This document shows, one piece after another, positions 1 through 64,000 of a stretch of DNA of 64,000 bases. The notes beneath the pieces are model-generated. The model searched no databases, was not told the DNA's origin, and was given only the letters and a program-made list of their open reading frames with translations. Within the stretch, counting starts at the first letter, position 1; the number at the start of each line of letters is the position of its first letter. The stretch comes from Sulfolobales archaeon (GTDB taxonomy: Archaea > Thermoproteota > Thermoprotei_A > Sulfolobales > NBVN01), in assembly GCA_026419835.1 (NCBI GenBank), contig JAOAKQ010000002.1, positions 62,001 through 126,000 on the forward strand, given 5' to 3'. Position numbers and translations under genes: made by a program.

Positions 1-656
1 GGGTCGAACGCTCCAGCTTCTCCGAGGAGGACTGAGAGTCTACCCAGACCAACGTAGCCTACTCCTATAGCAATAGCCGCTAGGATACCTGCGAATATCA
101 GTATCAGCTGAACGAAGTCCGTCAACGCCACCGCCCACAGACCGCCCATTACCGTGTAGGCTACTACAACACCACCGCTAACAATGGTCGAGGTGGCGTA
201 GTCCCACTCGAAGACCGTTGAGAGCAGTACGGCGCCGGCAACTACCTGAGCCGTAACCGCGAATACGTACGCGACGTACATTATTAACCCCGAGAGCCCC
301 CCTAGCCAAGGCCTTCCGAACCTCTCCGAGTAGTAGTCTGCTAGAGTGTGGAGCCTCAGCCTCCTAAGGGGACCGGCGTAGAAGAGCCCTAGGAGCACCA
401 GCGTCGACCCGAACCCTATGGTAGTGCCCCACGCACCGATCATCCTACCGGCGTACGCTCTAGCGGCAACACCTATCGTTATGCCGCCGCCGATCCAGGT
501 AGCGGCTACCGTGGAGAAGGCTAGCCAGAGCTTGAGTCTTCTACCAGCTACAGAGAAGTCCTCGAAGCCCCTAGCCATCTTCGTAGTGATGTAGCCTATT
601 GCTACGAGCGCGACCAGGTAGGCTACGAAAATAGCTGCGTCGACTGTGGCTGGCAT
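1..656 (-). CDS. Sodium:solute symporter (SSS family), C-terminus cut by window edge
   Basis: Absent from the ORF track because it runs off the left edge. Translating the minus strand from an ATG whose first base is 656 gives about 218 residues starting MPATVDAAIFVAYLVALVAI. The protein shows the SSS/LeuT-fold signature: TM1, then AATWIGGGITIG in TM2, then LRLHTLADYYSERFGRPW, typical of the loop before TM4, followed by three more hydrophobic segments. Members import proline, pantothenate, sugars or organic acids with Na+. Proximity to proline-degradation genes makes a proline or amino-acid substrate reasonable, but that is inference. A TATA-like TTATTAG lies about 30-40 nt upstream. The catalytic half downstream of TM6 is outside the window. 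Confidence 0.85.
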   Translation of the reverse strand, partial: MPATVDAAIFVAYLVALVAIGYITTKMARGFEDFSVAGRRLKLWLAFSTVAATWIGGGITIGVAARAYAGRMIGAWGTTIGFGSTLVLLGLFYAGPLRRLRLHTLADYYSERFGRPWLGGLSGLIMYVAYVFAVTAQVVAGAVLLSTVFEWDYATSTIVSGGVVVAYTVMGGLWAVALTDFVQLILIFAGILAAIAIGVGYVGLGRLSVLLGEAGAFD

Positions 657-736
657 AACTAACGCCGACCCTAGTTGCAGAGAAAGGCTAATAAGCACTA
701 GAATTAGTAGAACTCCACCGCATGGCACTAGCCGGT

Positions 737-841
737 CCCTTAATTCCACCGCTCAGATTCCGCGCCCGGTCCCCCATTCCCTATTGCTCAGACCCTTCCG
801 TACCCCAATTGCTTGTGGGTCTACAGGTCTTGTTTCGAGAG
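737..841 (-). repeat. Degenerate CRISPR repeat plus leader relic (copy A)
   Basis: Positions 737-760 match the 24-bp CRISPR repeat of the 24-25.5 kb array at 18 of 24 bases; every mismatch is a C/T transition. An 11-nt stretch beginning CGCG follows, then a second weaker repeat-like unit (772-795), then about 45 bp resembling the CRISPR leader (GTGGGTCTACAGGTCTTG region). This is the same repeat, 11 nt, repeat-like, leader geometry as at 25402-25506. It fills most of the 286-bp gap between the symporter and the racemase-family gene. I read it as a relic; no spacers are present. The match was made by eye. Confidence 0.55.
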
Positions 842-942
842 TACGTAGGTTCTTAACCCCTACGCCGCACACTCGAGGAGACCGTTGGGAATGGCATTTG
901 GCGCTGCCACAGTCCCCGCGGTGCTGCCGCCGAGGCTGGCAC

Positions 943-1929
943 TTATATCGGTAGAGGTGGGAAGCCCTCGCCTAGGGGATCGTCCGGCTCTAGTACTACC
1001 GTTGAGTAGCTAGTTAAGTAGCACCCCCTCGCGGCAGTGGATATCTCGGGGATTACGGCATCGCGCCCGCCCACGGTCACTGTACCCACGATTCTCCCCG
1101 TGAACACGGTGTTCACGGCGCTAACGAACTCCACAGACTCGCGGACTTTCACTGCGTTGATGTGGTGTAGGTAGGCTAGGTGCGCGGAGGAGCCCGTGCC
1201 GGAAGGCGATCTATCGAGTAGAGGCCTCTCGGGACTTCCGAAGATTAGTATTCCGTAGTACTTCGGGGGTCTGCGCGTAACTACCTTCGAGAACCTGAAT
1301 CCGTAGAGCTCGTGCGGGGAAGCGGACCTAGCCTTCTCGCCGACTTCTCTCCAGATCTCCTTCGATAGCTCGACTAGATCAAGTAGAGAGCTCGGGTTCC
1401 AATCGACCCCCAGCTCGTCGAGGTCTACGACTCCGTACAGGTTGCCGCCGTAGGCTAGGTGAACGGGGACTCTACCGAACCTAGGTGAAGAGACCTCGGT
1501 AGATCCCAGGACGTACGACGGTACGTTCACTAACCTAACACTACCGCCCCGGTCTACGAAGAGCCTTACGAGACCGGCAGCGGTATCTAGAGATACTTCG
1601 GCAACTCCGTCGGGGAAGTCTATTGCGCCACTCCTAGCTAGATAGCACACCAACCCCATGGATGCGTGACCGCACATATCGTGCCACCCGCTGGAATCGA
1701 AGAAGAGAGCCCCGTACTGTGCTTCACCGCTGGCGGGACTCGTTACGAGAACTCCGTAGGAGCTTCCAGAACCCCTGGGCTCGTAGGTCAGTAGCTTGCG
1801 GATCCAGTCCAGGTTTCTCTCGCAGAACTTCTTCTTATCCACCATGCCAGAGCCCGGGACGCTCGGGGCGAAGACGATCCTAACTGGCATCCCGGCATTG
1901 TGAACCTCGATGAAGCTGAGAACCCTCAT
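943..1929 (-). CDS. Proline racemase / hydroxyproline dehydratase superfamily enzyme
   Basis: This 328-aa protein has the family hallmarks: VHNAGMPVRIV near the N-terminus (usually HTEGMPTRIV), the first catalytic cysteine in DMCGHASMG (C86) and the second-site loop DRSPSGTGSSAHLAY. The second catalytic position, Cys in proline racemases and 4-hydroxyproline 2-epimerases and often Thr in trans-3-hydroxyproline dehydratases, is Ser here (S243). That makes simple two-base racemisation unlikely and favours a dehydratase-type activity on hydroxyproline, by inference. It lies downstream of the SNF transporter operon and near the proline dehydrogenase genes, consistent with proline/hydroxyproline catabolism. 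A TATA-like GGTATTTAATA lies about 30 nt upstream of the ATG. Confidence 0.8.
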   Translation of the reverse strand: MRVLSFIEVHNAGMPVRIVFAPSVPGSGMVDKKKFCERNLDWIRKLLTYEPRGSGSSYGVLVTSPASGEAQYGALFFDSSGWHDMCGHASMGLVCYLARSGAIDFPDGVAEVSLDTAAGLVRLFVDRGGSVRLVNVPSYVLGSTEVSSPRFGRVPVHLAYGGNLYGVVDLDELGVDWNPSSLLDLVELSKEIWREVGEKARSASPHELYGFRFSKVVTRRPPKYYGILIFGSPERPLLDRSPSGTGSSAHLAYLHHINAVKVRESVEFVSAVNTVFTGRIVGTVTVGGRDAVIPEISTAARGCYLTSYSTVVLEPDDPLGEGFPPLPI

Positions 1930-2008
1930 ATCAGCTCCGAACGGGTAACCGCTTTCAAATATTAAATACCGAGCGGTTTTGAGTTAAATAAGAGTCGGGA
2001 GACCGCAG

Positions 2009-2016
2009 TAAAAAAT
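2009..2016 (-). terminator. T-run terminator after the SNF transporter operon
   Basis: On the minus strand a run of six T residues follows the stop codon of the 36-aa small protein within about 25 nt, before the promoter of the racemase-family gene. T-runs without a required hairpin are a known archaeal termination signal. The call rests only on the T-run and its position. Confidence 0.4.
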
Positions 2017-2037
2017 TGGGTTAAACTCGTTTTCAGC

Positions 2038-2148
2038 TTAGGACTTCGCGCCTTTAGATGCCGCGTAGTAGACTGAGAGTAGCCAGAGTATTGTCGTTGC
2101 TAGAGCTATTCCGAGAACGAGCCACCAGTCCGTGGGGAACGACTGCAC
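2038..2148 (-). CDS. Small single-TM protein, second partner of the SNF transporter
   Basis: Too short for the ORF track. A GTG at 2148 opens a 36-aa protein, MQSFPTDWWLVLGIALATTI..., with one central hydrophobic helix and a basic C-terminal tail (ASKGAKS). It begins 4 nt after the stop of the preceding small gene, which itself begins 4 nt after the SNF transporter stop. This tight three-gene spacing argues for co-translation. Small one-helix subunits are known beside some bacterial SNF-family transporters (MetS beside MetP), so a transporter accessory role is a reasonable inference. No sequence family was recognised. Confidence 0.65.
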   Translation of the reverse strand: MQSFPTDWWLVLGIALATTILWLLSVYYAASKGAKS

Positions 2149-2152
2149 AGTC

Positions 2153-2266
2153 TCACCCCTTCTCGACCTTCCTGATAGTTTTCTCGCTTTCAACGGCTCG
2201 GTACCAGGTGTATAGTGAGGCTATGACGAATAGCCAGGCTATTATGAAGAAGAGTACCCACGCCAC
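2153..2266 (-). CDS. Small single-TM protein, first partner of the SNF transporter
   Basis: Too short for the ORF track. A GTG at 2266 opens 37 residues, MAWVLFFIIAWLFVIASLYT..., with one strong transmembrane helix followed by a charged cytosolic-type tail (RAVESEKTIRKVEKG). It starts 4 nt downstream of the SNF transporter stop codon and precedes a second one-helix gene. Composition, spacing and repetition of the pattern support a real gene and an accessory role for the symporter, by analogy with MetS-type small subunits. No other family assignment can be made. Confidence 0.65.
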   Translation of the reverse strand: MAWVLFFIIAWLFVIASLYTWYRAVESEKTIRKVEKG

Positions 2267-2270
2267 TCTC

Positions 2271-3764
2271 TCACCCAGACTTCTTAAGCTGCTTCTCGAT
2301 CGACTTACTGACGATGAAGTACATCACGATACCGCCCAGTACTAGGATCACCATGCCGGGGAAGGTGTAGTAGGTGTGTAGCCCGGCTCCCCAACCTCTA
2401 ATCCACTCTCCGTAGATTATCCACCAGGCGAAGAACAGTATCGGGATGACTATGTTTACTTTAACTAGGTACTCCCACCACTTCCCAAGCTTTACGAAGG
2501 GCCTTACGTCCATGTCCGTAGCTCTCTCCCCAACTTTGGATATGTCGGTGAAGTACGAAGTTATTAGAGCTATGAAAACCAGCCCTATAGATAGACCTAC
2601 AACACCCCACACAGTATCGTAGTAGTCTAGCCAGTAGCCGCTGAGAGCCGTTGGAAGACCGCAGATGAACGCCAGCACGCCGGTAATTAGAGCCGCTTGG
2701 GGGGTCTTAATTCCGAAGTCTTTGAGAGGTCTTAGAGCTACCTCGTGAATAGTTATTAAGCTAGTGAACGCAGCGAACCAAAACGCGATGAAGAACAGTG
2801 CTGCGTAGGCGTGTCCTACGGCACCCATCTTCCTGAAGAGCTGTGGTAGGACTATGAAGGCCAGGCCTTCGCCAGCGGCCTTAATGTCTTGGTACGGTGT
2901 AGCTGAGATTGCGAATATCAGGGGTATTATAGCCGTCCCAGCCATCCAAGCTACCGCCGTATCGTTGACTACGTTTCCGAAGCTAACGAAGGTCGGGTCG
3001 TCGTTTCTCCTCATCCAAGCCCCGGCGCATATGAAGAAGCCCCACGCAATCCCTATGCTCCATATCACCTGGGATAAGGACTGCATCCAGGTAGATGGGT
3101 CCGCCAGGGCTTCCGGTCTAGGTACCATGTAGAACTCCAGTCCCTTCTCGGCTCCGGGTAGTGTTACCGTGTAGATCGCTAGACCCACGGTGAATATGAA
3201 GAGTAGTGGGAACATAAACCTAGCTACCTGCCCAATACCTCTAATACCGAAAGCCGTCACCAAGATGCTGAGAAACACCATGAAGGCTCCGACACCTAGA
3301 GATGCCGGCGTGTAGCCGAAGCCCTTCCAGAACGCGGATGCGTCGAATCCGGGAGCGAAGAAGGTCCCGGCTATTGCGTGCAGCATGTAGTAGAATATCC
3401 ACCCGGTAACTACCCAGTAGTAGCACATTATCATGAAGTCAGCCCAAGCCATCCACATACCTCCGAAGGCGGCCAGCTTCTTGTGCCTCTCCACTAGATT
3501 GAACGGTCCGTGAATAGGCCCTCCGCGCCCGAGCTTACCTATAGCGTACTCAGCTACTGCTAGCGGAAACGCTACTACTACGAGCCATATTAAGTACGTC
3601 AGTAGGAAGCTACCGCCACCGTAATTAGCGGCTCTCCACGAAAACCTCCAGTAGTTACCAGCACCGACGGACCACCCCACCGCCGCCATGAGTAGAGCGA
3701 AGCTACTCCAGGCACGTTCGAAAGTTCTAGCTATTAATGACTGGGGAGATGCGGTTTTCGACAT
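2271..3764 (-). CDS. SNF-family sodium-dependent amino acid symporter
   Basis: The 497-aa protein has about 12 hydrophobic segments and the neurotransmitter:sodium symporter TM1 region, FALLMAAVGWSVGAGNYWRFSW, where bacterial LeuT has a G-x-GNxWRFPY sequence lining the Na+ and substrate sites. GGGSFLLTYLIWLVVVAFPL follows as in TM2. The family couples Na+ to import of amino acids. The gene is divergent from the proline dehydrogenase operon, sharing a 250-bp promoter region, and has two one-helix genes immediately downstream. An amino-acid substrate is well supported by family; proline specificity is only suggested by context. Confidence 0.9.
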   Translation of the reverse strand: MSKTASPQSLIARTFERAWSSFALLMAAVGWSVGAGNYWRFSWRAANYGGGSFLLTYLIWLVVVAFPLAVAEYAIGKLGRGGPIHGPFNLVERHKKLAAFGGMWMAWADFMIMCYYWVVTGWIFYYMLHAIAGTFFAPGFDASAFWKGFGYTPASLGVGAFMVFLSILVTAFGIRGIGQVARFMFPLLFIFTVGLAIYTVTLPGAEKGLEFYMVPRPEALADPSTWMQSLSQVIWSIGIAWGFFICAGAWMRRNDDPTFVSFGNVVNDTAVAWMAGTAIIPLIFAISATPYQDIKAAGEGLAFIVLPQLFRKMGAVGHAYAALFFIAFWFAAFTSLITIHEVALRPLKDFGIKTPQAALITGVLAFICGLPTALSGYWLDYYDTVWGVVGLSIGLVFIALITSYFTDISKVGERATDMDVRPFVKLGKWWEYLVKVNIVIPILFFAWWIIYGEWIRGWGAGLHTYYTFPGMVILVLGGIVMYFIVSKSIEKQLKKSG

Positions 3765-3870
3765 ATAGATGCCTCGTGTAGATATGTAAACCGAGGTATA
3801 AATACTTTATACGCGTACGGCGCAAGCTTAAAACTTATTAGCTGTTGGATGGAGTAGTTCTCGGTGGTCT
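3765..3870. promoter_or_regulatory. Divergent promoter region, SNF transporter / proline dehydrogenase
   Basis: The gap holds two oppositely oriented TATA-like elements. GTATTTATAC (about 3794-3805) is placed some 35 nt upstream of the transporter ATG on the minus strand. CTTAAAACTTA (about 3828-3838) is placed about 30 nt upstream of the pdhA leader on the plus strand, followed by a Shine-Dalgarno-like GGTGG at 3863. A partly palindromic CGTATAAAGTATTTATAC stretch sits in the middle and could be a regulator site. No start codon of standard type was found for pdhA in this stretch. Confidence 0.5.
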
Positions 3871-5367
3871 ATTTCGCCACGCGATAGGAGAATTTGGGAG
3901 CACCCCATAGTATCGTTTAATCGCGGTCGCAAGCTAGCGATTCTCTTCGAGGGGCAGCCCGTCGATGCCTACGAGGGGGAGAGCGTTGCTATAGCTATCT
4001 ACGCTTCAGGTGTGGATACGCTATCGTGGAGTCCCAGCCTGGGTAGAGCTAGGGGGGCTTTCTGCATGATCGGTAAGTGCAGTAGCTGCTTTATGAAAGT
4101 AAACGGGGTTCCAAACGCCAAGACCTGTAGAGAACCCGTTAGAGAAGGACTGGTCGTTGAGAGGCAGAGAGGGTGGGTCCCACCGGCTGCCGGTGTTGAA
4201 GAACTCGGCTCAGTAGAGTTTCGCGAGGTCGAGACGGACCTGCTGGTTGTTGGTGGAGGACCGGCGGGGCTTTCAGCGGCTCTAAAAGCATCTGAGTGCG
4301 GACTCGACGTAGTTGTTGTGGATGAGCACTTTAAGATAGGTGGTCAGCTTCTAAAGCAGACACACAAGTTCTTCGGGAGTGTCGAGCTCTTCGGCGGAAT
4401 GAGGGGTTTCCAAATAGCTGAGGAGTACGCTAGGAGGATCGGGTCCAGTGAGAGGATAAGAGTTATACCTAGGTCCGCGGTTTACGGAGTCTTCAGGGGA
4501 GGTCTTGTAGGTGTCGTTGGAGAGAACTCTCATTACGTGATTAAGCCAAGGGCCGTTGTAGGCTCAACGGGTGCTTCGGAGAGGTACCTCGACTTCGTGA
4601 ACAACGACCTACCGGGTGTTATAGGTGCTGGAGGAGTTCAAACAATTATGAACGAGTACGGCGTTAAGCCGGGGGATAGCGCTCTCGTCGTAGGGTCCGG
4701 CAACGTGGGCTTGATAGTTGCGTACCAGCTACTCCAGGCTGGTGTAGCGGTTAGAGCTGTAGTGGAGATACTGCCCGAGATAGGTGGTTGGTTCGTTCAC
4801 GCAGCTAAGGTGAGGAGGTACGGAGTTCCAATACTTACCCAGCACACGATCAAAGCGGTGTACGGAAACGGTAAGGTTGAGGAAGCTGAGGTGGTAGCTG
4901 TAGATGAGAACTTCAACCCGATACCGGGCTCCGAGAAGAAGTTCAGAGTAGACCTAGTTCTCCTCGCCGTAGGTCTAGAACCCGATACCCGGCTCTTTTC
5001 TCAGTGTGGTGCCGTAATGAAGTGGTCTCCGGATCTCGGTGGTTTAGTACCTCTGAGAACCCCCGACCTAGAGACTTCCGTTAGGAACCTCTACGTAGCT
5101 GGCGATGCTTCCGGTATCGAGGAGGCTACCACGGCAATTATGGAGGGTTGGGTAGCGGCACTCTCCGCGGTCTCGAAGCTAGCCGATAAGTCGAGAGCTA
5201 GTAGAGCTGAGGAGGAGCTGGAGAAGATAAACAAGTTCCTGTGGGAGGAGTACAGAGCTTCACCAGTACTCGCTAGAGCTAGGCGTGGAAAGCAATCAGT
5301 TACCGTTAGTAGAGAGGAAATGGAGAAGATCAGAGCTGAGCACCCACCGCACGTTTCTTTTGGGTGA
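3871..5367 (+). CDS. pdhA: L-proline dehydrogenase complex alpha subunit (PdhA-type NAD/FAD oxidoreductase)
   Basis: The ORF track starts at GTG 4012, inside the N-terminal 2Fe-2S domain. Reading upstream in frame gives HPIVSFNRGRKLAILFEG, the conserved opening of this domain, so the real start is further left. No ATG, GTG or TTG exists between the upstream stop and that motif; ATT at 3871, just after GGTGG, is my best guess and gives 498 aa, the size of Thermococcus PdhA. The protein continues with Cys residues in FCMIGKCSSCFMKVNG (2Fe-2S), an FAD GGGPAGLSAA motif, a second GSGNVGL nucleotide motif and a C-terminal YVAGDASGIEEATTAI FAD-binding segment. It likely passes electrons from the PdhB flavin onward. 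Overall family is also sarcosine oxidase alpha/opine oxidase-like. Confidence 0.85.
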   Translation: MSPRDRRIWEHPIVSFNRGRKLAILFEGQPVDAYEGESVAIAIYASGVDTLSWSPSLGRARGAFCMIGKCSSCFMKVNGVPNAKTCREPVREGLVVERQRGWVPPAAGVEELGSVEFREVETDLLVVGGGPAGLSAALKASECGLDVVVVDEHFKIGGQLLKQTHKFFGSVELFGGMRGFQIAEEYARRIGSSERIRVIPRSAVYGVFRGGLVGVVGENSHYVIKPRAVVGSTGASERYLDFVNNDLPGVIGAGGVQTIMNEYGVKPGDSALVVGSGNVGLIVAYQLLQAGVAVRAVVEILPEIGGWFVHAAKVRRYGVPILTQHTIKAVYGNGKVEEAEVVAVDENFNPIPGSEKKFRVDLVLLAVGLEPDTRLFSQCGAVMKWSPDLGGLVPLRTPDLETSVRNLYVAGDASGIEEATTAIMEGWVAALSAVSKLADKSRASRAEEELEKINKFLWEEYRASPVLARARRGKQSVTVSREEMEKIRAEHPPHVSFG

Positions 5368-5374
5368 TCGGTCC

Positions 5375-5866
5375 GTGCCCAACTCCTCCTTCAGGAAGAC
5401 GGGGGTCGTTAGTCCGGAGGAGCTGGCTGCGCTAAACCTACTGCCTCCGGAGGATAGGTTGAAGAAGGGCCCCGTAGTCGTATTAGAGTGCCCTGAGATG
5501 ATTCCGTGCAACATATGCGTTCCCTACTGCCCTACGAAAGCAATTAAGATGGAGAAACTGATAGACATACCAGCAGTAGAGTGGGATAAGTGCATCGGCT
5601 GCGGTATCTGCGTAGCTGTCTGCCCGGGTCTAGCGGCTTTCGTGGTGGATACTTCAAAAAGCGACTTCGACTACGTCACCGTCCCCCACGAATTCATCCC
5701 GATTCCTAGAGTTGGTGACGAGGTGGTGCTTCTCAATAAGCTGGGTGAGGGAGTTGGAAGGGGGGTCGTCGTAAGGGTCTGGGAGAGGAATAGAACCTAC
5801 GTAATCACGGTTAGAGTTCCCAAGGGGCTTGGAATGGAGGTGAGAGCTGTATGGGTGGAGAGGTGA
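5375..5866 (+). CDS. pdhF: Proline dehydrogenase complex ferredoxin subunit (PdhF-like)
   Basis: The track ORF begins at 5285 inside pdhA; the GTG at 5375, 8 nt after the pdhA stop, gives 163 aa (about 18 kDa), matching the ~19-kDa PdhF of Thermococcales. Two 4Fe-4S motifs are visible: CPEMIPCNICVPYCPTKAI and CIGCGICVAVCPGLA. The C-terminal 60 residues form a non-ferredoxin domain (FIPIPRVGDEVVLLNK...). It should relay electrons between the flavin subunits. It overlaps pdhX by 16 nt, supporting translational coupling. Confidence 0.85.
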   Translation: MPNSSFRKTGVVSPEELAALNLLPPEDRLKKGPVVVLECPEMIPCNICVPYCPTKAIKMEKLIDIPAVEWDKCIGCGICVAVCPGLAAFVVDTSKSDFDYVTVPHEFIPIPRVGDEVVLLNKLGEGVGRGVVVRVWERNRTYVITVRVPKGLGMEVRAVWVER

Positions 5867-6147
5867 GGAAGTCCGGTGGTGTAGTAGTTGTGTGTAGATG
5901 TGAGGACGTAACCGCAGACGATATTAGAGAAGCTATTGAGCTCGGCATAGACGACTTCGAGCTGCTGAGGAGGTACTTAAAGATCGGCTTCGGTCCGTGC
6001 CAGGGTAGGAGCTGCGTAGCGATCGCGGCCAGGATCTTCGCTAGAGCTACCGGCAGGAAGATCGACGAGGTCCTCTCGAACTACAGGGTAAGGCCTCCGA
6101 TAGTTCCGGTCTCCGCGAAGTACTTCACTAGGGGGGCTAGAACGTGA
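5851..6147 (+). CDS. pdhX: Proline dehydrogenase complex BFD-like 2Fe-2S subunit (PdhX-like)
   Basis: The 98-aa protein has the Bfd-type 2Fe-2S pattern: VVVCRCEDVTADDIREAI, then GFGPCQGRSC about 35 residues later, giving four cysteines. The domain also occurs fused to opine oxidase and NirB proteins. In Thermococcus profundus a small subunit encoded between pdhF and pdhB has this position, so the assignment follows gene order and domain. It overlaps pdhB by four bases. Its size (about 10.7 kDa) fits a small electron-transfer subunit. Confidence 0.8.
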   Translation: MGGEVRKSGGVVVVCRCEDVTADDIREAIELGIDDFELLRRYLKIGFGPCQGRSCVAIAARIFARATGRKIDEVLSNYRVRPPIVPVSAKYFTRGART

Positions 6148-7283
6148 AGACCCTAATTATTGGAGCCGGTATTAGCGGTCTATTCGTAGCTTACGAACTA
6201 GCTCAGAGAGGTTTGCGGGATATCGTAGTTGTTGACGCTAGCTACCCGGGGAGTGGTGCGACTCTGAGAAACCTAGGGTGCTTCAGGTCCTCGTTCACAT
6301 CACCAGAGCACGTAGTGTTGATGAAGGAAAGCATTCGGGAGTGGCTGCGACTCGGTGATAGACTGGACCTGGAGATAGAGCAGAAGGGCTACCTCTGGGT
6401 AGCCCGCAAGCCAGAGACTCTAGACAACTTTAGGAAGCTCGTCGAGTTCCACCACCAGTTCAACGTGCCGACCCGGATACTCGATGTAGATGAGGTGAAG
6501 GCTCTGGAGCCTAGGCTAAACACTAAGATAGTTGCCGGAGCTATGTTTGACCCAACGGCCGGTAAGATGTCGATAATTAAGAACTTCACCAAGTTCTACC
6601 TCGAAGTTAAGAAGCTCGGGGTTAGAATCGTTCCCTACACTAGAGTAACTAAGTTAGTGGCTAGAGGTAGTAGAGTTACTGCGGCTGAAACGAGTAGTGG
6701 TACCGTGGAGGCGGATGCGTTCGTAGTTGCGGCAGCCGGAGATAGTCGGGATATAATCGCTACAGTAGGGGTCGACGTACCGATCGTTGATGTACCTAGG
6801 CATCCCTACGTAACGGAGCCCTACGCTAAGGCTATAGAGCCAGCACTAATAATCGACTGGGACACCCCCGGCTCACCACACGTAACTCAAACTAAGCACG
6901 GAAGCCTCATACTAGCAAGAGACCTAGAGGACACACCGCGCGCTTCACTGTACTCTCAGAGAGTTGACGCAATACCCCACATACTGAAACCTCTAAGAGA
7001 GCTCCTGCCATTCCTCTCGGAGGTAAACATCTTGAGGTACTGGATGGGGTACTACGACATGACACCAGACCACCACCCAATCTACGGACCGGTACAGCCC
7101 TACGAAAACCTCTACATAGCGGCGGGATTCAGCGGGCACGGAATGATGATGGGGCCGGTAACCGGGAAGTTAGTGGCGAGCTGGATTCTAGATGGAAAAC
7201 CGTACATTCCAATAGCCGGCAACCTCACTCTAGAGAGATTCAAGACCGGTAGGTTGGTGAAGGAGCTGGCCGTTATCGGCTAG
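6144..7283 (+). CDS. pdhB: L-proline dehydrogenase complex beta subunit (FAD, catalytic)
   Basis: The 379-aa protein is a DAO-family flavoprotein: it opens with KTLIIGAGISGLFVAYELA (Rossmann FAD motif), has GATLRNLGCFRSSFTSPEH near the flavin and ends with the YIAAGFSGHGMMMGPVTGKL C-terminal FAD segment. The pdhA-F-X-B order, overlaps and sizes match the hetero-tetrameric L-proline dehydrogenase of Thermococcales, where this subunit oxidises proline to pyrroline-5-carboxylate. Substrate could instead be hydroxyproline or sarcosine, since the family is broad; the neighbouring racemase-family gene supports an imino acid. Confidence 0.85.
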   Translation: MKTLIIGAGISGLFVAYELAQRGLRDIVVVDASYPGSGATLRNLGCFRSSFTSPEHVVLMKESIREWLRLGDRLDLEIEQKGYLWVARKPETLDNFRKLVEFHHQFNVPTRILDVDEVKALEPRLNTKIVAGAMFDPTAGKMSIIKNFTKFYLEVKKLGVRIVPYTRVTKLVARGSRVTAAETSSGTVEADAFVVAAAGDSRDIIATVGVDVPIVDVPRHPYVTEPYAKAIEPALIIDWDTPGSPHVTQTKHGSLILARDLEDTPRASLYSQRVDAIPHILKPLRELLPFLSEVNILRYWMGYYDMTPDHHPIYGPVQPYENLYIAAGFSGHGMMMGPVTGKLVASWILDGKPYIPIAGNLTLERFKTGRLVKELAVIG

Positions 7284-7379
7284 CCGAAGCCTCTCCCCAA
7301 GCCATACCCCGGTGGTTACAGGATTTTTCAATGTAGTTAACTAGCGCTTCTACCGGTAAACACTGAAGGCTGCGAATAG

Positions 7380-8858
7380 TCATCGGGTAGTGGCCGTCGC
7401 TACTCGCTTGTACTGCTCGGAGAGAATCTCGAGGTAGCTCATAAACACCTTAAAGCACTTCTCGTACTCTAGGCAAGCTACTTCCTTAGGTTCCACGCGC
7501 TCCGCTCTCTCGGTACCAACTACTTCTCCTAGGTTTTTCGATAGGTCACTTACGTGACCTAGAGCTCTCATTGCTACCAGAACCGCACCTAAGGAGCTGG
7601 CTAGTCTCGCCAGCTTCTCGCTGTAAATGACTACCGGTCTGCCTAGCACTGAAGACACCACCTCAACGAATCCCTTCAGGGAGCAACCACTACCTCCGCA
7701 GTGAAGTTCACTAACCGGTACGCCGTTCTCACTCAGCGCATCCAGTATCGCCTTTAAAATGAATGAAACCCCTTCAAAAGAAGCTCTCGCAATACTGGAG
7801 CGGCTGTGCTGAATTCCGAGTCCGGCAATAGTCAACCTCAAGTAGGGGTCCCTAAAGGGAAATCTTTCTCCAGCTAGGAAGGGGAGTACGTAAACACCGC
7901 CCCCGCATGGACTTGCCTTCTCTACTTCACTCATCACCTCACTCCACGAAGCACCTCCGAGGAGGTTCTGCCTAATCCACTCGAGCGCAGTCATACCGTT
8001 GTTGGAGGCGGCACCCACGGCAGTATAGCCATCCGCTGCGTAGTAGCAGAAGAACCTCATTCTCGGGTCTCTATCTAGGACTACCTCACGCTTTAAAACT
8101 CTTACTACAGCCGTTGAACCCAGATTCAGGACCGCTCTACTTCCGTATACACCATAACCTATATTCTGAAGAGCTCCGTCGAAAGAACCCGGCACTATAG
8201 CTACTCTCCTCAGGCCGAGTTCCGGTATCGATACGTAGTCAATTACGCGAGCTCCTTCAGAAAGCTCCGGAAGCTTCTCCTCACTTAAACCCGCTAGCTC
8301 TAGAGATAGGTCGTCCCACCTTAGTCTACGTATATTGAGCATTCCGGTGCCTGACGCCGTTCCGAAGTCTATCACTCTAAGACCGGCTAGTCTGTAGATT
8401 ACGTAATCCTTTACAAAGCTAACTCCACGCGCTCTCCGCAGAAGTTCTCTAGACCTAAACCAGAGGAGCTTAGCTAGAGGGTACACGAATAGCGGTGGGC
8501 AGCCAGTTCTTTCGTACAGAACTCTACCGAGCTCATCTAAACTGGCTTGTACAGAACCAGCTCTAGTATCTAAGTGTGTTAGCACACCCGTAATGGCCCT
8601 ACAATCTTCTCCTAATAGAGAAACTCCGTGCAGGTAGTTGCTGAAGGATAGTGCCTCTACTCTATCTTCAAACCCGGAAACAATCCTTCTTATAGACTCT
8701 GCGACTAGTCTCGCGATCCGCTCTAGGTCGTGCTCAGCAGCCCCCGCCTCCGGTGTCGTTAGCTCTATCGGCGTAGCTATCTCTTTAACTACGTAACCAC
8801 GAGCATCAGCTAAAGCCGTTTTAATTGAAGATGTGCCGACATCGACCGCTACGTACAT
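7380..8858 (-). CDS. FGGY-family carbohydrate kinase
   Basis: The 492-aa protein begins MYVAVDVGTSSIKTALADA, the phosphate-1 motif of the ASKHA/FGGY fold. It has the expected NLGSTAVVRV phosphate-2 region in the second half and a C-terminal LHCGGSGCSLKGFVEVVSSVLGRPV adenosine motif with SSLGAVLVA. Length is normal for xylulokinase, gluconokinase, glycerol kinase and relatives. The sugar or polyol substrate cannot be told from motifs I can see. It is convergent with pdhB and divergent from the Nramp-like transporter, with which it shares a regulatory region containing a strong palindrome. Confidence 0.8.
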   Translation of the reverse strand: MYVAVDVGTSSIKTALADARGYVVKEIATPIELTTPEAGAAEHDLERIARLVAESIRRIVSGFEDRVEALSFSNYLHGVSLLGEDCRAITGVLTHLDTRAGSVQASLDELGRVLYERTGCPPLFVYPLAKLLWFRSRELLRRARGVSFVKDYVIYRLAGLRVIDFGTASGTGMLNIRRLRWDDLSLELAGLSEEKLPELSEGARVIDYVSIPELGLRRVAIVPGSFDGALQNIGYGVYGSRAVLNLGSTAVVRVLKREVVLDRDPRMRFFCYYAADGYTAVGAASNNGMTALEWIRQNLLGGASWSEVMSEVEKASPCGGGVYVLPFLAGERFPFRDPYLRLTIAGLGIQHSRSSIARASFEGVSFILKAILDALSENGVPVSELHCGGSGCSLKGFVEVVSSVLGRPVVIYSEKLARLASSLGAVLVAMRALGHVSDLSKNLGEVVGTERAERVEPKEVACLEYEKCFKVFMSYLEILSEQYKRVATATTR

Positions 8859-8960
8859 TCTCTCTCGCTACGGTAGCTTTATTTCAATTTATTTAACTAA
8901 TAAAACATGTTTTAAGTTAAGCATATAAACATTCAAGGTTTTGTATAACGCGGGTGTATT
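8859..8960. promoter_or_regulatory. Divergent promoter with a 14-bp perfect palindrome
   Basis: Between the kinase and the Nramp-like gene lies TAAAACATGTTTTA (8901-8914), a perfect palindrome, flanked by TTAACT and AGTTAA in inverted orientation. TATA-like elements lie on each side: GCATATAAAC (plus strand, about 40 nt before the transporter ATG) and GTTAAATAAATTG (minus strand, toward the kinase). The arrangement looks like an operator for a dimeric regulator controlling both genes. The regulator is not identifiable from the window. Confidence 0.6.
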
Positions 8961-10433
8961 ATGCCGAACGATAGTGAAGCTAAGTCCTCCAGATCAGTAA
9001 TCCCACCAGCTCCTAGAAGCTGGCTAACGGCTCTAGCATTTGCTGGACCCGGCGTTGTGTGGGCTGCTGAAGCTATAGGTTCCGGCGAGCTAATACTTTC
9101 AACGAGGCTCGGTACGGCTTTCGGAATGATGCTTCTGTGGGTTCCTACTTGGGCTGTGATACTGAAGAATCTCGGACCCGGCTACCTACACGGTAGGTGG
9201 GCTTTAACGTTTGGCGAAGGAGCTATGGATATGTACGCTAAGATACCTCCCAGGAGGGCCTGGCCGATAATCTTCGGAATACTCCACATACTAGCTGGGG
9301 CTATGAGCATAGGTGCGCTGGCCGCTAGTGTTGGTGTAGTTGCGTACACGCTATCCGGGAAGGCCGGTCCACTAGAGGCTTTCACGGGTGGTATGTACAT
9401 TCTAACACTGATAATAGCTATCGTAGGTCTCTACGTACTGCTTGAAGTAATATTCATGGGTATGATGGCTTCGATGGTCATACTCACTGTCGTGCTCGCC
9501 GCACTGGCGGCTCCATCTATATCCGAGATACTGACAGGTACTTTCGCGATCGGTTTCATAACGAGACCAGCGGATTGGGCTACCGTTAGAGCGCCCGGAG
9601 TTGAACCAGTAGCGGTAGACCCTCTGGTTACTATACTACCGGTTCTTGCGTGGGCCGCCGGGGGTTCCGCTAGTCACATATGGTACAGCTACTGGGTTGT
9701 TGGTTCGAAGTACATGGGTCTCGCGAGGTATGGTGAGTGGGGTAAGCCTGGAGACATCAGTAAGTACAAGGAGTTCACCCCCGAAGACTGGGGCAACATG
9801 AGGTGGTGGATTAGGACTCAGATAATTGACGCTTTACTAGCCTGCGTTCTAACGGTCTTCATAATAGACGCGTTCTTCATAGCCGGCTACTCGATACTAG
9901 CTCCGAGACAGCTTCTACCGGGTGGTGTTAGGCTAGCTGAAGTAATTGGTGAGATGTACACTGCGTACCTAGGTCCTAGAGCGCTATTCTTCGTTCTCGT
10001 AGGCTCCCTATTCATACTGTGGTCTACTAACATAAGCCAAACCGTTGGCTGGCCTATCATAGTCATGGACGGTCTGAGGTACATATACCCGAAGATTACT
10101 GAGAAGATCTCCACTAGCGCTCTCAGAAGAATCATAACGGTACTAATGGGTGCCTGGGCTCTAGCGTGGGCTCTCGGATACGCTAGAGCCCCCGTTGAGT
10201 TAATTACTTGGGCAGCTATATTCGACGGAGCTCTACTAGTATCGCTACAGGGTATACTATCCATAGTTGCGTGGATCTACATCGCTCCGAGAGAACTAGT
10301 GAAGGTAGCGCCCAAGGAGAGAGTTAAGGAAATAATACCTAGAGCACCGATAATAATCAACCTGGTGTGCTCAATTCTATACATATACTTCACCGCTTGG
10401 TGGGCTGGTAGAACGCTAGGACTAATAAGGTAG
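8961..10433 (+). CDS. Nramp-related (APC/LeuT-fold) membrane transporter
   Basis: The 490-aa protein has about 11-12 hydrophobic segments. Its first helix, FAGPGVVWAAEAIGSGELILS, resembles Nramp-related proteins but lacks the DPGN metal motif of true Nramp metal transporters, so Mn/Fe transport should not be assumed. Other landmarks are ILPVLAWAAGGSASHIWYSYW in mid-protein and a conserved charged loop before it. Many such archaeal proteins are annotated as Nramp-family transporters of unknown substrate. A 59-aa two-helix protein follows 11 nt downstream and a sugar-type kinase is divergent, hinting at transport of a kinase substrate. Confidence 0.75.
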   Translation: MPNDSEAKSSRSVIPPAPRSWLTALAFAGPGVVWAAEAIGSGELILSTRLGTAFGMMLLWVPTWAVILKNLGPGYLHGRWALTFGEGAMDMYAKIPPRRAWPIIFGILHILAGAMSIGALAASVGVVAYTLSGKAGPLEAFTGGMYILTLIIAIVGLYVLLEVIFMGMMASMVILTVVLAALAAPSISEILTGTFAIGFITRPADWATVRAPGVEPVAVDPLVTILPVLAWAAGGSASHIWYSYWVVGSKYMGLARYGEWGKPGDISKYKEFTPEDWGNMRWWIRTQIIDALLACVLTVFIIDAFFIAGYSILAPRQLLPGGVRLAEVIGEMYTAYLGPRALFFVLVGSLFILWSTNISQTVGWPIIVMDGLRYIYPKITEKISTSALRRIITVLMGAWALAWALGYARAPVELITWAAIFDGALLVSLQGILSIVAWIYIAPRELVKVAPKERVKEIIPRAPIIINLVCSILYIYFTAWWAGRTLGLIR

Positions 10434-10444
10434 GTGACGTAGAT

Positions 10445-10624
10445 ATGTCTCTAGCGGTACCTAAGAACTGGAGGAGGAATATAGCACTGGCGCTCGGAGC
10501 TATCGGCATCATAATGATAGTTGCTGGAGTAGCAACGGGGTACATAGACGTATCTCTATGGGGAGTATTCGCAGCGATGATGGGTCAGGCGATAATGCTG
10601 CAGGAAAGAAAGAGACCCGGCTAG
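10445..10624 (+). CDS. Small two-TM protein following the Nramp-like transporter
   Basis: Below the ORF-track size limit. An ATG at 10445, after GGTGACG, gives 59 aa: MSLAVPKNWRRNIALALGAI..., with two hydrophobic helices separated by GYIDVSLWG and a basic end (QERKRPG). It sits 11 nt after the transporter stop, so it is probably co-transcribed. Function unknown; a transporter accessory is the simplest reading. It parallels the tiny proteins found after the SNF symporter. Confidence 0.65.
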   Translation: MSLAVPKNWRRNIALALGAIGIIMIVAGVATGYIDVSLWGVFAAMMGQAIMLQERKRPG

Positions 10625-10668
10625 CTACACGTTCTTAAGTATGTTTTTTACTTCAACCTAGTTTAGAT

Positions 10669-11877
10669 TTAGGACCTTGGAGCCGTACCACTGAGAGGCT
10701 CGGAATTCTTTATGTTACTCAGTACTTCCAGTAGTTCCGCAAAGCCTACTCGAAGTATCTCAGGCTTTAAGCCTACGCCAACTCTTACATACCCTCTCGC
10801 ACTGAAGCACTCACCAGGCGCTACTAGGATTCCGCTGGCTTCGTATACTCTGTAAGATAGCCGTAGAGTGTTATTAGTCCACGGTACTTCCGCCCACACG
10901 TAAGCTCCAGCTAAACTCGGATACGGTCTGATTAGTTCTTCGTTCGGTAGGAGTTTGTTTATTGTCTCCAGGTTTTCGCTAACCACTCTGCGAGCTCTAA
11001 TTCTAAGTTTTCTCACTACGTCAGGTTGTAGGATCTTCACCGCCACTCTATCGCTGAGAACCGGTGGAGCTATGCTTACGTAGTCCTTGATGCTCCACAC
11101 TCGGTTAGCTATAGACCTAGACCCCGACGAGATCCAGCCAAGTCTCAGACCGGGCAGACCGTAGGTCTTGGATAGGCTTGAAACGGAGACGAAGTTCTCC
11201 GAGGTGGAGACCTGAGCTACGCTCACTTTAGATTCACCTCTCTCAGTACCCCAGTAAACCTCGTCGAAAACCAGGACCGTGCCTCTTCTCTCAGCTTCTG
11301 AAGCTAGTTCTTTAAGTTCTCTTCTACTCATGTAGCTACCGGTAGGGTTGTTCGGGTCGGTTACGAAGATAGCTCTAGGTTTCAGTTCCTCCATTAGCCC
11401 GATAGCTCTCTGCGCTGGGAAGTCCCACTTCGGAGGCTTTCTACGCAGATACATAACTTTAGCCCCAACCCACCTAAGTAGTCCCGGTATCTGCATGTAG
11501 TTAGGGCTATCGACTAGAACCACGTCACCGCTGGAGATCAGTGCTAGAACCGCTAGTAGGTTAGCCTCCGCAGACCCCGCGGTTACGACGATGTTTTCCG
11601 GGTCGACGCTGCCTTCGTATAGTTCGGAAATAGCTTTGCGGAGTTCTGGGGACCCTCTGGTCCACCCGTAGCTCAGCTCCAGCTTCAGTAAGTCTCCGTA
11701 GTCCACTCCGTATTCCCCCAGCTCCTCTAGACTGAGTGGGTGGACCCCGCTCTCGCTTAGATTGATCCTAGCTGTCGTTTCGTGAAGGGACTGCCACCTC
11801 TCTAAGCAAAACACTGGAAGACCCTTAACAATCTCGCTCTCTAGAGAGGCTAGAAGCTCTAGAGACATCTTCAACAC
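10669..11877 (-). CDS. PLP-dependent aminotransferase, class I/II
   Basis: The 402-aa protein has fold-type I aminotransferase marks: VTAGSAEANLLA cofactor loop, FVTDPNNPTGSY, the aspartate in VFDEVYWG, and the PLP lysine in VSSLSKTYGLPGLRLGW. Length and motifs fit the aspartate/aromatic aminotransferase family. It would feed 2-oxo acids to the ferredoxin oxidoreductases in this window. Specificity is not resolvable by eye. It is in line with, and 34 nt downstream of, the DUF488 gene. Confidence 0.85.
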   Translation of the reverse strand: MLKMSLELLASLESEIVKGLPVFCLERWQSLHETTARINLSESGVHPLSLEELGEYGVDYGDLLKLELSYGWTRGSPELRKAISELYEGSVDPENIVVTAGSAEANLLAVLALISSGDVVLVDSPNYMQIPGLLRWVGAKVMYLRRKPPKWDFPAQRAIGLMEELKPRAIFVTDPNNPTGSYMSRRELKELASEAERRGTVLVFDEVYWGTERGESKVSVAQVSTSENFVSVSSLSKTYGLPGLRLGWISSGSRSIANRVWSIKDYVSIAPPVLSDRVAVKILQPDVVRKLRIRARRVVSENLETINKLLPNEELIRPYPSLAGAYVWAEVPWTNNTLRLSYRVYEASGILVAPGECFSARGYVRVGVGLKPEILRVGFAELLEVLSNIKNSEPLSGTAPRS

Positions 11878-11911
11878 TACCCGGTACTGAAGTTCCGCTG
11901 TGAGTATATAG

Positions 11912-12445
11912 CTACACGTAGGTTAGTTCTCCACCGACGACTCTAGCGCACTTCGTGTACTTGTGCTCAAACTCCCCGGGTGGGACTATGTGGATCACTC
12001 TGTAGTCTTTGTGTAGAAGCCAGTCGGACAGAATCTTTCTGTGGCACCTGTACGGCACTCTCTCCCGGCACATGAGTGCGGCGGTTTTCTTACCGCATAT
12101 GCCGAGTAGTCTATCCAGAGCTTCCCTGGCTTCACTAGACGTGAGTATGTAGGTTGCGTAAGCTCTGAACCCCTCAGACTTGAAGCACCTCCCCAGACCC
12201 ACGTCCGCAAGTGAAGGACCGAACTTTCTGAATCCCCCCAGCTCCGGCATCCATAAGTATTCAACACCGGCGCGCTTAAACTCTCTAGATAGGTTCTCAG
12301 TTGAGTACTGGGGGAGCCTAGCGGACTTGCCCCACCTTCTCACATCTACAACTACTTCAATACCGTACCGAAGAACCAGTGCCAGTAGGTCCTCTACTCT
12401 CAGAGTGCTGTAGCCTAGAGTAAACACCTCTCTTCCACGCCGCAC
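11912..12445 (-). CDS. DUF488 family protein
   Basis: The 177-aa protein has the DUF488 signature: FTLGYSTLRVEDLLALV at the N-terminus, VVDVRRWGKSARLPQYS, and the C-terminal cysteine motif ALMCRERVPYRCHRKILSDWL. The biochemical role of the family is not settled; conserved cysteines and arginines suggest a nucleic acid or small-anion binding activity. A TATA-like ATAATTAATAA lies about 25 nt upstream of the GTG start, pointing to a near-leaderless transcript. A CRISPR leader relic lies just beyond it. Confidence 0.8.
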   Translation of the reverse strand: MRRGREVFTLGYSTLRVEDLLALVLRYGIEVVVDVRRWGKSARLPQYSTENLSREFKRAGVEYLWMPELGGFRKFGPSLADVGLGRCFKSEGFRAYATYILTSSEAREALDRLLGICGKKTAALMCRERVPYRCHRKILSDWLLHKDYRVIHIVPPGEFEHKYTKCARVVGGELTYV

Positions 12446-12478
12446 GAGAGTGTATCTTAAAGTGGATTATTAATTATG

Positions 12479-12584
12479 CTTTCAGTTTTATCGTTTAGAT
12501 TCCGCGCTCAACCTTTCGTTCTCCATCACCTAGATCCTTCTGCGCCTAAATCACCGTGGGTTCGTAGGCTTTATCTTGGAGTAG
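12479..12584 (-). repeat. Degenerate CRISPR repeat plus leader relic (copy B)
   Basis: 12479-12502 matches the array repeat at 21 of 24 bases. It is followed by 11 nt starting CGCG, by a weaker repeat-like unit at 12514-12537, then by sequence resembling the array leader (CTTTATCTTGGAG near the end, against CTTTACCTTGGGAG beside the array). Geometry and orientation equal those of copy A and the true array end. No spacer follows on the left side; the DUF488 promoter does. Relic of a former CRISPR leader end is the best explanation. Confidence 0.6.
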
Positions 12585-12655
12585 TCGAAGTCTACTTAGG
12601 CGAAGAGCGCGGTTCCCGGTAGTTAACGCCTATTAGCACCACACTCTAGATTGAA

Positions 12656-12949
12656 GTGGTGGTAGACCTGCAGGTCGTGCCGCTGATGTTGGTAGTGGTT
12701 TTCGCGGCATTTATCTTAATGCTAATTGGAGCGCTAATCATGGTCTTATCGGCGTTTAGGAGGGTAGCTGGAGGTGAAGAAGGAAGACAGGTTGAGGGTG
12801 GGGCCGTGGTCGTCGTAGGTCCTCTGCCGATCGTTATAGGAACCAGTCAAAGAGTGAGTAAGCTGCTTGTAGTCCTAGCCATAGCCTTACTACTGGTCTC
12901 ATTAGCTACCTACCTGATCTTCCTGCGGGGTGCCACGCTGTGGAGGTAG
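12656..12949 (+). CDS. DUF131 / TIGR00304 small membrane protein (copy 1)
   Basis: The 97-aa protein has an N-terminal TM helix (VPLMLVVVFAAFILMLIGAL), a central VEGGAVVVVGPLPIVIGT motif and a C-terminal TM helix. The GGxVxxGPxPIxxG core is characteristic of TIGR00304/DUF131 archaeal membrane proteins of unknown function. A paralog overlaps its end by 10 nt. The start is a GTG; other nearby starts are possible. Confidence 0.75.
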   Translation: MVVDLQVVPLMLVVVFAAFILMLIGALIMVLSAFRRVAGGEEGRQVEGGAVVVVGPLPIVIGTSQRVSKLLVVLAIALLLVSLATYLIFLRGATLWR

Positions 12950-13236
12950 ACTTATTTAAAGTGGGTCTAGTGCTGTTCATCGCAGGCTTCGTGGCGGCTT
13001 TCGCAGCTATGCTACTGGCTATAGCACTACCCATGCTTGCGGCGGAAGGAGGGAGAACTACGGGAGTTTCCGGTGGTGGCTGCGTTCTAATAATGTTCGT
13101 ACCTATATGCTTTGGAGTAGGGGAGGGCGCTCTCCCACTAATGGCTTTAGCAGTAGCTCTAGCGGTAGTTCTCGTAGTAGTGAGCGTGCTCCTATACAGA
13201 GGATTCTACAGGGTATTGAAGGAGGTGAAGATCTAG
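12940..13236 (+). CDS. DUF131 / TIGR00304 small membrane protein (copy 2)
   Basis: The 98-aa paralog has the same layout as its upstream neighbour: an N-terminal helix (FKVGLVLFIAGFVAAFAAML), a central GGCVLIMFVPICFGVG motif corresponding to GGAVVVVGPLPIVIG, and a C-terminal helix. The motif here carries two Cys residues not present in copy 1. It overlaps the upstream copy and is followed after 1 nt by the YHS gene, so the three are probably one transcript. Function unknown. Confidence 0.75.
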   Translation: MEVDLFKVGLVLFIAGFVAAFAAMLLAIALPMLAAEGGRTTGVSGGGCVLIMFVPICFGVGEGALPLMALAVALAVVLVVVSVLLYRGFYRVLKEVKI

Positions 13237-13237
13237 C

Positions 13238-13411
13238 GTGGAGGTAGTAGTAGACCCTGTATGCGGTATGAAGCTGGATCCGGCTAAAGCTAAGTACAAG
13301 AGTGTGTATAAGGGGAAGGTCTACTACTTCTGCTGCGCTCGCTGCCAGAAAGCTTTCGAAGAAAATCCTGAGTACTACCTAGAGCACGGTCCAACTGGCA
13401 TGCCTAAGTAG
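13238..13411 (+). CDS. YHS-domain metal-binding protein
   Basis: Missing from the ORF track. A GTG at 13238, overlapping nothing and 1 nt after the DUF131 stop, gives 57 aa: VVVDPVCGMKLDPAKAKYKS followed by YYFCCARCQKAFEENPEYYL. The DPVCGM and FC-x-x-C pattern is the YHS domain found in copper/heavy-metal proteins and at the ends of some copper ATPases. It is convergent with a copper-type P-ATPase, supporting a role in metal handling (metallochaperone-like). Confidence 0.8.
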   Translation: MEVVVDPVCGMKLDPAKAKYKSVYKGKVYYFCCARCQKAFEENPEYYLEHGPTGMPK

Positions 13412-13448
13412 CCTCTAAACCCCGACGCGCATCTTAAGAGCTCTCCAC

Positions 13449-15875
13449 CTACCTGGGATTCCATCTAAGTAGTGTTAGAGAGTTTAGAACTACTGAGATG
13501 TCGCTGAGTATCATCGCGGCAGCCGCCGCTTCAGGTCTTAAGAATATGCCGGTACTCTCGTAGAGCGCTCCCATAGCTACTGGAACTAGCAGTGCGTTGT
13601 ATATGAAAGCCCAGGCGAGGTTCTCTAGGGACTTCCTCCTAGATTTCCTCGCCAGCTTGATCAAGTTTACGATAGAGAGTAGGTTGCCACTTACAATAAC
13701 GACATCACCAGATTCCTTAGATATATCGGAACCCTGACCCATAGCTACACCTATGAAAGACCTGCTTATAGCTGCTGCGTCGTTAATTCCATCACCAACG
13801 AACATGACCCTGCTCCCACTGGACTGCAGAGATTCAACGAGCTCTGCCTTGTCTTCAGGTCTGAGCTCAGCGTAGAACTTCCTCAACCCAAGCTCGGAGG
13901 CTACTACTTCAGCAGCCCTAGCAGTATCTCCCGTTGCTAAGATAGCTTCTACACCGATGCTACGCAGGTACTCCACTAAACTCCTACTCTCAGCTCTCAA
14001 CCTATCGCCGATTCCGAGAACGGCTACGGGTTCTTTACCTACAACTACAACTACAGCCGTTCCACCTCTAGACGCTACTCTATCAACAACGGACCTAACC
14101 TCATCCAAGCTCCTTCCACAAACACTCTCAGCTAGTCTGAGGGACCCTACCGCAACTTCTACTCCATCTACTCTAGCGATCACTCCCATACCGGGTATCG
14201 TAACGTAGTCCGTGGATTCTCTACTGTCTGCACCTACTTTAGAGCAGTACTTAACGATTGCTTTAGCTATTGGGTGCTCACTCTTTCGCTCCACCGAGCA
14301 GGCGTACTCGAGAACTTCCCCGAGGTTCCCACCGCCTTTTAGTGGTACAACATCAACTACTTCAGGACTGCCTACGGTTAGAGTACCGGTCTTATCTAAA
14401 AACACCTTATCTACTTTAAGAACTCTCTCCAGCGCGTCACCACGCCTTAGTAGGATCCCCAGCTGCACTGCCTTTATAGATGCTAGGGAGACTACCATAG
14501 GTATAGCTATTCCGAGAGGGCAGGGGCAGGTAACGGCTAGAACTGAAACTGAGAACAGTAGAGCTCTATCAACACCAGCACCCCTAAAGAACCAGTAGGT
14601 GAATGTAGCGATGCTGAGAGCTATCACAACCCAGGTTAGGTAGCCCACAGATCTATCGGCAATCCTCTGAATTCTCGGTTTGTAGAACTGAGCTTCTCTA
14701 ACCGTCCTAACTATGTAGGCCAGGGCGGTGTCTTCACCAACTCTAGTAGCTCTCAGCACTACGTATCCACTAACGAGGAGACTTCCGGCGAGAACCGGGT
14801 CTCTCCTCTCTTCACTCTTCTCCCTAGGGATAGGCTCGCCGGTGAACGCAGACTCATCTACGTAGCCGAACCCCTTAACAACTACCCCATCTACCGGGAA
14901 TCTCTCACCGGCCTTAACTTCGACTAAGTCCCCAGGCTTAACCTGATCTACCGGAACCTCCCTGATCTCACCATCACTACCTACCACCCTAGCTATCCCC
15001 ACGGAGAGCTCGGCCAGCTTCTTCAAAGCTCTCGAAGACCTCCGCCTCAACCTCTCCTCGAGGTACCTACCTAGAGATACGAACCCTAGGAGACCGGCGG
15101 GCACTTCGAAGAAGGTCTCACCGCGGTCTGGAGATAGCAGCACCGCGACACTGTATACGTAGGTAGTTAGAGAAGAGAGAGATATTAGAGAATCCATTGT
15201 TGGAGCTCTGCGCACCAGCGACCTCAAACCCTTAGATAGAGTATCTGAGCTCAGCACCATGACTAAAGTAGCTACCGGGAGCAGAACGTGGGGAGCTGAA
15301 CTCCAGAGCGGGGGGTCAGCACCTAGCGCTCCCGCGGTGTAGTAGGTTACCGCTCCAAGTCCGAGTAGAAACGAAGCTATCTTAACGAGTAGTACGCTGC
15401 GCTCTTCTCTAGCTAGTAGCTCTACCTCACCAACCACTTCACCAGCTTCAGGGTACCTCCTCCTTACTTCGCTTAGTAGAGAGCTTCTAGATGTAGTTAG
15501 AGGATTGTAGAGCACGCTGGAGATTCTAGAGACTGGTGAGTAGCGGCACTCAAGTACTCCGGGCAGTTCAGATACGTACTTCTCAAAAGAGACTACCTCG
15601 CCTTCTTCAAGATCTGCGACAACGTAGAGCTTCTCCTTCTCGACGTCGTATCCTGCTTCACGAATAGCTCTAAAAACGTCTCTCATAGTTACCTTATCGG
15701 ATTCGTAGACAACAACAGCCTCCCCGGAGCCGAGGTCTACCTTAAGGTCTCTCACACCAGGTAGCTTCTCTAAGCTCTTCCGAATGGAGTAAACGCAGGT
15801 CGGGCAGTCTACTCCAAGTAGTTTAACTCTCTCACTACGCACCGAGGAGGACGCTGAGCCTCCCCTAGAGTTCAT
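13449..15875 (-). CDS. copA: Copper-translocating P1B-type ATPase
   Basis: The 808-aa protein has an N-terminal heavy-metal domain with DCPTC (about residues 17-80), a second degenerate HMA-like domain without the Cys pair, TM helices, TGEPIPREK actuator loop, the CPCPLG metal motif in TM6, DKTGT phosphorylation site, SEHPIAKAI nucleotide motif and GDGINDAAAI hinge. This set defines a Cu+ exporter of CopA type; CPC is usual for Cu. It exports copper across the membrane using ATP. It is followed in the opposite direction by a YHS gene and preceded by iscS-iscU-tusA genes in line, so it may belong to that transcript. Confidence 0.9.
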   Translation of the reverse strand: MNSRGGSASSSVRSERVKLLGVDCPTCVYSIRKSLEKLPGVRDLKVDLGSGEAVVVYESDKVTMRDVFRAIREAGYDVEKEKLYVVADLEEGEVVSFEKYVSELPGVLECRYSPVSRISSVLYNPLTTSRSSLLSEVRRRYPEAGEVVGEVELLAREERSVLLVKIASFLLGLGAVTYYTAGALGADPPLWSSAPHVLLPVATLVMVLSSDTLSKGLRSLVRRAPTMDSLISLSSLTTYVYSVAVLLSPDRGETFFEVPAGLLGFVSLGRYLEERLRRRSSRALKKLAELSVGIARVVGSDGEIREVPVDQVKPGDLVEVKAGERFPVDGVVVKGFGYVDESAFTGEPIPREKSEERRDPVLAGSLLVSGYVVLRATRVGEDTALAYIVRTVREAQFYKPRIQRIADRSVGYLTWVVIALSIATFTYWFFRGAGVDRALLFSVSVLAVTCPCPLGIAIPMVVSLASIKAVQLGILLRRGDALERVLKVDKVFLDKTGTLTVGSPEVVDVVPLKGGGNLGEVLEYACSVERKSEHPIAKAIVKYCSKVGADSRESTDYVTIPGMGVIARVDGVEVAVGSLRLAESVCGRSLDEVRSVVDRVASRGGTAVVVVVGKEPVAVLGIGDRLRAESRSLVEYLRSIGVEAILATGDTARAAEVVASELGLRKFYAELRPEDKAELVESLQSSGSRVMFVGDGINDAAAISRSFIGVAMGQGSDISKESGDVVIVSGNLLSIVNLIKLARKSRRKSLENLAWAFIYNALLVPVAMGALYESTGIFLRPEAAAAAMILSDISVVLNSLTLLRWNPR

Positions 15876-15881
15876 GTGCTT

Positions 15882-16112
15882 TCACTTCTTCCTTAGCGTA
15901 GCTTCGTAGTAGTTCTCCCTGCTTTCTACCCTAACTACCTCATACCCACTTTTCGAGGCTACGAGCTTCAGAATGTTTAAAGGTAGATCGCTTCCCGAAG
16001 CTACGATGTGGAGCTCCAGATCCGCACCTCTGTTTAGAACGTTTAGAAGCTTAACCATGGGGTTGTCGGTGCAGGACCTAGCTCCCCTAAGGTCCAGGAC
16101 TTTCACCACCAC
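15882..16112 (-). CDS. TusA-like sulfur carrier protein
   Basis: The 76-aa protein starts VVKVLDLRGARSCTDNPMVKLLNVL, corresponding to the TusA/SirA/YedF pattern (LDLRGLxCPxPxx) with a single Cys at the sulfur-carrying position; the following Pro of the usual CPxP is replaced (CTDNP). The rest fits the two-layer alpha-beta fold by length. It overlaps iscU by 26 nt, so these two are likely translated together. A role in carrying persulfide from IscS is inferred from neighbours. Confidence 0.7.
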   Translation of the reverse strand: MVVKVLDLRGARSCTDNPMVKLLNVLNRGADLELHIVASGSDLPLNILKLVASKSGYEVVRVESRENYYEATLRKK

Positions 16113-16644
16113 TACCCCTAGGTATCGCTATTCTCAAGCTATAACCACTCGTATGCCCGGAGTATATTCTCTCAATCATCTGCTCTTCTTCTAGCGTCTG
16201 TCTTTCTTCGATTGTTAGGTCCTTGGGAAGCCACTCCGGGTGCTTACCTAGCTTACCGTAGTAGGCTCTGATAGCTCTCTTAAGCGCTCCGACAGCCAGT
16301 ATACTGCAGTGGTACTTAATCGGTGGGAGACCCCCGAGCTCGTCAGCAACGCTCTTCCATGAGATACCCCAGGCTTCCTTCACGGTCCTACCAGCTACTA
16401 GGTCGGTTAAAATACTGGCGGCTGCGATATTAGCTGCGCAGCCGTAGCTTTCGAAAGTAGCTTTCTCTATAACTTCATCCCCACCTCTTGTAGATATCTT
16501 GAGGTACAGCCTTATCATATCACCGCAGGCCGGACTTCCAGCGGATTCCACTACATCAGCATCCTCCATAGGACCCACGTTCCTAGGATTTCTAAATATC
16601 TCCAGTACCTTAGGCGTGTATGGTAGAGGTATTCGAGTACTCAC
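16087..16644 (-). CDS. iscU: IscU/NifU-type iron-sulfur cluster scaffold
   Basis: The 185-aa protein contains the three scaffold cysteines in standard settings: AGSPACGDMIRLYL, ESYGCAANIAAAS and IKYHCSILAVGALKRAI. FRNPRNVGPMEDADV near the start is typical. It has an extra C-terminal extension of about 45 residues beyond bacterial IscU. It assembles [2Fe-2S] clusters from IscS sulfur. It is 70 nt downstream of iscS in the same direction. Many archaea use SUF for this role, so an ISC pair is noteworthy. Confidence 0.9.
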   Translation of the reverse strand: MSTRIPLPYTPKVLEIFRNPRNVGPMEDADVVESAGSPACGDMIRLYLKISTRGGDEVIEKATFESYGCAANIAAASILTDLVAGRTVKEAWGISWKSVADELGGLPPIKYHCSILAVGALKRAIRAYYGKLGKHPEWLPKDLTIEERQTLEEEQMIERIYSGHTSGYSLRIAIPRGSGGESPGP

Positions 16645-16714
16645 TCAAACCCCTCAACCAACTAGCTAGATTGTTAATAAATCTTTAACGCCGTTATAGT
16701 GTTATAGGCATTGC

Positions 16715-17938
16715 CTAGGTTCTTCTAGCGGCACTTATACTTCTCAACCTAGATACGGCTCTAGGAATCACTTCCAGGGTGTAGTCGATGTCTTCTTGCG
16801 TGTGGTATCGGGTGGTCTTGAAGAGTATACTACCGTGAGCTTCTTCGTGCTTTCTTCCAATAGCTAGCAGTACGTGGCTCGGCTCCAGTATTCTCGAGGT
16901 GCAGGCGCTACCACTAGATACATAAACACCGTTAATGCTTAGTTCGACGGTTAGAGCCTCCCCCTCAACGTACAGAAAGCTCAAGTTAGCGTTATCGGGG
17001 GCCCTCCTACTGAAGTCCGCCGGGCCGTTCAGCAAGACCTCGGGAACTCTATCTAGTATACCCCTAACGAGGACATCCCTCAGCATCCTCATTTTAGCTA
17101 CGTTGATGTCGAAATCTTGAAAAGCTAGTTCAACGGCTTTTCTAAACCCGGCTATGAGTGGAACGTTCTCGACGCCGGGCCACATCTTCTCGGAACTCAG
17201 CTGACCTCTTAGAATAGGCTCGAGTCTAACCCCTTCTCTAATGAAGAGCGCTCCAACACCCCTGGGGCCGTGTATCTTGTGGCTACTCAGAGTTACCATG
17301 TCGACGTACTCGAGCTTCTTGAGGTCCATCGGGAGCTTTCCGAACGCATCTGCGGCGTCTGTGTGGAAGACCGCCTTCGGGTTCACCTCCTTAGCTATCT
17401 TAGACAGCTCGTAGACGTTCTGCACCGTCCCTATTTCGTGGTTAACCATCTGAACACTAACTAGTGACGTATCTCTATCTACGACCTCCTTGAAGATCTC
17501 CGGGTCTACGAAGCCCTCGCTATCTACGGGTACTCTAACAACCTTAAACCCGAACAACCTACCAGCTTCTTCAGCTGGGTGAATAACGCTGAGGTGCTCT
17601 ATAGCCGATACGACGATCTTCCCTCCCCCCTCTCTGTTAGCTATTGCGTGCCCTAGAACGGCTAGGTTGTTGGCTTCAGTACCACTGTGAACTAAAGCGA
17701 ACTCGCCCACACCACCAGCGTTTAGAACTTCAGCGAGCAGCTCCTTGGTTCTGTGGATAACTTCGTAAGCTTCCCAACCGGGTCTGTGGGTGATCGATGG
17801 GTGCCCGTAGCCTACGGAGTTAAAGTACGGAATCATCTCTTCGACAACTTCTCTCGGAACGTGGCCCGAGTTCTCGTTATCGAAGTAGACCTCCCGAGGG
17901 GGTTTTCCGTGAACTTTGAGCAGCTCCTCTACAGACAT
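16715..17938 (-). CDS. iscS: Cysteine desulfurase (IscS/NifS family)
   Basis: The 407-aa PLP enzyme shows HSGTEANNLAVLGHA cofactor binding, HTDAADAFGKLP, the PLP lysine in VTLSSHKIHGPRGVGALFI and the catalytic cysteine loop SSGSACTSRILEPSHVL. It converts cysteine to alanine and enzyme-bound persulfide. With iscU and tusA-like genes downstream it forms a sulfur-mobilisation unit supplying clusters and possibly tRNA thiolation. Start ATG fits family N-termini (VYFDNENSGHVP). Confidence 0.92.
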   Translation of the reverse strand: MSVEELLKVHGKPPREVYFDNENSGHVPREVVEEMIPYFNSVGYGHPSITHRPGWEAYEVIHRTKELLAEVLNAGGVGEFALVHSGTEANNLAVLGHAIANREGGGKIVVSAIEHLSVIHPAEEAGRLFGFKVVRVPVDSEGFVDPEIFKEVVDRDTSLVSVQMVNHEIGTVQNVYELSKIAKEVNPKAVFHTDAADAFGKLPMDLKKLEYVDMVTLSSHKIHGPRGVGALFIREGVRLEPILRGQLSSEKMWPGVENVPLIAGFRKAVELAFQDFDINVAKMRMLRDVLVRGILDRVPEVLLNGPADFSRRAPDNANLSFLYVEGEALTVELSINGVYVSSGSACTSRILEPSHVLLAIGRKHEEAHGSILFKTTRYHTQEDIDYTLEVIPRAVSRLRSISAARRT

Positions 17939-18136
17939 CGGTTACCCATACTAAAGTGCGTCTATTGCTTATAAACGGCGTTAAAGTCTTCGCTAGAACT
18001 TCTGGGTTCACCGGCGTAGACTTGCTTAAGATAGCGATTTACACCATCAACAGCGTTAAAGGTGTTTGCGTAGCTGAATTGACTGAGTGTGAGGTCTTGG
18101 CAGCTCACCAACTCTAAGGAAGAGCGTTAACGGTGT

Positions 18137-19279
18137 TTAAGTGGTGATAGCTACGTAGATCCCGATAGCTACGAGAGCTAGGCCCCCGGCTAGCTCAACT
18201 ACGGTGACCTTACTTAAGAATCTCTCAACTAGCTTAAGCAACCTGCTCGAGAGTAGCGAGAAGAGTAGGTACGGTGCTGTGAAGCTAGCTACGTAGATCA
18301 GTGTGAGGAAGCTGAGAAGTGGTTCCGAGCCTTCGGTAGCTACTTGAAGTACGATGAAGTATCCGGCACCGCAGGGAACGGCGCTGAAAGAAGCTGCGAA
18401 CCCCATTAGGAGTGGGAAGAACTTTCCGAGAACTGCGGTTAGAGCTGCGCTACGTGAGGGAGCGTAGTTGAAGTCCCGGCAGGACCTCCCACCGATTAAG
18501 CACCCCAGCGCTCCTCTAGAGTGTAGAATCATGTAGAGTCCGAAAGCTATGAATAGAACCCAACTGAACGGCTTAAGAAACCACAGGACTCCACGCAGTC
18601 CTGCGAGTATCAGTGAGTACCCCAGTCCTAGACCGAGAACAAATGAGAGGAGCTTAGGTACTGGATTTCCCACGGAGGAGGTAGAGTACGATAGTAGGAG
18701 AGCTGTGTAGAGGTAGAGAATGCAGGGACTTAGAGCTGACGCTATTCCGAGTACCGCCGCTCCAGCTACTAGCCCGATGGCACCGTAGCTTCCGGGTTCG
18801 ATCGTTCTCACGTAGCATAGCTCCACGTAGTTCTCGAGAAGAACTCTCTTCCAGTAGGTGTCGTTGCGGTACGCGCCTATGGAAACAACCACCACCTGGG
18901 AATTCCTAGTAACGATAACTACCGGAACTTCCGCTAGGTACCTATCCTCAACGTACCTACCGAGAAAGCCTACCAGCTTCTTAAAGAATTCTCCGTGCTG
19001 AACCACATCTACGTAGATGAGCTCACCACCGGGTAGAAAACTCCTTAGGTAGCGCTCCATCTCAGCGCACTCAGGGCAGTCGCGAATACCCAGGAAGTAC
19101 ACAGCGCCCTTACCGAAGACTAGGGCGGCTTCCGCTAGGTCTCCGAACCGTTCAGCACATCCAACTACGGACCCCCTGTACAGTACCGGAACTCCGAGAG
19201 TTTGGGATTCGAGTGTCGGAGCTAGTAGTACCGCTACTAGCAGTAGCTGCGCGAGTGGTGCGGCTATTCGAAAGCTCAT
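18137..19279 (-). CDS. Thioredoxin-fold domain fused to CcdA/DsbD-like membrane domain
   Basis: The 380-aa protein has a signal/anchor helix, a thioredoxin-like region (AVYFLGIRDCPECAEMERYL, about residues 50-150) with a CPEC pair, then six hydrophobic segments with the CcdA/DsbD cysteines in ASALSPCILYLYTALLL and SAVPCGAGYFIVL. CcdA proteins move reductant across the membrane through these cysteines. Here the extracytoplasmic acceptor domain is fused at the N-terminus. It overlaps the next thioredoxin-like gene end-to-start. A role in outside disulfide or cofactor maturation is inferred. Confidence 0.8.
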   Translation of the reverse strand: MSFRIAAPLAQLLLVAVLLAPTLESQTLGVPVLYRGSVVGCAERFGDLAEAALVFGKGAVYFLGIRDCPECAEMERYLRSFLPGGELIYVDVVQHGEFFKKLVGFLGRYVEDRYLAEVPVVIVTRNSQVVVVSIGAYRNDTYWKRVLLENYVELCYVRTIEPGSYGAIGLVAGAAVLGIASALSPCILYLYTALLLSYSTSSVGNPVPKLLSFVLGLGLGYSLILAGLRGVLWFLKPFSWVLFIAFGLYMILHSRGALGCLIGGRSCRDFNYAPSRSAALTAVLGKFFPLLMGFAASFSAVPCGAGYFIVLQVATEGSEPLLSFLTLIYVASFTAPYLLFSLLSSRLLKLVERFLSKVTVVELAGGLALVAIGIYVAITT

Positions 19280-19824
19280 TACCTCCTCCTCACGACGAAA
19301 GCATACACCACTACCGCAGCACCGGCCGCGACCAACACCGCGGGGACTACGACTTGCGGACTGAAGGCATCTACCGGCGCTGCCGTATCTCTAGGTGCGG
19401 TCAGCAGGTACCTACTCAACAGCTCGTACTGCTCACTGAAGGACATTGGTACTTCGTAGGTATTCGGTGGAATGACTAGTAGCACGCTCTCTCGGGGAGT
19501 TCTCGAAGTTAAGTTCTTCCAGAATTGGGAGTCCGTGACTGCCCCTACCACGATTGCTAGCAAGTACTTCCCATCTCTAACTACGTAGGTTTGAGGTATA
19601 CTCGCTAGGTGCTCTCGCAAAATACCCTTACCTACTAGAAGAGTTCTTATGGAGTCGAAGTTAGTTCTACATACATCCAGCACGTCTATCTTGCAGAAGT
19701 AGTAAATGCCCGCGTAGCTCTGGCTGAGGAACCTATCTAGAGTTCGGCACGCCGGGCACCAGGTAGCTCCGTAGAGATACAGATAGATGCCGCTACTTGA
19801 GACTACCGCCGGTAGCACTACCAC
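19279..19824 (-). CDS. Membrane-anchored thioredoxin-like protein
   Basis: The 181-aa protein has an N-terminal signal-like segment, YLYGATWCPACRTLDRFLSQ (a WCPAC active site), SIPQTYVVRDGKY corresponding to the cis-Pro loop, and a C-terminal TM helix (VVPAVLVAAGAAVVVYAFVV) with a basic stop-transfer RRR. It probably faces outside and exchanges electrons with the CcdA-like fusion encoded directly downstream. The stop of this gene overlaps the start of the next one by one base. Confidence 0.8.
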   Translation of the reverse strand: MVVLPAVVSSSGIYLYLYGATWCPACRTLDRFLSQSYAGIYYFCKIDVLDVCRTNFDSIRTLLVGKGILREHLASIPQTYVVRDGKYLLAIVVGAVTDSQFWKNLTSRTPRESVLLVIPPNTYEVPMSFSEQYELLSRYLLTAPRDTAAPVDAFSPQVVVPAVLVAAGAAVVVYAFVVRRR

Positions 19825-19949
19825 AACTACTACCGCGGTAAGTAGTGCGTAGGCTAGCGCTGAGATTCGGTTAATCGCAGACCACCGACATCTCTGTAGC
19901 GTAGACTCTAAAAAACACTGAAATCTAGCTACCCGCAGTAGCTACTTCA

Positions 19950-20480
19950 CTACCTCGCTAGGAAGTACCTGAATGCCTTGATGTTCAGGTCGACCCACTC
20001 CTTCGGCACTGTTTCAGCTATGGCCTTCTCAACGGCTTCAGGACTAACTATCGATGTTGTTTTAACTAGGTGTCCTAGAGCTACTACGTTCGCTACTCTA
20101 CCGCTACCCACCTCCTTCTCCGCTATGTCTGTGTAGGGCTCTATATAGACCCTCCAGTTTCTTCGAGGTACGCTAGTTACGTTAGACCTATCTATAAACA
20201 CTAGAGCGCCGTCTTTCACCAGGCTCTCGTACGCGTCTAGCTGTAGTTGGTGCATGAATAGAGCTATGTCTGCCCTCACGACTTTAATGAAGTCGGCTTC
20301 CTCCTCTCTATCAGCTACAACAAGGTCTACCCTGGAGTCTCCACCCCTGGTTTCAGCTGCGTATATCTCACTACCTAGTACGTGTAGATTGGTGTACTTA
20401 GCTATTGCCGCACCCAGTATGTGCCCTAGGAGTAATATTCCCTGACCACCCCTCCCAGCAATCAGGATCTCAATTCTCAC
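19950..20480 (-). CDS. korC: 2-oxoacid:ferredoxin oxidoreductase, gamma subunit
   Basis: The 176-aa protein starts RIEILIAGRGGQGILLLGHILG and contains GSEIYAAETRGGDSRVDLVVA, the hallmark of the gamma domain of pyruvate/2-oxoglutarate:ferredoxin oxidoreductases. It is the last gene of a four-subunit operon; its start overlaps the beta stop by 4 nt. The subunit helps bind coenzyme A. The operon order delta-alpha-beta-gamma fits KorDABC. Confidence 0.88.
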   Translation of the reverse strand: MRIEILIAGRGGQGILLLGHILGAAIAKYTNLHVLGSEIYAAETRGGDSRVDLVVADREEEADFIKVVRADIALFMHQLQLDAYESLVKDGALVFIDRSNVTSVPRRNWRVYIEPYTDIAEKEVGSGRVANVVALGHLVKTTSIVSPEAVEKAIAETVPKEWVDLNIKAFRYFLAR

Positions 20481-21322
20481 CGCTCGGCACCTCCAACCGC
20501 TTTAAGCACGTACTCGCGGTATGTATCGAGAAAACCCGGCTCGTCCTTATCCACGAACTCGCCTATAACGAACCCCCTACTCCAGTCGTAGTCACTTTCT
20601 TCAATTGACGGATTCGTCTTCACGACGATCCTCTTCCTAAGCTCCATGTAGAGGTCCACCGGGTTCCTAAACCCTATGTGCCTTCCGAATATCTCCGGGC
20701 ACGTTGAGAGGACCTCTACGAAGGCTAGCCCGCGCTTAGCGAGTGCTTTGTATATAGTTCTCTCAAGTAGCTGCGGGTGGGTAATAGAGCTCCTGGCAAC
20801 GTAGTTAGCTCCCAGAGCGGCCGCGAGTTTAATTACGTTAAGCTCCTTCTCGGGGTTTCCGTACGGTGTAGTAGTCGTGTAGAGACCTCTGGGTGTCGTA
20901 GGCGCTAGCTGCCCACCGGTCATGCCGTAGATCATGTTGTTGACCATTATGACGAGGAGGTCGGCGTTCCGCTTTAGAGCGTGTAGTAGGTGGTTTCCAC
21001 CTATAGCCGCAATATCTCCGTCCCCACCGACAACGATCATCTTCATCTCCGGCTTAACTATCTTGACCGCTAGTGCGAACGGTATGGCTCTTCCGTGAAT
21101 TACGTGAGCGGAGTCGAATTGCGGGTACAGAGTCATTCTAGCGGTACACCCAATACCGCCAACGAAACCTACGTTCTCTCTCTTAAGCACTCCTTCCTCT
21201 ATTCTCCTGTCTATAGCTCTCAGCATAGCACCTAGAGCTATCCCCAAACCGCAGCCAGGGCACCACATAGTTGGTATTCTATCTACTCTCAGATAGCGGT
21301 CTAGTGGGTGTGTCACAGCCAC
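20477..21322 (-). CDS. korB: 2-oxoacid:ferredoxin oxidoreductase, beta (TPP-binding) subunit
   Basis: The 281-aa protein shows TMWCPGCGLGIALGAML near the N-terminus, VVGGDGDIAAIGGNHLLHAL with the TPP GDGD motif, and VNNMIYGMTGGQLAPTTP, typical of Kor beta subunits. It binds thiamine diphosphate and one Fe-S cluster. It lies between alpha (overlap 10 nt) and gamma (overlap 4 nt). Confidence 0.92.
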   Translation of the reverse strand: MAVTHPLDRYLRVDRIPTMWCPGCGLGIALGAMLRAIDRRIEEGVLKRENVGFVGGIGCTARMTLYPQFDSAHVIHGRAIPFALAVKIVKPEMKMIVVGGDGDIAAIGGNHLLHALKRNADLLVIMVNNMIYGMTGGQLAPTTPRGLYTTTTPYGNPEKELNVIKLAAALGANYVARSSITHPQLLERTIYKALAKRGLAFVEVLSTCPEIFGRHIGFRNPVDLYMELRKRIVVKTNPSIEESDYDWSRGFVIGEFVDKDEPGFLDTYREYVLKAVGGAER

Positions 21323-22437
21323 TTACTAACCACCTCAACTACTTCCTGAGGTGGGGGTACGTCTAGGTCTATAAGCGGAACGCTCACGACCTCCCTATCC
21401 TTTAGAACCCCCCTCAGCTCCCTGTAGTAGAGTCCGGTGTTGTTCTCCACTACAAAAACCTTCTCAACGCCTTCCAGTAGCTTAGCTAAGCCTTCTTCGT
21501 ATACCGGGAACAATGTTTTAAACTTTACTGAGCAGGCTCTAACACCTCTTTCTCTAAGTACCTTAGTAGCTACTTGAGCTGAGAGTGCCGTAGACCCGTA
21601 GGAAACTAGAGCTACGTCGCAGCTATCTAGGTATAGAGATGAGTACTCAAAAATCTGGCCGGCACTTTCAGCAATCTTTCTATACAGTCTCCACATGAGC
21701 TTTCTCTGAGAGTCCGTTCTGGGGGAGTAGTACCCCCTCTCATCGTGGGTTAGCGACTCCACTAGAACACCGTACCCATCGCCAAAGCAAGCCATTGGAG
21801 GTACTAACCCATCTACCGGGTCGTACGGTCTGTACTCACTCGGCGGTACCGAGGGCTTACTGCGCTCAACTACTTCCACCTCACCTTTCTCCCTCATAGC
21901 TACCTTCCCGTACGTGTGGGCTATTACAGCATCCGAGAGGAGAACCACCGGCGTTCTCAGTTTCTCAGATACGTTGAAAGCCTTAATCGTTAGGTCGTAG
22001 GCTTCCTGGGGCGTTGATGGTGCTAGCACCGGTATCACCAGACCTCCGTGGAATCCGTAGGTACTCTGCAGTACGTCGTACTGCCCGGACCTGGTTGGAA
22101 CGCCCGTTGATGGTCCGGTCCTCATAACGTAGGCAACTACGAGGGGTGTCTCGGTTATTACGGCTAGGCTGAGGGCTTCCAGCATTAGCGAGAATCCCGG
22201 ACCGCTCGTTGCCGTCATAGCCTTGGAGCAGGCCCACGAAGCACCGATGACAGCGTTTATGGAGGCTATCTCGTCTTCGAACTGTATTACGTGTCCCCCG
22301 TACTTCGGTAGTTCTCTAGCTAGGTACTCGAATATATCTGATGTGGGTGTTATAGGGTAGCCCGCGTAGAACCTCAGTCCGGAGGTTATGGAGGCTTCAG
22401 CAATAGCTATATTACCGGTTAGGTACTCGTATCTCAA
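21313..22437 (-). CDS. korA: 2-oxoglutarate:ferredoxin oxidoreductase, alpha subunit
   Basis: The 374-aa protein opens EYLTGNIAIAEASITSGLRF and carries AGYPITPTSDIFEYLA and the MRTGPSTGVPTRSGQYDVL loop, which favours 2-oxoglutarate over pyruvate enzymes. ATSGPGFSLMLEAL is also present. With beta, gamma and delta it oxidises a 2-oxo acid to acyl-CoA and reduces ferredoxin. It uses a TTG start overlapping the delta stop (TTGA). Confidence 0.9.
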   Translation of the reverse strand: MRYEYLTGNIAIAEASITSGLRFYAGYPITPTSDIFEYLARELPKYGGHVIQFEDEIASINAVIGASWACSKAMTATSGPGFSLMLEALSLAVITETPLVVAYVMRTGPSTGVPTRSGQYDVLQSTYGFHGGLVIPVLAPSTPQEAYDLTIKAFNVSEKLRTPVVLLSDAVIAHTYGKVAMREKGEVEVVERSKPSVPPSEYRPYDPVDGLVPPMACFGDGYGVLVESLTHDERGYYSPRTDSQRKLMWRLYRKIAESAGQIFEYSSLYLDSCDVALVSYGSTALSAQVATKVLRERGVRACSVKFKTLFPVYEEGLAKLLEGVEKVFVVENNTGLYYRELRGVLKDREVVSVPLIDLDVPPPQEVVEVVSKWL

Positions 22438-22685
22438 TGCCGACCAGCCTCTACGAAGATCGCGAAGTCCGGGCAGCTGTACTCACACATCCTACACCCA
22501 ATGCACTTCTCCGGGTATGCTGGTACTACGTATCTATAGCCTCTTCTATTCCTGGCATCACCTCTCGCTAAGACCTTGGTTGGACAGATAGCTACGCATA
22601 TACCGCACTCCTTGCATCTCTCAGCAATAACGTTGATTGCGTACCTACCACCCGTTCTTACAAGTGAGCTCGCCGGCGCGCTCAG
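22434..22685 (-). CDS. korD: 2-oxoacid:ferredoxin oxidoreductase, delta (ferredoxin) subunit, unusual start
   Basis: Absent from the ORF track. The minus frame ending TGA at 22434 encodes INVIAERCKECGICVAICPT and PEKCIGCRMCEYSCPDFAIF, two 4Fe-4S motifs as expected for the delta subunit. The open frame reaches back only to a TAG at about 22696, and no ATG, GTG or TTG occurs before the first Cys. CTG at 22685 (83 aa) or ATA at 22691 are the only upstream candidates. A TATA-like CTTTAAAG about 35 nt upstream suggests a nearly leaderless message beginning at that place. Confidence 0.8.
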   Translation of the reverse strand: MSAPASSLVRTGGRYAINVIAERCKECGICVAICPTKVLARGDARNRRGYRYVVPAYPEKCIGCRMCEYSCPDFAIFVEAGRH

Positions 22686-22791
22686 CCCTATTCCCTACTT
22701 TCTAATACCTCAATAGCTTTAAAGTGTAGTTTATAGCTATGCTAAAAATATAAAAGGTTTAACTACGGACTTGCCCTACTCTCAGGGGTAC
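22686..22791 (-). promoter_or_regulatory. Promoter of the kor operon
   Basis: On the minus strand ACTTTAAAGC (about 22714-22723) is TATA-like, and a second AT-rich stretch CTTTTATATTTTTAGC lies farther upstream. The spacing from the first to the only possible korD start codons is about 30-35 nt, so transcription should begin within a few bases of translation. No operator was recognised. Confidence 0.4.
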
Positions 22792-23100
22792 CTAACCACC
22801 CTCCATACTCACTACGCTTATCTTCAAGACGTCCCTATCTACGTAGATAGCTACGTTAGCCGTTGTGTAGTCCACCTCTATCTTCAGTAGTCTAGCCCCT
22901 AGTTCCGGTTCTAGAGATGAGAGAACGGCTGCGGCAATAGCTACGGCTCTAGCTATTACTTCACTACTCCTAGCTAAGTCACCTACCGCGTCCACCACCT
23001 CACCCGTAGACCTAACGGCTACTACCGCCGATTCGAAGATTTTGGGTAGTGCTTTGAGCTGGGGTGTTGATTCAGCTACTGAAACATCCACAGAGGTCAC
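22792..23100 (-). CDS. Hypothetical protein, 102 aa
   Basis: Not recognised. The protein has an N-terminal amphipathic region, a helical alanine-rich middle (SSEVIARAVAIAAAVLSSLE) and a C-terminal beta-like part (LLKIEVDYTTANVAIYVDRD). No TM segment, Cys or catalytic motif stands out. The fold might be a small alpha-beta (roadblock-like) domain, but that is a guess. It is the first gene upstream of the HypC-thioesterase gene, divergent from it. Confidence 0.6.
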   Translation of the reverse strand: MTSVDVSVAESTPQLKALPKIFESAVVAVRSTGEVVDAVGDLARSSEVIARAVAIAAAVLSSLEPELGARLLKIEVDYTTANVAIYVDRDVLKISVVSMEGG

Positions 23101-23194
23101 CGAGCTACTTCCTCGCTACTTCCTTTCTTTTAAAAACGCTCCTACCTCGACTAGCGCGTTATTAGTTCAGTGCTCGTAGATCTACGTGAAGACT

Positions 23195-24013
23195 ATGTGC
23201 TGGGGTGTCTTGGGGAAGCTGGTGTCTGTGGAGGGTGTTGAGGGCGACGTCGAGGTCGGCGGCGTCCTCGTCAGAGCCCTCGTAGCTGTCGAGGGCGCTA
23301 GGCCGGGCGACGTCGTCCTAGTTCACGCCGGTGTCGTTATCGAGAAGTTAGATAGAGAGGGCGTTCTAGCTAACCTAGCCGTGTACTACGACCTAGTGAA
23401 GTACCACTACGTATTCAACGGCGCCAGCGAGGAGGAGGCGTCTAGGAGGGCTAGAGAAGACCTAGCCTCCCTAGCTAGAAGCCTCGGAATTCCGGAGGGG
23501 GAGGTCCTGAGAGCTCTTTCAGAGGAACCCGGGGGAGCGGCCGGCGGAGGTCCCGCAGAGGTCGAGGTCCCGGAGAAAGCCTTCTACATAGACTACAGCG
23601 TCCAGCTAGCCGAGACCGACTACCTCCAGGTAGTTCACTACACGAACTACTTGAGGATCTGCGAGAGAGCCTTCATGTCGGCCCTATCCAGCGCCGGGAT
23701 GAGCTACGGCAAGCTAATCCACGAGTACGGGATCTTCATACCCACGGTGGAGGTCAGCGCTAGGATAAGGTCGCCCTCGAGACTGGACAACTCGCTGAGG
23801 GTCTACGTCTGGGTGGAGGAAATCGGGAGAAAGCACCTAAAGTACAGGTGCGTAGTGCACAACAAAACTACCGGAAGGGTGGTGGCCGACGTAACCCACG
23901 TAGCCGTGTGCACGGACACGGCCATAACAGCAAGCCACGAAATACCGAAGGAGGTAAGGCAAGCACTCGAGAAACTGACCTCCAGCTACCGCTCCCCCAA
24001 CTCCACAGCCTGA
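23195..24013 (+). CDS. Fusion of HypC-like domain and hotdog (4HBT) acyl-CoA thioesterase
   Basis: The track starts at GTG 23186; ATG 23195 is preferred because HypC proteins begin Met-Cys and this gives MCWGVLGKLVSVEG. Residues 1-65 continue with ARPGDVVLVHAGVVIEKLD, matching HypC/HupF, the hydrogenase maturation chaperone whose Cys2 is functional. A charged helical linker (65-125) follows. Residues 130-265 are a YbgC-type hotdog: AETDYLQVVHYTNYLRICERAF, with Asp in the usual catalytic place. The combination is unusual; no hydrogenase gene is in the window. The DNA is visibly GC-richer than its neighbours. Start of the CRISPR array is 30 nt downstream. Confidence 0.75.
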   Translation: MCWGVLGKLVSVEGVEGDVEVGGVLVRALVAVEGARPGDVVLVHAGVVIEKLDREGVLANLAVYYDLVKYHYVFNGASEEEASRRAREDLASLARSLGIPEGEVLRALSEEPGGAAGGGPAEVEVPEKAFYIDYSVQLAETDYLQVVHYTNYLRICERAFMSALSSAGMSYGKLIHEYGIFIPTVEVSARIRSPSRLDNSLRVYVWVEEIGRKHLKYRCVVHNKTTGRVVADVTHVAVCTDTAITASHEIPKEVRQALEKLTSSYRSPNSTA

Positions 24014-24043
24014 ACCCCGCAGCTGCCTTCGACTCTACCGTCT

Positions 24044-25460
24044 CTTTCAATTCTATCGTTCAGATTCACAACTCTACTGTGCTGTATTCTAGTGCAGAAC
24101 TCTCTGTCTCTGAACTTTCAATTCTATCGTTCAGATTCTTGAGAGTAAGGCCAATCCGCGGGCTTGGAAACAGCATCTATACTTTCAATTCTATCGTTCA
24201 GATTCGCAAGAACTTGAAGCTATTATCACTGAAACGTGCAAAAACAATCCTTTCAATTCTATCGTTCAGATTCCGAAACACACGGTAAGCCATCATTTAG
24301 ACTATGGTTGTCGTCTCTTTCAATTCTATCGTTCAGATTCAAAGACGAAGAAGATATTAAAAGATTCGTGAAGAGTTGCATTGAACTTTCAATTCTATCG
24401 TTCAGATTCATACATAAGTAATACACAACAGGTCCACCATAAAAACGAACTCTCTACTTTCAATTCTATCGTTCAGATTCTTGAGAGAACTAAAAAGAAT
24501 CGTAAAAAAGTGCATTGAAGACCTTTCAATTCTATCGTTCAGATTCAAAGAAAAGTGAGGTGAAACAGAAACGATAGAAAAAGAGGAGACGACTTTCAAT
24601 TCTATCGTTCAGATTCAGGGTCAAAAACAATAGAGCATGGTGCTATCGAGCTGTCAGAAATCTTTCAATTCTATCGTTCAGATTCCTGAAGAAGAGTTCA
24701 AAAAAATATACGAGAAAATTATGAAAATTACTTTCAATTCTATCGTTCAGATTCATGAACTTCTTCTCGCTCATAACATAGCCATCAAGCCAGCTTCTTT
24801 CAATTCTATCGTTCAGATTCTTTATGCTAGCCACTTCTCGATGCAATTCCTTACTATTTTTTTCTTTCAATTCTATCGTTCAGATTCACAGAAAAAATAA
24901 CAGAGGAAGAACGAGAAGAAAGGGAAGAACTTTCAATTCTATCGTTCAGATTCAAAGACAAAAGAAATGATAATTATTCTCAACGAAACGCATATAATTA
25001 CTTTCAATTCTATCGTTCAGATTCACTATAACGTTCCAGCTGATAGTGGAGATAATCTACTAGCGACTTTCAATTCTATCGTTCAGATTCACGTACACAC
25101 AGGAAAAAAGTGCTGAGAAGATACTTCACGAGGCTTTCAATTCTATCGTTCAGATTCATATCTCCCACCTCGATGGTTCCGCGGCGGCGTTACATATAAA
25201 CTTTCAATTCTATCGTTCAGATTCATAAACTTCTTCTCGCTCATGACGTAGCCGTCTAATAAGCTTCTTTCAATTCTATCGTTCAGATTCAAGTGTTCTG
25301 CTTCAGTGAGTTTGAGAGCCCGCAGGGATCTCTCTTTCAATTCTATCGTTCAGATTCTGAAAAGATAATCGATGAGACGTGCAGAAATAACCGAGAAATG
25401 ACTTTCAATTCTATCGTTCAGATTCCGTGTTCCGCTTTTCCATCTCTATCGTTCAGATTC
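24044..25460 (-). CRISPR. CRISPR array, 24-bp repeats, about 22 repeats
   Basis: Twenty-one identical 24-bp repeats (plus-strand core TTCTATCGTTCAGATTC) start at 24044, 24115, 24182, 24250, 24317, 24386, 24457, 24523, 24593, 24662, 24731, 24797, 24864, 24930, 25001, 25067, 25134, 25201, 25267, 25334 and 25402. Spacers are 42-47 bp. A 22nd, degenerate unit (25437-25460) follows after only 11 bp and keeps just the inner 16 bases. The minus-strand repeat ends ATTGAAAG, the usual 8-nt crRNA 5' handle in crenarchaeal type I-A systems, so transcription is leftward from a leader on the right. Several spacers are homologous in translation (see findings). Confidence 0.98.
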
Positions 25461-25510
25461 TTCTATATCGTTATTGTCTGAGGGTTTTTAAGCTTTACCT
25501 TGGGAGCGCT
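25461..25510 (-). promoter_or_regulatory. CRISPR leader, proximal part with promoter
   Basis: Immediately right of the terminal degenerate repeat lies TTATTGTCTGAGGG, then AAGCTTTACCTTGGGAG. The same segment recurs next to the solo repeat at 33641 and, diverged, at about 0.8 and 12.5 kb, which marks it as leader. On the minus strand it contains AGCTTAAAAACC, a TATA-like element about 25 nt ahead of the first repeat, so the pre-crRNA should begin at or just before that repeat. Assignment is by position and recurrence. Confidence 0.75.
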
Positions 25511-25918
25511 TCCCGGTATTTAAGTCCTGCTTTTAAATGGGTTCAGCTAGCCCGCCCCGGTAGCTCTCTGCGTAGAAATCCCATGGTGATCATGGGAATC
25601 GCTCCCGGGGGGCCGCAACCGCCATCGGGTAGCCGGCCGGGGTCCAAGTCAGCAAAGCTTATTAGCCGGGAACCCTCATCCCACGAACACCATGGGAATC
25701 AGTAGGGAGGTTTCCGATGGGTAAGTGGTTGGGGTTTATATGCTTTTCGGTCGCGCGCTCCCACGCGTGCTCCCACGGTGCGCTTGGGGTATTCCCATTT
25801 TATACTTGGGATTTTTCCCTGAGTTCCCCGCTCCGTGCTTCCCCGCTCTTCCCTCCGCCCGCCTGGGAGTTCTCAGCACTCCAATTTCTGAATAGTTATC
25901 TAATTACTTGCTCCCGGT
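25511..25918 (+). promoter_or_regulatory. Intergenic region between CRISPR leader and cas operon, repeated GGGAATC-type motifs
   Basis: About 400 bp without a convincing gene; the track ORFs here lack any recognisable protein. It holds CCCATGGTGATCATGGG, an inverted repeat with 5-nt spacer (about 25580-25596), two copies of CATGGGAATC, two direct GTTTATATG/TTTTATAC TATA-like elements (about 25736 and 25797) reading toward the cas genes, and runs of TCCC/GGGA. These are candidates for the cas promoter and operators, possibly for Csa3. The assignment is positional and unproven. Confidence 0.45.
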
Positions 25919-26809
25919 GTGCCGGGGCGCCACGTGGTCGTGAGGACTGAAGCGCTACTCAGGTGGCTGAGGATTCTGAGGTCTCTCGCTGAGGGGTACC
26001 CAGTCGAGTCCGAGCTGAGGGGGTGGTCCTGGCAGTTCCCGCCGGTTAGACCCAGGTCCTACCTGGGGCTATCGGTTCAGGACGCTGTATCCTACTGCCC
26101 GACGAAGCGCGACGTCTGGCTGAGGAGGGTTGCCGGTGTTAGGGTCCAGCCGACTCAGTACATGAGGACCGGCTCGGCGGTCCACGACGTGGTGTTCTCC
26201 GTAGCCTCCCTAGTTAGGAGGCACTTCAACGCCAACCAGGACTTCGAGAGGCTCTCGAGAGCTGTGGGTAGGGTCGTGGAGTTGAAGAGCCGCGAGTGCC
26301 CCTCGGAGGAGTGCGTTAAGATCGTCAGGAGCGTTGGGTGGTTGACGTACCACACTGCCGCCTCCGAGTGGCTGTGGTCTGGCGCCGGGTCCCTGCCGAT
26401 ACCGGCTACGGCGAGCCTCTGCGAGGTGAGGGTCGATGGGTCCCCGGTGGGGCTGAGCGGTAGCTTGAGGGTGGACTCATTGCCGGTTCCGAACGTAGTC
26501 GTCGACATCAAGACTGGGAGGAAGGTCGAGGCACACGAAGTATCGCTAACGGCGTACGCACTGGCGCTGGAGTCGGCACTTGAAACGCCCGTGGACTTCG
26601 GGCTGCTGGTGTACGTGTGGTGGAGCGGGGGACTTCAGGTAGACCTAAGGGGGGTCTACATAGGCCCGGACCTGAGGAGAATGTTTCTGGATTCGAGAGA
26701 TGAAGCTATAGACATAATACTCTCGAGAAGGGAACCCCCGAATGCCGTTGAGTGCCCGCAGGCGTGTCCCTACGTGGAGGTGTGCGGGCGTGAGAACGCT
26801 CGTAGTTAG
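25919..26809 (+). CDS. csa1: Csa1 (Cas4-like nuclease, type I-A adaptation)
   Basis: The 296-aa protein contains ELRGWSWQFPPVRPRSYLGLSVQD-type sequence and YCPTKRDVWLRRVAGV, which I recognise from the Csa1 family, then the PD-(D/E)XK part (CEVRVDGSPVGLSG, VVDIKTGRK) and a C-terminal cysteine cluster (CPQACPYVEVCGR) for an Fe-S cluster. Cas4-type nucleases trim prespacers before integration by Cas1-Cas2. It is the first gene of the cas operon; the start GTG 25919 is uncertain and a GTG 21 nt further is also possible. It overlaps cas1. Confidence 0.85.
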   Translation: MPGRHVVVRTEALLRWLRILRSLAEGYPVESELRGWSWQFPPVRPRSYLGLSVQDAVSYCPTKRDVWLRRVAGVRVQPTQYMRTGSAVHDVVFSVASLVRRHFNANQDFERLSRAVGRVVELKSRECPSEECVKIVRSVGWLTYHTAASEWLWSGAGSLPIPATASLCEVRVDGSPVGLSGSLRVDSLPVPNVVVDIKTGRKVEAHEVSLTAYALALESALETPVDFGLLVYVWWSGGLQVDLRGVYIGPDLRRMFLDSRDEAIDIILSRREPPNAVECPQACPYVEVCGRENARS

Positions 26810-27776
26810 CGGCTATGGGGTGAAGATGTCCGTCGAGAAGGGCTCCGTGGTGCTCAAGACTAGGGAGGGGGCGAGCTGCGTACCTCTGAGTGAGGTGGAC
26901 TGCGTTCTAGTGACCACCTCGGGGGTATCGGTAACGTCTAAGGCAATAAGATACTTCACCAAGCTCGGGGTGATGCTGGTGTTCCTCGACTCGAGGGGGA
27001 TGCCTGCGGCAGTGCTCCACCACCCGTTCACGACTAGAACTGTGAGCACTAGGAGAGCGCAGTACGAAGCTCTCTACAACGGTAAAGCCGAGGAGGTCGT
27101 GAAGATCGTCGCCGCCTCTAAGCTGGGGAACCAGGCGGGGTTCGTGAGGAGGATCAGGAGGGAGCTGGGGATCGGCGAGCTAGCCGAGGTGGAGCGCAAA
27201 ATACTTGAGCTAGCCGACAGCATATCTAAGGTCAAGGGCAAGACCTTGAGCGAGCTGAGGTCTGAGGTTGTAAGTGTAGAAGCCACATCAGCAAGGCACT
27301 ACTGGTCGGCGATAGCCTCAATACTGCCGAGAGACCTAGGGTTCGAGGGCAGAGACCAGGACGGCTGCGACGCAGTTAACTGCGCTCTGAACTACGGCTA
27401 CGGAATGCTGTACTCGGTCGTCTGGAAGTACTTGTCGATACACGGTCTAGACCCCTACGCGGGGTTCCTCCACGTGGATAGGTCCGGGAAACCCGTCCTC
27501 ACGTTCGACGTCGTGGAGGTGTTTAGAGTGCCGGCGGTGGACCTTCCGGTTGTTAGAGCGCTAAGGCAGGGTGTGAAGCTCGAGGTAAGAAACTGCCTTC
27601 TGGGTCGCGAGTCTAGAGCTAAGGTATCGTCGGTAGTGCTTAGAGCTATGAGGGAGAAGTACTCCGCGTACGGGGAGGTAAAGGATCTGGAGGAGTGGGT
27701 GAGCAGCTTCTCGTCGGCGTTGGCCTCCTACCTGAGGGGCGAGTCCCAGGTGAGGCCCCTGGTCTTCAGGTGGTAA
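26790..27776 (+). CDS. cas1: CRISPR integrase Cas1
   Basis: The ORF track starts at 26742 within csa1; GTG 26790 gives 328 aa beginning VRTLVVSGYGVKMSVEKG, a normal Cas1 N-terminus. Catalytic-region motifs are visible: CALNYGYGMLYSVVWKYLSIHGLDPYAGFLH (with conserved His), FDVVEVFRVPAVDLPVV containing the metal-binding Asp/Glu. Cas1 forms the integrase core with Cas2. It overlaps csa1 by 20 nt and lies 2 nt before cas2. Confidence 0.93.
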   Translation: MRTLVVSGYGVKMSVEKGSVVLKTREGASCVPLSEVDCVLVTTSGVSVTSKAIRYFTKLGVMLVFLDSRGMPAAVLHHPFTTRTVSTRRAQYEALYNGKAEEVVKIVAASKLGNQAGFVRRIRRELGIGELAEVERKILELADSISKVKGKTLSELRSEVVSVEATSARHYWSAIASILPRDLGFEGRDQDGCDAVNCALNYGYGMLYSVVWKYLSIHGLDPYAGFLHVDRSGKPVLTFDVVEVFRVPAVDLPVVRALRQGVKLEVRNCLLGRESRAKVSSVVLRAMREKYSAYGEVKDLEEWVSSFSSALASYLRGESQVRPLVFRW

Positions 27777-27778
27777 CC

Positions 27779-28075
27779 GTGAGGACTCTAGTAGTGTACG
27801 ATATAGGAGACAACCTCACTAGGGAGGAGTTCGCCAGGAAGCTGAAGCAGCTTGGGTTGGAGAGGATACAGAGGTCGTGTTTTCTAGGCAGGGGCGGCAT
27901 CGAGCTGGCTAAGACCGTGGTTAGGATTGCCGAGAGGACCGTGAATGCGAGGAGAGACGTGGTTCACGTGTTTCTTCTCGACGAGTACAGCTTTAGGAGC
28001 ATGAGGTGCGTAGGCAGGCCCCTTAATTGGGGGAGGACCGAGGGGGTCGAATTTGTTGGTGGCTACGGTACGTAA
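27779..28075 (+). CDS. cas2: CRISPR-associated Cas2
   Basis: Taking GTG 27779 (not the track start 27695 inside cas1) gives 98 aa: VRTLVVYDIGDNLTREEFARKL, with the Asp of the first strand in YDIGD as in Cas2 ferredoxin-fold proteins. RIQRSCFLGRGG fits the dimer face (usually QxSVF). It bridges two Cas1 dimers. It begins 2 nt after cas1 and overlaps cas4 by 23 nt. Confidence 0.88.
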   Translation: MRTLVVYDIGDNLTREEFARKLKQLGLERIQRSCFLGRGGIELAKTVVRIAERTVNARRDVVHVFLLDEYSFRSMRCVGRPLNWGRTEGVEFVGGYGT

Positions 28076-28607
28076 CTACGTAACCTCCGCGGACGTGAAG
28101 GAGTACGTGTACTGCCCGGCGATAGTCTGGATCAGGCACGTACTGAACGTAGAAGAACCGCAGGACTTCAACATGGCTTTCGGAAGGTCTAAGTCGTACC
28201 GCCTAGACGTTCTAGAGAGAGTGGGCGTTCGAAAGCCCTGGTCGTTCGAGGTCTTCCTCAGGAATCCGTCTAAAGGTATTGCCGGAGTAGTGGATGTCGT
28301 CGGGGGTAGCGGGAGGTTCGAGGTGGTGGAGCTCAAGGCCTTCCGGAGGCGGAGCTTTAGTCACTTCAAGTCTCAGCTGATGTTCCACGCGTACCTAGTG
28401 TCTACTACTATGGGACCGGTTACGAGGGCCTACCTAGTCCTAGATGATAGAGTAAGGGCCTACGTAGTTAACGAGACCGCCACGAGGGATGTCGAGCGGA
28501 TTATCGAGGGGGTCAGGAGGGTTAGGGAATCCGAGAGACCCCCGCGGGCATCTAGAAGTTGGAAGTGTCGTCTGTGCTGGTACAGGAGGTACTGCCCTAG
28601 CGCCTAG
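28053..28607 (+). CDS. cas4: Cas4 RecB-like nuclease
   Basis: The 184-aa protein has VTSADVKEYVYCPAIVWIRHV (first Fe-S cysteine), FEVVELKAFRRR (the D/E-x-K part of the nuclease), QLMFHAYLV (QhxxY motif) and C-terminal WKCRLCWYRRYC (three Cys). These are the signature elements of Cas4. Together with Csa1 it gives the two-Cas4 adaptation set seen in Sulfolobales/Desulfurococcales type I-A loci. Its beginning overlaps cas2. Confidence 0.9.
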   Translation: MLVATVRNYVTSADVKEYVYCPAIVWIRHVLNVEEPQDFNMAFGRSKSYRLDVLERVGVRKPWSFEVFLRNPSKGIAGVVDVVGGSGRFEVVELKAFRRRSFSHFKSQLMFHAYLVSTTMGPVTRAYLVLDDRVRAYVVNETATRDVERIIEGVRRVRESERPPRASRSWKCRLCWYRRYCPSA

Positions 28608-28649
28608 AGCGTGTTTATATGTATCGCCTAAGAAGTATTACGGAGAATC

Positions 28650-29285
28650 ATGGGGAGGGTCTTCATAGTATCGCTCGGTTTTCACGAGGATGTGGTTATG
28701 AGGATGTTCGTAAGTAGGTCCATCACCGAGAAAGATAGGGTCTACTTGATAACCGGTAGCAAAGCTCAGCAGGTTGCTTCCGCGTACGATTCGCTAGTAG
28801 CTCTCTGTAGAAAAATGAAGCTCCCAGACCCGGAGCTAGTGGAAATACCCATGGACTTGTTCGGCGGCGTTAGTAGAATCGTAGAGATCCTGAAGAGAGC
28901 CGACGAAGAGATAGTGGTAGACCTGTCGGGCGGCATGAGGTACCTCCTCGTGTTCGCTCTGGTGGCGCTATTCCTATCGGGTCGATCGGCGACGATATAC
29001 GTACGGCCGGAAAGTGGTGAGGACATTGAGATAAAGGTTCCCAGGCAGGTTCTGGAGATAGCTAGAAACCCCCCGAGGGGTATTCACGTTGAAATCCTGA
29101 GAGCGGTTCGCGATAGCGAAGGCATCTCCGCGAAGGACTTGTCTAGAGTTTTAGGCAAGTCCGCTAAGACTATTGCTAACTGCCTCACGGAACTCGGTAG
29201 ACTCGGGCTAATCTCTAGAAGAGGGAGAGGGGGAGGCGTGTACTTAACCGAACTCGGTAGGCTAGTACTAGCACTTGCTGGGTAG
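28650..29285 (+). CDS. csa3: Csa3, CARF-HTH CRISPR regulator
   Basis: The 211-aa protein has an N-terminal CARF-like Rossmann domain (VFIVSLGFHEDVVMRMF, then VVDLSGGMRYLLVFALVAL) and a C-terminal winged helix (GISAKDLSRVLGKSAKTIANCL, then GLISRRGRGGGVYLTELGR). Csa3 proteins bind cyclic oligonucleotides or related ligands and control cas and CRISPR promoters. It begins 42 nt after cas4 and precedes cas6. Confidence 0.9.
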   Translation: MGRVFIVSLGFHEDVVMRMFVSRSITEKDRVYLITGSKAQQVASAYDSLVALCRKMKLPDPELVEIPMDLFGGVSRIVEILKRADEEIVVDLSGGMRYLLVFALVALFLSGRSATIYVRPESGEDIEIKVPRQVLEIARNPPRGIHVEILRAVRDSEGISAKDLSRVLGKSAKTIANCLTELGRLGLISRRGRGGGVYLTELGRLVLALAG

Positions 29286-29290
29286 TTGGC

Positions 29291-30196
29291 GTGCTGGTTC
29301 AGGTCGCTAGACTGGCGGTCGTCCCCCTAGCGGACTGCGTGGCGCCACCTGTCACCTCCAAGATACTCAAGTACTGCTACGGAGGGAACATACCCAGGAG
29401 AATTGTTGGCAGTCTCATCAACGTATCTATCTCAATGCTCTTCAGGAGCGGTAGGGCTCTGTACTCTATCGATGGAGCTCCGGAGCCTCTAGTACTGAAA
29501 GCCGGTGAGAGGTACTCGGCCAGGCTTTCCATCGTAGACAGCACGGCGGACTTCGTGGATAGGGTCAACAAGCTCGGCCTCGACTCCTTCAACTGCGAGT
29601 CGCCGTACGGGAGCTACCACATCTCGATATCCGAGATCGAGGTCGTACCGCTGGAGAAGCTGGGCATGGACCTCCCCAGGGTGTTTAAGGTAGTGTTCCA
29701 CACACCAACCATCCTGAACTCCAAGCTGATGTCGCCACCCCCACTAGCTAGTAAGGTCGCAGCGGCTCACAAGCTCATGCCCCAGCCATCCTTCATCTTC
29801 TCCCACCTCCTCAGGTTCTGGAATGCCTACGCACCGCCGGAGCGCAAGCTGGGGAAGCCCAGCGAGTGGGCACCGTACTTGCTCGGAAGAATGGCCGACG
29901 TATCCCTGGTGGAACTGGACTACAGAGTTAGAGCTGTGACCGCGGTGGTGGGTAAGGACGATAGGGGGAGGCTCAGGAAGTCTCGGGGGTTCGTAGGCTG
30001 GGTAGTGTACGAATCGAAAGCCAATAGAAAGCTCCACGACATAGTATCGAAACTACTAGCACTAGCATCACTCGTAGGTGTAGGAAGGTCTAGAGGACTA
30101 GGATTTGGGCACGTATCCGTAGAAGTTCCGGCTACTCCCGAGATAGAGCCTAAAGAAACCCCAAATAGTAGGAACGCAGAAGGTTGGCGTACGTAG
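29291..30196 (+). CDS. cas6: CRISPR pre-crRNA endoribonuclease Cas6
   Basis: The 301-aa protein has two RAMP-like halves and ends with the Gly-rich loop VGVGRSRGLGFGHVSV, the Cas6 signature. FHTPTILNSKLMSPPP is a typical mid-protein segment. It should cleave the repeat RNA before the 8-nt ATTGAAAG handle. It is separated from csa3 by 5 nt. No Cascade genes follow; a tRNA is next. Confidence 0.88.
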   Translation: MLVQVARLAVVPLADCVAPPVTSKILKYCYGGNIPRRIVGSLINVSISMLFRSGRALYSIDGAPEPLVLKAGERYSARLSIVDSTADFVDRVNKLGLDSFNCESPYGSYHISISEIEVVPLEKLGMDLPRVFKVVFHTPTILNSKLMSPPPLASKVAAAHKLMPQPSFIFSHLLRFWNAYAPPERKLGKPSEWAPYLLGRMADVSLVELDYRVRAVTAVVGKDDRGRLRKSRGFVGWVVYESKANRKLHDIVSKLLALASLVGVGRSRGLGFGHVSVEVPATPEIEPKETPNSRNAEGWRT

Positions 30197-30207
30197 CGAA
30201 AGCTTAG

Positions 30208-30292
30208 CGCCGGGGGCGGGATTCGAACCCGCGTGGGCCGCTAGCCCACCGGCTCTCCAGGCCGGCCCCTTAGACCGCTCGGGCACCCCGGC
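30208..30292 (-). tRNA. tRNA-Ser (GGA)
   Basis: Minus-strand sequence folds as an 85-nt class II tRNA: acceptor GCCGGGG/CCCCGGC with G discriminator, anticodon stem CCGGC/GCCGG, loop CTGGAGA (anticodon GGA), a long variable arm and GGTTCGAATCC T-arm. CCA is not encoded. It lies downstream of rps10 in the same direction, an arrangement common in crenarchaea (EF-1A, S10, tRNA-Ser). Confidence 0.96.
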
Positions 30293-30340
30293 TCCAAGCT
30301 TTCGCTGTTTTGAAGTATATAAAAACTTGTGGCACTCCGC

Positions 30341-30649
30341 CTACTTCAGGACCTCTATCTCTATGTACACGTCGTCCGGTACTCTTATCCTCATTATCTG
30401 CCTCATGAACTTCTCGTCGGCCTCTACGTCTATGAGTCTCTTGTGGATCCTCATTTCCCACTTCTCGTAAACCTTAGTTCCCTCTCCGTGCGGTGGTACC
30501 AGGACCGGTACGACCATTCTCTTCGTGGGTAGTGGTATGGGGCCGGATATCCTGATTCCGAGCTTTCTAGCGTGGTCGACTATCTGCTCAGCTACTTGGT
30601 TTAGGTGTAGCACGTTCACACTCCACAGCCTGATCCTGACCTTGGCCAT
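30341..30649 (-). CDS. rps10: 30S ribosomal protein S10
   Basis: The 102-aa protein, [20 protein letters not shown] then [24 protein letters not shown], matches archaeal/eukaryal S10 (S20e) across its whole length. It follows EF-1A by 27 nt and precedes tRNA-Ser, the conserved crenarchaeal order. It is part of the small subunit head. Confidence 0.96.
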
Positions 30650-30676
30650 CAGGGGCTACCCGGACGGTGGAGATTG

Positions 30677-31999
30677 CTAGGTCTTCAGCTCTACCTTAGC
30701 CGCCACCACGTCGATGATAGTACCTATACCGACAGTCTTACCCATATCCCTCATAGCGAATCTTCCGAGCTGCGGGAACTCGCTGTACTTCTCAACTACC
30801 ATGGGCTTGATGGGCTTGAACTTAACTAGAGCCGACTCACCGGCCTTAATGAACTGCGGGTTCTTCTCAACTATCTGACCAGTCTTCGGGTCCAGCCTAC
30901 CGATTATCTCGACTATCCTAGCGGCGATGGAGGCTGTATGCGCGTGGATAACTGGTGTGTAGCCTACGTGAATAGCCGATGGGTGCCACATAACGAATAT
31001 TCTAGCGGTGAACTCCTCAACAACCGTCGGCGGTCTATCTGGGTGGCCGACTACGTCGCCCCTCTTGATCTGCTCCTTAGCTACACCCCTAACGTTGAAC
31101 CCTACGTTATCTCCCGGCAGCGCCTCGTCGAGCCTCTCGTGGTGCATTTCAATAGACCTCACATCCCCCACGATGCCCGGGGGCATGAAGACAACCTTAT
31201 CGCCGACCTTTAGCTTACCGGTCTCTACCCTACCGACAGGTACCGTACCGACACCCGAGATGCTGTAGACTTCCTGTATTGGGAGCCTCAGGGGCTTGTC
31301 AACGGGCTTCGGCGGTTCTTTAGATACGTCCAGTGCTTGAACTAGTGTCAGACCCTTGTACCAGGGCATTCGGGTCGACGGACTCAGTATGTTATCTCCG
31401 AGCCAGCCGGACACCGGTACGAAGGGTATCTCATCGACTCTATAGCCGAGGGTCCTCAGGAACTTCTTCATGACGTCGACGATCTGCCTGTACCTAGCTT
31501 CACTCCACGCCGGGTCAGTTATATCCATCTTAGTAATAGCAACAACTAAGTTCTCGATACCCATGGTCCTAGCTAGAATAGCGTGCTCGCGCGTCTGACC
31601 CTCGGGACTCATACCGGCCTCGAACTCACCGGTCTTAGCTGAAACTACTAGTAGAGCTGCGTCGGCCTGGCTAGTCCCCGTGATCATGTTCTTAACGAAG
31701 TCTCTGTGCCCTGGGGCGTCTATGATTGTCCAGTAGTACTTCGGTGTCTCGAACTTCATGAACGAAAGAGCTATGGTTAGACCTCTCTCCCTCTCCTCCT
31801 TCAGCCTATCCAGGAACCAGGCGAACTTCTCTGACTCCTTACCGGCCTTCTTAGCGGCCTCCTCAACCTCCTTAGCTGTCTTCGGGTCTATAGCTCCCAG
31901 TAGTAGGAGCATGTGGCCTACTAGAGTGCTCTTACCGTGGTCTACGTGCCCGATTACCACTAGGTTCATGTGCGGCTTAGCCGGTCTTCTACTCACCAT
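30677..31999 (-). CDS. tuf: Translation elongation factor 1-alpha
   Basis: The 440-aa GTPase contains VIGHVDHGKST (P loop), DAPGHRDFVKNM (switch II, DxxG), TKMD (base recognition) and beta-barrel domains II and III (VGRVETGKLKVGD). It brings aminoacyl-tRNA to the ribosome. It heads the EF-1A, S10, tRNA-Ser cluster. Codon use appears typical of the surrounding genes. Confidence 0.97.
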   Translation of the reverse strand: MVSRRPAKPHMNLVVIGHVDHGKSTLVGHMLLLLGAIDPKTAKEVEEAAKKAGKESEKFAWFLDRLKEERERGLTIALSFMKFETPKYYWTIIDAPGHRDFVKNMITGTSQADAALLVVSAKTGEFEAGMSPEGQTREHAILARTMGIENLVVAITKMDITDPAWSEARYRQIVDVMKKFLRTLGYRVDEIPFVPVSGWLGDNILSPSTRMPWYKGLTLVQALDVSKEPPKPVDKPLRLPIQEVYSISGVGTVPVGRVETGKLKVGDKVVFMPPGIVGDVRSIEMHHERLDEALPGDNVGFNVRGVAKEQIKRGDVVGHPDRPPTVVEEFTARIFVMWHPSAIHVGYTPVIHAHTASIAARIVEIIGRLDPKTGQIVEKNPQFIKAGESALVKFKPIKPMVVEKYSEFPQLGRFAMRDMGKTVGIGTIIDVVAAKVELKT

Positions 32000-32121
32000 C
32001 GCTCACCCCACATCTTAGTCCTCAATCTAATCTCCACAAAGTATATAAAGCTTACTCCGAGCCATTGGGTAGTGTTAGAATTCATTGAGTAAAGCATAGA
32101 GCGGCGTAGGTACGAAAAGGA

Positions 32122-33153
32122 CTAGTCTTTCAATCTCCAGAGACTTGATTCAAGCGGTTTTTCGGCAATACCCTTCTCAGTGATTATAGCGGTTACGAGT
32201 TCCGGTGGGGTTATATCGAAAGCTGGGTTGAGCACTTCTACTGTAGGAACCGTTATGTATAGCTTTGAGAGAACGGTCCTCACTTCGTCAGGATTTCTCT
32301 CCTCTATTACAACCCTCTCAATGCTGCCACCGAACTCTATAGTCGACGTCGGGGCCGCTACGTAGAAGGGTACTCTATGCCTATCGGCTAGAACGGCTAT
32401 CGTGTAAGTACCGATCTTATTTATAACGTAACCCGGCGGAACTATCCTATCGGCACCCACGATAACCTTCGAAACCATTCCCTTACTCATAACGTAGCCG
32501 ACCATGCTGTCGGTAATTAGCTTAACCGGTATTCCCTCCTTCATTAGCTCCCACACGTTCAGTCTAGCACCCTGGAGCATGGGTCTGGTTTCCGTGGTTA
32601 TAACCTCGATCTTCCTACCGGCTTGCCAGGCAGCTCTAATAACTCCGAGAGCCGTTCCGTAGGCTACGGTCGCTAGAGTACCTGCGTTGCAGTGAGTTAG
32701 AACCCTGTCGCCGTCCTCTATGAGCTTAGCTCCCACCTCCCCTATTCTTCTGTTGACCTCTACGTCTTCTTCGTGCATTCTGAGAGCTTCCCTTATGACA
32801 GCTTCTCTAAGTTCACTAGCGCTCGAGTGATCGGCCTTAACTACGGACTCAACCCTCTTTAAGGCCCAGAAGATGTTCACCGCCGTCGGTCTAGTTCTCC
32901 TCATTCTCTCAACTACCTTCAGAAGGTCGAGCCTCAGCTTCTCGACATCCTCACTTCTGGACTTCACGGCCGCTAGCGCGACTCCTAGCGCCGCAGCTAC
33001 TCCTATAGCTGGAGCCCCCCTGATCTCCATTCTCTCTATAGCTACGGCGACGCGCTCCGGGTCCTCCGTTTCTACGTACTCCTCCTCCCACGGGATCTTG
33101 AGAGTGTTGATCCACCTAACCCTACCCCCGACCCACTCAACGGACTTCAGCAT
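32122..33153 (-). CDS. mtnA: S-methyl-5-thioribose-1-phosphate isomerase family protein
   Basis: The 343-aa protein shows MEIRGAPAIGVAAALGV, VLTHCNAGTLATVAYGTALG (with the active-site Cys), VGADRIVPPGYVINKIGTY and PFYVAAPTSTIEF, the MtnA subfamily of aIF2B-related proteins. It acts in methionine salvage on methylthioribose-1-phosphate. Some archaeal relatives are ribose-1,5-bisphosphate isomerases in the AMP pathway, so substrate is likely but not certain. Confidence 0.88.
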   Translation of the reverse strand: MLKSVEWVGGRVRWINTLKIPWEEEYVETEDPERVAVAIERMEIRGAPAIGVAAALGVALAAVKSRSEDVEKLRLDLLKVVERMRRTRPTAVNIFWALKRVESVVKADHSSASELREAVIREALRMHEEDVEVNRRIGEVGAKLIEDGDRVLTHCNAGTLATVAYGTALGVIRAAWQAGRKIEVITTETRPMLQGARLNVWELMKEGIPVKLITDSMVGYVMSKGMVSKVIVGADRIVPPGYVINKIGTYTIAVLADRHRVPFYVAAPTSTIEFGGSIERVVIEERNPDEVRTVLSKLYITVPTVEVLNPAFDITPPELVTAIITEKGIAEKPLESSLWRLKD

Positions 33154-33290
33154 ACAGACACTCTAAGTAAGCCAGCTGCGTATACGCTAATAAGTGTAGA
33201 CTCTACGAACGTTCTCCGCGCGCGGATAGCGCTCACACTAGTAATCTCTTAGCTATTTTACCGCGCAGTAGCTAGATCTCAGGGAGGGAG

Positions 33291-33638
33291 ATGGAGGTTA
33301 AGAAGGCTGGTGGTGTGTTCTACGTAAGGCTAGACGACGGAAGTAAGGCGTACGTAGCTACTGAAATCGAGAGCGGTGTTATAAAGATCCTGGAAACCTA
33401 CGTCCCGGAGCAGCACCGCGGCAGAGGCTACGCCAAGGCGCTCGTAGAGAAGGTAGTGGAGTACGCTAGAAGCGGTAATCTGAAGATACTTCCGGTATGC
33501 AGCTACGCCATAAGCTACTTTATGAAGAATAGGGAGCTGAGAGAGCTGCTAGCGGATAGTGTGAGGAACCTCTCGGACGAGGAGTGGAGGAGGCTCTACG
33601 AGGAAAGAATCCGGGAGGAAGCTAGAAAGAGGAGCTAG
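33291..33638 (+). CDS. Small GNAT-like N-acetyltransferase
   Basis: The 115-aa protein has the acetyl-CoA-binding segment VPEQHRGRGYAKALVEKVVEYAR, followed by LPVCSYAISYFMKN, the YidJ/AtsA-type GNAT layout in which a Cys/Ser and Tyr follow motif A. Short GNAT proteins like this act on unknown amines. It ends two bases before a solo CRISPR repeat on the same side. Confidence 0.8.
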   Translation: MEVKKAGGVFYVRLDDGSKAYVATEIESGVIKILETYVPEQHRGRGYAKALVEKVVEYARSGNLKILPVCSYAISYFMKNRELRELLADSVRNLSDEEWRRLYEERIREEARKRS

Positions 33639-33640
33639 TC

Positions 33641-33710
33641 CTTTCAATTCTATCGTTCAGATTCCTCTGCGCTCCTATTGTCTGAGGGCCTATGAACTTC
33701 ATCTTGGGAG
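33641..33710 (-). repeat. Solo CRISPR repeat with leader segment (copy D)
   Basis: 33641-33664 is identical in all 24 positions to the array repeat. Directly to its right is TATTGTCTGAGGG ... CTTCATCTTGGGAG, matching the leader beside the main array. No spacer or second repeat is present; the GNAT gene stops two bases to the left. Orientation equals the main array. It looks like a collapsed or never-expanded leader end. Confidence 0.85.
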
Positions 33711-33721
33711 TAGACCGGGGT

Positions 33722-33943
33722 CTACATACCTAACTTAATTGCGTACCTACCGGGCTTGCTAATACCCATCAGCTTAGCTAGCCTGGACCTCTCCGGGTCT
33801 ATAACGATTACCACACCAGACCAGGTATCTGTGAACGTGGTTGATCCGCAGGATGGACATGTCTCTACTTCGTGGGGTACCAGTAGGCGGCATCTAGAGC
33901 ACGCTTTAAACGCTTTCCCGGGTCCTCTACTCACCGCTACCAC
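33722..33943 (-). CDS. spt4: Transcription elongation factor Spt4
   Basis: The 73-aa zinc-ribbon protein, FKACSRCRLLVPHEVETCPSCGST then WSGVVIVIDPERSRLAKLMG, matches archaeal Spt4 (formerly RpoE2). It works with Spt5 on RNA polymerase. It overlaps the end of rpo7 by 17 nt, the usual archaeal pairing. Confidence 0.94.
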   Translation of the reverse strand: MVAVSRGPGKAFKACSRCRLLVPHEVETCPSCGSTTFTDTWSGVVIVIDPERSRLAKLMGISKPGRYAIKLGM

Positions 33944-34469
33944 CTGAGGCTATCTTACCCAGCCCTGGCTGCCTCATAGTGAGAGCGATCCTAATCATAG
34001 AAGGTCGAGCTATGGATACCGCAGTTATTCTTCCGCGCACTACATCACCTTTAGATATCCTCAGCTTGGTCTCCTCACCCTCTAGAACGCCGGTTTCTTC
34101 GTGGTAAACCATCCTATCGTCCGCTATTTGAGATATGTGAACTAGAGCGTCCATAGGGCCTATGTTTACGAATACTCCAATTCTCTTTACATCAACAACA
34201 ACTCCATCCACTACTTCGTTAACTACTGGGTAGAAAGTCAGTAACTCGAGAACCGCTCTATGGTAGGTAGCTCCATCACCCGGTACTATAGTTCCCTCAG
34301 GCTCTACATCGATGTCGGTTATTGCTAGAATAAGCCCTAGGTCTGGGTGTAGGCTACCGACGTACTTCTCGCTAAGCACCTCGCTAGCCGTTTTAACTAG
34401 GTCCTCACCGAACTTGCTGGGAGGTATTCTCACTACGTCCTCGACTTTCACGAGTCTGTACATCTTCAA
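33927..34469 (-). CDS. rpo7: DNA-directed RNA polymerase subunit Rpo7 (RpoE1)
   Basis: The 180-aa protein has an N-terminal Rpb7-like domain (MYRLVKVEDVVRIPPSKFG, YHRAVLELLTFYPVVNEVVDG) and an S1/OB domain (GVFVNIGPMDALVHISQI). It forms the RNA-polymerase stalk with Rpo4. It is followed by spt4. Confidence 0.95.
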   Translation of the reverse strand: MKMYRLVKVEDVVRIPPSKFGEDLVKTASEVLSEKYVGSLHPDLGLILAITDIDVEPEGTIVPGDGATYHRAVLELLTFYPVVNEVVDGVVVDVKRIGVFVNIGPMDALVHISQIADDRMVYHEETGVLEGEETKLRISKGDVVRGRITAVSIARPSMIRIALTMRQPGLGKIASGGSGE

Positions 34470-34605
34470 TCACTCAGCTCTCCGTAGGTAGGTCTCGGAA
34501 CGCGTATAAAAGCAAGTGCTCCCAACCTGAGGTTCGCAGTTCGAGAGTGGGTTGCTAAGTGAGTTCTTTTTAGATCGGGTGCGGTGACTCTACTGGTGGT
34601 GTTAA

Positions 34606-35100
34606 TTGGGTGAGGTCAGGAAGATCGAGGTAGTGGATATTCCGCGCGCTGAGGGAGTAAACGTAATTCTAGGTCAGTCCCACTTTATAAAGACGGTTGA
34701 GGACCTGTACGAAGCTCTAGTAACCTCCGTTCCAAACGTTAGGTTCGGTGTGGCGTTCTGCGAATCGAGCGGTAAGAGACTGATTAGGTACGATGGAAAC
34801 GACGAGGAGCTGGTGTCGCTAGCTATTGAAGCGGCTAGAAGAGTCGGTGCCGGGCACTTCTTCGCCATCTACCTAAGAAATGCTTGGCCTATTAACGTAG
34901 TGGACTCTATCAGAAAGGTTAGCGAGGTAGTGGCGCTGTACGCAGCTTCAGCTAATCCTATGCAGGTAATCGTAGCGGAAACGGACCTGGGGAGAAGCGT
35001 TCTCGGAGTAGTAGACGGTGGAGCGCCCCTAGGTGTTGAAGGAGATTATGATAAGAAGGAGAGACACGCACTACTAAGAAAGATCGGCTACAAGAAGTAG
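34606..35100 (+). CDS. Adenosine-specific kinase (DUF355 family)
   Basis: The 164-aa protein, [44 protein letters not shown] and [19 protein letters not shown], matches the adenosine-specific kinase/DUF355 family known structurally from Pyrobaculum (PAE2307). The family binds AMP/ADP/adenosine and Mg2+. The start is a TTG preceded by GGTGGTG. Confidence 0.88.
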
Positions 35101-35297
35101 AACCCGGTTCACGTATTAGCTCCACACCGGTGGAGTCTAGAGCTGGGTGGTGAGCCGAGAGAGTTTCGGAGCTAAGTCTTTGAAGTACGGAAGTGCTAGC
35201 GGAGCTTCCGCGGTTCAGTGAATCAGCATGCTAAAGCGCTAAGCTGCGTGAGTATCTTATTTTCTACACTGTAGTGCAATAGCTGCTGTGGAAACTG
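35101..35297. other. Intergenic stretch with several hairpins
   Basis: About 200 bp without a gene. It contains CTCCACACCGGTGGAG (perfect hairpin at about 35120), CCGAGAGAGTTTCGG and CGGAGCTTCCG stem-loops. A small structured RNA or attenuator-like leader for the next gene is possible; I recognise no known family. No canonical tRNA or box C/D pattern was seen. Confidence 0.25.
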
Positions 35298-35918
35298 ATG
35301 AACGCAAGCGAGGTTACTGCGAAAATTCAGTGCTTCGGCGGTATTTGGGTGGGCGCTGAAGGTGTTAGACTACTTCTATACAGGCTGGAGCGTAGTTACG
35401 AAGTACCGCTAGCTCTTCCGCGGGCGGTGAACCGCTGTTCTAGAGTACCGAGGAGTGCTGAAGAACTGGTGGAGACCTACGAGTACGTAAGAAAGGCTCT
35501 AGATATCGGTAGGCTGAAGTCTATCTGCGATCTGGTCTACGTTGAAGTGCCTTGCGAATTACTTGAGCTATCGTACTTAGCTAGTAGTAGGAGAGTTAGG
35601 TGCCTTCCACTATCTCCGAAACCAGACGTAGTTAGATCTGTGGAGGTACTGCTGAAAGGTAGTGAAACTTCCCCGGTTGAGGTAGACGTTCTTCAGCACA
35701 GCATTCTCGCGAAGAGATCTAGGCAAATCGAGGTAGAGCTGTACACCGCGTGTCTCGTGGGTGAAGTACTGAGCCCAGATATAGTGGCAGTCGGTCTAGA
35801 CCTACGGAACTACGGTACCAGAGTGGTTACAGTTAGCGAGCTTAAGCAGACTTCAATGGCTGAAAAACCCAGGAGAAGGAAGTCGAGGAGGAAAAAGAAG
35901 AGGAAGTTAAAGAAGTAG
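35298..35918 (+). CDS. Hypothetical protein with lysine/arginine-rich tail
   Basis: Not recognised. The 206-aa protein has no TM helix and a moderately conserved-looking core ([35 protein letters not shown]). The C-terminus [17 protein letters not shown] is an extremely basic tail suggesting nucleic acid or ribosome contact. It is convergent with argF and overlaps its end by 12 nt. Confidence 0.65.
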
Positions 35919-36842
35919 AGCTAGTAGAGCTTTCTGCGTGTGCAGCCGGTTCTCGGCCTGGTCCCAGACTACGGAGGCCTGTCCGTCGATTACTTCGTTA
36001 ATCACCTCGTAACCGCGCTTAGCCGGGAGGCAGTGCATGAATATAGCGTCGGGCTTCGCCATGGACATCACCTCCCTAGTTACTCTGTAGGGAGATAGAT
36101 CTCTGATCCTCTTCTCAGCCTCGGCTTCCTGACCCATGCTCACCCAGACATCGGTGTAGACTACGTCAGCACCTCGAACAGCTTCCTCCACACTCCTCAC
36201 GACCTCTACCGCAGCACCGGTAGACCTAGCCCTCTCCTCAGCTATTCCCATAATTTTCGGCGAGGGGTCGTAGCCACTGGGCGTGGCTACGCTAATTCTA
36301 GCCCCCAGGGAAGCTGCCATTAGTATTAGTGAGTGCGCTACGTTATCAGCACCGTCCCCGAGGAAAGCTACCTTAACTCCAGCTACCCTCCCCTTCTTCT
36401 CCCATATCGTGAAGAAGTCCGCTAGCGCTTGAACCGGGTGCTCTAGGTCGCTCAGCGCGTTTATTACCGGTACCGAGGCGTGCTCCGCTAGCTCCACCAG
36501 GTCTCTGTGGCTGTACACTCTAGCTGCGATCCCGTCTACGTACCTACTCAGAGTTCTAGCTGTATCGGCGATCGTCTCACCCCTCCCGAGCTGCAGCTCG
36601 GTCCAGTTAGCGGTCACCGTGAAACCACCTAACTGCTTCATAGCTACTTCGAAGCTAACTCTAGTTCTAGTACTGGGTTTCTGGAAGATCAGCATCAGGG
36701 TCCTACCCCGCAGTACCGGAATGACTCTTTCACCACCGTAGGCTCTCAGCTTGAAGTCTCTAGATAGCTCTAAGACTCTCCACAGCTCACTAGGACTGAG
36801 GTCAGATACAGAGACGTAGTCCTTACCTCTAAGACCGAGCAT
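35907..36842 (-). CDS. argF: Ornithine carbamoyltransferase
   Basis: The 311-aa protein contains [21 protein letters not shown] (carbamoyl phosphate motif STRTR), [25 protein letters not shown] (ornithine/CP site), and [10 protein letters not shown] near the C-terminus, the catalytic Cys loop. Length is normal for OTC. It makes citrulline in arginine synthesis or acts in the arginine deiminase route. No other arg gene is adjacent. Confidence 0.93.
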
Positions 36843-37078
36843 CTAGCCCCCCAGTACCGAGTTCGCACTCATTATTAAGCTCTTAGCTAGGGACCGCTAT
36901 CAGCGAATACGTTCCTTAAATATCCTTATTACAAAAACTACATTCAGCCAACGTTCGGGGTAGCTACTCGTACGCATTTATTAGCATAGCCCCATCGCTA
37001 TACAGCTACCGGTAATTTTCGTGGGCAGTCCCAAGCGTGTATTTATACATTGAAACGTTAGTATGTCGAGGCACATCT

Positions 37079-37453
37079 ATGGATAAGAAACTCTGGAACG
37101 AAATTCAAAATTATGAGAATGTCCGTGCGTGCGTAAAATCAACTCTTCTACAGGGTATAGAAAGCATGTTTCCCGGACTTTACGGTTTTCTTAAAGTTAG
37201 ATCCCTAGTTACCTACGGTTCACCGCCTGAGGCAGTCAACGATCTTAGAGCGCTCGTTAAACTACTTAGTGAGACATTTAACAATAGGGAGCTTCTGGAA
37301 AGCACTGTAAGATACGTGCTATCGGGACTAACCAAGAGTCCGGGAGATGTAGCTAAGGCACTTCTAAGTGGAGACGAGGATAGGTTCTACATGACGCTAT
37401 CCGAACTAAACGATCCCGCGCTTTGGAAAAACTGCAGGAAACTTCTTAAGTAA
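37079..37453 (+). CDS. Hypothetical protein, 124 aa
   Basis: Not recognised. The track starts at 37037, but ATTTATAC (about 37049-37056) is a TATA-like element about 25 nt upstream of ATG 37079, so a leaderless start there is more likely. The protein begins MDKKLWNEIQNYENVRACVKS and is mostly helical. No TM helix or motif. It resembles no family I know. Confidence 0.6.
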   Translation: MDKKLWNEIQNYENVRACVKSTLLQGIESMFPGLYGFLKVRSLVTYGSPPEAVNDLRALVKLLSETFNNRELLESTVRYVLSGLTKSPGDVAKALLSGDEDRFYMTLSELNDPALWKNCRKLLK

Positions 37454-37598
37454 GCACCATTCATATCGTATCCTACACCGGGTTCTTCGCATACGCTAAA
37501 CTATGGGATGGGTAAGAGTAGGAGTTCGCACCGTGCCAACTTGCGCAAACACTCTAGGTATGTGCGCGAAGACCGCCTCCACAGCCGCGGGGTAGTAG

Positions 37599-37612
37599 CA
37601 AAACTTATTTAC
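37599..37612 (+). promoter_or_regulatory. TATA element of the tRNA-Gln-like gene
   Basis: CAAAACTTATTTAC lies about 28 nt upstream of the first base of the tRNA-like sequence at 37636, the expected TATA-to-start distance in archaea. This supports transcription of the tRNA-like element from its own promoter. Confidence 0.55.
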
Positions 37613-37635
37613 TTCGGAAACCCTGCTCTATCGGT

Positions 37636-37699
37636 AGCCGGGTCGTCTAGCGGCCAAGGATGCGGGGCTTTGGACCTCGGCCGCTGCCCCACTACCTAC
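37636..37699 (+). tRNA. Putative 5' half of a split tRNA-Gln (UUG), or tRNA fragment
   Basis: AGCCGGG (acceptor 5' strand), GTCT...GGAT D-arm with AGCGGCC in the loop, and anticodon arm CGGGG-CTTTGGA-CCTCG (anticodon TTG) match archaeal tRNA-Gln through about position 43. Then the sequence departs: GCCGCTGCCCCACTACC has no TTCNANTC T-arm, and no CCCGGCT partner follows within 150 nt. A TATA box is correctly placed upstream and a T-rich stretch follows. A split-tRNA 5' half with a GC-rich pairing tail is the preferred reading; a decayed pseudogene is the alternative. Part of the tail (GGCCGCT) is complementary to the D-loop. Confidence 0.5.
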
Positions 37700-37755
37700 C
37701 TTTACAAACTTTCTCGGAGAGCTCCTTTAGTTAGCTGTGCATTGTTGGTGAGTAC

Positions 37756-37920
37756 CTAAGGGGCTATTCTCTCTACGATTTCGTGGTACGTATTTTTTCT
37801 ACAGAAAGGACACCAGTAGTATAGGTGCTTGAAGTCGCTTAAATGGTAGCTTATCTTAACTACCCTCTCTCTTCTACAAGACCCGCATCGAACCACCCAG
37901 CCACCCATACCTTCAGTCAC
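37756..37920 (-). CDS. Small zinc-ribbon protein
   Basis: Not in the ORF track. The minus frame from GTG 37920 (or ATG 37908) encodes about 50-54 aa: WVVRCGSCRRERVVKISYHL followed by YYWCPFCRKNTYHEIV, with a clear C-x2-C ... C-x2-C zinc-ribbon. It ends IVERIAP. Similar short zinc-ribbons occur widely in crenarchaea without known role. It is divergent from FEN-1 and about 90 nt from it. Confidence 0.75.
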   Translation of the reverse strand: MTEGMGGWVVRCGSCRRERVVKISYHLSDFKHLYYWCPFCRKNTYHEIVERIAP

Positions 37921-38007
37921 TCCAAGTTAGTAGCTAGGAATTAAATCAGTTAGCGCCTTCCGACCTATTTAAAATCTCGGTAATACCTGCAGTCTTGATG
38001 ATGCTGG

Positions 38008-39063
38008 ATGGGTGTAAACCTACGTGATATTATTCCCGATGGATGTATTCACGTAGTTAGCGATCTTAGAGAACTCGAGAGCAGGGTAGTAGCTATCGAT
38101 GCCTACAACGCGCTGTACCAGTTTCTAACCGCTATTAGGCAGCCCGATGGAACTCCGCTAATGGATAGCAGGGGGCGGGTCACCAGCCACCTCAGCGGGC
38201 TCTTCTACAGAACTATAAACCTGCTAGAATCAGGCATTAAACCCGTCTACGTCTTCGACGGAAAGCCTCCGGAGCTTAAAGCTCGGGAGATCTCCGAGAG
38301 AATGAGTACCAGGGAGGAGGCTAGAAGAAGGTACGAAGAAGCCATCGCTCAGGGAGATATAGAGGCGGCGAGAAAGTACGCGCAGATAGCTTCACATCTC
38401 ACCAGCGACATGGTGAAAGCATCTAAAGACCTACTGACAGCTATGGGCATACCGTGGGTTCAAGCACCGTCCGAAGGAGAAGCTCAGGCAGCCTACATGG
38501 CTATCTGGGGGGATGTTTGGGCGGTAGCTTCTCAAGACTACGACTCACTACTCTTCGGTTCTCCGAGACTCATTAGAAACCTGACTATAAGCGGTAGAAG
38601 GAAGCTACCGAGGAGAGAGGTTTACGTCGAGGTGAAGCCCGAGCTAATTGAGTTAGGCAGTCTCTTGAGGAGCTTGGGAATAAGTGGAGAGCAGCTAGTA
38701 GACATAGCTATACTGATAGGCACAGACTACAACCCAGAAGGTGTGAGGGGTGTTGGACCTAAGACAGCCTACCAGCTAGTTAAAACTCACGGTAGCTTAG
38801 AGAGAGTTCTAAAGCTCCTACCGGGAGCTAAGCTTCCGGTGCCACTGGACGAAATTAGAGCTGCTTTCAAGAACCCGCAGGTTACTCGAGAGTACGCTCT
38901 GGAGTGGAGGAACCCGGACTTTAGTAAAGTTAGAGAGATCCTAGTGGAAGAGTACGAGTTTTCGGAAGATAGAGTAAGAAACGCTCTCGATAGACTAAGT
39001 AAGGCCTCTAGAGAAGTCAAGCAGCCGGGGGTGGGTCTAGGTAAGTGGCTTAAGAAGCTGTAG
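38008..39063 (+). CDS. fen: Flap endonuclease 1
   Basis: The 351-aa protein starts MGVNLRDIIPDG, has VVAIDAYNALYQFL and YVFDGKPPELK (N domain), APSEGEAQAAYMA and ASQDYDSLLFGSP (acidic metal site), the H3TH region IGTDYNPEGVRGVGPKTAYQLV, and ends with QPGVGLGKWLKKL, a PCNA-interacting peptide-like tail. It removes 5' flaps in replication and repair. Confidence 0.96.
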   Translation: MGVNLRDIIPDGCIHVVSDLRELESRVVAIDAYNALYQFLTAIRQPDGTPLMDSRGRVTSHLSGLFYRTINLLESGIKPVYVFDGKPPELKAREISERMSTREEARRRYEEAIAQGDIEAARKYAQIASHLTSDMVKASKDLLTAMGIPWVQAPSEGEAQAAYMAIWGDVWAVASQDYDSLLFGSPRLIRNLTISGRRKLPRREVYVEVKPELIELGSLLRSLGISGEQLVDIAILIGTDYNPEGVRGVGPKTAYQLVKTHGSLERVLKLLPGAKLPVPLDEIRAAFKNPQVTREYALEWRNPDFSKVREILVEEYEFSEDRVRNALDRLSKASREVKQPGVGLGKWLKKL

Positions 39064-39208
39064 CACCGCGTGTAAGACCGCTGAATTCTCCTCGAGTACT
39101 CACCTAGCTACCTAACCCGGAAGCTAGTACTCAAGAGCTGAGCCGGTCTGCTAGGAGTAGAGCTTATGTAGAAGTGCTACGTATACACTGCAGGTGCCGT
39201 GGTGAACT

Positions 39209-39844
39209 ATGAAGATAGTGGTAGTTGGTGCAACGGACCTCACAGCTAGCTTAATTAGAGAAATAGTTGAGAGAGGTCACCAAGTAGCGGTATTTGATGA
39301 CGTTAAGGAAGGCGTAGAGAAACTTAAAGCTGAGCTAGATGTTACCGGAGCGGCTGTCGACCTTCTTAATTTCGATGAACTTGAGGAGTACGGCTTCTCA
39401 AGGGCTGACGTAGTAGTGCTAGCGCATCGAAACGACACAGTGAACGCCGTGCTCAGTATATACGCTAGGATCGTGAATATTCCGAGAGTTCTAGTTGTCT
39501 CTAGGAGTAAGAAAGTTGCTGAAGCCGTGCGAAAGCTCGGTCTAGCATCGACAGTTCTAGCTATTGAGAGCCTCGTGGAGAAGGCCATGGCATCAGCTTT
39601 CGCGGGCGTGGAAACTATTGAACTCCCGGGGGGTTACGTGGTAGCCGCTCTCGATAGTAAAACCATGAATCGGCTCGTAGGTATGTCGATAGCCGACTTC
39701 AGAGATAGGTGGAGGTTCACAGTTCTTAAAGTAGTAGATAGAGAGGGTGCTGTAAGAGAACCTACAGACGAATACGTAATTAAGGAAGGAGATATTGTGC
39801 TAGTACTAGCTGAAAAGTCTGGGATTAGAGAACTGCTGCTATAG
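39209..39844 (+). CDS. TrkA-like RCK domain protein (K+ channel/transport regulator)
   Basis: The 211-aa protein has a Rossmann N-terminus MKIVVVGATDLTASLIREIVERG and a C-terminal TrkA-C-like half (VGMSIADFRDRWRFTVLKVV, YVIKEGDIVLVLAEKSG). This is the RCK/TrkA layout that gates K+ uptake systems with NAD(H) or nucleotides. No channel gene is adjacent, but an MscS-like protein follows 41 nt later. Confidence 0.85.
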   Translation: MKIVVVGATDLTASLIREIVERGHQVAVFDDVKEGVEKLKAELDVTGAAVDLLNFDELEEYGFSRADVVVLAHRNDTVNAVLSIYARIVNIPRVLVVSRSKKVAEAVRKLGLASTVLAIESLVEKAMASAFAGVETIELPGGYVVAALDSKTMNRLVGMSIADFRDRWRFTVLKVVDREGAVREPTDEYVIKEGDIVLVLAEKSGIRELLL

Positions 39845-39885
39845 TTTTTTACCGTGCTAAGCTCATAACGTATGGATGGTGGGAA

Positions 39886-40674
39886 TTGTCCGGTGAGCTA
39901 GCGGCTATGCTCAGTAGTTGGCTGCCAGTTCTATACTTAGTCATCTCTATAGCACTGGTCTACGCTGCTTACTACTTCGCTAGGGTTTCGCTGAGGAAGC
40001 TGAGATTGAGAGGTATTGTAAGTAGGAAGTTTGAAGAAACGGCTAAACTCGTAGTGCTGGCAGTCGCAGCTGCGATAGTAGTTCCAGCGGCTATCTCAGC
40101 TCTATTCCCCCACCCACTGGTTCCCGTTGTTTCTCTATCCGTCCTAGTTATTATTGCAGCACTAACACTCTTTTCAGTAATTGGATACGTATCTAACTCG
40201 CTATCTTACCTCATAGTCGCTCTAACGTCTACTATTAGAGATGGCGAGTACGTAAGGATCGTAGTCAATGGAAGAGAGTACGAGGGGAGAGCCATGCTGA
40301 TTGAGGGAAACTACCTAGTCCTTAGAACGGAGCCCGGGGTTTCAGTACTAGTACCGTACAGCCAGCTACTCAAGTCGGTTATAGTCAAGCTATCCCAGCT
40401 ACCGCTAACGCTGAGAATCAGAGTTGTGAAACCCGGAGGCAGCTTAGAAGAGATCGTGAAGAGAGTTTCCGATGCTATTAGAAAGTCTAAGCTAATCAAT
40501 AAGACCGAGATATCTGTGAAACCCGTTGAAGTTAGTGAGGACGAAGTAGTTCTGATGGTGGAAACAGAGGCCGTGAACCCGAAGAGTGCTAATAATTGTT
40601 TTGAGGACATAGCTAAGATTCTACTCAAGGAAATACCCTACAAGATCACTATCGAAGTCGTTAGTAGTCGGTGA
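39886..40674 (+). CDS. MscS-like small-conductance channel family protein
   Basis: The 262-aa protein has about three N-terminal TM helices, ending in LFSVIGYVSNSLSYLIVALTSTIRDGEYVRI, which resembles the MscS pore helix followed by the beta domain entrance (RDGEYVRIVVNGREYEG). VPYSQLLKSVIVKLSQ is the beta-domain end and a ferredoxin-like C-domain follows. It may release solutes on osmotic downshift. It probably shares a transcript with the TrkA-like gene. Confidence 0.7.
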   Translation: MSGELAAMLSSWLPVLYLVISIALVYAAYYFARVSLRKLRLRGIVSRKFEETAKLVVLAVAAAIVVPAAISALFPHPLVPVVSLSVLVIIAALTLFSVIGYVSNSLSYLIVALTSTIRDGEYVRIVVNGREYEGRAMLIEGNYLVLRTEPGVSVLVPYSQLLKSVIVKLSQLPLTLRIRVVKPGGSLEEIVKRVSDAIRKSKLINKTEISVKPVEVSEDEVVLMVETEAVNPKSANNCFEDIAKILLKEIPYKITIEVVSSR

Positions 40675-40748
40675 GTGAGCTGGTGAGGTGAATGAGGTCC
40701 CGGCGCCAGTTCTGGAAGTCCATGGGCGTTTCGTGAGGATTCGTTTAG

Positions 40749-42686
40749 CTATATTCTCTCCACTATATCTAGCCCTAGGAGTTTGAAGGAGTTTTCTATA
40801 ACTACCTTAGCTCCGTAGACTAGTGCGAGTTTTAGATTTCTCAACTCTTCTCTGGGTTCAGCTAGAATTGGGTCGGCATCGTACCAGGAGTTGAATACTT
40901 CCGCCAGTCTATTCAAGTACGATATCAAGTCCTCCGGTGCTAGCTCCGCCACTACTTTTCTAAATACCTCGGGGAACCTAGCTATGAGTAGAGCGAGTTC
41001 TCTTCTCTTTCCTACGAGACCTTCACTATCTAGCTCCGAGAATTCCACCTCCCTACCATACCTACTCATAATACCGTTGGCTCTAGCTAGTGTGTACTGG
41101 AGGTATGTTGATGTGCCGGACTTAACCTCCACCGCCTGCTCTGGGTCGAAAACCAGCGTCTTTCTTGGGGAAACCGAGAGCATAGCGTACTTAAAAGCTG
41201 ACCTAGCTATCTTGAGAACTACGTCCTCAGCTAGGTTCACACCCCTTTTCACAGCTAGCTCGCGCACTCTAGCGGCCAGCTCGTCCAGTACTTCATCGAC
41301 CGTTACGTACCTAGCTCTCCTACCACTCATAGAGAGCCCCTTCACATTAACCATCTCGTAGGCGTAGTGTACTAGAGACGTAGCTTCCCTGACGTAGCCG
41401 AGAGCGTGGAGAGCTAGTCTTAGCTGAGCTTGCGGCAGCGTCTGTTCTATGGCTACCACGTTGTACACTCTATCGGCGGAGAACTCGGAGAACTTCTTTA
41501 TGGTGTAAGCTATGTCTCTAGTAGTGTAGAGAGTGGTTCCATCAGACCTAGCGAGTATTAGCGGGGGTATTTCGAGGTGTTCGGGAACTCCCAGGAGTTC
41601 CCTGAGCTCCGGACTCTCCGCTAGTTTCGCTAGGTCCAGTGCGGGTGCGTTCTTGTGTAGCATGTAGTACTCAGAACTCCTGGCCTTACTTAGTACCTCA
41701 CCTACTAGCCCGCTGCGCACTAGGTCGCTCTCGTAATCCCACTTATCGAAGAATACCCCCAGTTTTTCGAGTGTTTCCCGGATACCAGCTAGGACCCTGT
41801 TGACGACTTCCCTATGCGCATCGACCACCGACTTGTCTCCTAGTTCCAGTAGCTGCGTTAGGTTCCTCACCTCCCGCTCAGCATCTCTCGAAGGATCCAC
41901 GGACTTAAGCAGGGAGTCGACTAGGTCGGGCAGCTTAGATCTGATTCTGAAGAGCTCTCCTAGTAGAGCATCTATCTCTCTTCTAATCTCTCCGCTCTCA
42001 GCTTCGGAGGCCGTCTCGAGCTTCTTCTTAAGCTTAGCGATATCTACTATCGTAGATGTAGCTGCGTAGAGTAAGCCTAGGAAGTGGTCGTCTTTTAGAA
42101 ACTCCGGTCTTCTAGGTCTTCCGAGCTTTATGTATCCGTAGACTAGGTTAGCTACCTGAAGTCCTAGGTCGTTTACGTAGTACCTTCTCTCAACTAGGTC
42201 TCCCGAGAGTTCGTGGACTCTAGCAATGAAGTCCCCGAGCACAGCGTTCCTCCCGGAGCCTATGTGTAGTGGGTGAACGGGGTTGGCGGATACGAACTCT
42301 ACGACTACTCTAGCCGGTTTCTCCTTCTTAGTGATGCCGTACTCTCTGCCTAGCTTAGATAGAGCTGTAGCTAGTTTCTCCACTATGTAGCTGCTCCTAG
42401 CCCATACGTTTAGGTAGCTACTAACGCACTGAACTTTCTCAACGCACTCGCTCCCAGCTTCACCTACGAGTGAAGCTATATCACCGCAGTTCTCTACTAG
42501 CTCCTTCGATACTCTAGGAAGAGGCAGGGCGAGATCGCCAAACTCAGGTTTTGGAGGTTCTTGAAGCATGCCAGCAACTACTTCAGGGTCGATACTTACT
42601 TTCAGAGATGCCACAGCTCTAGCTATGGCTCTCCCAACGCACTTCTTAAGCTCAGCGTACGGTTCGCACACACTTAAATACCTCAA
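40749..42686 (-). CDS. argS: Arginyl-tRNA synthetase
   Basis: The 645-aa protein contains VEFVSANPVHPLHIGSGRNAVLGD (HIGH-type motif), MVNVKGLSMSGRRARYVTVDEVL (KMSKS-type MSGR), an N-terminal arginyl-tRNA synthetase domain and a DALR anticodon-binding domain at the end (TYLQYTLARANGI). It charges tRNA-Arg. Confidence 0.95.
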   Translation of the reverse strand: MRYLSVCEPYAELKKCVGRAIARAVASLKVSIDPEVVAGMLQEPPKPEFGDLALPLPRVSKELVENCGDIASLVGEAGSECVEKVQCVSSYLNVWARSSYIVEKLATALSKLGREYGITKKEKPARVVVEFVSANPVHPLHIGSGRNAVLGDFIARVHELSGDLVERRYYVNDLGLQVANLVYGYIKLGRPRRPEFLKDDHFLGLLYAATSTIVDIAKLKKKLETASEAESGEIRREIDALLGELFRIRSKLPDLVDSLLKSVDPSRDAEREVRNLTQLLELGDKSVVDAHREVVNRVLAGIRETLEKLGVFFDKWDYESDLVRSGLVGEVLSKARSSEYYMLHKNAPALDLAKLAESPELRELLGVPEHLEIPPLILARSDGTTLYTTRDIAYTIKKFSEFSADRVYNVVAIEQTLPQAQLRLALHALGYVREATSLVHYAYEMVNVKGLSMSGRRARYVTVDEVLDELAARVRELAVKRGVNLAEDVVLKIARSAFKYAMLSVSPRKTLVFDPEQAVEVKSGTSTYLQYTLARANGIMSRYGREVEFSELDSEGLVGKRRELALLIARFPEVFRKVVAELAPEDLISYLNRLAEVFNSWYDADPILAEPREELRNLKLALVYGAKVVIENSFKLLGLDIVERI

Positions 42687-42851
42687 AATCTACGGTGCTT
42701 TGAAACATAAAACTATCGGTGGAGAGCTGAGCCTACAGTACTCCACGCGCAGTACCACTAGAATGTGGACTCACGACTTCCGTAGTATCGCACGCCGCGG
42801 GCGCTCGCGCGTTCGAGAGAACTTATATCTCCAGCTCTTCGTATAGTACTG

Positions 42852-43466
42852 GTGGTATCTACGGCTACGCAGCAAGCGGCTGGAGCTATCGCGGCTTTCA
42901 GTAGGATGAGGGAAGGTATCTTACTGATACTAGCTGCCTGGGTTCTTCTAGGTGTGGGTTCTCTATCTCTAGTCGCAACAGTGCTGCTCTCCGTTTTCGG
43001 ACTTGAAAACGTGGGCTTCACTAGTGCCGCACCTGGAATAATCCTCCTAACTCTGGTCCTACTGGTAGTTGGTGCCATAGTAGGTATTGTAGGTTTCTAC
43101 TTTAAGTTCATTCCGGGAGTTAGCGAACTGGCCCGCACGGACCCTAGATTCAGTACTGCGCGTACTTTAATTAAAGTAGGGTACGTGTGGGGACTTATAC
43201 TAGTGATAGTGGGAACGCCTCTCCTCCTAGTTCTAGTAGGGTTATTCGTTCTAGCTATTGGATTCGTTCTCCTGCTGCTTGGCTATATAGGTATTATAGT
43301 ACTTAGCTTTAAGCTGAACGAAGCCTACCCAAACACTCTCTACATAGTAGCGGCCGTGCTGTTCATCGTGTCTATAGTCTTTCCACTCGCTGGGGTTGTA
43401 TCCTGGGTACTACTGTACGTAGCACTCGGCGATACCATCGGTAAGTTGAGAGCGCAAGTAACATAG
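42852..43466 (+). CDS. DUF996-like multi-pass membrane protein
   Basis: The 204-aa protein has about five hydrophobic segments (ILAAWVLLGVGSLSLVATVLL, PGIILLTLVLLVVGAIVGIVGF, and others). The pattern of an N-terminal charged region, FKFIPGVSELARTDPRFSTARTLIKVG loop and C-terminal helices resembles DUF996 archaeal membrane proteins. No catalytic motif. It is divergent from argS with about 165 bp between. Confidence 0.6.
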   Translation: MVSTATQQAAGAIAAFSRMREGILLILAAWVLLGVGSLSLVATVLLSVFGLENVGFTSAAPGIILLTLVLLVVGAIVGIVGFYFKFIPGVSELARTDPRFSTARTLIKVGYVWGLILVIVGTPLLLVLVGLFVLAIGFVLLLLGYIGIIVLSFKLNEAYPNTLYIVAAVLFIVSIVFPLAGVVSWVLLYVALGDTIGKLRAQVT

Positions 43467-43624
43467 CTGAGGTTTTCGGTAGAGTAGTGGAACTCCCTGT
43501 CTCTAGCGCGTTTTGATGTTTGTCTCAGTAAACACTCTTCACTCTGCCTACATAGCACGAAAGCTGGGGAAAGTAAGCTAAAGGTACCTCTAGGAGAATC
43601 TGGTTGGTGAGGTAAGTAGGATAG

Positions 43625-45058
43625 TTAAACTATAGGTCTGCACCATTTCCCAGCACCGATCCACAGAGCGGATACTAAACCTCCGATTACGTTACCGAGA
43701 GATATTGAAAGCCAGAGCCCGCCGGTTCCCATACCTAGAACTAGGGATGTTAAGTAAGCGCAGAGTATTCTAAATCCCCACATTCGCAGCAGTGTTATTG
43801 CGGTAGGTACTAGAGTGTGTCCAGAACCTCTACCAATGGACAGACCTATAAAGAATATCGTTAAGAACGGAAGTGTTGGAAGAAAAATTCTGAGGAACTC
43901 CATAGACTCAGATAGAATGCTCGGGTCTGATGTAAATACTCTGGCCAAGTTTTCTCCCAGTAGAAGGAGAAGTGCTGATGTTGCGGCCGTCACTCCACTT
44001 AGTAGAGCCGAGATCTTCATAGCTGCGGACTTAGCCCTGGAGAAGTTTCCGGCACCGATATTTTGACCCACAATTACAGCGATAGGTGTAGTAGAACCTC
44101 TCACGAAAGCTTCAACGACATCCATAAAGAGGAACCCTATCGTGTACGAGGCTGTAGCAACAACTCCAAACGAATTCACAATTGAGTACTGAATCATTAT
44201 TCCGAAGCTATTTAGTGAGTGCCTGATAAACATAGGGCCCCCAGTCTTCACCGCTACATCAATCCACCTCCTCTCTATCTTCTTAGCGAATCTCAGCTCT
44301 ACACTAGAAAACCTCTTAGTGAATAAAGTAGCGAGTACCGCTAGCTTTACAGCTCTCGATACTACTGTAGCTAGAGCAGCTCCTACAGAACCTAGAGCTG
44401 GAACGACCCAGAAACCGACTATGAGTGCGGGGTCTAGGAGGAAGTTTAAGATAGCTGAAGCAATACCGGCGGCCGCCGGTATTCTCGTCTCGCCGATAGC
44501 ATTAAAAGCCGTTGAAAACGAAGTAGTGACACCATTTAGAAGTATGTCGAAAGCTATTACACTAGAGTAACCTACAGCTTCTTCTAGTAGCTCTAGAGGA
44601 GCTCTAACAACGTACTTAAGCATGTATTCATTCACTACCAAGTACACGAAGGTAAGAGCTGAACCCAGTAGAATGGAAATCGTTAGAAACTGGTTGAATG
44701 TTTTAGAAGCTTCTTCAAACCTCCCGCTCCCAATGTACTGAGACATCATAGCCAAGTTCGCGGCTCCTAGAGCTATAAAGATAGCTTCAAATAGCATGTA
44801 GGTAGGTCTAATAAGCCGTGGAACGGTGAATGAAGTCCCTCCCCAAATACTTAGCCAGTAGGCATCAACTAAGCCGTATGAGACGTTCACGAGTTCGAGA
44901 AGAATTAGAGGAGCTGCTAAGCGAAAAAGAACGGAGTAGAGAGACCCGTAGACTATGGACGAGCGGTACTTCTCAATACCTACATCCTCACTAGGCAATA
45001 CACCGCTCCCTAAGAAAACATAAACTCGTTCTAGGCAAAAAGCTCTCAGTATTCGCAC
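43625..45058 (-). CDS. MATE-family efflux transporter
   Basis: The 477-aa protein has about 12 TM helices with the MATE landmark pattern: LILLELVNVSYGLVDAYWLSIWG, LGAANLAMMSQYIGSGRFEEA and the second-half VIVGQNIGAGNFSRAKS. MATE proteins export organic cations or drugs against Na+ or H+. The first 28 residues (MRILRAFCLERV...) look non-family; a downstream start near VLPSEDVGIEKY is likely. Confidence 0.85.
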   Translation of the reverse strand: MRILRAFCLERVYVFLGSGVLPSEDVGIEKYRSSIVYGSLYSVLFRLAAPLILLELVNVSYGLVDAYWLSIWGGTSFTVPRLIRPTYMLFEAIFIALGAANLAMMSQYIGSGRFEEASKTFNQFLTISILLGSALTFVYLVVNEYMLKYVVRAPLELLEEAVGYSSVIAFDILLNGVTTSFSTAFNAIGETRIPAAAGIASAILNFLLDPALIVGFWVVPALGSVGAALATVVSRAVKLAVLATLFTKRFSSVELRFAKKIERRWIDVAVKTGGPMFIRHSLNSFGIMIQYSIVNSFGVVATASYTIGFLFMDVVEAFVRGSTTPIAVIVGQNIGAGNFSRAKSAAMKISALLSGVTAATSALLLLLGENLARVFTSDPSILSESMEFLRIFLPTLPFLTIFFIGLSIGRGSGHTLVPTAITLLRMWGFRILCAYLTSLVLGMGTGGLWLSISLGNVIGGLVSALWIGAGKWCRPIV

Positions 45059-45129
45059 TTGGAATATGCTTCACGCAATCTCATAGCTAGTTCTCCAGGA
45101 AGAGTGAGCCGTTGTTATCAAAAATTGAG

Positions 45130-45645
45130 TTATCCGAAGACTACACCAGCTACTAGCAAGAAACCCGGTATAAGTAAAGTCGCAAATGAGCAGATAAGAC
45201 ACCAGTACCTAGCTCCAACAGCATATACTGGTTTTCCCGTTAGAAGAGCTAGAACGAATAGTAGGTACACTAGAAACCACGCCCAGCAGAACGCTGAGAA
45301 TATAAAGAGACGGGCTATAGCAAAGTATATAGCGTATATTGCGTCAGCTATTCCGAGATAGAGAAGGAAGTATGCTAAAGTTTTAGAGTCTAGTCCTCTA
45401 ATATTCCACAATCCTGCCATGATGAATGTGATAGCGAAGATTATCACTAGCGTACCCGGAAGAGCGAGACCTAGAGCTACGTACGCGAATAGACCCATGA
45501 TGAACCCTACTACACCGGACCCTAGGATTACATAACCAGCGGCCTTGGCGTCAGCTTTTCCAAACAGAATCCAAGTGAACATGAAGAGCACTAGACCGTA
45601 GAAGATCATTGCTGTACCAACTGGTTCTAAAACTAGAGACGTCAT
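45130..45645 (-). CDS. Six-TM membrane protein, AmiS/UreI-like
   Basis: The 171-aa protein has six hydrophobic helices (AMIFYGLVLFMFTWILFG, GYVILGSGVVGFIMGLFAY and so on) with sparse charged residues, and the size and pattern of AmiS/UreI amide/urea channel family proteins: LWNIRGLDSKTLAYFLLYLGIADAIYAIYF. The assignment is a weak resemblance. A TATA-like CTTATAAATTTACT lies just upstream. Confidence 0.5.
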   Translation of the reverse strand: MTSLVLEPVGTAMIFYGLVLFMFTWILFGKADAKAAGYVILGSGVVGFIMGLFAYVALGLALPGTLVIIFAITFIMAGLWNIRGLDSKTLAYFLLYLGIADAIYAIYFAIARLFIFSAFCWAWFLVYLLFVLALLTGKPVYAVGARYWCLICSFATLLIPGFLLVAGVVFG

Positions 45646-45783
45646 ATCCTATCACGTACTATCTACTTATAAAGCTTATAAATTTACTACAGCTCTGCGC
45701 AAAGGCTGATCTCAACCGCAGCTAGAACTTACACGTGAAACATGTATTCAAGTGAAGTGTGAGTTAATCGTGAAACCGTAGAG

Positions 45784-47100
45784 TTAGATGTCTTGATATA
45801 CGAGGACTTCCGTTGGCGATGGAGCTGCGGCTACTTCTAGCGCTTCTCTAGTTTTCGCGTTGATGTATCTTTCTAGGAGTTCTTCTGAGAATACCGGCTT
45901 CAGAAATTCTCCATCTGAGTAAAGTTCGTCGATAGCTTCTAGTAGTGATGAAGGTAGTCTTCTATCTCTAAGTTCCGCTCTCATTTCGTAAGCACTTCTA
46001 TCCACGGGATCCCCCGGGTCTATGGATTTTCTAATGCCGTCTAGTCCGGCCATGACTATAGCTGCTAGAGCTAGGTACGGATTTGCTGAAGGATCGGGGG
46101 GCCTGAACTCTACTCTCGTGTCGAACTCTCCTCTAGCTACCGGAACTCTAATAGCGGCACTCCTGTTTCTATACCCCCAGACGGCGTAGACCGGTGCTTC
46201 GAAACCTGGGATAAATCTTCTGTAGCTGTTGATGGTTGGAGCGACTAGAGCTGCGAGTGCTTTAGCGTGGTAGATTAAGCCCCCCACGAAGTACCTAGCA
46301 AGCTGGCTCAAGCCGTAGACGTCGTCCGGGTCGTGGAAGAGGTTCTTCGAGCCGCTCCAGAGGCTCGCGTGTACGTGCATTCCAGAGCCGTTCTCTCCGT
46401 GGAGAGGTTTCGGCATGAAGACCGCTTTAAGTCCTTTGGATTTAGCTACGGCCTTCGCTACGTACTTAACCGTCTGAACGCTATCTCCGGTAGCTGTAGG
46501 TCTTCCAGCACTTACACTAAGCTCGAGCTGGCTTGAAGCTACTTCGTGATGGTGTCCGCTGATTACTGTATTGAAGTACTTCGTTAGAGTGTTCACTAGC
46601 TCTACGCGGTACTCGAGCAGTTTATCACTTGACGAGTGGTAGTTACTTAGAGAACCCCTCCCACCTCTATCAACTAGCTTGAATCTATAGCCGGCTAGTG
46701 TCGGCGGCGAGAATAGCACGTCGAGCTTCTCGAAGACGAAGAACTCTACCTCAACACCGAGTAGAACCTCCATACCTAGCTCGCTGGCATATGCTTCAAG
46801 TCTCTGAGCGGTGAATCTCGGATCTGCGGAGTGCCTGGTGCTGTTACTCCTAAAGATATCACATATAGCTCTACTCCAACCGTTGAGCCAGGGAATGTAA
46901 GCAAGAGTAGATCTATCAGCTACTAAAATAGCGTCACTACTACTCACATCATCTATTCCAACACTACTACCGTCTATCTTAGCTTGAAGTAGCTTCGAAT
47001 CGTAGGGTATTGAGATAGACCTCAGTCTTCCAACTATGTCTGTGTACTGCATCTCAACCCAGCTTACATGCTGAACGTCTTCACTGCCAGTCGTCGTCAC
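45784..47100 (-). CDS. glnA: Glutamine synthetase
   Basis: The 438-aa protein has GS catalytic motifs: GVEVEFFVFEKL (Mg), HHHEVASSQLEL, MPKPLHGENGSGMHVHASLW (usually GDNGSGMH; here GEN), NSYRRFIPGFEAPVY and NRSAAIRVP, and DTRVEFRPPDPSANPYLALAAI. It makes glutamine from glutamate and ammonia with ATP, dodecameric GSI type; no adenylylation Tyr motif is evident. It is divergent from an Lrp regulator, suggesting nitrogen-linked control. Confidence 0.93.
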   Translation of the reverse strand: MTTTGSEDVQHVSWVEMQYTDIVGRLRSISIPYDSKLLQAKIDGSSVGIDDVSSSDAILVADRSTLAYIPWLNGWSRAICDIFRSNSTRHSADPRFTAQRLEAYASELGMEVLLGVEVEFFVFEKLDVLFSPPTLAGYRFKLVDRGGRGSLSNYHSSSDKLLEYRVELVNTLTKYFNTVISGHHHEVASSQLELSVSAGRPTATGDSVQTVKYVAKAVAKSKGLKAVFMPKPLHGENGSGMHVHASLWSGSKNLFHDPDDVYGLSQLARYFVGGLIYHAKALAALVAPTINSYRRFIPGFEAPVYAVWGYRNRSAAIRVPVARGEFDTRVEFRPPDPSANPYLALAAIVMAGLDGIRKSIDPGDPVDRSAYEMRAELRDRRLPSSLLEAIDELYSDGEFLKPVFSEELLERYINAKTREALEVAAAPSPTEVLVYQDI

Positions 47101-47215
47101 CGACCTAACACCTTCCTAGTGAGTTCTTAGATAGCGGAACGGAAAATAAAAGCAGCACATAATAGACCTGAACGATTATATTAGCGGAGGCTAGCTCCTA
47201 ATGTGGGTTTAAGAA

Positions 47216-47692
47216 ATGCGTCCTAGATCTGTAAGAGAGCTCTTAGACGATGTCGATGTGAAGCTACTCGAGTATTTAAAGATTAATGCTCGAACGAGTG
47301 TTCGAGAACTATCCAGAGCTGTAGGTAGGTCCCCATCCGTAGTACACGGTAGGTTGAAGCGCTTAGAGAGAATTGGAGTTGTCAGAGGCTATACGGCACT
47401 GCTAGACTACCGGATGCTGGGTTACGAAGTCTACGCACTGACACTACTTCAGGTGGACGGTGAGCACATAACTGAAGTAGAGAAGCTGCTGGCTCGAGAA
47501 CCTAACGTGAGAGCTGTTTTCGATATAACTGGAGAATACGATGTAGCTATTCTCACAGTGTTTAGCTCCGTGTCGGAGCTGGATGCGTTCATTAAGAGGA
47601 TGCTTAAAGTTCCCTACATTAAGAGGTCCGTCACCAACTTAGTTCTAAGAGTAGTAAAGGATGAACCACACATAGGTAGGAGCATAGCTTAG
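47216..47692 (+). CDS. Lrp/AsnC family transcription regulator
   Basis: The 158-aa protein has an N-terminal HTH (DVDVKLLEYLKINARTSVRELSRAVGRSPSVVHGRLKRLE) and a C-terminal RAM domain (LDYRMLGYEVYALTLLQVDG, VRAVFDITGEYDVAILTVF). It is divergent from glnA, 115 bp apart; such regulators often control the neighbouring amino-acid gene. It is a candidate activator/repressor for glutamine synthetase. Confidence 0.9.
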   Translation: MRPRSVRELLDDVDVKLLEYLKINARTSVRELSRAVGRSPSVVHGRLKRLERIGVVRGYTALLDYRMLGYEVYALTLLQVDGEHITEVEKLLAREPNVRAVFDITGEYDVAILTVFSSVSELDAFIKRMLKVPYIKRSVTNLVLRVVKDEPHIGRSIA

Positions 47693-47713
47693 TGGTACCA
47701 AGCTAAGGCTAGA

Positions 47714-49339
47714 CTATATGACCTCCGGCATGTACTTCCTGATCAGGAGGTCGGGCTTTTCTCTAAGTACTCTAACGGCTTCCGGAAGCTTGTTTAGGAT
47801 ATCGTCCGGAGTAATCCCATCTTCTCCGAGTTCTTCCGCAGCTAGGTCTCCCGCTAGTCCGTGAACTAGGACCCCCATTCTCGTAGCTACACCCAGATCT
47901 CTGAATCCTATGCCGTACATAGCTGCGATCGTTCCAGTTAGAACGTCTCCGCTACCGGCCTTAGCCATGCCGGGGTTTCCGGTCATGTTTACGTATACGT
48001 AGCCGTCAGGATACCCTATGAGGCTGTGAGCTCCCTTGAGAACTATGTACGAATTCAACTCCATCGATACTCTTCTGAGCGCTCCGACGGGGTCCTCAAC
48101 TACCTCGGACATCCCTATGCCGGATAGGCGGGAGAATTCAGCTAGGTGTGGAGTAACTACTGTAGGCGCGCTTCTCGATTTCAACACCTCTAGAGCGCTG
48201 GAGATAGCCGTGATTCCGTCTCCGTCGACTATGACAGGCTTCCTAACGCTTCTCACGATCTCTCTCGCAAACTCCTGCGTCTCCGGGTTTAGAGACATCC
48301 CGGAGCCTACGGCAACTATATCTATATCGAACTTCTCCACTAAGTCGAGAACTCTATCGAGGTTCCTCATCGATATGCTCCCCTCCTCGGTTTCCTCCAG
48401 CGGTATGTAGACTACCTCACTACAGCGAGCGGCTACGTACGGCACTACGGACTTGGGTGCGGCGAGTCTTGAGTAGCCCCCACCAGCCTTAAGAAACGAG
48501 TAGGAAGCGTAGTACGGAGCTCCGTAGTAGTACCTAGCACCGCCCACTGTCAGCAACTTACCGAAGGTCCCCTTATGCCCCCACCTAACCCTCTCGGGAA
48601 CGGGCTCCGGGACGTTCAGCTCGACCTTGATGTCGTTAGAGAATAGGAGCTCCGGCGGGTAGGAGAGTGTTGAGACATAGAGCTTTCCGCAGTAGTAGTA
48701 GCCCGGGTAGAGTATGTTCCCCAGCTTAGGTAGCCCGAAGGTAACGGTATAGCTAGACTTGACGGCCACACCGCAGACTCTTCCACTATCCCCGCTAATA
48801 CCGGACGGTATATCTACACTCACAACCTTCCTACCGCTCCTGTTGACAGCATCTATAACGTCTTTGTAGATGCCTCTGACCTCACCCTTCAGACCTATCC
48901 CAATGAGACCTACGACAACGACATCGGCTTGCTTCAACATATCTTCGAGGTAGTTAAGGTCTTCGGGGGAGTTCACGTGCTTAGTCGGTATCTTCAAGTT
49001 GAGGACCAGCTCGTAGTTTCGCCTAGCCGGCTCCGGGTACTTCTCCGGGTCCCCGACTACGAATACCTCTACTTCAGCTCCGCAGGAGTGGAGTCTTCTA
49101 GCTACTACTAGGGCGTCACCGCCGTTGTTGCCCGTACCGGCAACGACCGCAGCCTTTATTCCAGAACAGCCGAACTCTCTGCTGATTAGGTGGTACACAG
49201 CTGAGCCGGCGTTCTCCATCAGAATGAGTTCGCTTATACCGTACTCGCGCACCGCTCTTGAATCTATCTCCTTCATCTCCCTACCGTAGCAGACTTTCAT
49301 TCTGTAGCGGGGCACGTTCGAATTCAATTTGAGCTCCAC
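47714..49339 (-). CDS. nnr: Bifunctional NAD(P)H-hydrate epimerase / ADP-dependent dehydratase
   Basis: The 541-aa protein joins a YjeF_N epimerase domain (residues 1-220; VVAGTGNNGGDALVVARRL and SVDIPSGISGDSG) to a ribokinase-like dehydratase (about 230-541; VVTPHLAEFSRLSG, NMTGNPGMAKAGSGDVLTGTIAAMYG). It repairs hydrated NAD(P)H. Length is normal for the fused archaeal/bacterial form. Confidence 0.92.
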   Translation of the reverse strand: MELKLNSNVPRYRMKVCYGREMKEIDSRAVREYGISELILMENAGSAVYHLISREFGCSGIKAAVVAGTGNNGGDALVVARRLHSCGAEVEVFVVGDPEKYPEPARRNYELVLNLKIPTKHVNSPEDLNYLEDMLKQADVVVVGLIGIGLKGEVRGIYKDVIDAVNRSGRKVVSVDIPSGISGDSGRVCGVAVKSSYTVTFGLPKLGNILYPGYYYCGKLYVSTLSYPPELLFSNDIKVELNVPEPVPERVRWGHKGTFGKLLTVGGARYYYGAPYYASYSFLKAGGGYSRLAAPKSVVPYVAARCSEVVYIPLEETEEGSISMRNLDRVLDLVEKFDIDIVAVGSGMSLNPETQEFAREIVRSVRKPVIVDGDGITAISSALEVLKSRSAPTVVTPHLAEFSRLSGIGMSEVVEDPVGALRRVSMELNSYIVLKGAHSLIGYPDGYVYVNMTGNPGMAKAGSGDVLTGTIAAMYGIGFRDLGVATRMGVLVHGLAGDLAAEELGEDGITPDDILNKLPEAVRVLREKPDLLIRKYMPEVI

Positions 49340-49428
49340 GAAGTACTGTACACGAAGTTATATAGAGCGAAGAGAGTCTGTTCGCCGACTAGCTTAACTC
49401 TAGGGTATGTGATGGTTGGTATGTGGAG

Positions 49429-50067
49429 CTATATTAGCTTCAGACCCCTAAAACCACTTAAAATTAGTTCAACGGCTATCGAAGCTACGATTATAGCCAT
49501 GAACTTTCCTAAGCCCTGCAGTACCGACTTACCTAGGTACTTAAACGCTTTGTAGGAGAATCTCAGCATTACGTATGTCGCAGTGAAAGCTATGAGCGCT
49601 CCTACCAGAGTTGTGAGCGGACCGTAGATTCTGGAGTACACTATCAGCGTGCTCATAGTTCCCGGACCTACTATTAGCGGCGTAGCTATTGGTACTACAG
49701 CGAAATCCCCACTCCTAACTTCCTCAATTTTTTCCTTAGACAGCAGCATGTCGACGGCTAGGATAATTAGAAGTAGTCCCCCGGCAATTCTCAGAGACTC
49801 TAAGCTTATGTTGAATACTTTCAGAACGTACTCTCCGACGAGTGAGAATAGAGCTAGGAGGAGGAGTATTGAAGTAGCCGCCTTATTCACGATTCTCACC
49901 ACGACCTTCTCTATATCAGCACTTTCGGAAGAAGCTAGGGAGCTGATGTAGGATATTAGAGTAGGTATAGCTGCTGGAGGGTCCATAATAGCGAAGACCG
50001 AGACGGCTATAGCAAGTAGCTCCGATAGTTTTTGAGATATCTCTAGAATGAATTCAACCAAGACCAA
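49429..50067 (-). CDS. MarC family membrane protein
   Basis: The 212-aa protein has six TM helices and the MarC features FAIMDPPAAIPTLISYI (usually xDPxGxxP), AVVPIATPLIVGPGTMSTLIVYS and YVMLRFSYKAFKYLGKSVLQGLGKFMAIIVASIAVELIL. Function of the family is unknown. It begins 3 nt after the AAA ATPase stop and is likely co-transcribed. Confidence 0.88.
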   Translation of the reverse strand: MVLVEFILEISQKLSELLAIAVSVFAIMDPPAAIPTLISYISSLASSESADIEKVVVRIVNKAATSILLLLALFSLVGEYVLKVFNISLESLRIAGGLLLIILAVDMLLSKEKIEEVRSGDFAVVPIATPLIVGPGTMSTLIVYSRIYGPLTTLVGALIAFTATYVMLRFSYKAFKYLGKSVLQGLGKFMAIIVASIAVELILSGFRGLKLI

Positions 50068-50070
50068 ACC

Positions 50071-51573
50071 CTAGCTAATTTCAGACTCCGATGGAATGTA
50101 CGTAATTACTATTCCCTGAATCTTTGTTGACCACCACCTTAGGTAGTCTTGAATACTTCTTCTCTCAGATGGGGAGATGAGTATTCTCTTCTTAGCCCAC
50201 TCAACCTCCTCTATCCCAATAGTTCCAAAACCCTTACTCGCAGCTAGTCTTATGAGTGCGTCTAGTTCTGCTAGGGAGCACCACTGAGTGTTGCTTACTA
50301 TGTAGTCTAGCACGCTACCGCTAACGACTCTAATACCGTACTTACTGATGTTTCTTAGAGCGGCCTTCCTCCTCATATCTCTATCCGGGTAGCCAACGAC
50401 TACCGTTACATCTACCCTGCCCGGTCTTAGCAGTGCTGGGTCCAGTAGGTCGGGGTTGTTACCGGTTAGTATCGTGAAGGGTCTGTCGGTTCTCTGTAGA
50501 TGGTACAGTATTGTTGAGAGCTCACTTAAGTGTGCTTCGTGCACTGTGTACTTCCGAGAAGATAGGAACTCCGCGTCGTCAATTACTAGAGCTACTTCCT
50601 TTCTCTTCCTATAAACCTGGTTCAGTATAGCGTTGAGCATTTTCTCAGTAGCGCCGTACCACATAGACCTGTAGGTAAAAGGCTTGAGCTCAACAACCCT
50701 CAGACCCAGTGCGTTGGCTATTGCTTCAGCCATAACTGACTTCCCAACTCCTGGAGGACCTGTTATGAAGGTTCCTCTAGTTGCGAAAGGTAGGCCATTC
50801 TTAAACGGGTTAATGACTACCAGCTTAAGTTCTTCAACAATCTTTGGCGGCAGGTCTTCCAGAGACCACGCGGGACTTCTAACCGGTATCTTGACTTCGC
50901 GGTACTCGTTACCATCGCTAACTACAGCTCTTATCTCTTCAACACTAACCGCCTTGTTTTGAACTACCACTAGAGCTATGGGCTTGTAGCCTACTAGACC
51001 TATGCTTTTAACTAGGTCTAGGTGGTCTCTTCTATACATACCCACAGACTCTTCTAGGGTCCTCTGAGCCTCCCTAATGAAGGCCCCCAGAGACTTGATC
51101 GCTCTCCTAGAATCGTGTACGTAGCCACCGGAAACTACTATTGCTAAGGGCTTGATGTTGGCGCCTACCGAAGCACTCCTGCTGAAGGTGAGTGAGCACG
51201 AAACTACGCTCTTCGGGTCGAAAGTCTTGAACGTAGCCAGCAGAACTGCGGAGAAAACTCCCGCCTGACTGACACTATCCACCAGCTCGGACACTACGTT
51301 CATAGATGCGAGGAGGTTTGTATGTGATAAAGCTCCCGGGCTCAGCTTCTTATTGTAGTCGATCTTCAGAATTAAGCCCGAGTTCCTCTCTCGAGGATCC
51401 AGCATTAGTTCGTATAGGTCTGAAGCGTATCTAGCTAGTATGGAGAGAAGTCTGTACGACTTATGGTTCTCGACTACGTCGTAGCGAGAAGTAAATATCG
51501 TTCTCACCTTGTAGAGATTGCTCCACAGCAGCCGCACGTCAGTAACTTCCTTCAACCCCTTCCCACACTCCAA
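50071..51573 (-). CDS. AAA+ ATPase with novel N-terminal domain
   Basis: The 500-aa protein has a C-terminal AAA module: TFITGPPGVGKSVMAEAIANAL (Walker A), VALVIDDAEFLSS (Walker B), TGNNPDLLDPALLRPGRVDVTVVVGYP (sensor and arginine finger region as in FtsH/Cdc48/Bcs1 proteins). The first about 250 residues have no motif I know. It is followed 3 nt later by marC, so a membrane-protein quality-control or remodelling role is possible. Confidence 0.8.
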   Translation of the reverse strand: MECGKGLKEVTDVRLLWSNLYKVRTIFTSRYDVVENHKSYRLLSILARYASDLYELMLDPRERNSGLILKIDYNKKLSPGALSHTNLLASMNVVSELVDSVSQAGVFSAVLLATFKTFDPKSVVSCSLTFSRSASVGANIKPLAIVVSGGYVHDSRRAIKSLGAFIREAQRTLEESVGMYRRDHLDLVKSIGLVGYKPIALVVVQNKAVSVEEIRAVVSDGNEYREVKIPVRSPAWSLEDLPPKIVEELKLVVINPFKNGLPFATRGTFITGPPGVGKSVMAEAIANALGLRVVELKPFTYRSMWYGATEKMLNAILNQVYRKRKEVALVIDDAEFLSSRKYTVHEAHLSELSTILYHLQRTDRPFTILTGNNPDLLDPALLRPGRVDVTVVVGYPDRDMRRKAALRNISKYGIRVVSGSVLDYIVSNTQWCSLAELDALIRLAASKGFGTIGIEEVEWAKKRILISPSERRSIQDYLRWWSTKIQGIVITYIPSESEIS

Positions 51574-51690
51574 CTACTGGCATGCTGTAGCACTAATAAG
51601 CTCGTAATTAATTAGCTCTAGTGAAACCTGAGTGGTGAATTTTCACGTCTTCGAAAAGTACTAGTTTAAATATGCTTCTCCAAGATACAC

Positions 51691-52020
51691 ATGGGGAGAG
51701 TTGTGGAGGTGCCTATAGTCGAGATTCTGTCTGACGTAAAGGTCGCAGCTACATTCCTAATACAGTTTCTACTCGGCTTCGGGCTCGGCTACTTCTCCGT
51801 CAGAGCTCTGAAGTACATACTAGCATTCATAGCTATTCTGCTACTCGGCTCGTTTCTATCGGTGTGGTCTCTCGGAGGTACTCTAGAGAACACTTTGAGT
51901 CAGCTGAAAGAGCTGGGCGAAGCCGCTAGGAACCTTCTAGTTATTCTAGGAGTGCTGACCGTGGGGCCAGTATCGGTAGGTTTTATTATTGGTGCCGTAG
52001 TAGCTCTACTTAGAAAATAG
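51691..52020 (+). CDS. Hypothetical membrane protein, 109 aa
   Basis: Not recognised. Three hydrophobic segments (FLIQFLLGFGLGYFSVRALKY, FIAILLLGSFLSVWSLGG and VTVGPVSVGFIIGAVVALLRK) bracket a short amphipathic helix. A TATA-like TTTAAATATG lies about 28 nt upstream of the ATG, consistent with near-leaderless expression. Small integral membrane proteins of this form (FUN14-like) exist in archaea, but the match is weak. Confidence 0.6.
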   Translation: MGRVVEVPIVEILSDVKVAATFLIQFLLGFGLGYFSVRALKYILAFIAILLLGSFLSVWSLGGTLENTLSQLKELGEAARNLLVILGVLTVGPVSVGFIIGAVVALLRK

Positions 52021-52134
52021 CGAAACCCTATTTCTCCAATACTTTTCGTGCTTCTACTAGACTTTTCGAGGACCTGTAGTTACTGCCGGATTCTCCGGGT
52101 ACGTCTTAATATATCTAGAAGAAATTAGCTGGGG

Positions 52135-52515
52135 GTGGTTACGAAGAGAGATGAGGTGGTAATTAAGAAGATGTCCGAGCTCTTGAGGTCTGGGGCCGTA
52201 ATGCTGGACTTAGCATGCCCTCTCTGCAGCGCCCCACTCTTTAAACTAAAGTCCGGGGAGGTCGTTTGCCCTACGCACGGCGTTGTTAGAGTTGTTAAGA
52301 CGGATGCGGAGGCTGTTGAAATACAGTCCCAGGCTGTGCTAGATAGAGTGCAGGCTCTCGCAGCAGACAGGATTAGTGCCATAGCTAATTCTTTAGGCTT
52401 GGAAAGCTCCGAGGACGCTGAGCGGGAACTCCTGGACCAGCTCGAAAGATGGTTAGATATACTCGAGAGGGTTAGAAGACTGAAGCTCATGGCCGTGAAG
52501 GAAGAAAAGAAGTAG
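52135..52515 (+). CDS. UPF0148 / autoantigen p27-like zinc finger protein
   Basis: The 126-aa protein has KKMSELLRSGAVMLDLACPLCSAPLFKLKSGEVVCPTHG, the zinc-binding sequence of the Sjogren syndrome/scleroderma autoantigen 1 (UPF0148) family of archaea, followed by a helical charged C-terminal part. Function unknown. Its stop abuts the tRNA-Leu gene on the other strand. Confidence 0.85.
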   Translation: MVTKRDEVVIKKMSELLRSGAVMLDLACPLCSAPLFKLKSGEVVCPTHGVVRVVKTDAEAVEIQSQAVLDRVQALAADRISAIANSLGLESSEDAERELLDQLERWLDILERVRRLKLMAVKEEKK

Positions 52516-52625
52516 TGCGGGGGGTGGGATTCGAACCCACGCAGGCCTACGCCAGCGGGTCTCCTACTCTAGAGTGCTGGAAGGTCTTGAGCCCGCCCCC
52601 TTTGACCTGGCTCGGGCACCCCCGC
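52516..52625 (-). tRNA. tRNA-Leu (CAA) with a 25-nt intron
   Basis: The minus strand reads acceptor GCGGGGG/CCCCCGC with A discriminator, anticodon stem GCGGG/CCCGC, loop CTCAAG-A (anticodon CAA), class II variable arm and GTGGGTTCGAATCCCAC T-arm. An intron of 25 nt (52561-52585) interrupts the loop between positions 37 and 38, the canonical archaeal site, with pairing able to form a bulge-helix-bulge. No CCA is encoded. Confidence 0.94.
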
Positions 52626-52745
52626 CACTGCATACCTGGGATCTGAAGGTATTAAGCACTGGTTATGTGCGGAGGCTCCCTACTTATTGGTTATCACCGC
52701 GAATAAGACTTATATTTAGATAAATCGAGTATATCGGGGGTTTGG

Positions 52746-52991
52746 TTGCCCATCGCAATAGTTCTCGTTAATACTGAAATCGGGAGCGAAACCGAGGTTT
52801 TCAACGCCCTCAAATCTATCGAGGGAATTAAGGAGGTTTACGAGACCTACGGTATGTACGATATAGTAGCTATAGTTGAGGCTCAGAGTCACGATATGAT
52901 CAGGGATATAATAATCAATAAAATCAGAAAGATACCTCGCGTAAAGTCCACTACTACTATGATAGTAGTTGAGCACTCTAAAGTAGGCTAG
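52746..52991 (+). CDS. Stand-alone Lrp/AsnC ligand-binding (RAM) domain protein
   Basis: The 81-aa protein (IAIVLVNTEIGSETEVFNALKSI, EVYETYGMYDIVAIVEA) is an AsnC-type RAM domain without an HTH. Such proteins assemble with or modulate Lrp-like regulators, or sense amino acids. It is convergent with the indolepyruvate oxidoreductase genes, overlapping iorB by 4 nt. Start is TTG. Confidence 0.85.
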   Translation: MPIAIVLVNTEIGSETEVFNALKSIEGIKEVYETYGMYDIVAIVEAQSHDMIRDIIINKIRKIPRVKSTTTMIVVEHSKVG

Positions 52992-53644
52992 TAGTTCTTC
53001 GCGAAGAACTTTTTAATTTCTTCAGCTCTCGCTTTGTTCAACTCCTTCTCCACGTCTTCCTTACCTAGCTTGTAGAGTAGCAAGTTCTTGTCTAGGAGCC
53101 TCCTCGGTAGGATATCCTTAACTACTTCATCTACACCCGAACCCAGTATTTCCACAGATTCGAGAAGCCCTATGAATGCTCCGAACATGTGGACGTTTGC
53201 CGATAGAGGAGCTCCGAGACTTACAGCACGCTGAGATGATTTAATGGTCAGCAGCTCAACTGGTTTTTCTTTAAGATACGCTAGTAGGTCGGTATCCCTC
53301 AACTTCACGTTCTGCCCGGGTGGGACGATCACTTTCTCGTTCACTATAGCTACTCCTCTATCTCGAAGGTAGTCTACGTACCTAGCTGCCTCTATGAGCT
53401 CCATACCTATCATCACGTCCGCCAGCTTCTGGGGTATGGTTGGCGCTCTAACTTCATTACCAATTCTTACGTGAACTACTACGCTACCACCCCTCTGACT
53501 CATACCGTGAGTTTCAGCTACGAGAGACGGTACTCCTAATCTTAGAAACGTCTCAGTAATTATTCTCGAAAGGAACAGCTGCCCCTGACCCCCGACGCCA
53601 GCTATGATTACGTTGAGTTCTCTTACTTGCCTCACCAACACCAC
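52988..53644 (-). CDS. iorB: Indolepyruvate:ferredoxin oxidoreductase, beta subunit
   Basis: The 218-aa protein opens VRELNVIIAGVGGQGQLFLSRII and has ETHGMSQRGGSVVVHVRIGNEV, characteristic of IorB and gamma domains of POR-type enzymes. It is one base after iorA. It carries the CoA-binding part of the enzyme. Confidence 0.92.
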   Translation of the reverse strand: MVLVRQVRELNVIIAGVGGQGQLFLSRIITETFLRLGVPSLVAETHGMSQRGGSVVVHVRIGNEVRAPTIPQKLADVMIGMELIEAARYVDYLRDRGVAIVNEKVIVPPGQNVKLRDTDLLAYLKEKPVELLTIKSSQRAVSLGAPLSANVHMFGAFIGLLESVEILGSGVDEVVKDILPRRLLDKNLLLYKLGKEDVEKELNKARAEEIKKFFAKNY

Positions 53645-55543
53645 CTAGAACCAGTACTTCAAGGTCTTAGAGAGGTCCATGGGTTTCGACGGCTGAATCG
53701 CTCTAACCGGGCAGACAGGTACGCACGCGCCGCAGCCAACGCACAGCTCAGGGTCTACCGAGGCTCTCCTATCTTCTCTACTAGTAATTGCTGGGCAGGC
53801 GAAGAAGTTGTAGCATATTCCACACCCAACGCACTTAGCTAAGTCTACTATGTAGGGAACTATCTCCTCCTCAGCTTCCCTCATTTCATCTAGTGCTACG
53901 AGAGCGCACTTTCTTCTAAATACCAGAACCGCCGTCTTCTTCTCACTTCTAACGTACTCAACCGCTCTTAGAAACTCTCTTCGAACACTAGCTAGGTCGT
54001 AAGGGTCTACCACGGACACGAAATCTACTCCGATCCCCCTAATTACGTTCTCGATCGGTACGTACCTACCGTCTACTCTAGTAGCTGGACTCGGCTGGTG
54101 ACCGGTCATAGCCGTAACCATGTTGTCCAGTACTATCACTACCTGCGGGTGCTGGTTGTAGACTGAGTTTACGAGAGCCGGTATACCTGCGTGATAGAAC
54201 GTCGAGTCACCTATAACTGAAATAACAACTACGTCTCTGAGAACTACGGAGAAGCCGTTCGCCAAGCCAATACTACCACCCATCTCGACGCAGGTATCCT
54301 GGAGTTTGTAGGGTGGGTAGTACGCTAGAGTATAGCAGCCTATGTCGCCGGAGAACACGGCCTTGATCTTCTGCTGGTTAATGGTTCTCCTCAACTCGAA
54401 GAATAGAGGTCTGTAGGGGCATCCGGAGCAGAAGACCGGGGGTCTCGGAGGTATGCTGATTGAGGGTTTTTCAGTGGCTACACTCCTAGATATAGCGGTT
54501 GATATGTTGAGCGCTCTTCTCAGTATCGCCTCAGCTCTATCTAGAGACATCTCGTAGGCTCTCTCACTTAACTCTCGACCGACCACTTCAACTCCCACAC
54601 CTTTCTTATGGAGTACTGCGCGGACCTGGGTCTCCACTAGAGGTTCTAGCTCTTCGATAACTACTACCCTATCTACACCGTCAACGGCCTTAACCAGAAT
54701 TTCTTCTGGTACTGGGTATACTGAAACGAGCTTCAGCACTCTAACTCTATCTTCAAGTCCTAGCTTAGATATAGCTTCAGAGACGTAAGCATGTGAGAGC
54801 CCCGCCGCTACTACGAGCGCCCTACCGTCTCCGTAGATCTTGTTGAAGGAGAGGGAGCTTAGCTCTCTATGAATAAGCTCGAACTTCTTCAGTAGCTCGA
54901 GTCTGCGAACTCTAGCGTTACTTGGTGCTAGTACGTGCGCTGGCGACGGATTGAAGAAGCCCGAGGTCTTCGGCTTAGGTATCGGTCCGAGCTCTACGGG
55001 ACCTCTAGTGTGGCTCAGTCTAGTCGTAGTTCTGAGAATAACTGGGTGCTTCACTCTAGCACTGAAGTCGAACAGTGCCTTAGTTAACTCCTTAGCTTCA
55101 CCGGGGTTATCTGGCTCGAATACCGGTATGTAGGATATGAGTCCGTAGAGTCTGTTGTCCTGCTCGTTCTGGCTACTCCACATCGAAGGGTCGTCAGCGC
55201 TGACAATAACGAACCCCTCCTCGACACCCGTGTACGCACTGCTCATTAGGGCGTCCGCCGCTACGTTAAGGCCTACGTGCTTCATAGCCGTTATAGCTCT
55301 AACACCGGAGAGAGCTGCGGCCCAGCTGAGTTCGAAAGCTACTTTCTCGTTAGTAGACCACTCTACGTACACACCTACGTCACTAGCAACTTCAGATAGA
55401 GAACCTATTATCTCAGAAGAAGGAGTTCCGGGGTACGCAGCCGCAACACCAACTCCAGCCTCCAGAGCTCCTCTAGCAATTGCTTCATTACCTAGTAGAA
55501 GAGCTTTACCACTGAAGATACCTAGAGTCCTTCTCAAAGACAC
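53645..55543 (-). CDS. iorA: Indolepyruvate:ferredoxin oxidoreductase, alpha subunit
   Basis: The 632-aa protein has SGKALLLGNEAIARGALEAGVGVAAAYPGTPSSEI at the N-terminus, a TPP region (IGCYTLAYYPPYKLQDTCVEMGGSIGLANGF, GDSTFYHAGIPALVNSVYNQ) and a C-terminal double 4Fe-4S region (CVGCGICYNFFACP, CVGCGACVPVCP). It decarboxylates aryl 2-oxo acids formed from aromatic amino acids to aryl acyl-CoA with ferredoxin reduction. Length is full. Confidence 0.95.
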   Translation of the reverse strand: MSLRRTLGIFSGKALLLGNEAIARGALEAGVGVAAAYPGTPSSEIIGSLSEVASDVGVYVEWSTNEKVAFELSWAAALSGVRAITAMKHVGLNVAADALMSSAYTGVEEGFVIVSADDPSMWSSQNEQDNRLYGLISYIPVFEPDNPGEAKELTKALFDFSARVKHPVILRTTTRLSHTRGPVELGPIPKPKTSGFFNPSPAHVLAPSNARVRRLELLKKFELIHRELSSLSFNKIYGDGRALVVAAGLSHAYVSEAISKLGLEDRVRVLKLVSVYPVPEEILVKAVDGVDRVVVIEELEPLVETQVRAVLHKKGVGVEVVGRELSERAYEMSLDRAEAILRRALNISTAISRSVATEKPSISIPPRPPVFCSGCPYRPLFFELRRTINQQKIKAVFSGDIGCYTLAYYPPYKLQDTCVEMGGSIGLANGFSVVLRDVVVISVIGDSTFYHAGIPALVNSVYNQHPQVVIVLDNMVTAMTGHQPSPATRVDGRYVPIENVIRGIGVDFVSVVDPYDLASVRREFLRAVEYVRSEKKTAVLVFRRKCALVALDEMREAEEEIVPYIVDLAKCVGCGICYNFFACPAITSREDRRASVDPELCVGCGACVPVCPVRAIQPSKPMDLSKTLKYWF

Positions 55544-55628
55544 GGACTACCCTAGAGGCTGCCACTACAAACATTTTATAGTGCCAATACGGGCGTTTAA
55601 AGAGTTTAATTCGGTTTAAGTAGCGGAG

Positions 55629-56606
55629 TTAAGCATAGAACTTGAGGTATGACTGCACGAACTGCTTGTAGTATTCGATGGACTTAGTGGACTCCGGGTC
55701 CACGGACCTGAGGCCGGCTAGAAGTACTGAAGCTAGACCAATAACCCAAGAACCGTAGAGTATCGTTTCAAAGTAGCTACCTCTACCTACATCCAGAACT
55801 TTAAGACTGTAGTCGAGCTTTCTCAAGTACTCAGCGGCGAAATCCGCTAGCCCTCCAGCCCCGTTTCTCAGAACCACAATCTTCACTAGGTCTTTCGGAG
55901 TGCTCTCCCAGCCAACTACGTCGTTGTGGCCCCACTCTGGGAGCACCTCAACCTTGCAGGTAAGCTTAGCGTTTTCGTTGACTTCGTTCTTAGCTCTAAC
56001 ACCCAGCGGGTAGATGTCCTCGGTAACTACGAACACCGGGAGACCTCCTACTAGGAAGCTGGCTAGGTCTTCAGCTACCTCGAGTGCCTCAGGGTCCTTC
56101 AGAACCTCTACCCAACGTTCAGTACTAACCTTTAGTTCTATAAGTTTGTTGAGTAGCAGTACCGCTGCGGCGAGCATTGATGGTAGTGCCGCTCTCGGTA
56201 GATGCCCTCTCTCTACGTAGACGCGTGGAACACCAAGTTTCTCGGAGAGCTCCATTAAGCGGCCGCCCGAGGATATAGTGCAGAGCTTAGCTCTTCTTCT
56301 AACCGCTTCAGTAACAGCAGCGAGTGTCTCCAGAGTGTTCCCGGAGTAGCTTATAGCTACTACGAGCCACCCGCTATCTACGTACTTGGGTAGGGTGAAG
56401 CTCTTGACTGTAGCTACTGGAAGAGCTACTTCCCGCTCTAAGTACTTAGCTACTACATCACCAACTACTCCAGAACCACCCATTCCTACGAAAGCTATAC
56501 CACCAATAGAACCTACGTCGAGGTGGACTGGGTCTAGGACATCTGCGGCTAGAGCTTTCCTCAGCTGAGAGCTCCAGTTGAGGTAGTCGTCCAGAAGCTC
56601 CCGCAT
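55629..56606 (-). CDS. Bifunctional phosphoglucose/phosphomannose isomerase
   Basis: The 325-aa protein has the SIS-fold motifs IAFVGMGGSGVVGDVVAKYL and VVAISYSGNTLETLAAVTEA, and WGHNDVVGWES near the active site, matching the crenarchaeal PGI/PMI family. It interconverts glucose-6-P, mannose-6-P and fructose-6-P. A small gene precedes it by 4 nt. Confidence 0.9.
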   Translation of the reverse strand: MRELLDDYLNWSSQLRKALAADVLDPVHLDVGSIGGIAFVGMGGSGVVGDVVAKYLEREVALPVATVKSFTLPKYVDSGWLVVAISYSGNTLETLAAVTEAVRRRAKLCTISSGGRLMELSEKLGVPRVYVERGHLPRAALPSMLAAAVLLLNKLIELKVSTERWVEVLKDPEALEVAEDLASFLVGGLPVFVVTEDIYPLGVRAKNEVNENAKLTCKVEVLPEWGHNDVVGWESTPKDLVKIVVLRNGAGGLADFAAEYLRKLDYSLKVLDVGRGSYFETILYGSWVIGLASVLLAGLRSVDPESTKSIEYYKQFVQSYLKFYA

Positions 56607-56610
56607 GGCA

Positions 56611-56862
56611 CTACCTCTTCGGTATGAAGTCTCTTATGTAGACTCCGAGAAACTTCGTGAGCGGGTTGCTCATGACCGTTGAGTAGAGCTCTGAGATGAA
56701 GCTGAGGTACTCCTCGCTTTCGTGGCGAGACATCAGGAAGTCCTCTATTTTCTTAAGCACTATGTCTAGAGCTTCGAATAGCTCCTCATCCTCAGTGTTT
56801 TCTCTGAAAAAAAGAACTATGCTGTAGATATCTTCAAGTGCCGCTACGAGGTCCGAACTCAT
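56611..56862 (-). CDS. Hypothetical acidic helical protein, 83 aa
   Basis: Not recognised. The protein is helical and acidic (ENTEDEELFEALDIVLKKIEDFL) with no Cys or TM. It starts 4 nt upstream of the PGI/PMI gene and is likely in the same transcript. Co-occurrence with PGI/PMI could suggest regulation, but there is no direct evidence. Confidence 0.6.
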   Translation of the reverse strand: MSSDLVAALEDIYSIVLFFRENTEDEELFEALDIVLKKIEDFLMSRHESEEYLSFISELYSTVMSNPLTKFLGVYIRDFIPKR

Positions 56863-57020
56863 ACTCTAGCCTAGGAATTTCTTGTCTACATCTTTATATT
56901 CCTTTTCCAACTTCACTAGGTTGAGCTCCGCGAGGAGGTAAGCCTACGCGCGTGGCGCTATTTCGACAATTCCTATAAAGCCTTTTAAACTAGCTGACGT
57001 AGTAGGTGGGGGTGTGAGTA

Positions 57021-58295
57021 CTGAATAGTAAGACGTCTAGAGTACCTGGATTCTACAAGCTACCTATTGAAGAGAGGTTGAGGATAGTTAAGGAATTCGC
57101 TGGGCTTGTGGACGATGAGGTTGAGCTACTTAAGAAAACGGGTAGGCTCGGTCTGGAGGTAGCGGATAAGATGATCGAGAACGTCATCGGGACCTTCGAG
57201 CTACCCTACGGCGTGGCGGTTAACTTCCTAGTAAACAACCGAGACTACCTAGTGCCCATGGTTATCGAAGAACCCTCGGTAGTTGCTGGAGCGTCTAACG
57301 CAGCTAGGTGGTGCCGTGAGGGAGGGGGTGTGGTGTCTACAGCTACGGAGCAGATAATGATTTCTCAAATACAGGTAGTTAAAGTTCCCTCACCTCACAC
57401 CGCAGTTATCAGAATACTGGAGAGGAAAAAGGAGATCCTGGACTTAGCTAACTCAACTAACGACGTACTGGTAAAGCTGGGTGGAGGCGCTAGGGACCTA
57501 GAGGTCAGGGTGCTGGATAGCCCGGTAGGGAAGATGCTCGTCGTTCACCTCCTAGTAGACGTTAGAGATGCTATGGGAGCTAACATAGTCAACACGATGG
57601 CCGAAGCCGTAGCACCTATAATAGAGGACGCCAGTGGGGGAAGGGTTCTATTGAGGATCGTATCGAACCTAGCCGATAGAAGGCTCGTCAAGTCTTGGAC
57701 TAGGGTTCCTAAAGACGTGATCGGTGGCGAGGAAGTCGTTGAGGGGGTGGTCTACGCGTGGGCCTTAGCTGCGGCAGATCCGTATCGAGCCGCTACGCAC
57801 AATAAAGGCATAATGAATGGTATCATAGCCGTAGCTCTAGCCACAGGACAAGACACTAGAGCTCTTGAAGCCGGAGCTCACGCTTACGCTGCTAGAAGAG
57901 GGAGGTACGAACCTCTGAGCACGTGGGAAATTGATGAGCGCGGCGACCTCGTAGGCTACCTAGAGGTGCCTATTGCTGTGGGTGTTGTCGGGGGCTCTAT
58001 AAAGTCGAATCCTCTAGCTAAGCTCTCGCTAAAGATCCTCGGGGTTAGAACGGCTAGGGAACTCGCTGAAGTTATGGGTGCTGTCGGCCTCGTTCAGAAT
58101 CTCGCAGCTCTCAGAGCTCTAGCCACTGAAGGTATTCAGAGAGGGCATATGAAGCTACACGCCCGCCAGCTAGCTCTGGCCGCCGGTGCTAGACCTGAAG
58201 AAGTTGACGCGGTCGTCGAGGAGGTAGTGAAGTCCGGTAGGATAACGCTGGAGAAGGCCCAGGAGGTCTTGGACAAGATTAGGTCTAGGAGGTAG
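57021..58295 (+). CDS. hmgA: 3-hydroxy-3-methylglutaryl-CoA reductase, unusual start
   Basis: The ORF track starts at TTG 57078, inside the conserved N-terminal helix; the in-frame upstream residues VPGFYKLPIEERLRIV are typical of the family. Between the upstream TGA and that segment there is no ATG/GTG/TTG; CTG at 57021 follows GGTG with 6-nt spacing and gives 424 aa. Catalytic features include ENVIGTFELPYGVAVNF (Glu), GGGARDLEVRV, DAMGANIVNTMAEAV (Asp/Asn), ATHNKGIMNGIIAVALATGQDTRALEAGAHAYA (Lys) and the His in GHMKLHARQLALAAG. It makes mevalonate for archaeal lipids. Confidence 0.92.
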   Translation: MNSKTSRVPGFYKLPIEERLRIVKEFAGLVDDEVELLKKTGRLGLEVADKMIENVIGTFELPYGVAVNFLVNNRDYLVPMVIEEPSVVAGASNAARWCREGGGVVSTATEQIMISQIQVVKVPSPHTAVIRILERKKEILDLANSTNDVLVKLGGGARDLEVRVLDSPVGKMLVVHLLVDVRDAMGANIVNTMAEAVAPIIEDASGGRVLLRIVSNLADRRLVKSWTRVPKDVIGGEEVVEGVVYAWALAAADPYRAATHNKGIMNGIIAVALATGQDTRALEAGAHAYAARRGRYEPLSTWEIDERGDLVGYLEVPIAVGVVGGSIKSNPLAKLSLKILGVRTARELAEVMGAVGLVQNLAALRALATEGIQRGHMKLHARQLALAAGARPEEVDAVVEEVVKSGRITLEKAQEVLDKIRSRR

Positions 58296-58310
58296 CGGCG
58301 GTAGCGTAGC

Positions 58311-59084
58311 CTAGGTAGTTAGAATTCTTTCAACTTCTTCTATAGATAGCCTGCCTGCGTTTAAGTCTATTGTGAGAGGAGTTACCGATATGCAGCCCTC
58401 TACTTCAACTGCGTGCACGTCGGTACCGACCTCCGACTCCAGCTTCTTCATGTAGAGCCAGTAGTAAGGTCTTCCGGCCGGGTCCCTCCTGCCGTCGTAG
58501 CTTGAGTGCCACCTTACTCGAGAAGCTCTAACAACTCTAACACAGCCTCTGAAGTTCTCGGGGTTCGGAATGTTTACACTGAGGAGGTCAACGCCCGGCG
58601 GGAGACCGCGGACTGCGACTTTCTCCACTATAGTTCTTAGGTACTTCATAGCTATGTTCTCCATTTTCGGTGCGGAGATCTCGTCGAAGCTCTCCACATC
58701 AGCTGAGAAAGCTATGGCCGGTATGCCGGCAACGGCTGACTCTATGGCTGCCGCTACCGTACCGCTGTAGAATATGTGCTGTAGTGTGAGGTTCTCCCCC
58801 ACGTTTATACCGGATAGCACTAGGTCCGGTCTGTACTTTAAGACGTCTAGCGCTAGGTGAATTACGTCCACAGGCGTCCCGTCCGTGAGGTACACGTCTA
58901 CGTTGCCGATCTTCATCGAGTACACTCTCAGCGGTCTTGAGAAGGTTATCGTGTGGCCTATTACCGACCTGGGACTCTCAGTCGAGAACACGACCGCTTC
59001 ACCAATAGCGGAAGCTACCCTGTACAGCAGGTACAGACCCGGACTAGCGTAGCTATCGTCATTCGTAACCAGGAACCTAACCAC
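58311..59084 (-). CDS. surE: 5'-nucleotidase SurE
   Basis: The 257-aa protein begins VRFLVTNDDSYASPGLYLLY (NDD metal motif) and has DLVLSGINVGENLTLQHIFYSGTVAAAIESA (Asn, Ser-Gly-Thr). It is a metal-dependent nucleoside-5'-monophosphate or phosphate ester phosphatase. Length matches SurE. It is convergent with hmgA. Confidence 0.92.
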   Translation of the reverse strand: MVRFLVTNDDSYASPGLYLLYRVASAIGEAVVFSTESPRSVIGHTITFSRPLRVYSMKIGNVDVYLTDGTPVDVIHLALDVLKYRPDLVLSGINVGENLTLQHIFYSGTVAAAIESAVAGIPAIAFSADVESFDEISAPKMENIAMKYLRTIVEKVAVRGLPPGVDLLSVNIPNPENFRGCVRVVRASRVRWHSSYDGRRDPAGRPYYWLYMKKLESEVGTDVHAVEVEGCISVTPLTIDLNAGRLSIEEVERILTT

Positions 59085-59113
59085 GCGCTCCCCTGCAGAT
59101 ATCTCCCTGAGCT

Positions 59114-60268
59114 TTAACTCCTAACTTTTAGTAACCTGCGTAGTGCGGCTAGAGAGACGAACTCCACAGTCACTACGTAGGATAGTAGTAGGAGCTTGTT
59201 ACCCGCTATAGAGGAGATTGCGAATCCTCCGAGAGACCACGAGAGACCAGTTAGAAGACCGAACGTTCCGTACGCAAGAGACCTCTTCCCAGGTTCTACT
59301 AGGTCGGCTACGGCGGCCCTCATATTGGTTTCGTAGAGTCCCATAACAACACCCCATAGAGCACCCACGGCGTACGGTGCTAGAGGGCCTTCTGAAAGAA
59401 CCAGTACCGCGAGCGCCAAAGCTGCCGCTGGGGGAGCTATAGCTAAGCTCTTCAAACCGTATCTATCGTACGCTATACCGGCTGGTAGAGCTGTGAGTGC
59501 GTCAACAGCCATAGCTACGGAGTAGGCTAGGGCTACTTCAGACGCCGGTATCCGTCTTTCCGAGGCCATGTACATAGATGCGATAGCCCAGTGAACGTAG
59601 CCAGCTAGTAGCGTGGATGCTGACACGGTGTATATCCAGAACTGCCTAGGTAGACCTCTAAACCCGGGAGTTTCCGCGGAGCCGTAGTCGACGGACTCCA
59701 CTCTAGGGTATAGAAGTGCCGCTGAAACTACGAGTGCTACGGATAGAGCTGCTGGTATAGCTAGAGATAGGAAAGCCAGTCTATACCCACCGGTGCTGAC
59801 AGCTAGAGAAACCGATAGAGGTCCTACGAAAGCCCCCACCTGGTCCATGACTTCGTGGATCCCGAAGCCCTTACCGCGCCCCATGCTGGAGGTAATTTCC
59901 GCTAGTACCGTATCCCTCGACGGAGCTCTCAGTCCCTTACCCACTCTCTCAACTATGTAGAGAGCTACGGCAACATCCCACCTCCCCGTGAAAGCTAGGA
60001 GAGGTACGACCACTAGGTTGACCAGGTACCCGAGCACCACGGTTGCCCAGAGCACCGCCGATGACTTGAAGACGGCGCACGCGTAGCCTCCGAAGAACCT
60101 CGCTACGTAGTTCACGAACTCACCACTACCAACTACGGCCGCCGCTGCGGGTACCGCCTTCAAGCTCTCTAGGAGCGGGCCACTTATAGATCTAGCTCCT
60201 TCGTAAGCTACATCAGCTGTGAGCGAGACTAGCCCCAGGATCGTGAAAACCAGCAGCTCCTTCTTCAA
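59114..60268 (-). CDS. MFS transporter
   Basis: The 384-aa protein has about 11-12 TM helices and MFS cues: VERVGKGLRAPSRDTVLAEIT (helix 4-5 loop, common in drug/unknown MFS) and PAGIAYDRYGLKSLAIAPPAA in the second half (motif A repeat). It probably exports or imports a small solute; substrate unknown. Confidence 0.82.
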   Translation of the reverse strand: MKKELLVFTILGLVSLTADVAYEGARSISGPLLESLKAVPAAAAVVGSGEFVNYVARFFGGYACAVFKSSAVLWATVVLGYLVNLVVVPLLAFTGRWDVAVALYIVERVGKGLRAPSRDTVLAEITSSMGRGKGFGIHEVMDQVGAFVGPLSVSLAVSTGGYRLAFLSLAIPAALSVALVVSAALLYPRVESVDYGSAETPGFRGLPRQFWIYTVSASTLLAGYVHWAIASMYMASERRIPASEVALAYSVAMAVDALTALPAGIAYDRYGLKSLAIAPPAAALALAVLVLSEGPLAPYAVGALWGVVMGLYETNMRAAVADLVEPGKRSLAYGTFGLLTGLSWSLGGFAISSIAGNKLLLLSYVVTVEFVSLAALRRLLKVRS

Positions 60269-60349
60269 CTCGACCAGCCAATCTCATCGAGTAGTGGTTG
60301 GCTAAAAGCTTATTAATCACCTCTCCCCATCCTTCATAGGTGACGGCAG

Positions 60350-60868
60350 TTGCCTCTTAGACCGGCGAGGTGCTATAAGGGTATCAATAAGCCGGCGTAC
60401 ACTAGGTCTGAGTACATCGACGGTATTCCGCAGTCTAAGATCGTGAAGTACGTTATGGGGAACCTAAGGGAGAAATACGAACTCAGGCTCGAGCTGAAGG
60501 CTCTCGAAGCGGCTCAGATAAGGCATAACGCACTTGAAGCTGGGAGAATTGCTGCGCACAAGTACCTTAGTAAGGCTGTAGGTGAAGATAAGTTCGCTCT
60601 AATCGTGAGAGTGTACCCCCACCAAGTACTCAGAGAGAATAAGATGATGGCCTTCGCCGGTGCCGATAGACTGCAGGAAGGTATGAGGAGGGCTTTCGGC
60701 AAGCCCATAGGGCTGGCGGCTAGAGTCTTCCCTAACTCGACCGTAGTCGAGGTAAGAGTTAATAGAGCATACCTAGAGCAAGCTAAGGAAGCTCTGAGAA
60801 GATTTAGCGATAAAATCGGGGTACCCTCGGCAATCGAAATAACGGATTTAAGTAAGGTTTCTTCTTGA
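60350..60868 (+). CDS. rpl10e: 50S ribosomal protein L10e/L16
   Basis: The 172-aa protein starts MPLRPARCYKGINKPAYTRSEYIDGIPQSKI and ends in a KVSS tail, matching archaeal L10e (L16 family). Conserved KYVMGN, ALEAGRIAAHKYL and IVRVYPHQVLREN are visible. It binds near the A-site. Start is TTG. Confidence 0.96.
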   Translation: MPLRPARCYKGINKPAYTRSEYIDGIPQSKIVKYVMGNLREKYELRLELKALEAAQIRHNALEAGRIAAHKYLSKAVGEDKFALIVRVYPHQVLRENKMMAFAGADRLQEGMRRAFGKPIGLAARVFPNSTVVEVRVNRAYLEQAKEALRRFSDKIGVPSAIEITDLSKVSS

Positions 60869-61887
60869 CCGAGGAGTTGGTTAGGCTCGGAGACTACGAG
60901 CTAGATATGGGGAGAGTCGTCAGAGCTGTACTCGAGAGTAGAGCTAGGAGGATCCTAGTTCAGCTACCCGAAGGTCTTAAGAGACACTACCCAGCGCTAT
61001 TAAAATGCATCAAGGAGAGGGTCGGCCTAGATGTGGAGGTCTACCTAGATGCCTCACCAGCCTACGGTTCGTGCTTAATCGACTTAGAATCGACTGGGAG
61101 CTACGACCTGGTGCTTCACGTAGGGCACGACCCCTACCCATACGCTACCTACTCCAGTTCGAAGATCGTCTTCCTAGACCTCGAGTATGTAGGTAGTGAG
61201 CCGGAGTCCACCATCAGTAAATTGAAGAGATTTCTGAGGAGTGCCAGCGCTGTGAGAGTGGCTATTGTAACAACAAATCAGCACAAGAAGCTCTCCAAGA
61301 TGATTAGGAGTGAGCTCGAGTCAGATGGTTTTAGCGTAGTTGCCGGTCCGGCGGTAGTTCTCGGATGCTACGTACCGCTGGATATGGGAATAGCCGCTGA
61401 TGCCATCGTTGTTGTTGCTGGAGGATTCTTTCACGCTATTGGTGTAGGTATGGTCGCTAGGAACTCCCTCGTTGTTAGGGTCGACCCGTACACGAGGGAT
61501 GTTTCTGATGTATCGAGAGAGGTCTACAGGTTCACATCTAGGAGGTTGAAGAAGATGGCGGAAGCGCTTGAAGCAAGAAGCTGGGGAATACTGGTCGGTA
61601 CCGCCGGTCAGTACAGACCCTGGCTAGTCGGTAGGCTAGTTAGGCTACTGAGTGAGAGAGACCTTAACTACTACCTCTACGTAGCTCCGGTACTCACAGC
61701 TGAAGTACTTAGAAATCTGGATAGTCCTGAAGTAGGTGCGTATGTGGTTACCTCGTGCCCTAGGGTAGCCGTAGACGACCTCTCCGACTTCGAAAAACCG
61801 GTACTAACCCCATCGGAAGCGCTGAGAGTTATAGAGAGGCTGGATGTCGGTGAGTACCCAGACAGTTTTCTAGAGAAGCCCTACTAG
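60865..61887 (+). CDS. dph2: Diphthamide biosynthesis enzyme Dph2
   Basis: The 340-aa protein has VQLPEGLKRHYPALLKCI, VYLDASPAYGSCLID (first Cys), VAGPAVVLGCYVPLD (second Cys) and YVVTSCPRVAVDDL (third Cys), the three-cysteine non-canonical radical SAM cluster of Dph2. It adds the aminocarboxypropyl group to EF-2 His. It overlaps rpl10e by four bases (TTGA). Confidence 0.92.
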   Translation: MTEELVRLGDYELDMGRVVRAVLESRARRILVQLPEGLKRHYPALLKCIKERVGLDVEVYLDASPAYGSCLIDLESTGSYDLVLHVGHDPYPYATYSSSKIVFLDLEYVGSEPESTISKLKRFLRSASAVRVAIVTTNQHKKLSKMIRSELESDGFSVVAGPAVVLGCYVPLDMGIAADAIVVVAGGFFHAIGVGMVARNSLVVRVDPYTRDVSDVSREVYRFTSRRLKKMAEALEARSWGILVGTAGQYRPWLVGRLVRLLSERDLNYYLYVAPVLTAEVLRNLDSPEVGAYVVTSCPRVAVDDLSDFEKPVLTPSEALRVIERLDVGEYPDSFLEKPY

Positions 61888-61917
61888 AAAAAACGTGAGG
61901 TCACGTTTTAGAGAAAA

Positions 61918-63132
61918 CTAGGTACCTACAGCTACCTGCACTAGCCTAAGTACGTCTAGAAAACCGTAGCCGTATAAAGGATCGTATCCGTGGCTCCCTA
62001 AGTCTATAACAGTTCCTACCAGAATATTCCTTACTTCATTCGGTGTGAGTTTGTTCATGCCTCTTGCCAATCTCATTGCCTGCACTGTAGCTATTGCCGC
62101 TGATACATGCGGACATGCCATCGACGTACCGCTCGAGTATCCGTACCTATTTTTAGGTAGTGTTGAGAGTATGCTAACTCCCGGTGCTACTACATCCGGA
62201 TACCTATTACTCCAACTGGGGACTCTGTACCTGGAGTCTACAGCACCTACGGCTATAACCTCGAGGTAGCATGCTGGGCAGGCTAGTGATGAGGCCCCCT
62301 CGTTGCCCGCGGCAGCTACTAGTACCGCTCCGTAGCTATAAGCGTATAGCACGGCATCGCGTAGTACTTGCGAATCCGAACCTCCTAGAGACATCGATAA
62401 TATGTCGGAATCATCCTCAGTTCCAGGAACTCCGTCTGGACCTTTAACGGCCTCCACTATGCCCTTAGCTATATCGCTTATGTACCCGCTGCCTGAAGGA
62501 TCTAGAACTCTAACTGCGTATAGAGTAACTCTTGGTGCTACACCAGCTACACCGAAGCTATTTAGTCTAGCGGCAACTATTCCAGCTACGTGCGTTCCAT
62601 GACCATTGGGGTCAGCGCAGTTCGCTAGGTTCATACCTCTATAGAAGGTCTTACCATTTCGGAGAGATACAATGCAGAACGTTGCAGCACCTCTAAGGTC
62701 TTCGTGCGCGTAGTCCACTCCCGTATCTAGAATAGCTACGGAGACCGTTGGGTGGTAGCCGTAAGCAGCACTTCCATACCTACTACTCGTAGCCCAGACA
62801 TCAGTTGCGTTTACTAACTCAATATTCCACGCAACTTCACTAAACGTCCTCACAGATCTGTCTTCTTCAACATACCTAACGAATGAGAGACTAGCTACGT
62901 AAGATACGAGATTCGACGGAATCTCCAAAACAACTGCGCGGATCTCTGGAATTAGGATGTCTACTCTACCTAGAGTAGACAGAGTCTCGAGAACTCTTTC
63001 GCACGGAACGGATAGGCCTACAATAACGCGGACAACTCTAGAAGACCGGGAACTCGCCGATACCGGGATTGTATGTGCAGAGATGATTAAGATAGCTAGA
63101 ACCGCGTATATGAGGTGCTTTCTAGGTATCAA
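61918..63132 (-). CDS. Secreted subtilisin-family serine protease
   Basis: The 404-aa protein has a signal peptide (HLIYAVLAILIISAHTIPVSA), an I9-type propeptide (to about residue 100), and the catalytic triad in standard context: Asp in VAILDTGVDYAHED, His in DPNGHGTHVAGIVAA, Asn of the oxyanion hole in VAAAGNEGAS and Ser in SSGTSMACPHVSAA. It should hydrolyse extracellular protein, supplying peptides for fermentation. No C-terminal anchor is visible. Confidence 0.94.
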   Translation of the reverse strand: MIPRKHLIYAVLAILIISAHTIPVSASSRSSRVVRVIVGLSVPCERVLETLSTLGRVDILIPEIRAVVLEIPSNLVSYVASLSFVRYVEEDRSVRTFSEVAWNIELVNATDVWATSSRYGSAAYGYHPTVSVAILDTGVDYAHEDLRGAATFCIVSLRNGKTFYRGMNLANCADPNGHGTHVAGIVAARLNSFGVAGVAPRVTLYAVRVLDPSGSGYISDIAKGIVEAVKGPDGVPGTEDDSDILSMSLGGSDSQVLRDAVLYAYSYGAVLVAAAGNEGASSLACPACYLEVIAVGAVDSRYRVPSWSNRYPDVVAPGVSILSTLPKNRYGYSSGTSMACPHVSAAIATVQAMRLARGMNKLTPNEVRNILVGTVIDLGSHGYDPLYGYGFLDVLRLVQVAVGT

Positions 63133-63430
63133 ACCATTTCACCCCCATCCAGCAACATTAAGCTCAACGTCCAAGTTGATATGCTTGACGCTCCACTGCG
63201 ATCGATGGAGTACCGTGCGATAATTAAGTCTACAGTTGTAATACGGAAGATATCTAAGGACCTGCGTACGCGTAGAGTTTGTTTACCGACTACGTCAGCA
63301 GTTGCGCTACTAGTTCCTAGTAAGTTTGTGAGCGTAAGTTTCCACTACCTACCGACTACCTCCAGGTTTGTAGCTAGTGAAGTCTTCTTAATTTAGTCTG
63401 GAACCAGTAGTTGAGTAGAGAGGACTGGAA
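63133..63430. other. Divergent intergenic region with a possible short ORF
   Basis: About 300 bp between the subtilase and csl4. An ORF from ATG 63181 (end 63396) gives 71 aa (MLDAPLRSMEYRAIIKSTVV...) with plausible codon use but no recognised motif; it might be a small unknown gene. A TATA-like TTAATTTAG lies about 40 nt before csl4. Nothing else stands out. Confidence 0.3.
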
Positions 63431-63997
63431 GTGGAGAAAAGCGGGGAGTTAAAGAATGTTGTAGTACCGGGGGACCTTATAGGAGTTGCAGAAGAATTCA
63501 TCCCGGGTCCCGGTACCTACGAAATGAACTACCAGATAAGGTCCGCTATTGTAGGTAGAGTTGTTAAAGACTTGCGTAGTAAGGTTGTACATATTGAGCC
63601 ACTTAAAGCGCTCAAGATACCGCAACCCGGAGCTATCGTACTAGCTGTGGTCACGGAAATTAGGGAAGACTTCGCTCGAGTCAAGATAATGGCAGTAAAT
63701 AACGTGTTTACACACTACCACTTTACCGGGATGCTTCACGTAACTCAAGTAGTTGAGAAGGTGGGTGAGGTAAAGCACATGTTCAACTACGTGAGACTGG
63801 GGGACCTAGTGAGAGCTAGGGTACTGAACCACGCACCACCTTACCTCCTCTCTATTAGAGACCCTAAGCTCGGGGTAGTACTAGCTAGCTGCAGTAAGTG
63901 TGGTACCGCGCTCAGACTCCACGGGGAGAGACTGAAGTGTCCTCAGTGCGGTAACGTAGAGACTAGGAAGATAGGTCACGGATACGGAGAGAGGTAG
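63431..63997 (+). CDS. csl4: Exosome complex RNA-binding protein Csl4
   Basis: The 188-aa protein has an N-terminal domain (VVPGDLIGVAEEFIPGPGTYE), an S1 domain (GAIVLAVVTEIREDFARVKIM) and a C-terminal zinc ribbon (CSKCGTALRLHGERLKCPQCGN). It caps the archaeal exosome and binds RNA. Start is GTG. The gene ends three bases before the right edge of the window. Confidence 0.95.
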   Translation: MEKSGELKNVVVPGDLIGVAEEFIPGPGTYEMNYQIRSAIVGRVVKDLRSKVVHIEPLKALKIPQPGAIVLAVVTEIREDFARVKIMAVNNVFTHYHFTGMLHVTQVVEKVGEVKHMFNYVRLGDLVRARVLNHAPPYLLSIRDPKLGVVLASCSKCGTALRLHGERLKCPQCGNVETRKIGHGYGER

Positions 63998-64000
63998 AGG

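What the first reader, a model, noticed from the sequence alone, without database searches (positions are those of the whole stretch)
24755..25266. Two spacers sample the same viral gene at the same position
Spacers 24755-24796 and 25225-25266 (both 42 bp) are alignable end to end. On the minus strand they read S-W/L-LDGYVMSEKKFM; differences are nearly all third-position synonymous changes (GAT/GAC, TAT/TAC, GTT/GTC, TTC/TTT). This indicates independent capture of the same PAM-fixed protospacer from two diverged relatives of one virus or plasmid gene.
Basis: seen in the sequence. Interest (0 to 1): 0.75.

Follow-up and report, generated by a model that had tools for sequence, protein, structure and literature searches.

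The report
Two CRISPR memories of one site
Two entries in an archaeon's CRISPR immune memory are the same short piece of a virus-type gene taken from two diverged relatives, and this is the rule in this genome: about half of its 310 readable entries record the same few targets again and again.

Summary
Spacers 24755-24796 and 25225-25266 (42 bp each) align end to end with 34/42 identical bases. The similarity is far above chance: alignment score 52, against at most 36 in shuffled sets.

The genome carries about 341 repeat copies. Of 310 readable spacers, 155 fall into 41 homologous families, while three sister species show almost none. Differences between homologous spacers follow codon periodicity (30 families, p<2e-4). 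One contig of the same genome (C11) holds the targeted element, a virus-like segment with a spindle-virus-type integrase: 72 of 310 spacers match it, six from this array. Mapped protospacers carry a CC/CT-type PAM. Four sites were captured repeatedly, at the same base next to CCN, from relatives differing by up to about 25%.

The source gene of the finding's own pair was not found in any collection searched, so its PAM is inferred. Array duplication is unlikely. This is ordinary type I-A adaptation against a drifting virus lineage, unusually dense. By-product: the targeted segment carries a solitary perfect host repeat, a candidate RNA anti-CRISPR.

The parts
24044..25425 (-). CRISPR array, 21 perfect 24-nt repeats and 20 spacers; crRNA-sense repeat GAATCTGAACGATAGAATTGAAAG, leader end on the right
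25225..25266 (-). Spacer S3 (newer) of the finding: A-AGC-TTA-TTA-GAC-GGC-TAC-GTC-ATG-AGC-GAG-AAG-AAG-TTT-AT, peptide SLLDGYVMSEKKF
24755..24796 (-). Spacer S10 (older) of the finding: A-AGC-TGG-CTT-GAT-GGC-TAT-GTT-ATG-AGC-GAG-AAG-AAG-TTC-AT, peptide SWLDGYVMSEKKF
25358..25401 (-). Spacer S1, maps to C11 element L032:4496-4539, 11 mismatches, PAM CTC; overlaps the S18 site 9 nt away
25158..25200 (-). Spacer S4, maps to L032:7394-7436, 2 mismatches, PAM CCA
25091..25133 (-). Spacer S5, maps to L032:4205-4247, 11 mismatches, PAM CCA
24954..25000 (-). Spacer S7, maps to L032:5973-6019, PAM CCC; the same base starts spacers L035_1839 and L034_462 from other arrays
24206..24249 (-). Spacer S18, maps to L032:4487-4530, 3 mismatches, PAM CTG
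24139..24181 (-). Spacer S19, maps to L032:2711-2753, 3 mismatches
24341..24385 (-). Spacer S16, peptide EEDIKRFVKSCIE on the opposite strand; homologous to other spacers of this genome, similar peptides in S9 and S14
25437..25460 (-). Degenerate leader-side repeat (4 mismatches) separated from repeat 1 by AGCGGAACACG; the same 11-nt unit occurs at five array ends
25919..26809 (+). csa1 (Cas4-family, subtype I-A)
26742..27776 (+). cas1
27695..28075 (+). cas2 (the domain begins near residue 30 of this ORF)
28053..28607 (+). cas4
28650..29285 (+). csa3 (CARF regulator of I-A adaptation)
29291..30196 (+). cas6

Best explanation
The two spacers were acquired in separate events by the type I-A adaptation machinery encoded next to the array (Csa1, Cas1, Cas2, Cas4). 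They come from the homologous position of one protein-coding gene in two diverged members of a virus or mobile-element lineage that repeatedly infects this Sulfolobales archaeon. The start is set by a PAM of CCN/CTN type, so captures of the same site in different relatives begin at the same base. Shown: homology, codon-level conservation, the genome-wide pattern, and the PAM and shared start for other sites of a captured element. Inferred: that this pair obeys the same rule, and that its source is a virus gene.
For: The pair scores 52 against a null maximum of 36. 112 DNA-level pairs in 44 families were found among 310 spacers; with protein-level links 155 spacers fall in 41 families, and none in shuffled sets. 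Sister species G131, G132 and G133 have 0, 1 and 3 links among 115, 67 and 108 spacers; the own set subsampled to 110 has a mean of 23. Differences are codon-phased over 30 independent families: 152 of 254 in the best phase, against 122.6 +/- 4.1, 0 of 5000 shuffles. Of 26 co-starting pairs only 2 are in the same array, about what random placement gives. Upstream bases read from overlapping spacers are pyrimidine at -2 in 38 of 38 and C at -3 in 26 of 38. Contig C11 carries the targeted element: 72 of 310 spacers match, PAM -3 C in 46 of 67 and -2 C/T in 64 of 67. Sites 6720, 5973, 6050 and 2736 were each taken 2-3 times at the same base beside CC, from variants up to about 25% diverged or more from the C11 copy. 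The adjacent genes are csa1-cas1-cas2-cas4-csa3-cas6.
Against: No source for LDGYVMSEKKF was found in IMG/VR, 85,462 genomes or the own genome, nor by translated search in phages and plasmids, nor in the C11 element, so the PAM of this pair is unread. With only 8 differences, the codon argument for this pair alone is weak (p=0.03). The genome is a draft (84% complete, 107 contigs).
Confidence: 0.93

Rival explanations
1. Array duplication followed by point mutation: one spacer-repeat unit was copied within the array and then drifted.
For: Duplications of array units do occur in this genus: G133 has a two-unit block repeated (L062 419/484 and 550/615).
Against: That real duplication is a block of neighbouring units with 100% identity. 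Here the neighbours (S2, S4 and S9, S11) are unrelated, all 21 repeats are identical, and drift would not be codon-phased. Homologous spacers elsewhere differ in length and offset and lie in different arrays.
Confidence: 0.03
2. Virus escape and re-vaccination at the same site: the virus mutated the targeted site to escape the older spacer and the cell captured the mutant, possibly by primed adaptation.
For: S10 is older than S3 in the array, and same-site pairs are common: 8 exact pairs on the C11 element against 1.2 expected from PAM-weighted sampling. Seed-region escape has been reported for SIRVs of Sulfolobus islandicus (PMC6452263).
Against: Differences are not concentrated in the PAM-side seed: 20% at positions 1-7 against 19% elsewhere over 19 families, p=0.63. 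They are spread and codon-phased, like long divergence. With local PAM weighting, exact pairs are 8 of 14 against 3 expected (p=0.003), but only 4 of 10 independent site clusters are exact, close to expectation.
Confidence: 0.1
3. Chance resemblance or convergence between unrelated spacers.
For: None beyond the AT-rich, lysine/glutamate-rich character of many spacers.
Against: Score 52 against shuffled maxima of 32-36 among about 96,000 comparisons per set.
Confidence: 0.001
4. The archive is a mixture of several strains binned together, each with its own captures.
For: Many array contigs are short and end inside arrays; contig C15 carries N gaps and inverted array pieces.
Against: The finding's two spacers lie on one contig in one array. 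No full spacer is repeated between arrays, although strains would share old spacers; one 53-nt stretch is shared by two spacers of different length.
Confidence: 0.05

Closest known systems
Sulfolobales type I-A CRISPR arrays and their CC-PAM-dependent spacers (e.g. Sulfolobus islandicus, PMC6452263)
   Same: CC at -3/-2 on the crRNA strand and spacers against diverging local viruses; from general knowledge, the same adaptation genes and a repeat ending in ATTGAAAG.
   Different: There, multiplicity was measured against known viruses across strains. Here half of the spacers of one genome fall into families of diverged copies of the same targets.
Tiling of viral genomes by overlapping spacers in a Sulfolobales CRISPRome (PMC6858448)
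   Same: Overlapping spacers cover the same viral regions and allow unknown virus pieces to be read.
   Different: That used a whole community sequenced deeply; here one draft genome already shows it, with the PAM readable from spacer overlaps alone.
Large spindle-shaped virus integrases (Acidianus two-tailed virus, STSV1/2, SMV1)
   Same: The C11 element's integrase is 36-42% identical over 93-96% of its length.
   Different: The other C11 proteins tested (the ATPase by translated search, the rest against PHROGs) showed no clear relative; distant relatives of three of them lie together on a contig of another Sulfolobales genome.

Membership tests
Type I-A CRISPR-Cas adaptation locus | csa1, cas1, cas2 and cas4 genes next to the array, with csa3 regulator | tested here: met
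   PADLOC and Pfam matches
Type I-A CRISPR-Cas adaptation locus | CC (or related pyrimidine) PAM at -3/-2 on the crRNA strand | tested here: met
   CC 28, CT 17, TT 7, TC 4 of 67
Type I-A CRISPR-Cas adaptation locus | I-A interference genes (Csa5, Cas7, Cas5, Cas8a, Cas3) in the genome | tested here: inconclusive
   DevR/Cas7 models found none, but the control search missed Sulfolobus acidocaldarius too; Cas10 (type III) not found; the genome is 84% complete
Independent captures of one protospacer from diverged relatives | Codon-phased divergence between the spacers | tested here: met
   pooled; this pair alone p=0.03
Independent captures of one protospacer from diverged relatives | Shared start beside a PAM in the source genome | tested here: inconclusive
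   met for four other sites of the C11 element; the source of the finding's own pair was not found
Array segmental duplication | Neighbouring units duplicated together, near-identical sequence | tested here: not met
   contrast with the true duplication in L062

The most novel reading that the evidence does not exclude
The cell preferentially updates an outdated memory at the same site: binding of an old, mismatched crRNA to its drifted target would steer the adaptation machinery to re-capture exactly that protospacer, so that arrays build up versioned copies of one address.
Probability: 0.1. Interest if true: 0.75.

Novelty: new member of a known kind. Interest (0 to 1): 0.42.

Why it matters
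One draft genome holds a readable history of a drifting virus lineage: the spacers alone give the PAM, coding frames, conserved peptides and divergence of a virus group not found in the collections searched, and they point to its only assembled member. The density of repeated capture makes it possible to ask whether same-site capture follows from PAM hot spots alone or is guided by earlier spacers.

Tried and rejected
Degenerate-codon scans for DGYVMSEKK(F) in viral contigs, the own genome and 85,462 genomes found nothing beyond the two spacers. A WFFGASTEP pattern gave nothing in viral contigs or in 214 genomes of the order beyond the arrays. A concatenation of a subset of the family spacers against phages by blastn: none. 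Composite peptides read from overlapping spacers against phages, plasmids, viral contigs, genomes of the order, PHROGs and Pfam: no source, except one peptide matching an integrase family (E=0.0024), which corresponds to the C11 integrase found later. A first blastn with unsupported gap costs returned nothing and was redone. Excess same-site capture looked strong at pair level but weak at the level of independent site clusters, so I do not claim it.

Full report
What is there. The array lies at 24044-25425: 21 perfect copies of a 24-nt repeat and 20 spacers. In crRNA sense the repeat is GAATCTGAACGATAGAATTGAAAG, so the minus strand is the crRNA strand and the leader end is on the right, facing csa1, cas1, cas2, cas4, csa3 and cas6. 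The strand assignment rests on the known Sulfolobales repeat orientation (general knowledge) and on the leader shared with another array. The window belongs to a Sulfolobales draft genome (1.42 Mb, 107 contigs, 84% complete); the closest named relative by Cas1 (80%) is Sulfolobales archaeon SKW299. Counting from the leader, the finding's spacers are S3 (25225-25266) and S10 (24755-24796).

The observation. The two 42-nt spacers agree at 34 positions. In the second frame of the minus strand they read SLLDGYVMSEKKF and SWLDGYVMSEKKF. The alignment score of 52 compares with maxima of 32-36 in eight complete shuffled comparisons. Codon phasing in this pair alone is suggestive only (p=0.03).

It is not an isolated pair. 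The repeat occurs about 341 times in the genome. From the contigs that carry it I parsed 310 spacers. 112 pairs are homologous at DNA level, in 44 families; adding protein-level links gives 155 spacers in 41 families, with none in shuffled sets. Three sister species carrying near-identical repeats have 115, 67 and 108 spacers but only 0, 1 and 3 links, while the own set subsampled to 110 has a mean of 23 and never fewer than 11. Two of the three G133 links form a true duplication of a two-unit block at 100% identity, which shows what duplication looks like in this genus.

Test of the coding argument. Over 30 families taken once each, 152 of 254 differences fall in the best codon phase against 122.6 +/- 4.1 for randomly placed differences; none of 5000 shuffles reached the observed value. 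Differences are not concentrated near the PAM side (20% in positions 1-7, 19% elsewhere, p=0.63). This looks like long divergence between virus lineages rather than recent escape mutations.

The target. Peptides pieced together from overlapping spacers found no source in known collections, except one that matched an integrase family. Contig C11 (L032) has two array pieces flanking a 5.8-kb segment, 1692-7488, of 41% G+C, encoding a tyrosine integrase whose nearest relatives are integrases of large spindle-shaped viruses (36-42%), an ATPase and small membrane proteins. 72 of the 310 spacers match this segment, six of them from the window's array: S1, S4, S5, S7, S18 and S19. Almost no other part of the genome that I fetched is matched; long contigs were fetched only in part. 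Both ends of the segment cut through open frames where array sequence begins, and the left junction fits a 44-nt spacer followed by a CCT PAM, so the joining of array and element is probably an assembly effect at perfectly matching spacers; insertion into an array is not excluded.

The PAM. From spacer overlaps alone, the base at -2 is a pyrimidine in 38 of 38 cases and C at -3 in 26 of 38. On the C11 segment CC accounts for 28, CT 17, TT 7 and TC 4 of 67 placements. This agrees with the CC PAM used for Sulfolobus islandicus (PMC6452263). Four sites of the segment were captured two or three times at exactly the same base, all next to CC: 6720 (three spacers, CCA), 5973 (three, including S7 of this array, CCC), 6050 (two, CCG) and 2736 minus strand (two, CCA). 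At 6720 the three spacers differ from the segment at 3, 10 and 11 positions.

How far the claim reaches. The source of LDGYVMSEKKF itself is not on C11, not found elsewhere in the genome beyond the two spacers, and not in the collections searched. That this pair started at a PAM is therefore an inference from its end-to-end alignment and from the other sites. Same-site pairs exceed a PAM-weighted expectation at the level of pairs (8 against 1.2 over the segment; 8 of 14 local pairs against 3, p=0.003), but only 4 of 10 independent site clusters are exact, and conserved regions are easier to recognise. Plain PAM-directed sampling is enough; guided updating is possible but unproven.

Verdict. 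The finding is real and, apart from the terminal M, correctly read. It is an instance of ordinary type I-A adaptation against a diverging virus lineage. What is unusual is the density: half of the readable archive of one genome consists of repeated captures of the same targets. Repeated or overlapping sampling of viruses by Sulfolobales spacers is already reported (PMC6858448, PMC6452263), hence a new member of a known kind.

Noticed in passing
L032 (G000:C11) 2280-2303, targeted segment 1692-7488: A solitary perfect copy of the host CRISPR repeat, in crRNA sense, about 60 nt downstream of GACCGAAAAGCTTAAAT, a promoter-like sequence that also precedes the next gene (near 2530). The flanks can pair as a 12-bp G+C-rich stem (GGGGCUGGGGAA / UUCCCCGGCCCC) holding the repeat in the loop (fold z -2.5; arm match reached by 4% of random flank pairs). 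Candidate solitary repeat unit / RNA anti-CRISPR (compare PMC10651486); an assembly join is less likely but not excluded.
   Followed up: partly
window 33641-33664; G000:C10:4259-4282; degenerate copy at window 12479-12502: Solitary host repeats next to a conserved leader-like block (CTCCCAAGRTRAAG..CCTCAGACA in the first two, weaker in the third), i.e. leaders with a single repeat and no spacers.
   Followed up: partly
window 25426-25460 and leader ends in L034, L035, L037, L038: Five array ends share the 11-nt unit AGCGGAACACG with a degenerate repeat between leader and first functional repeat; in the window and L038 arrays the leader is nearly identical over 125 nt.
   Followed up: partly
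spacers of L032-L038 matching REEERWETVEIIHNTGPRRIERRYLYDNIIDIVFVVYPIYPYLNYVATHMRLDKTMMIAEMW: About 30 spacers, on both strands, come from versions of one unknown protein (a composite peptide pieced together from them) that is not encoded on C11, suggesting a second target or an unassembled part.
   Followed up: partly
L250 (contig of another Sulfolobales genome) 2004-4642: Relatives of three C11 proteins (48%, 39%, 26% identity) lie together, probably a related virus or provirus.
   Followed up: no
window 23186-24013: One open frame with a HypC/HupF domain (residues 4-65) followed by a thioesterase domain (139-261), an unusual combination.
   Followed up: no
L034 (G000:C15): Array pieces in opposite orientations and a run of N, probably a mis-scaffolded contig.
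   Followed up: no
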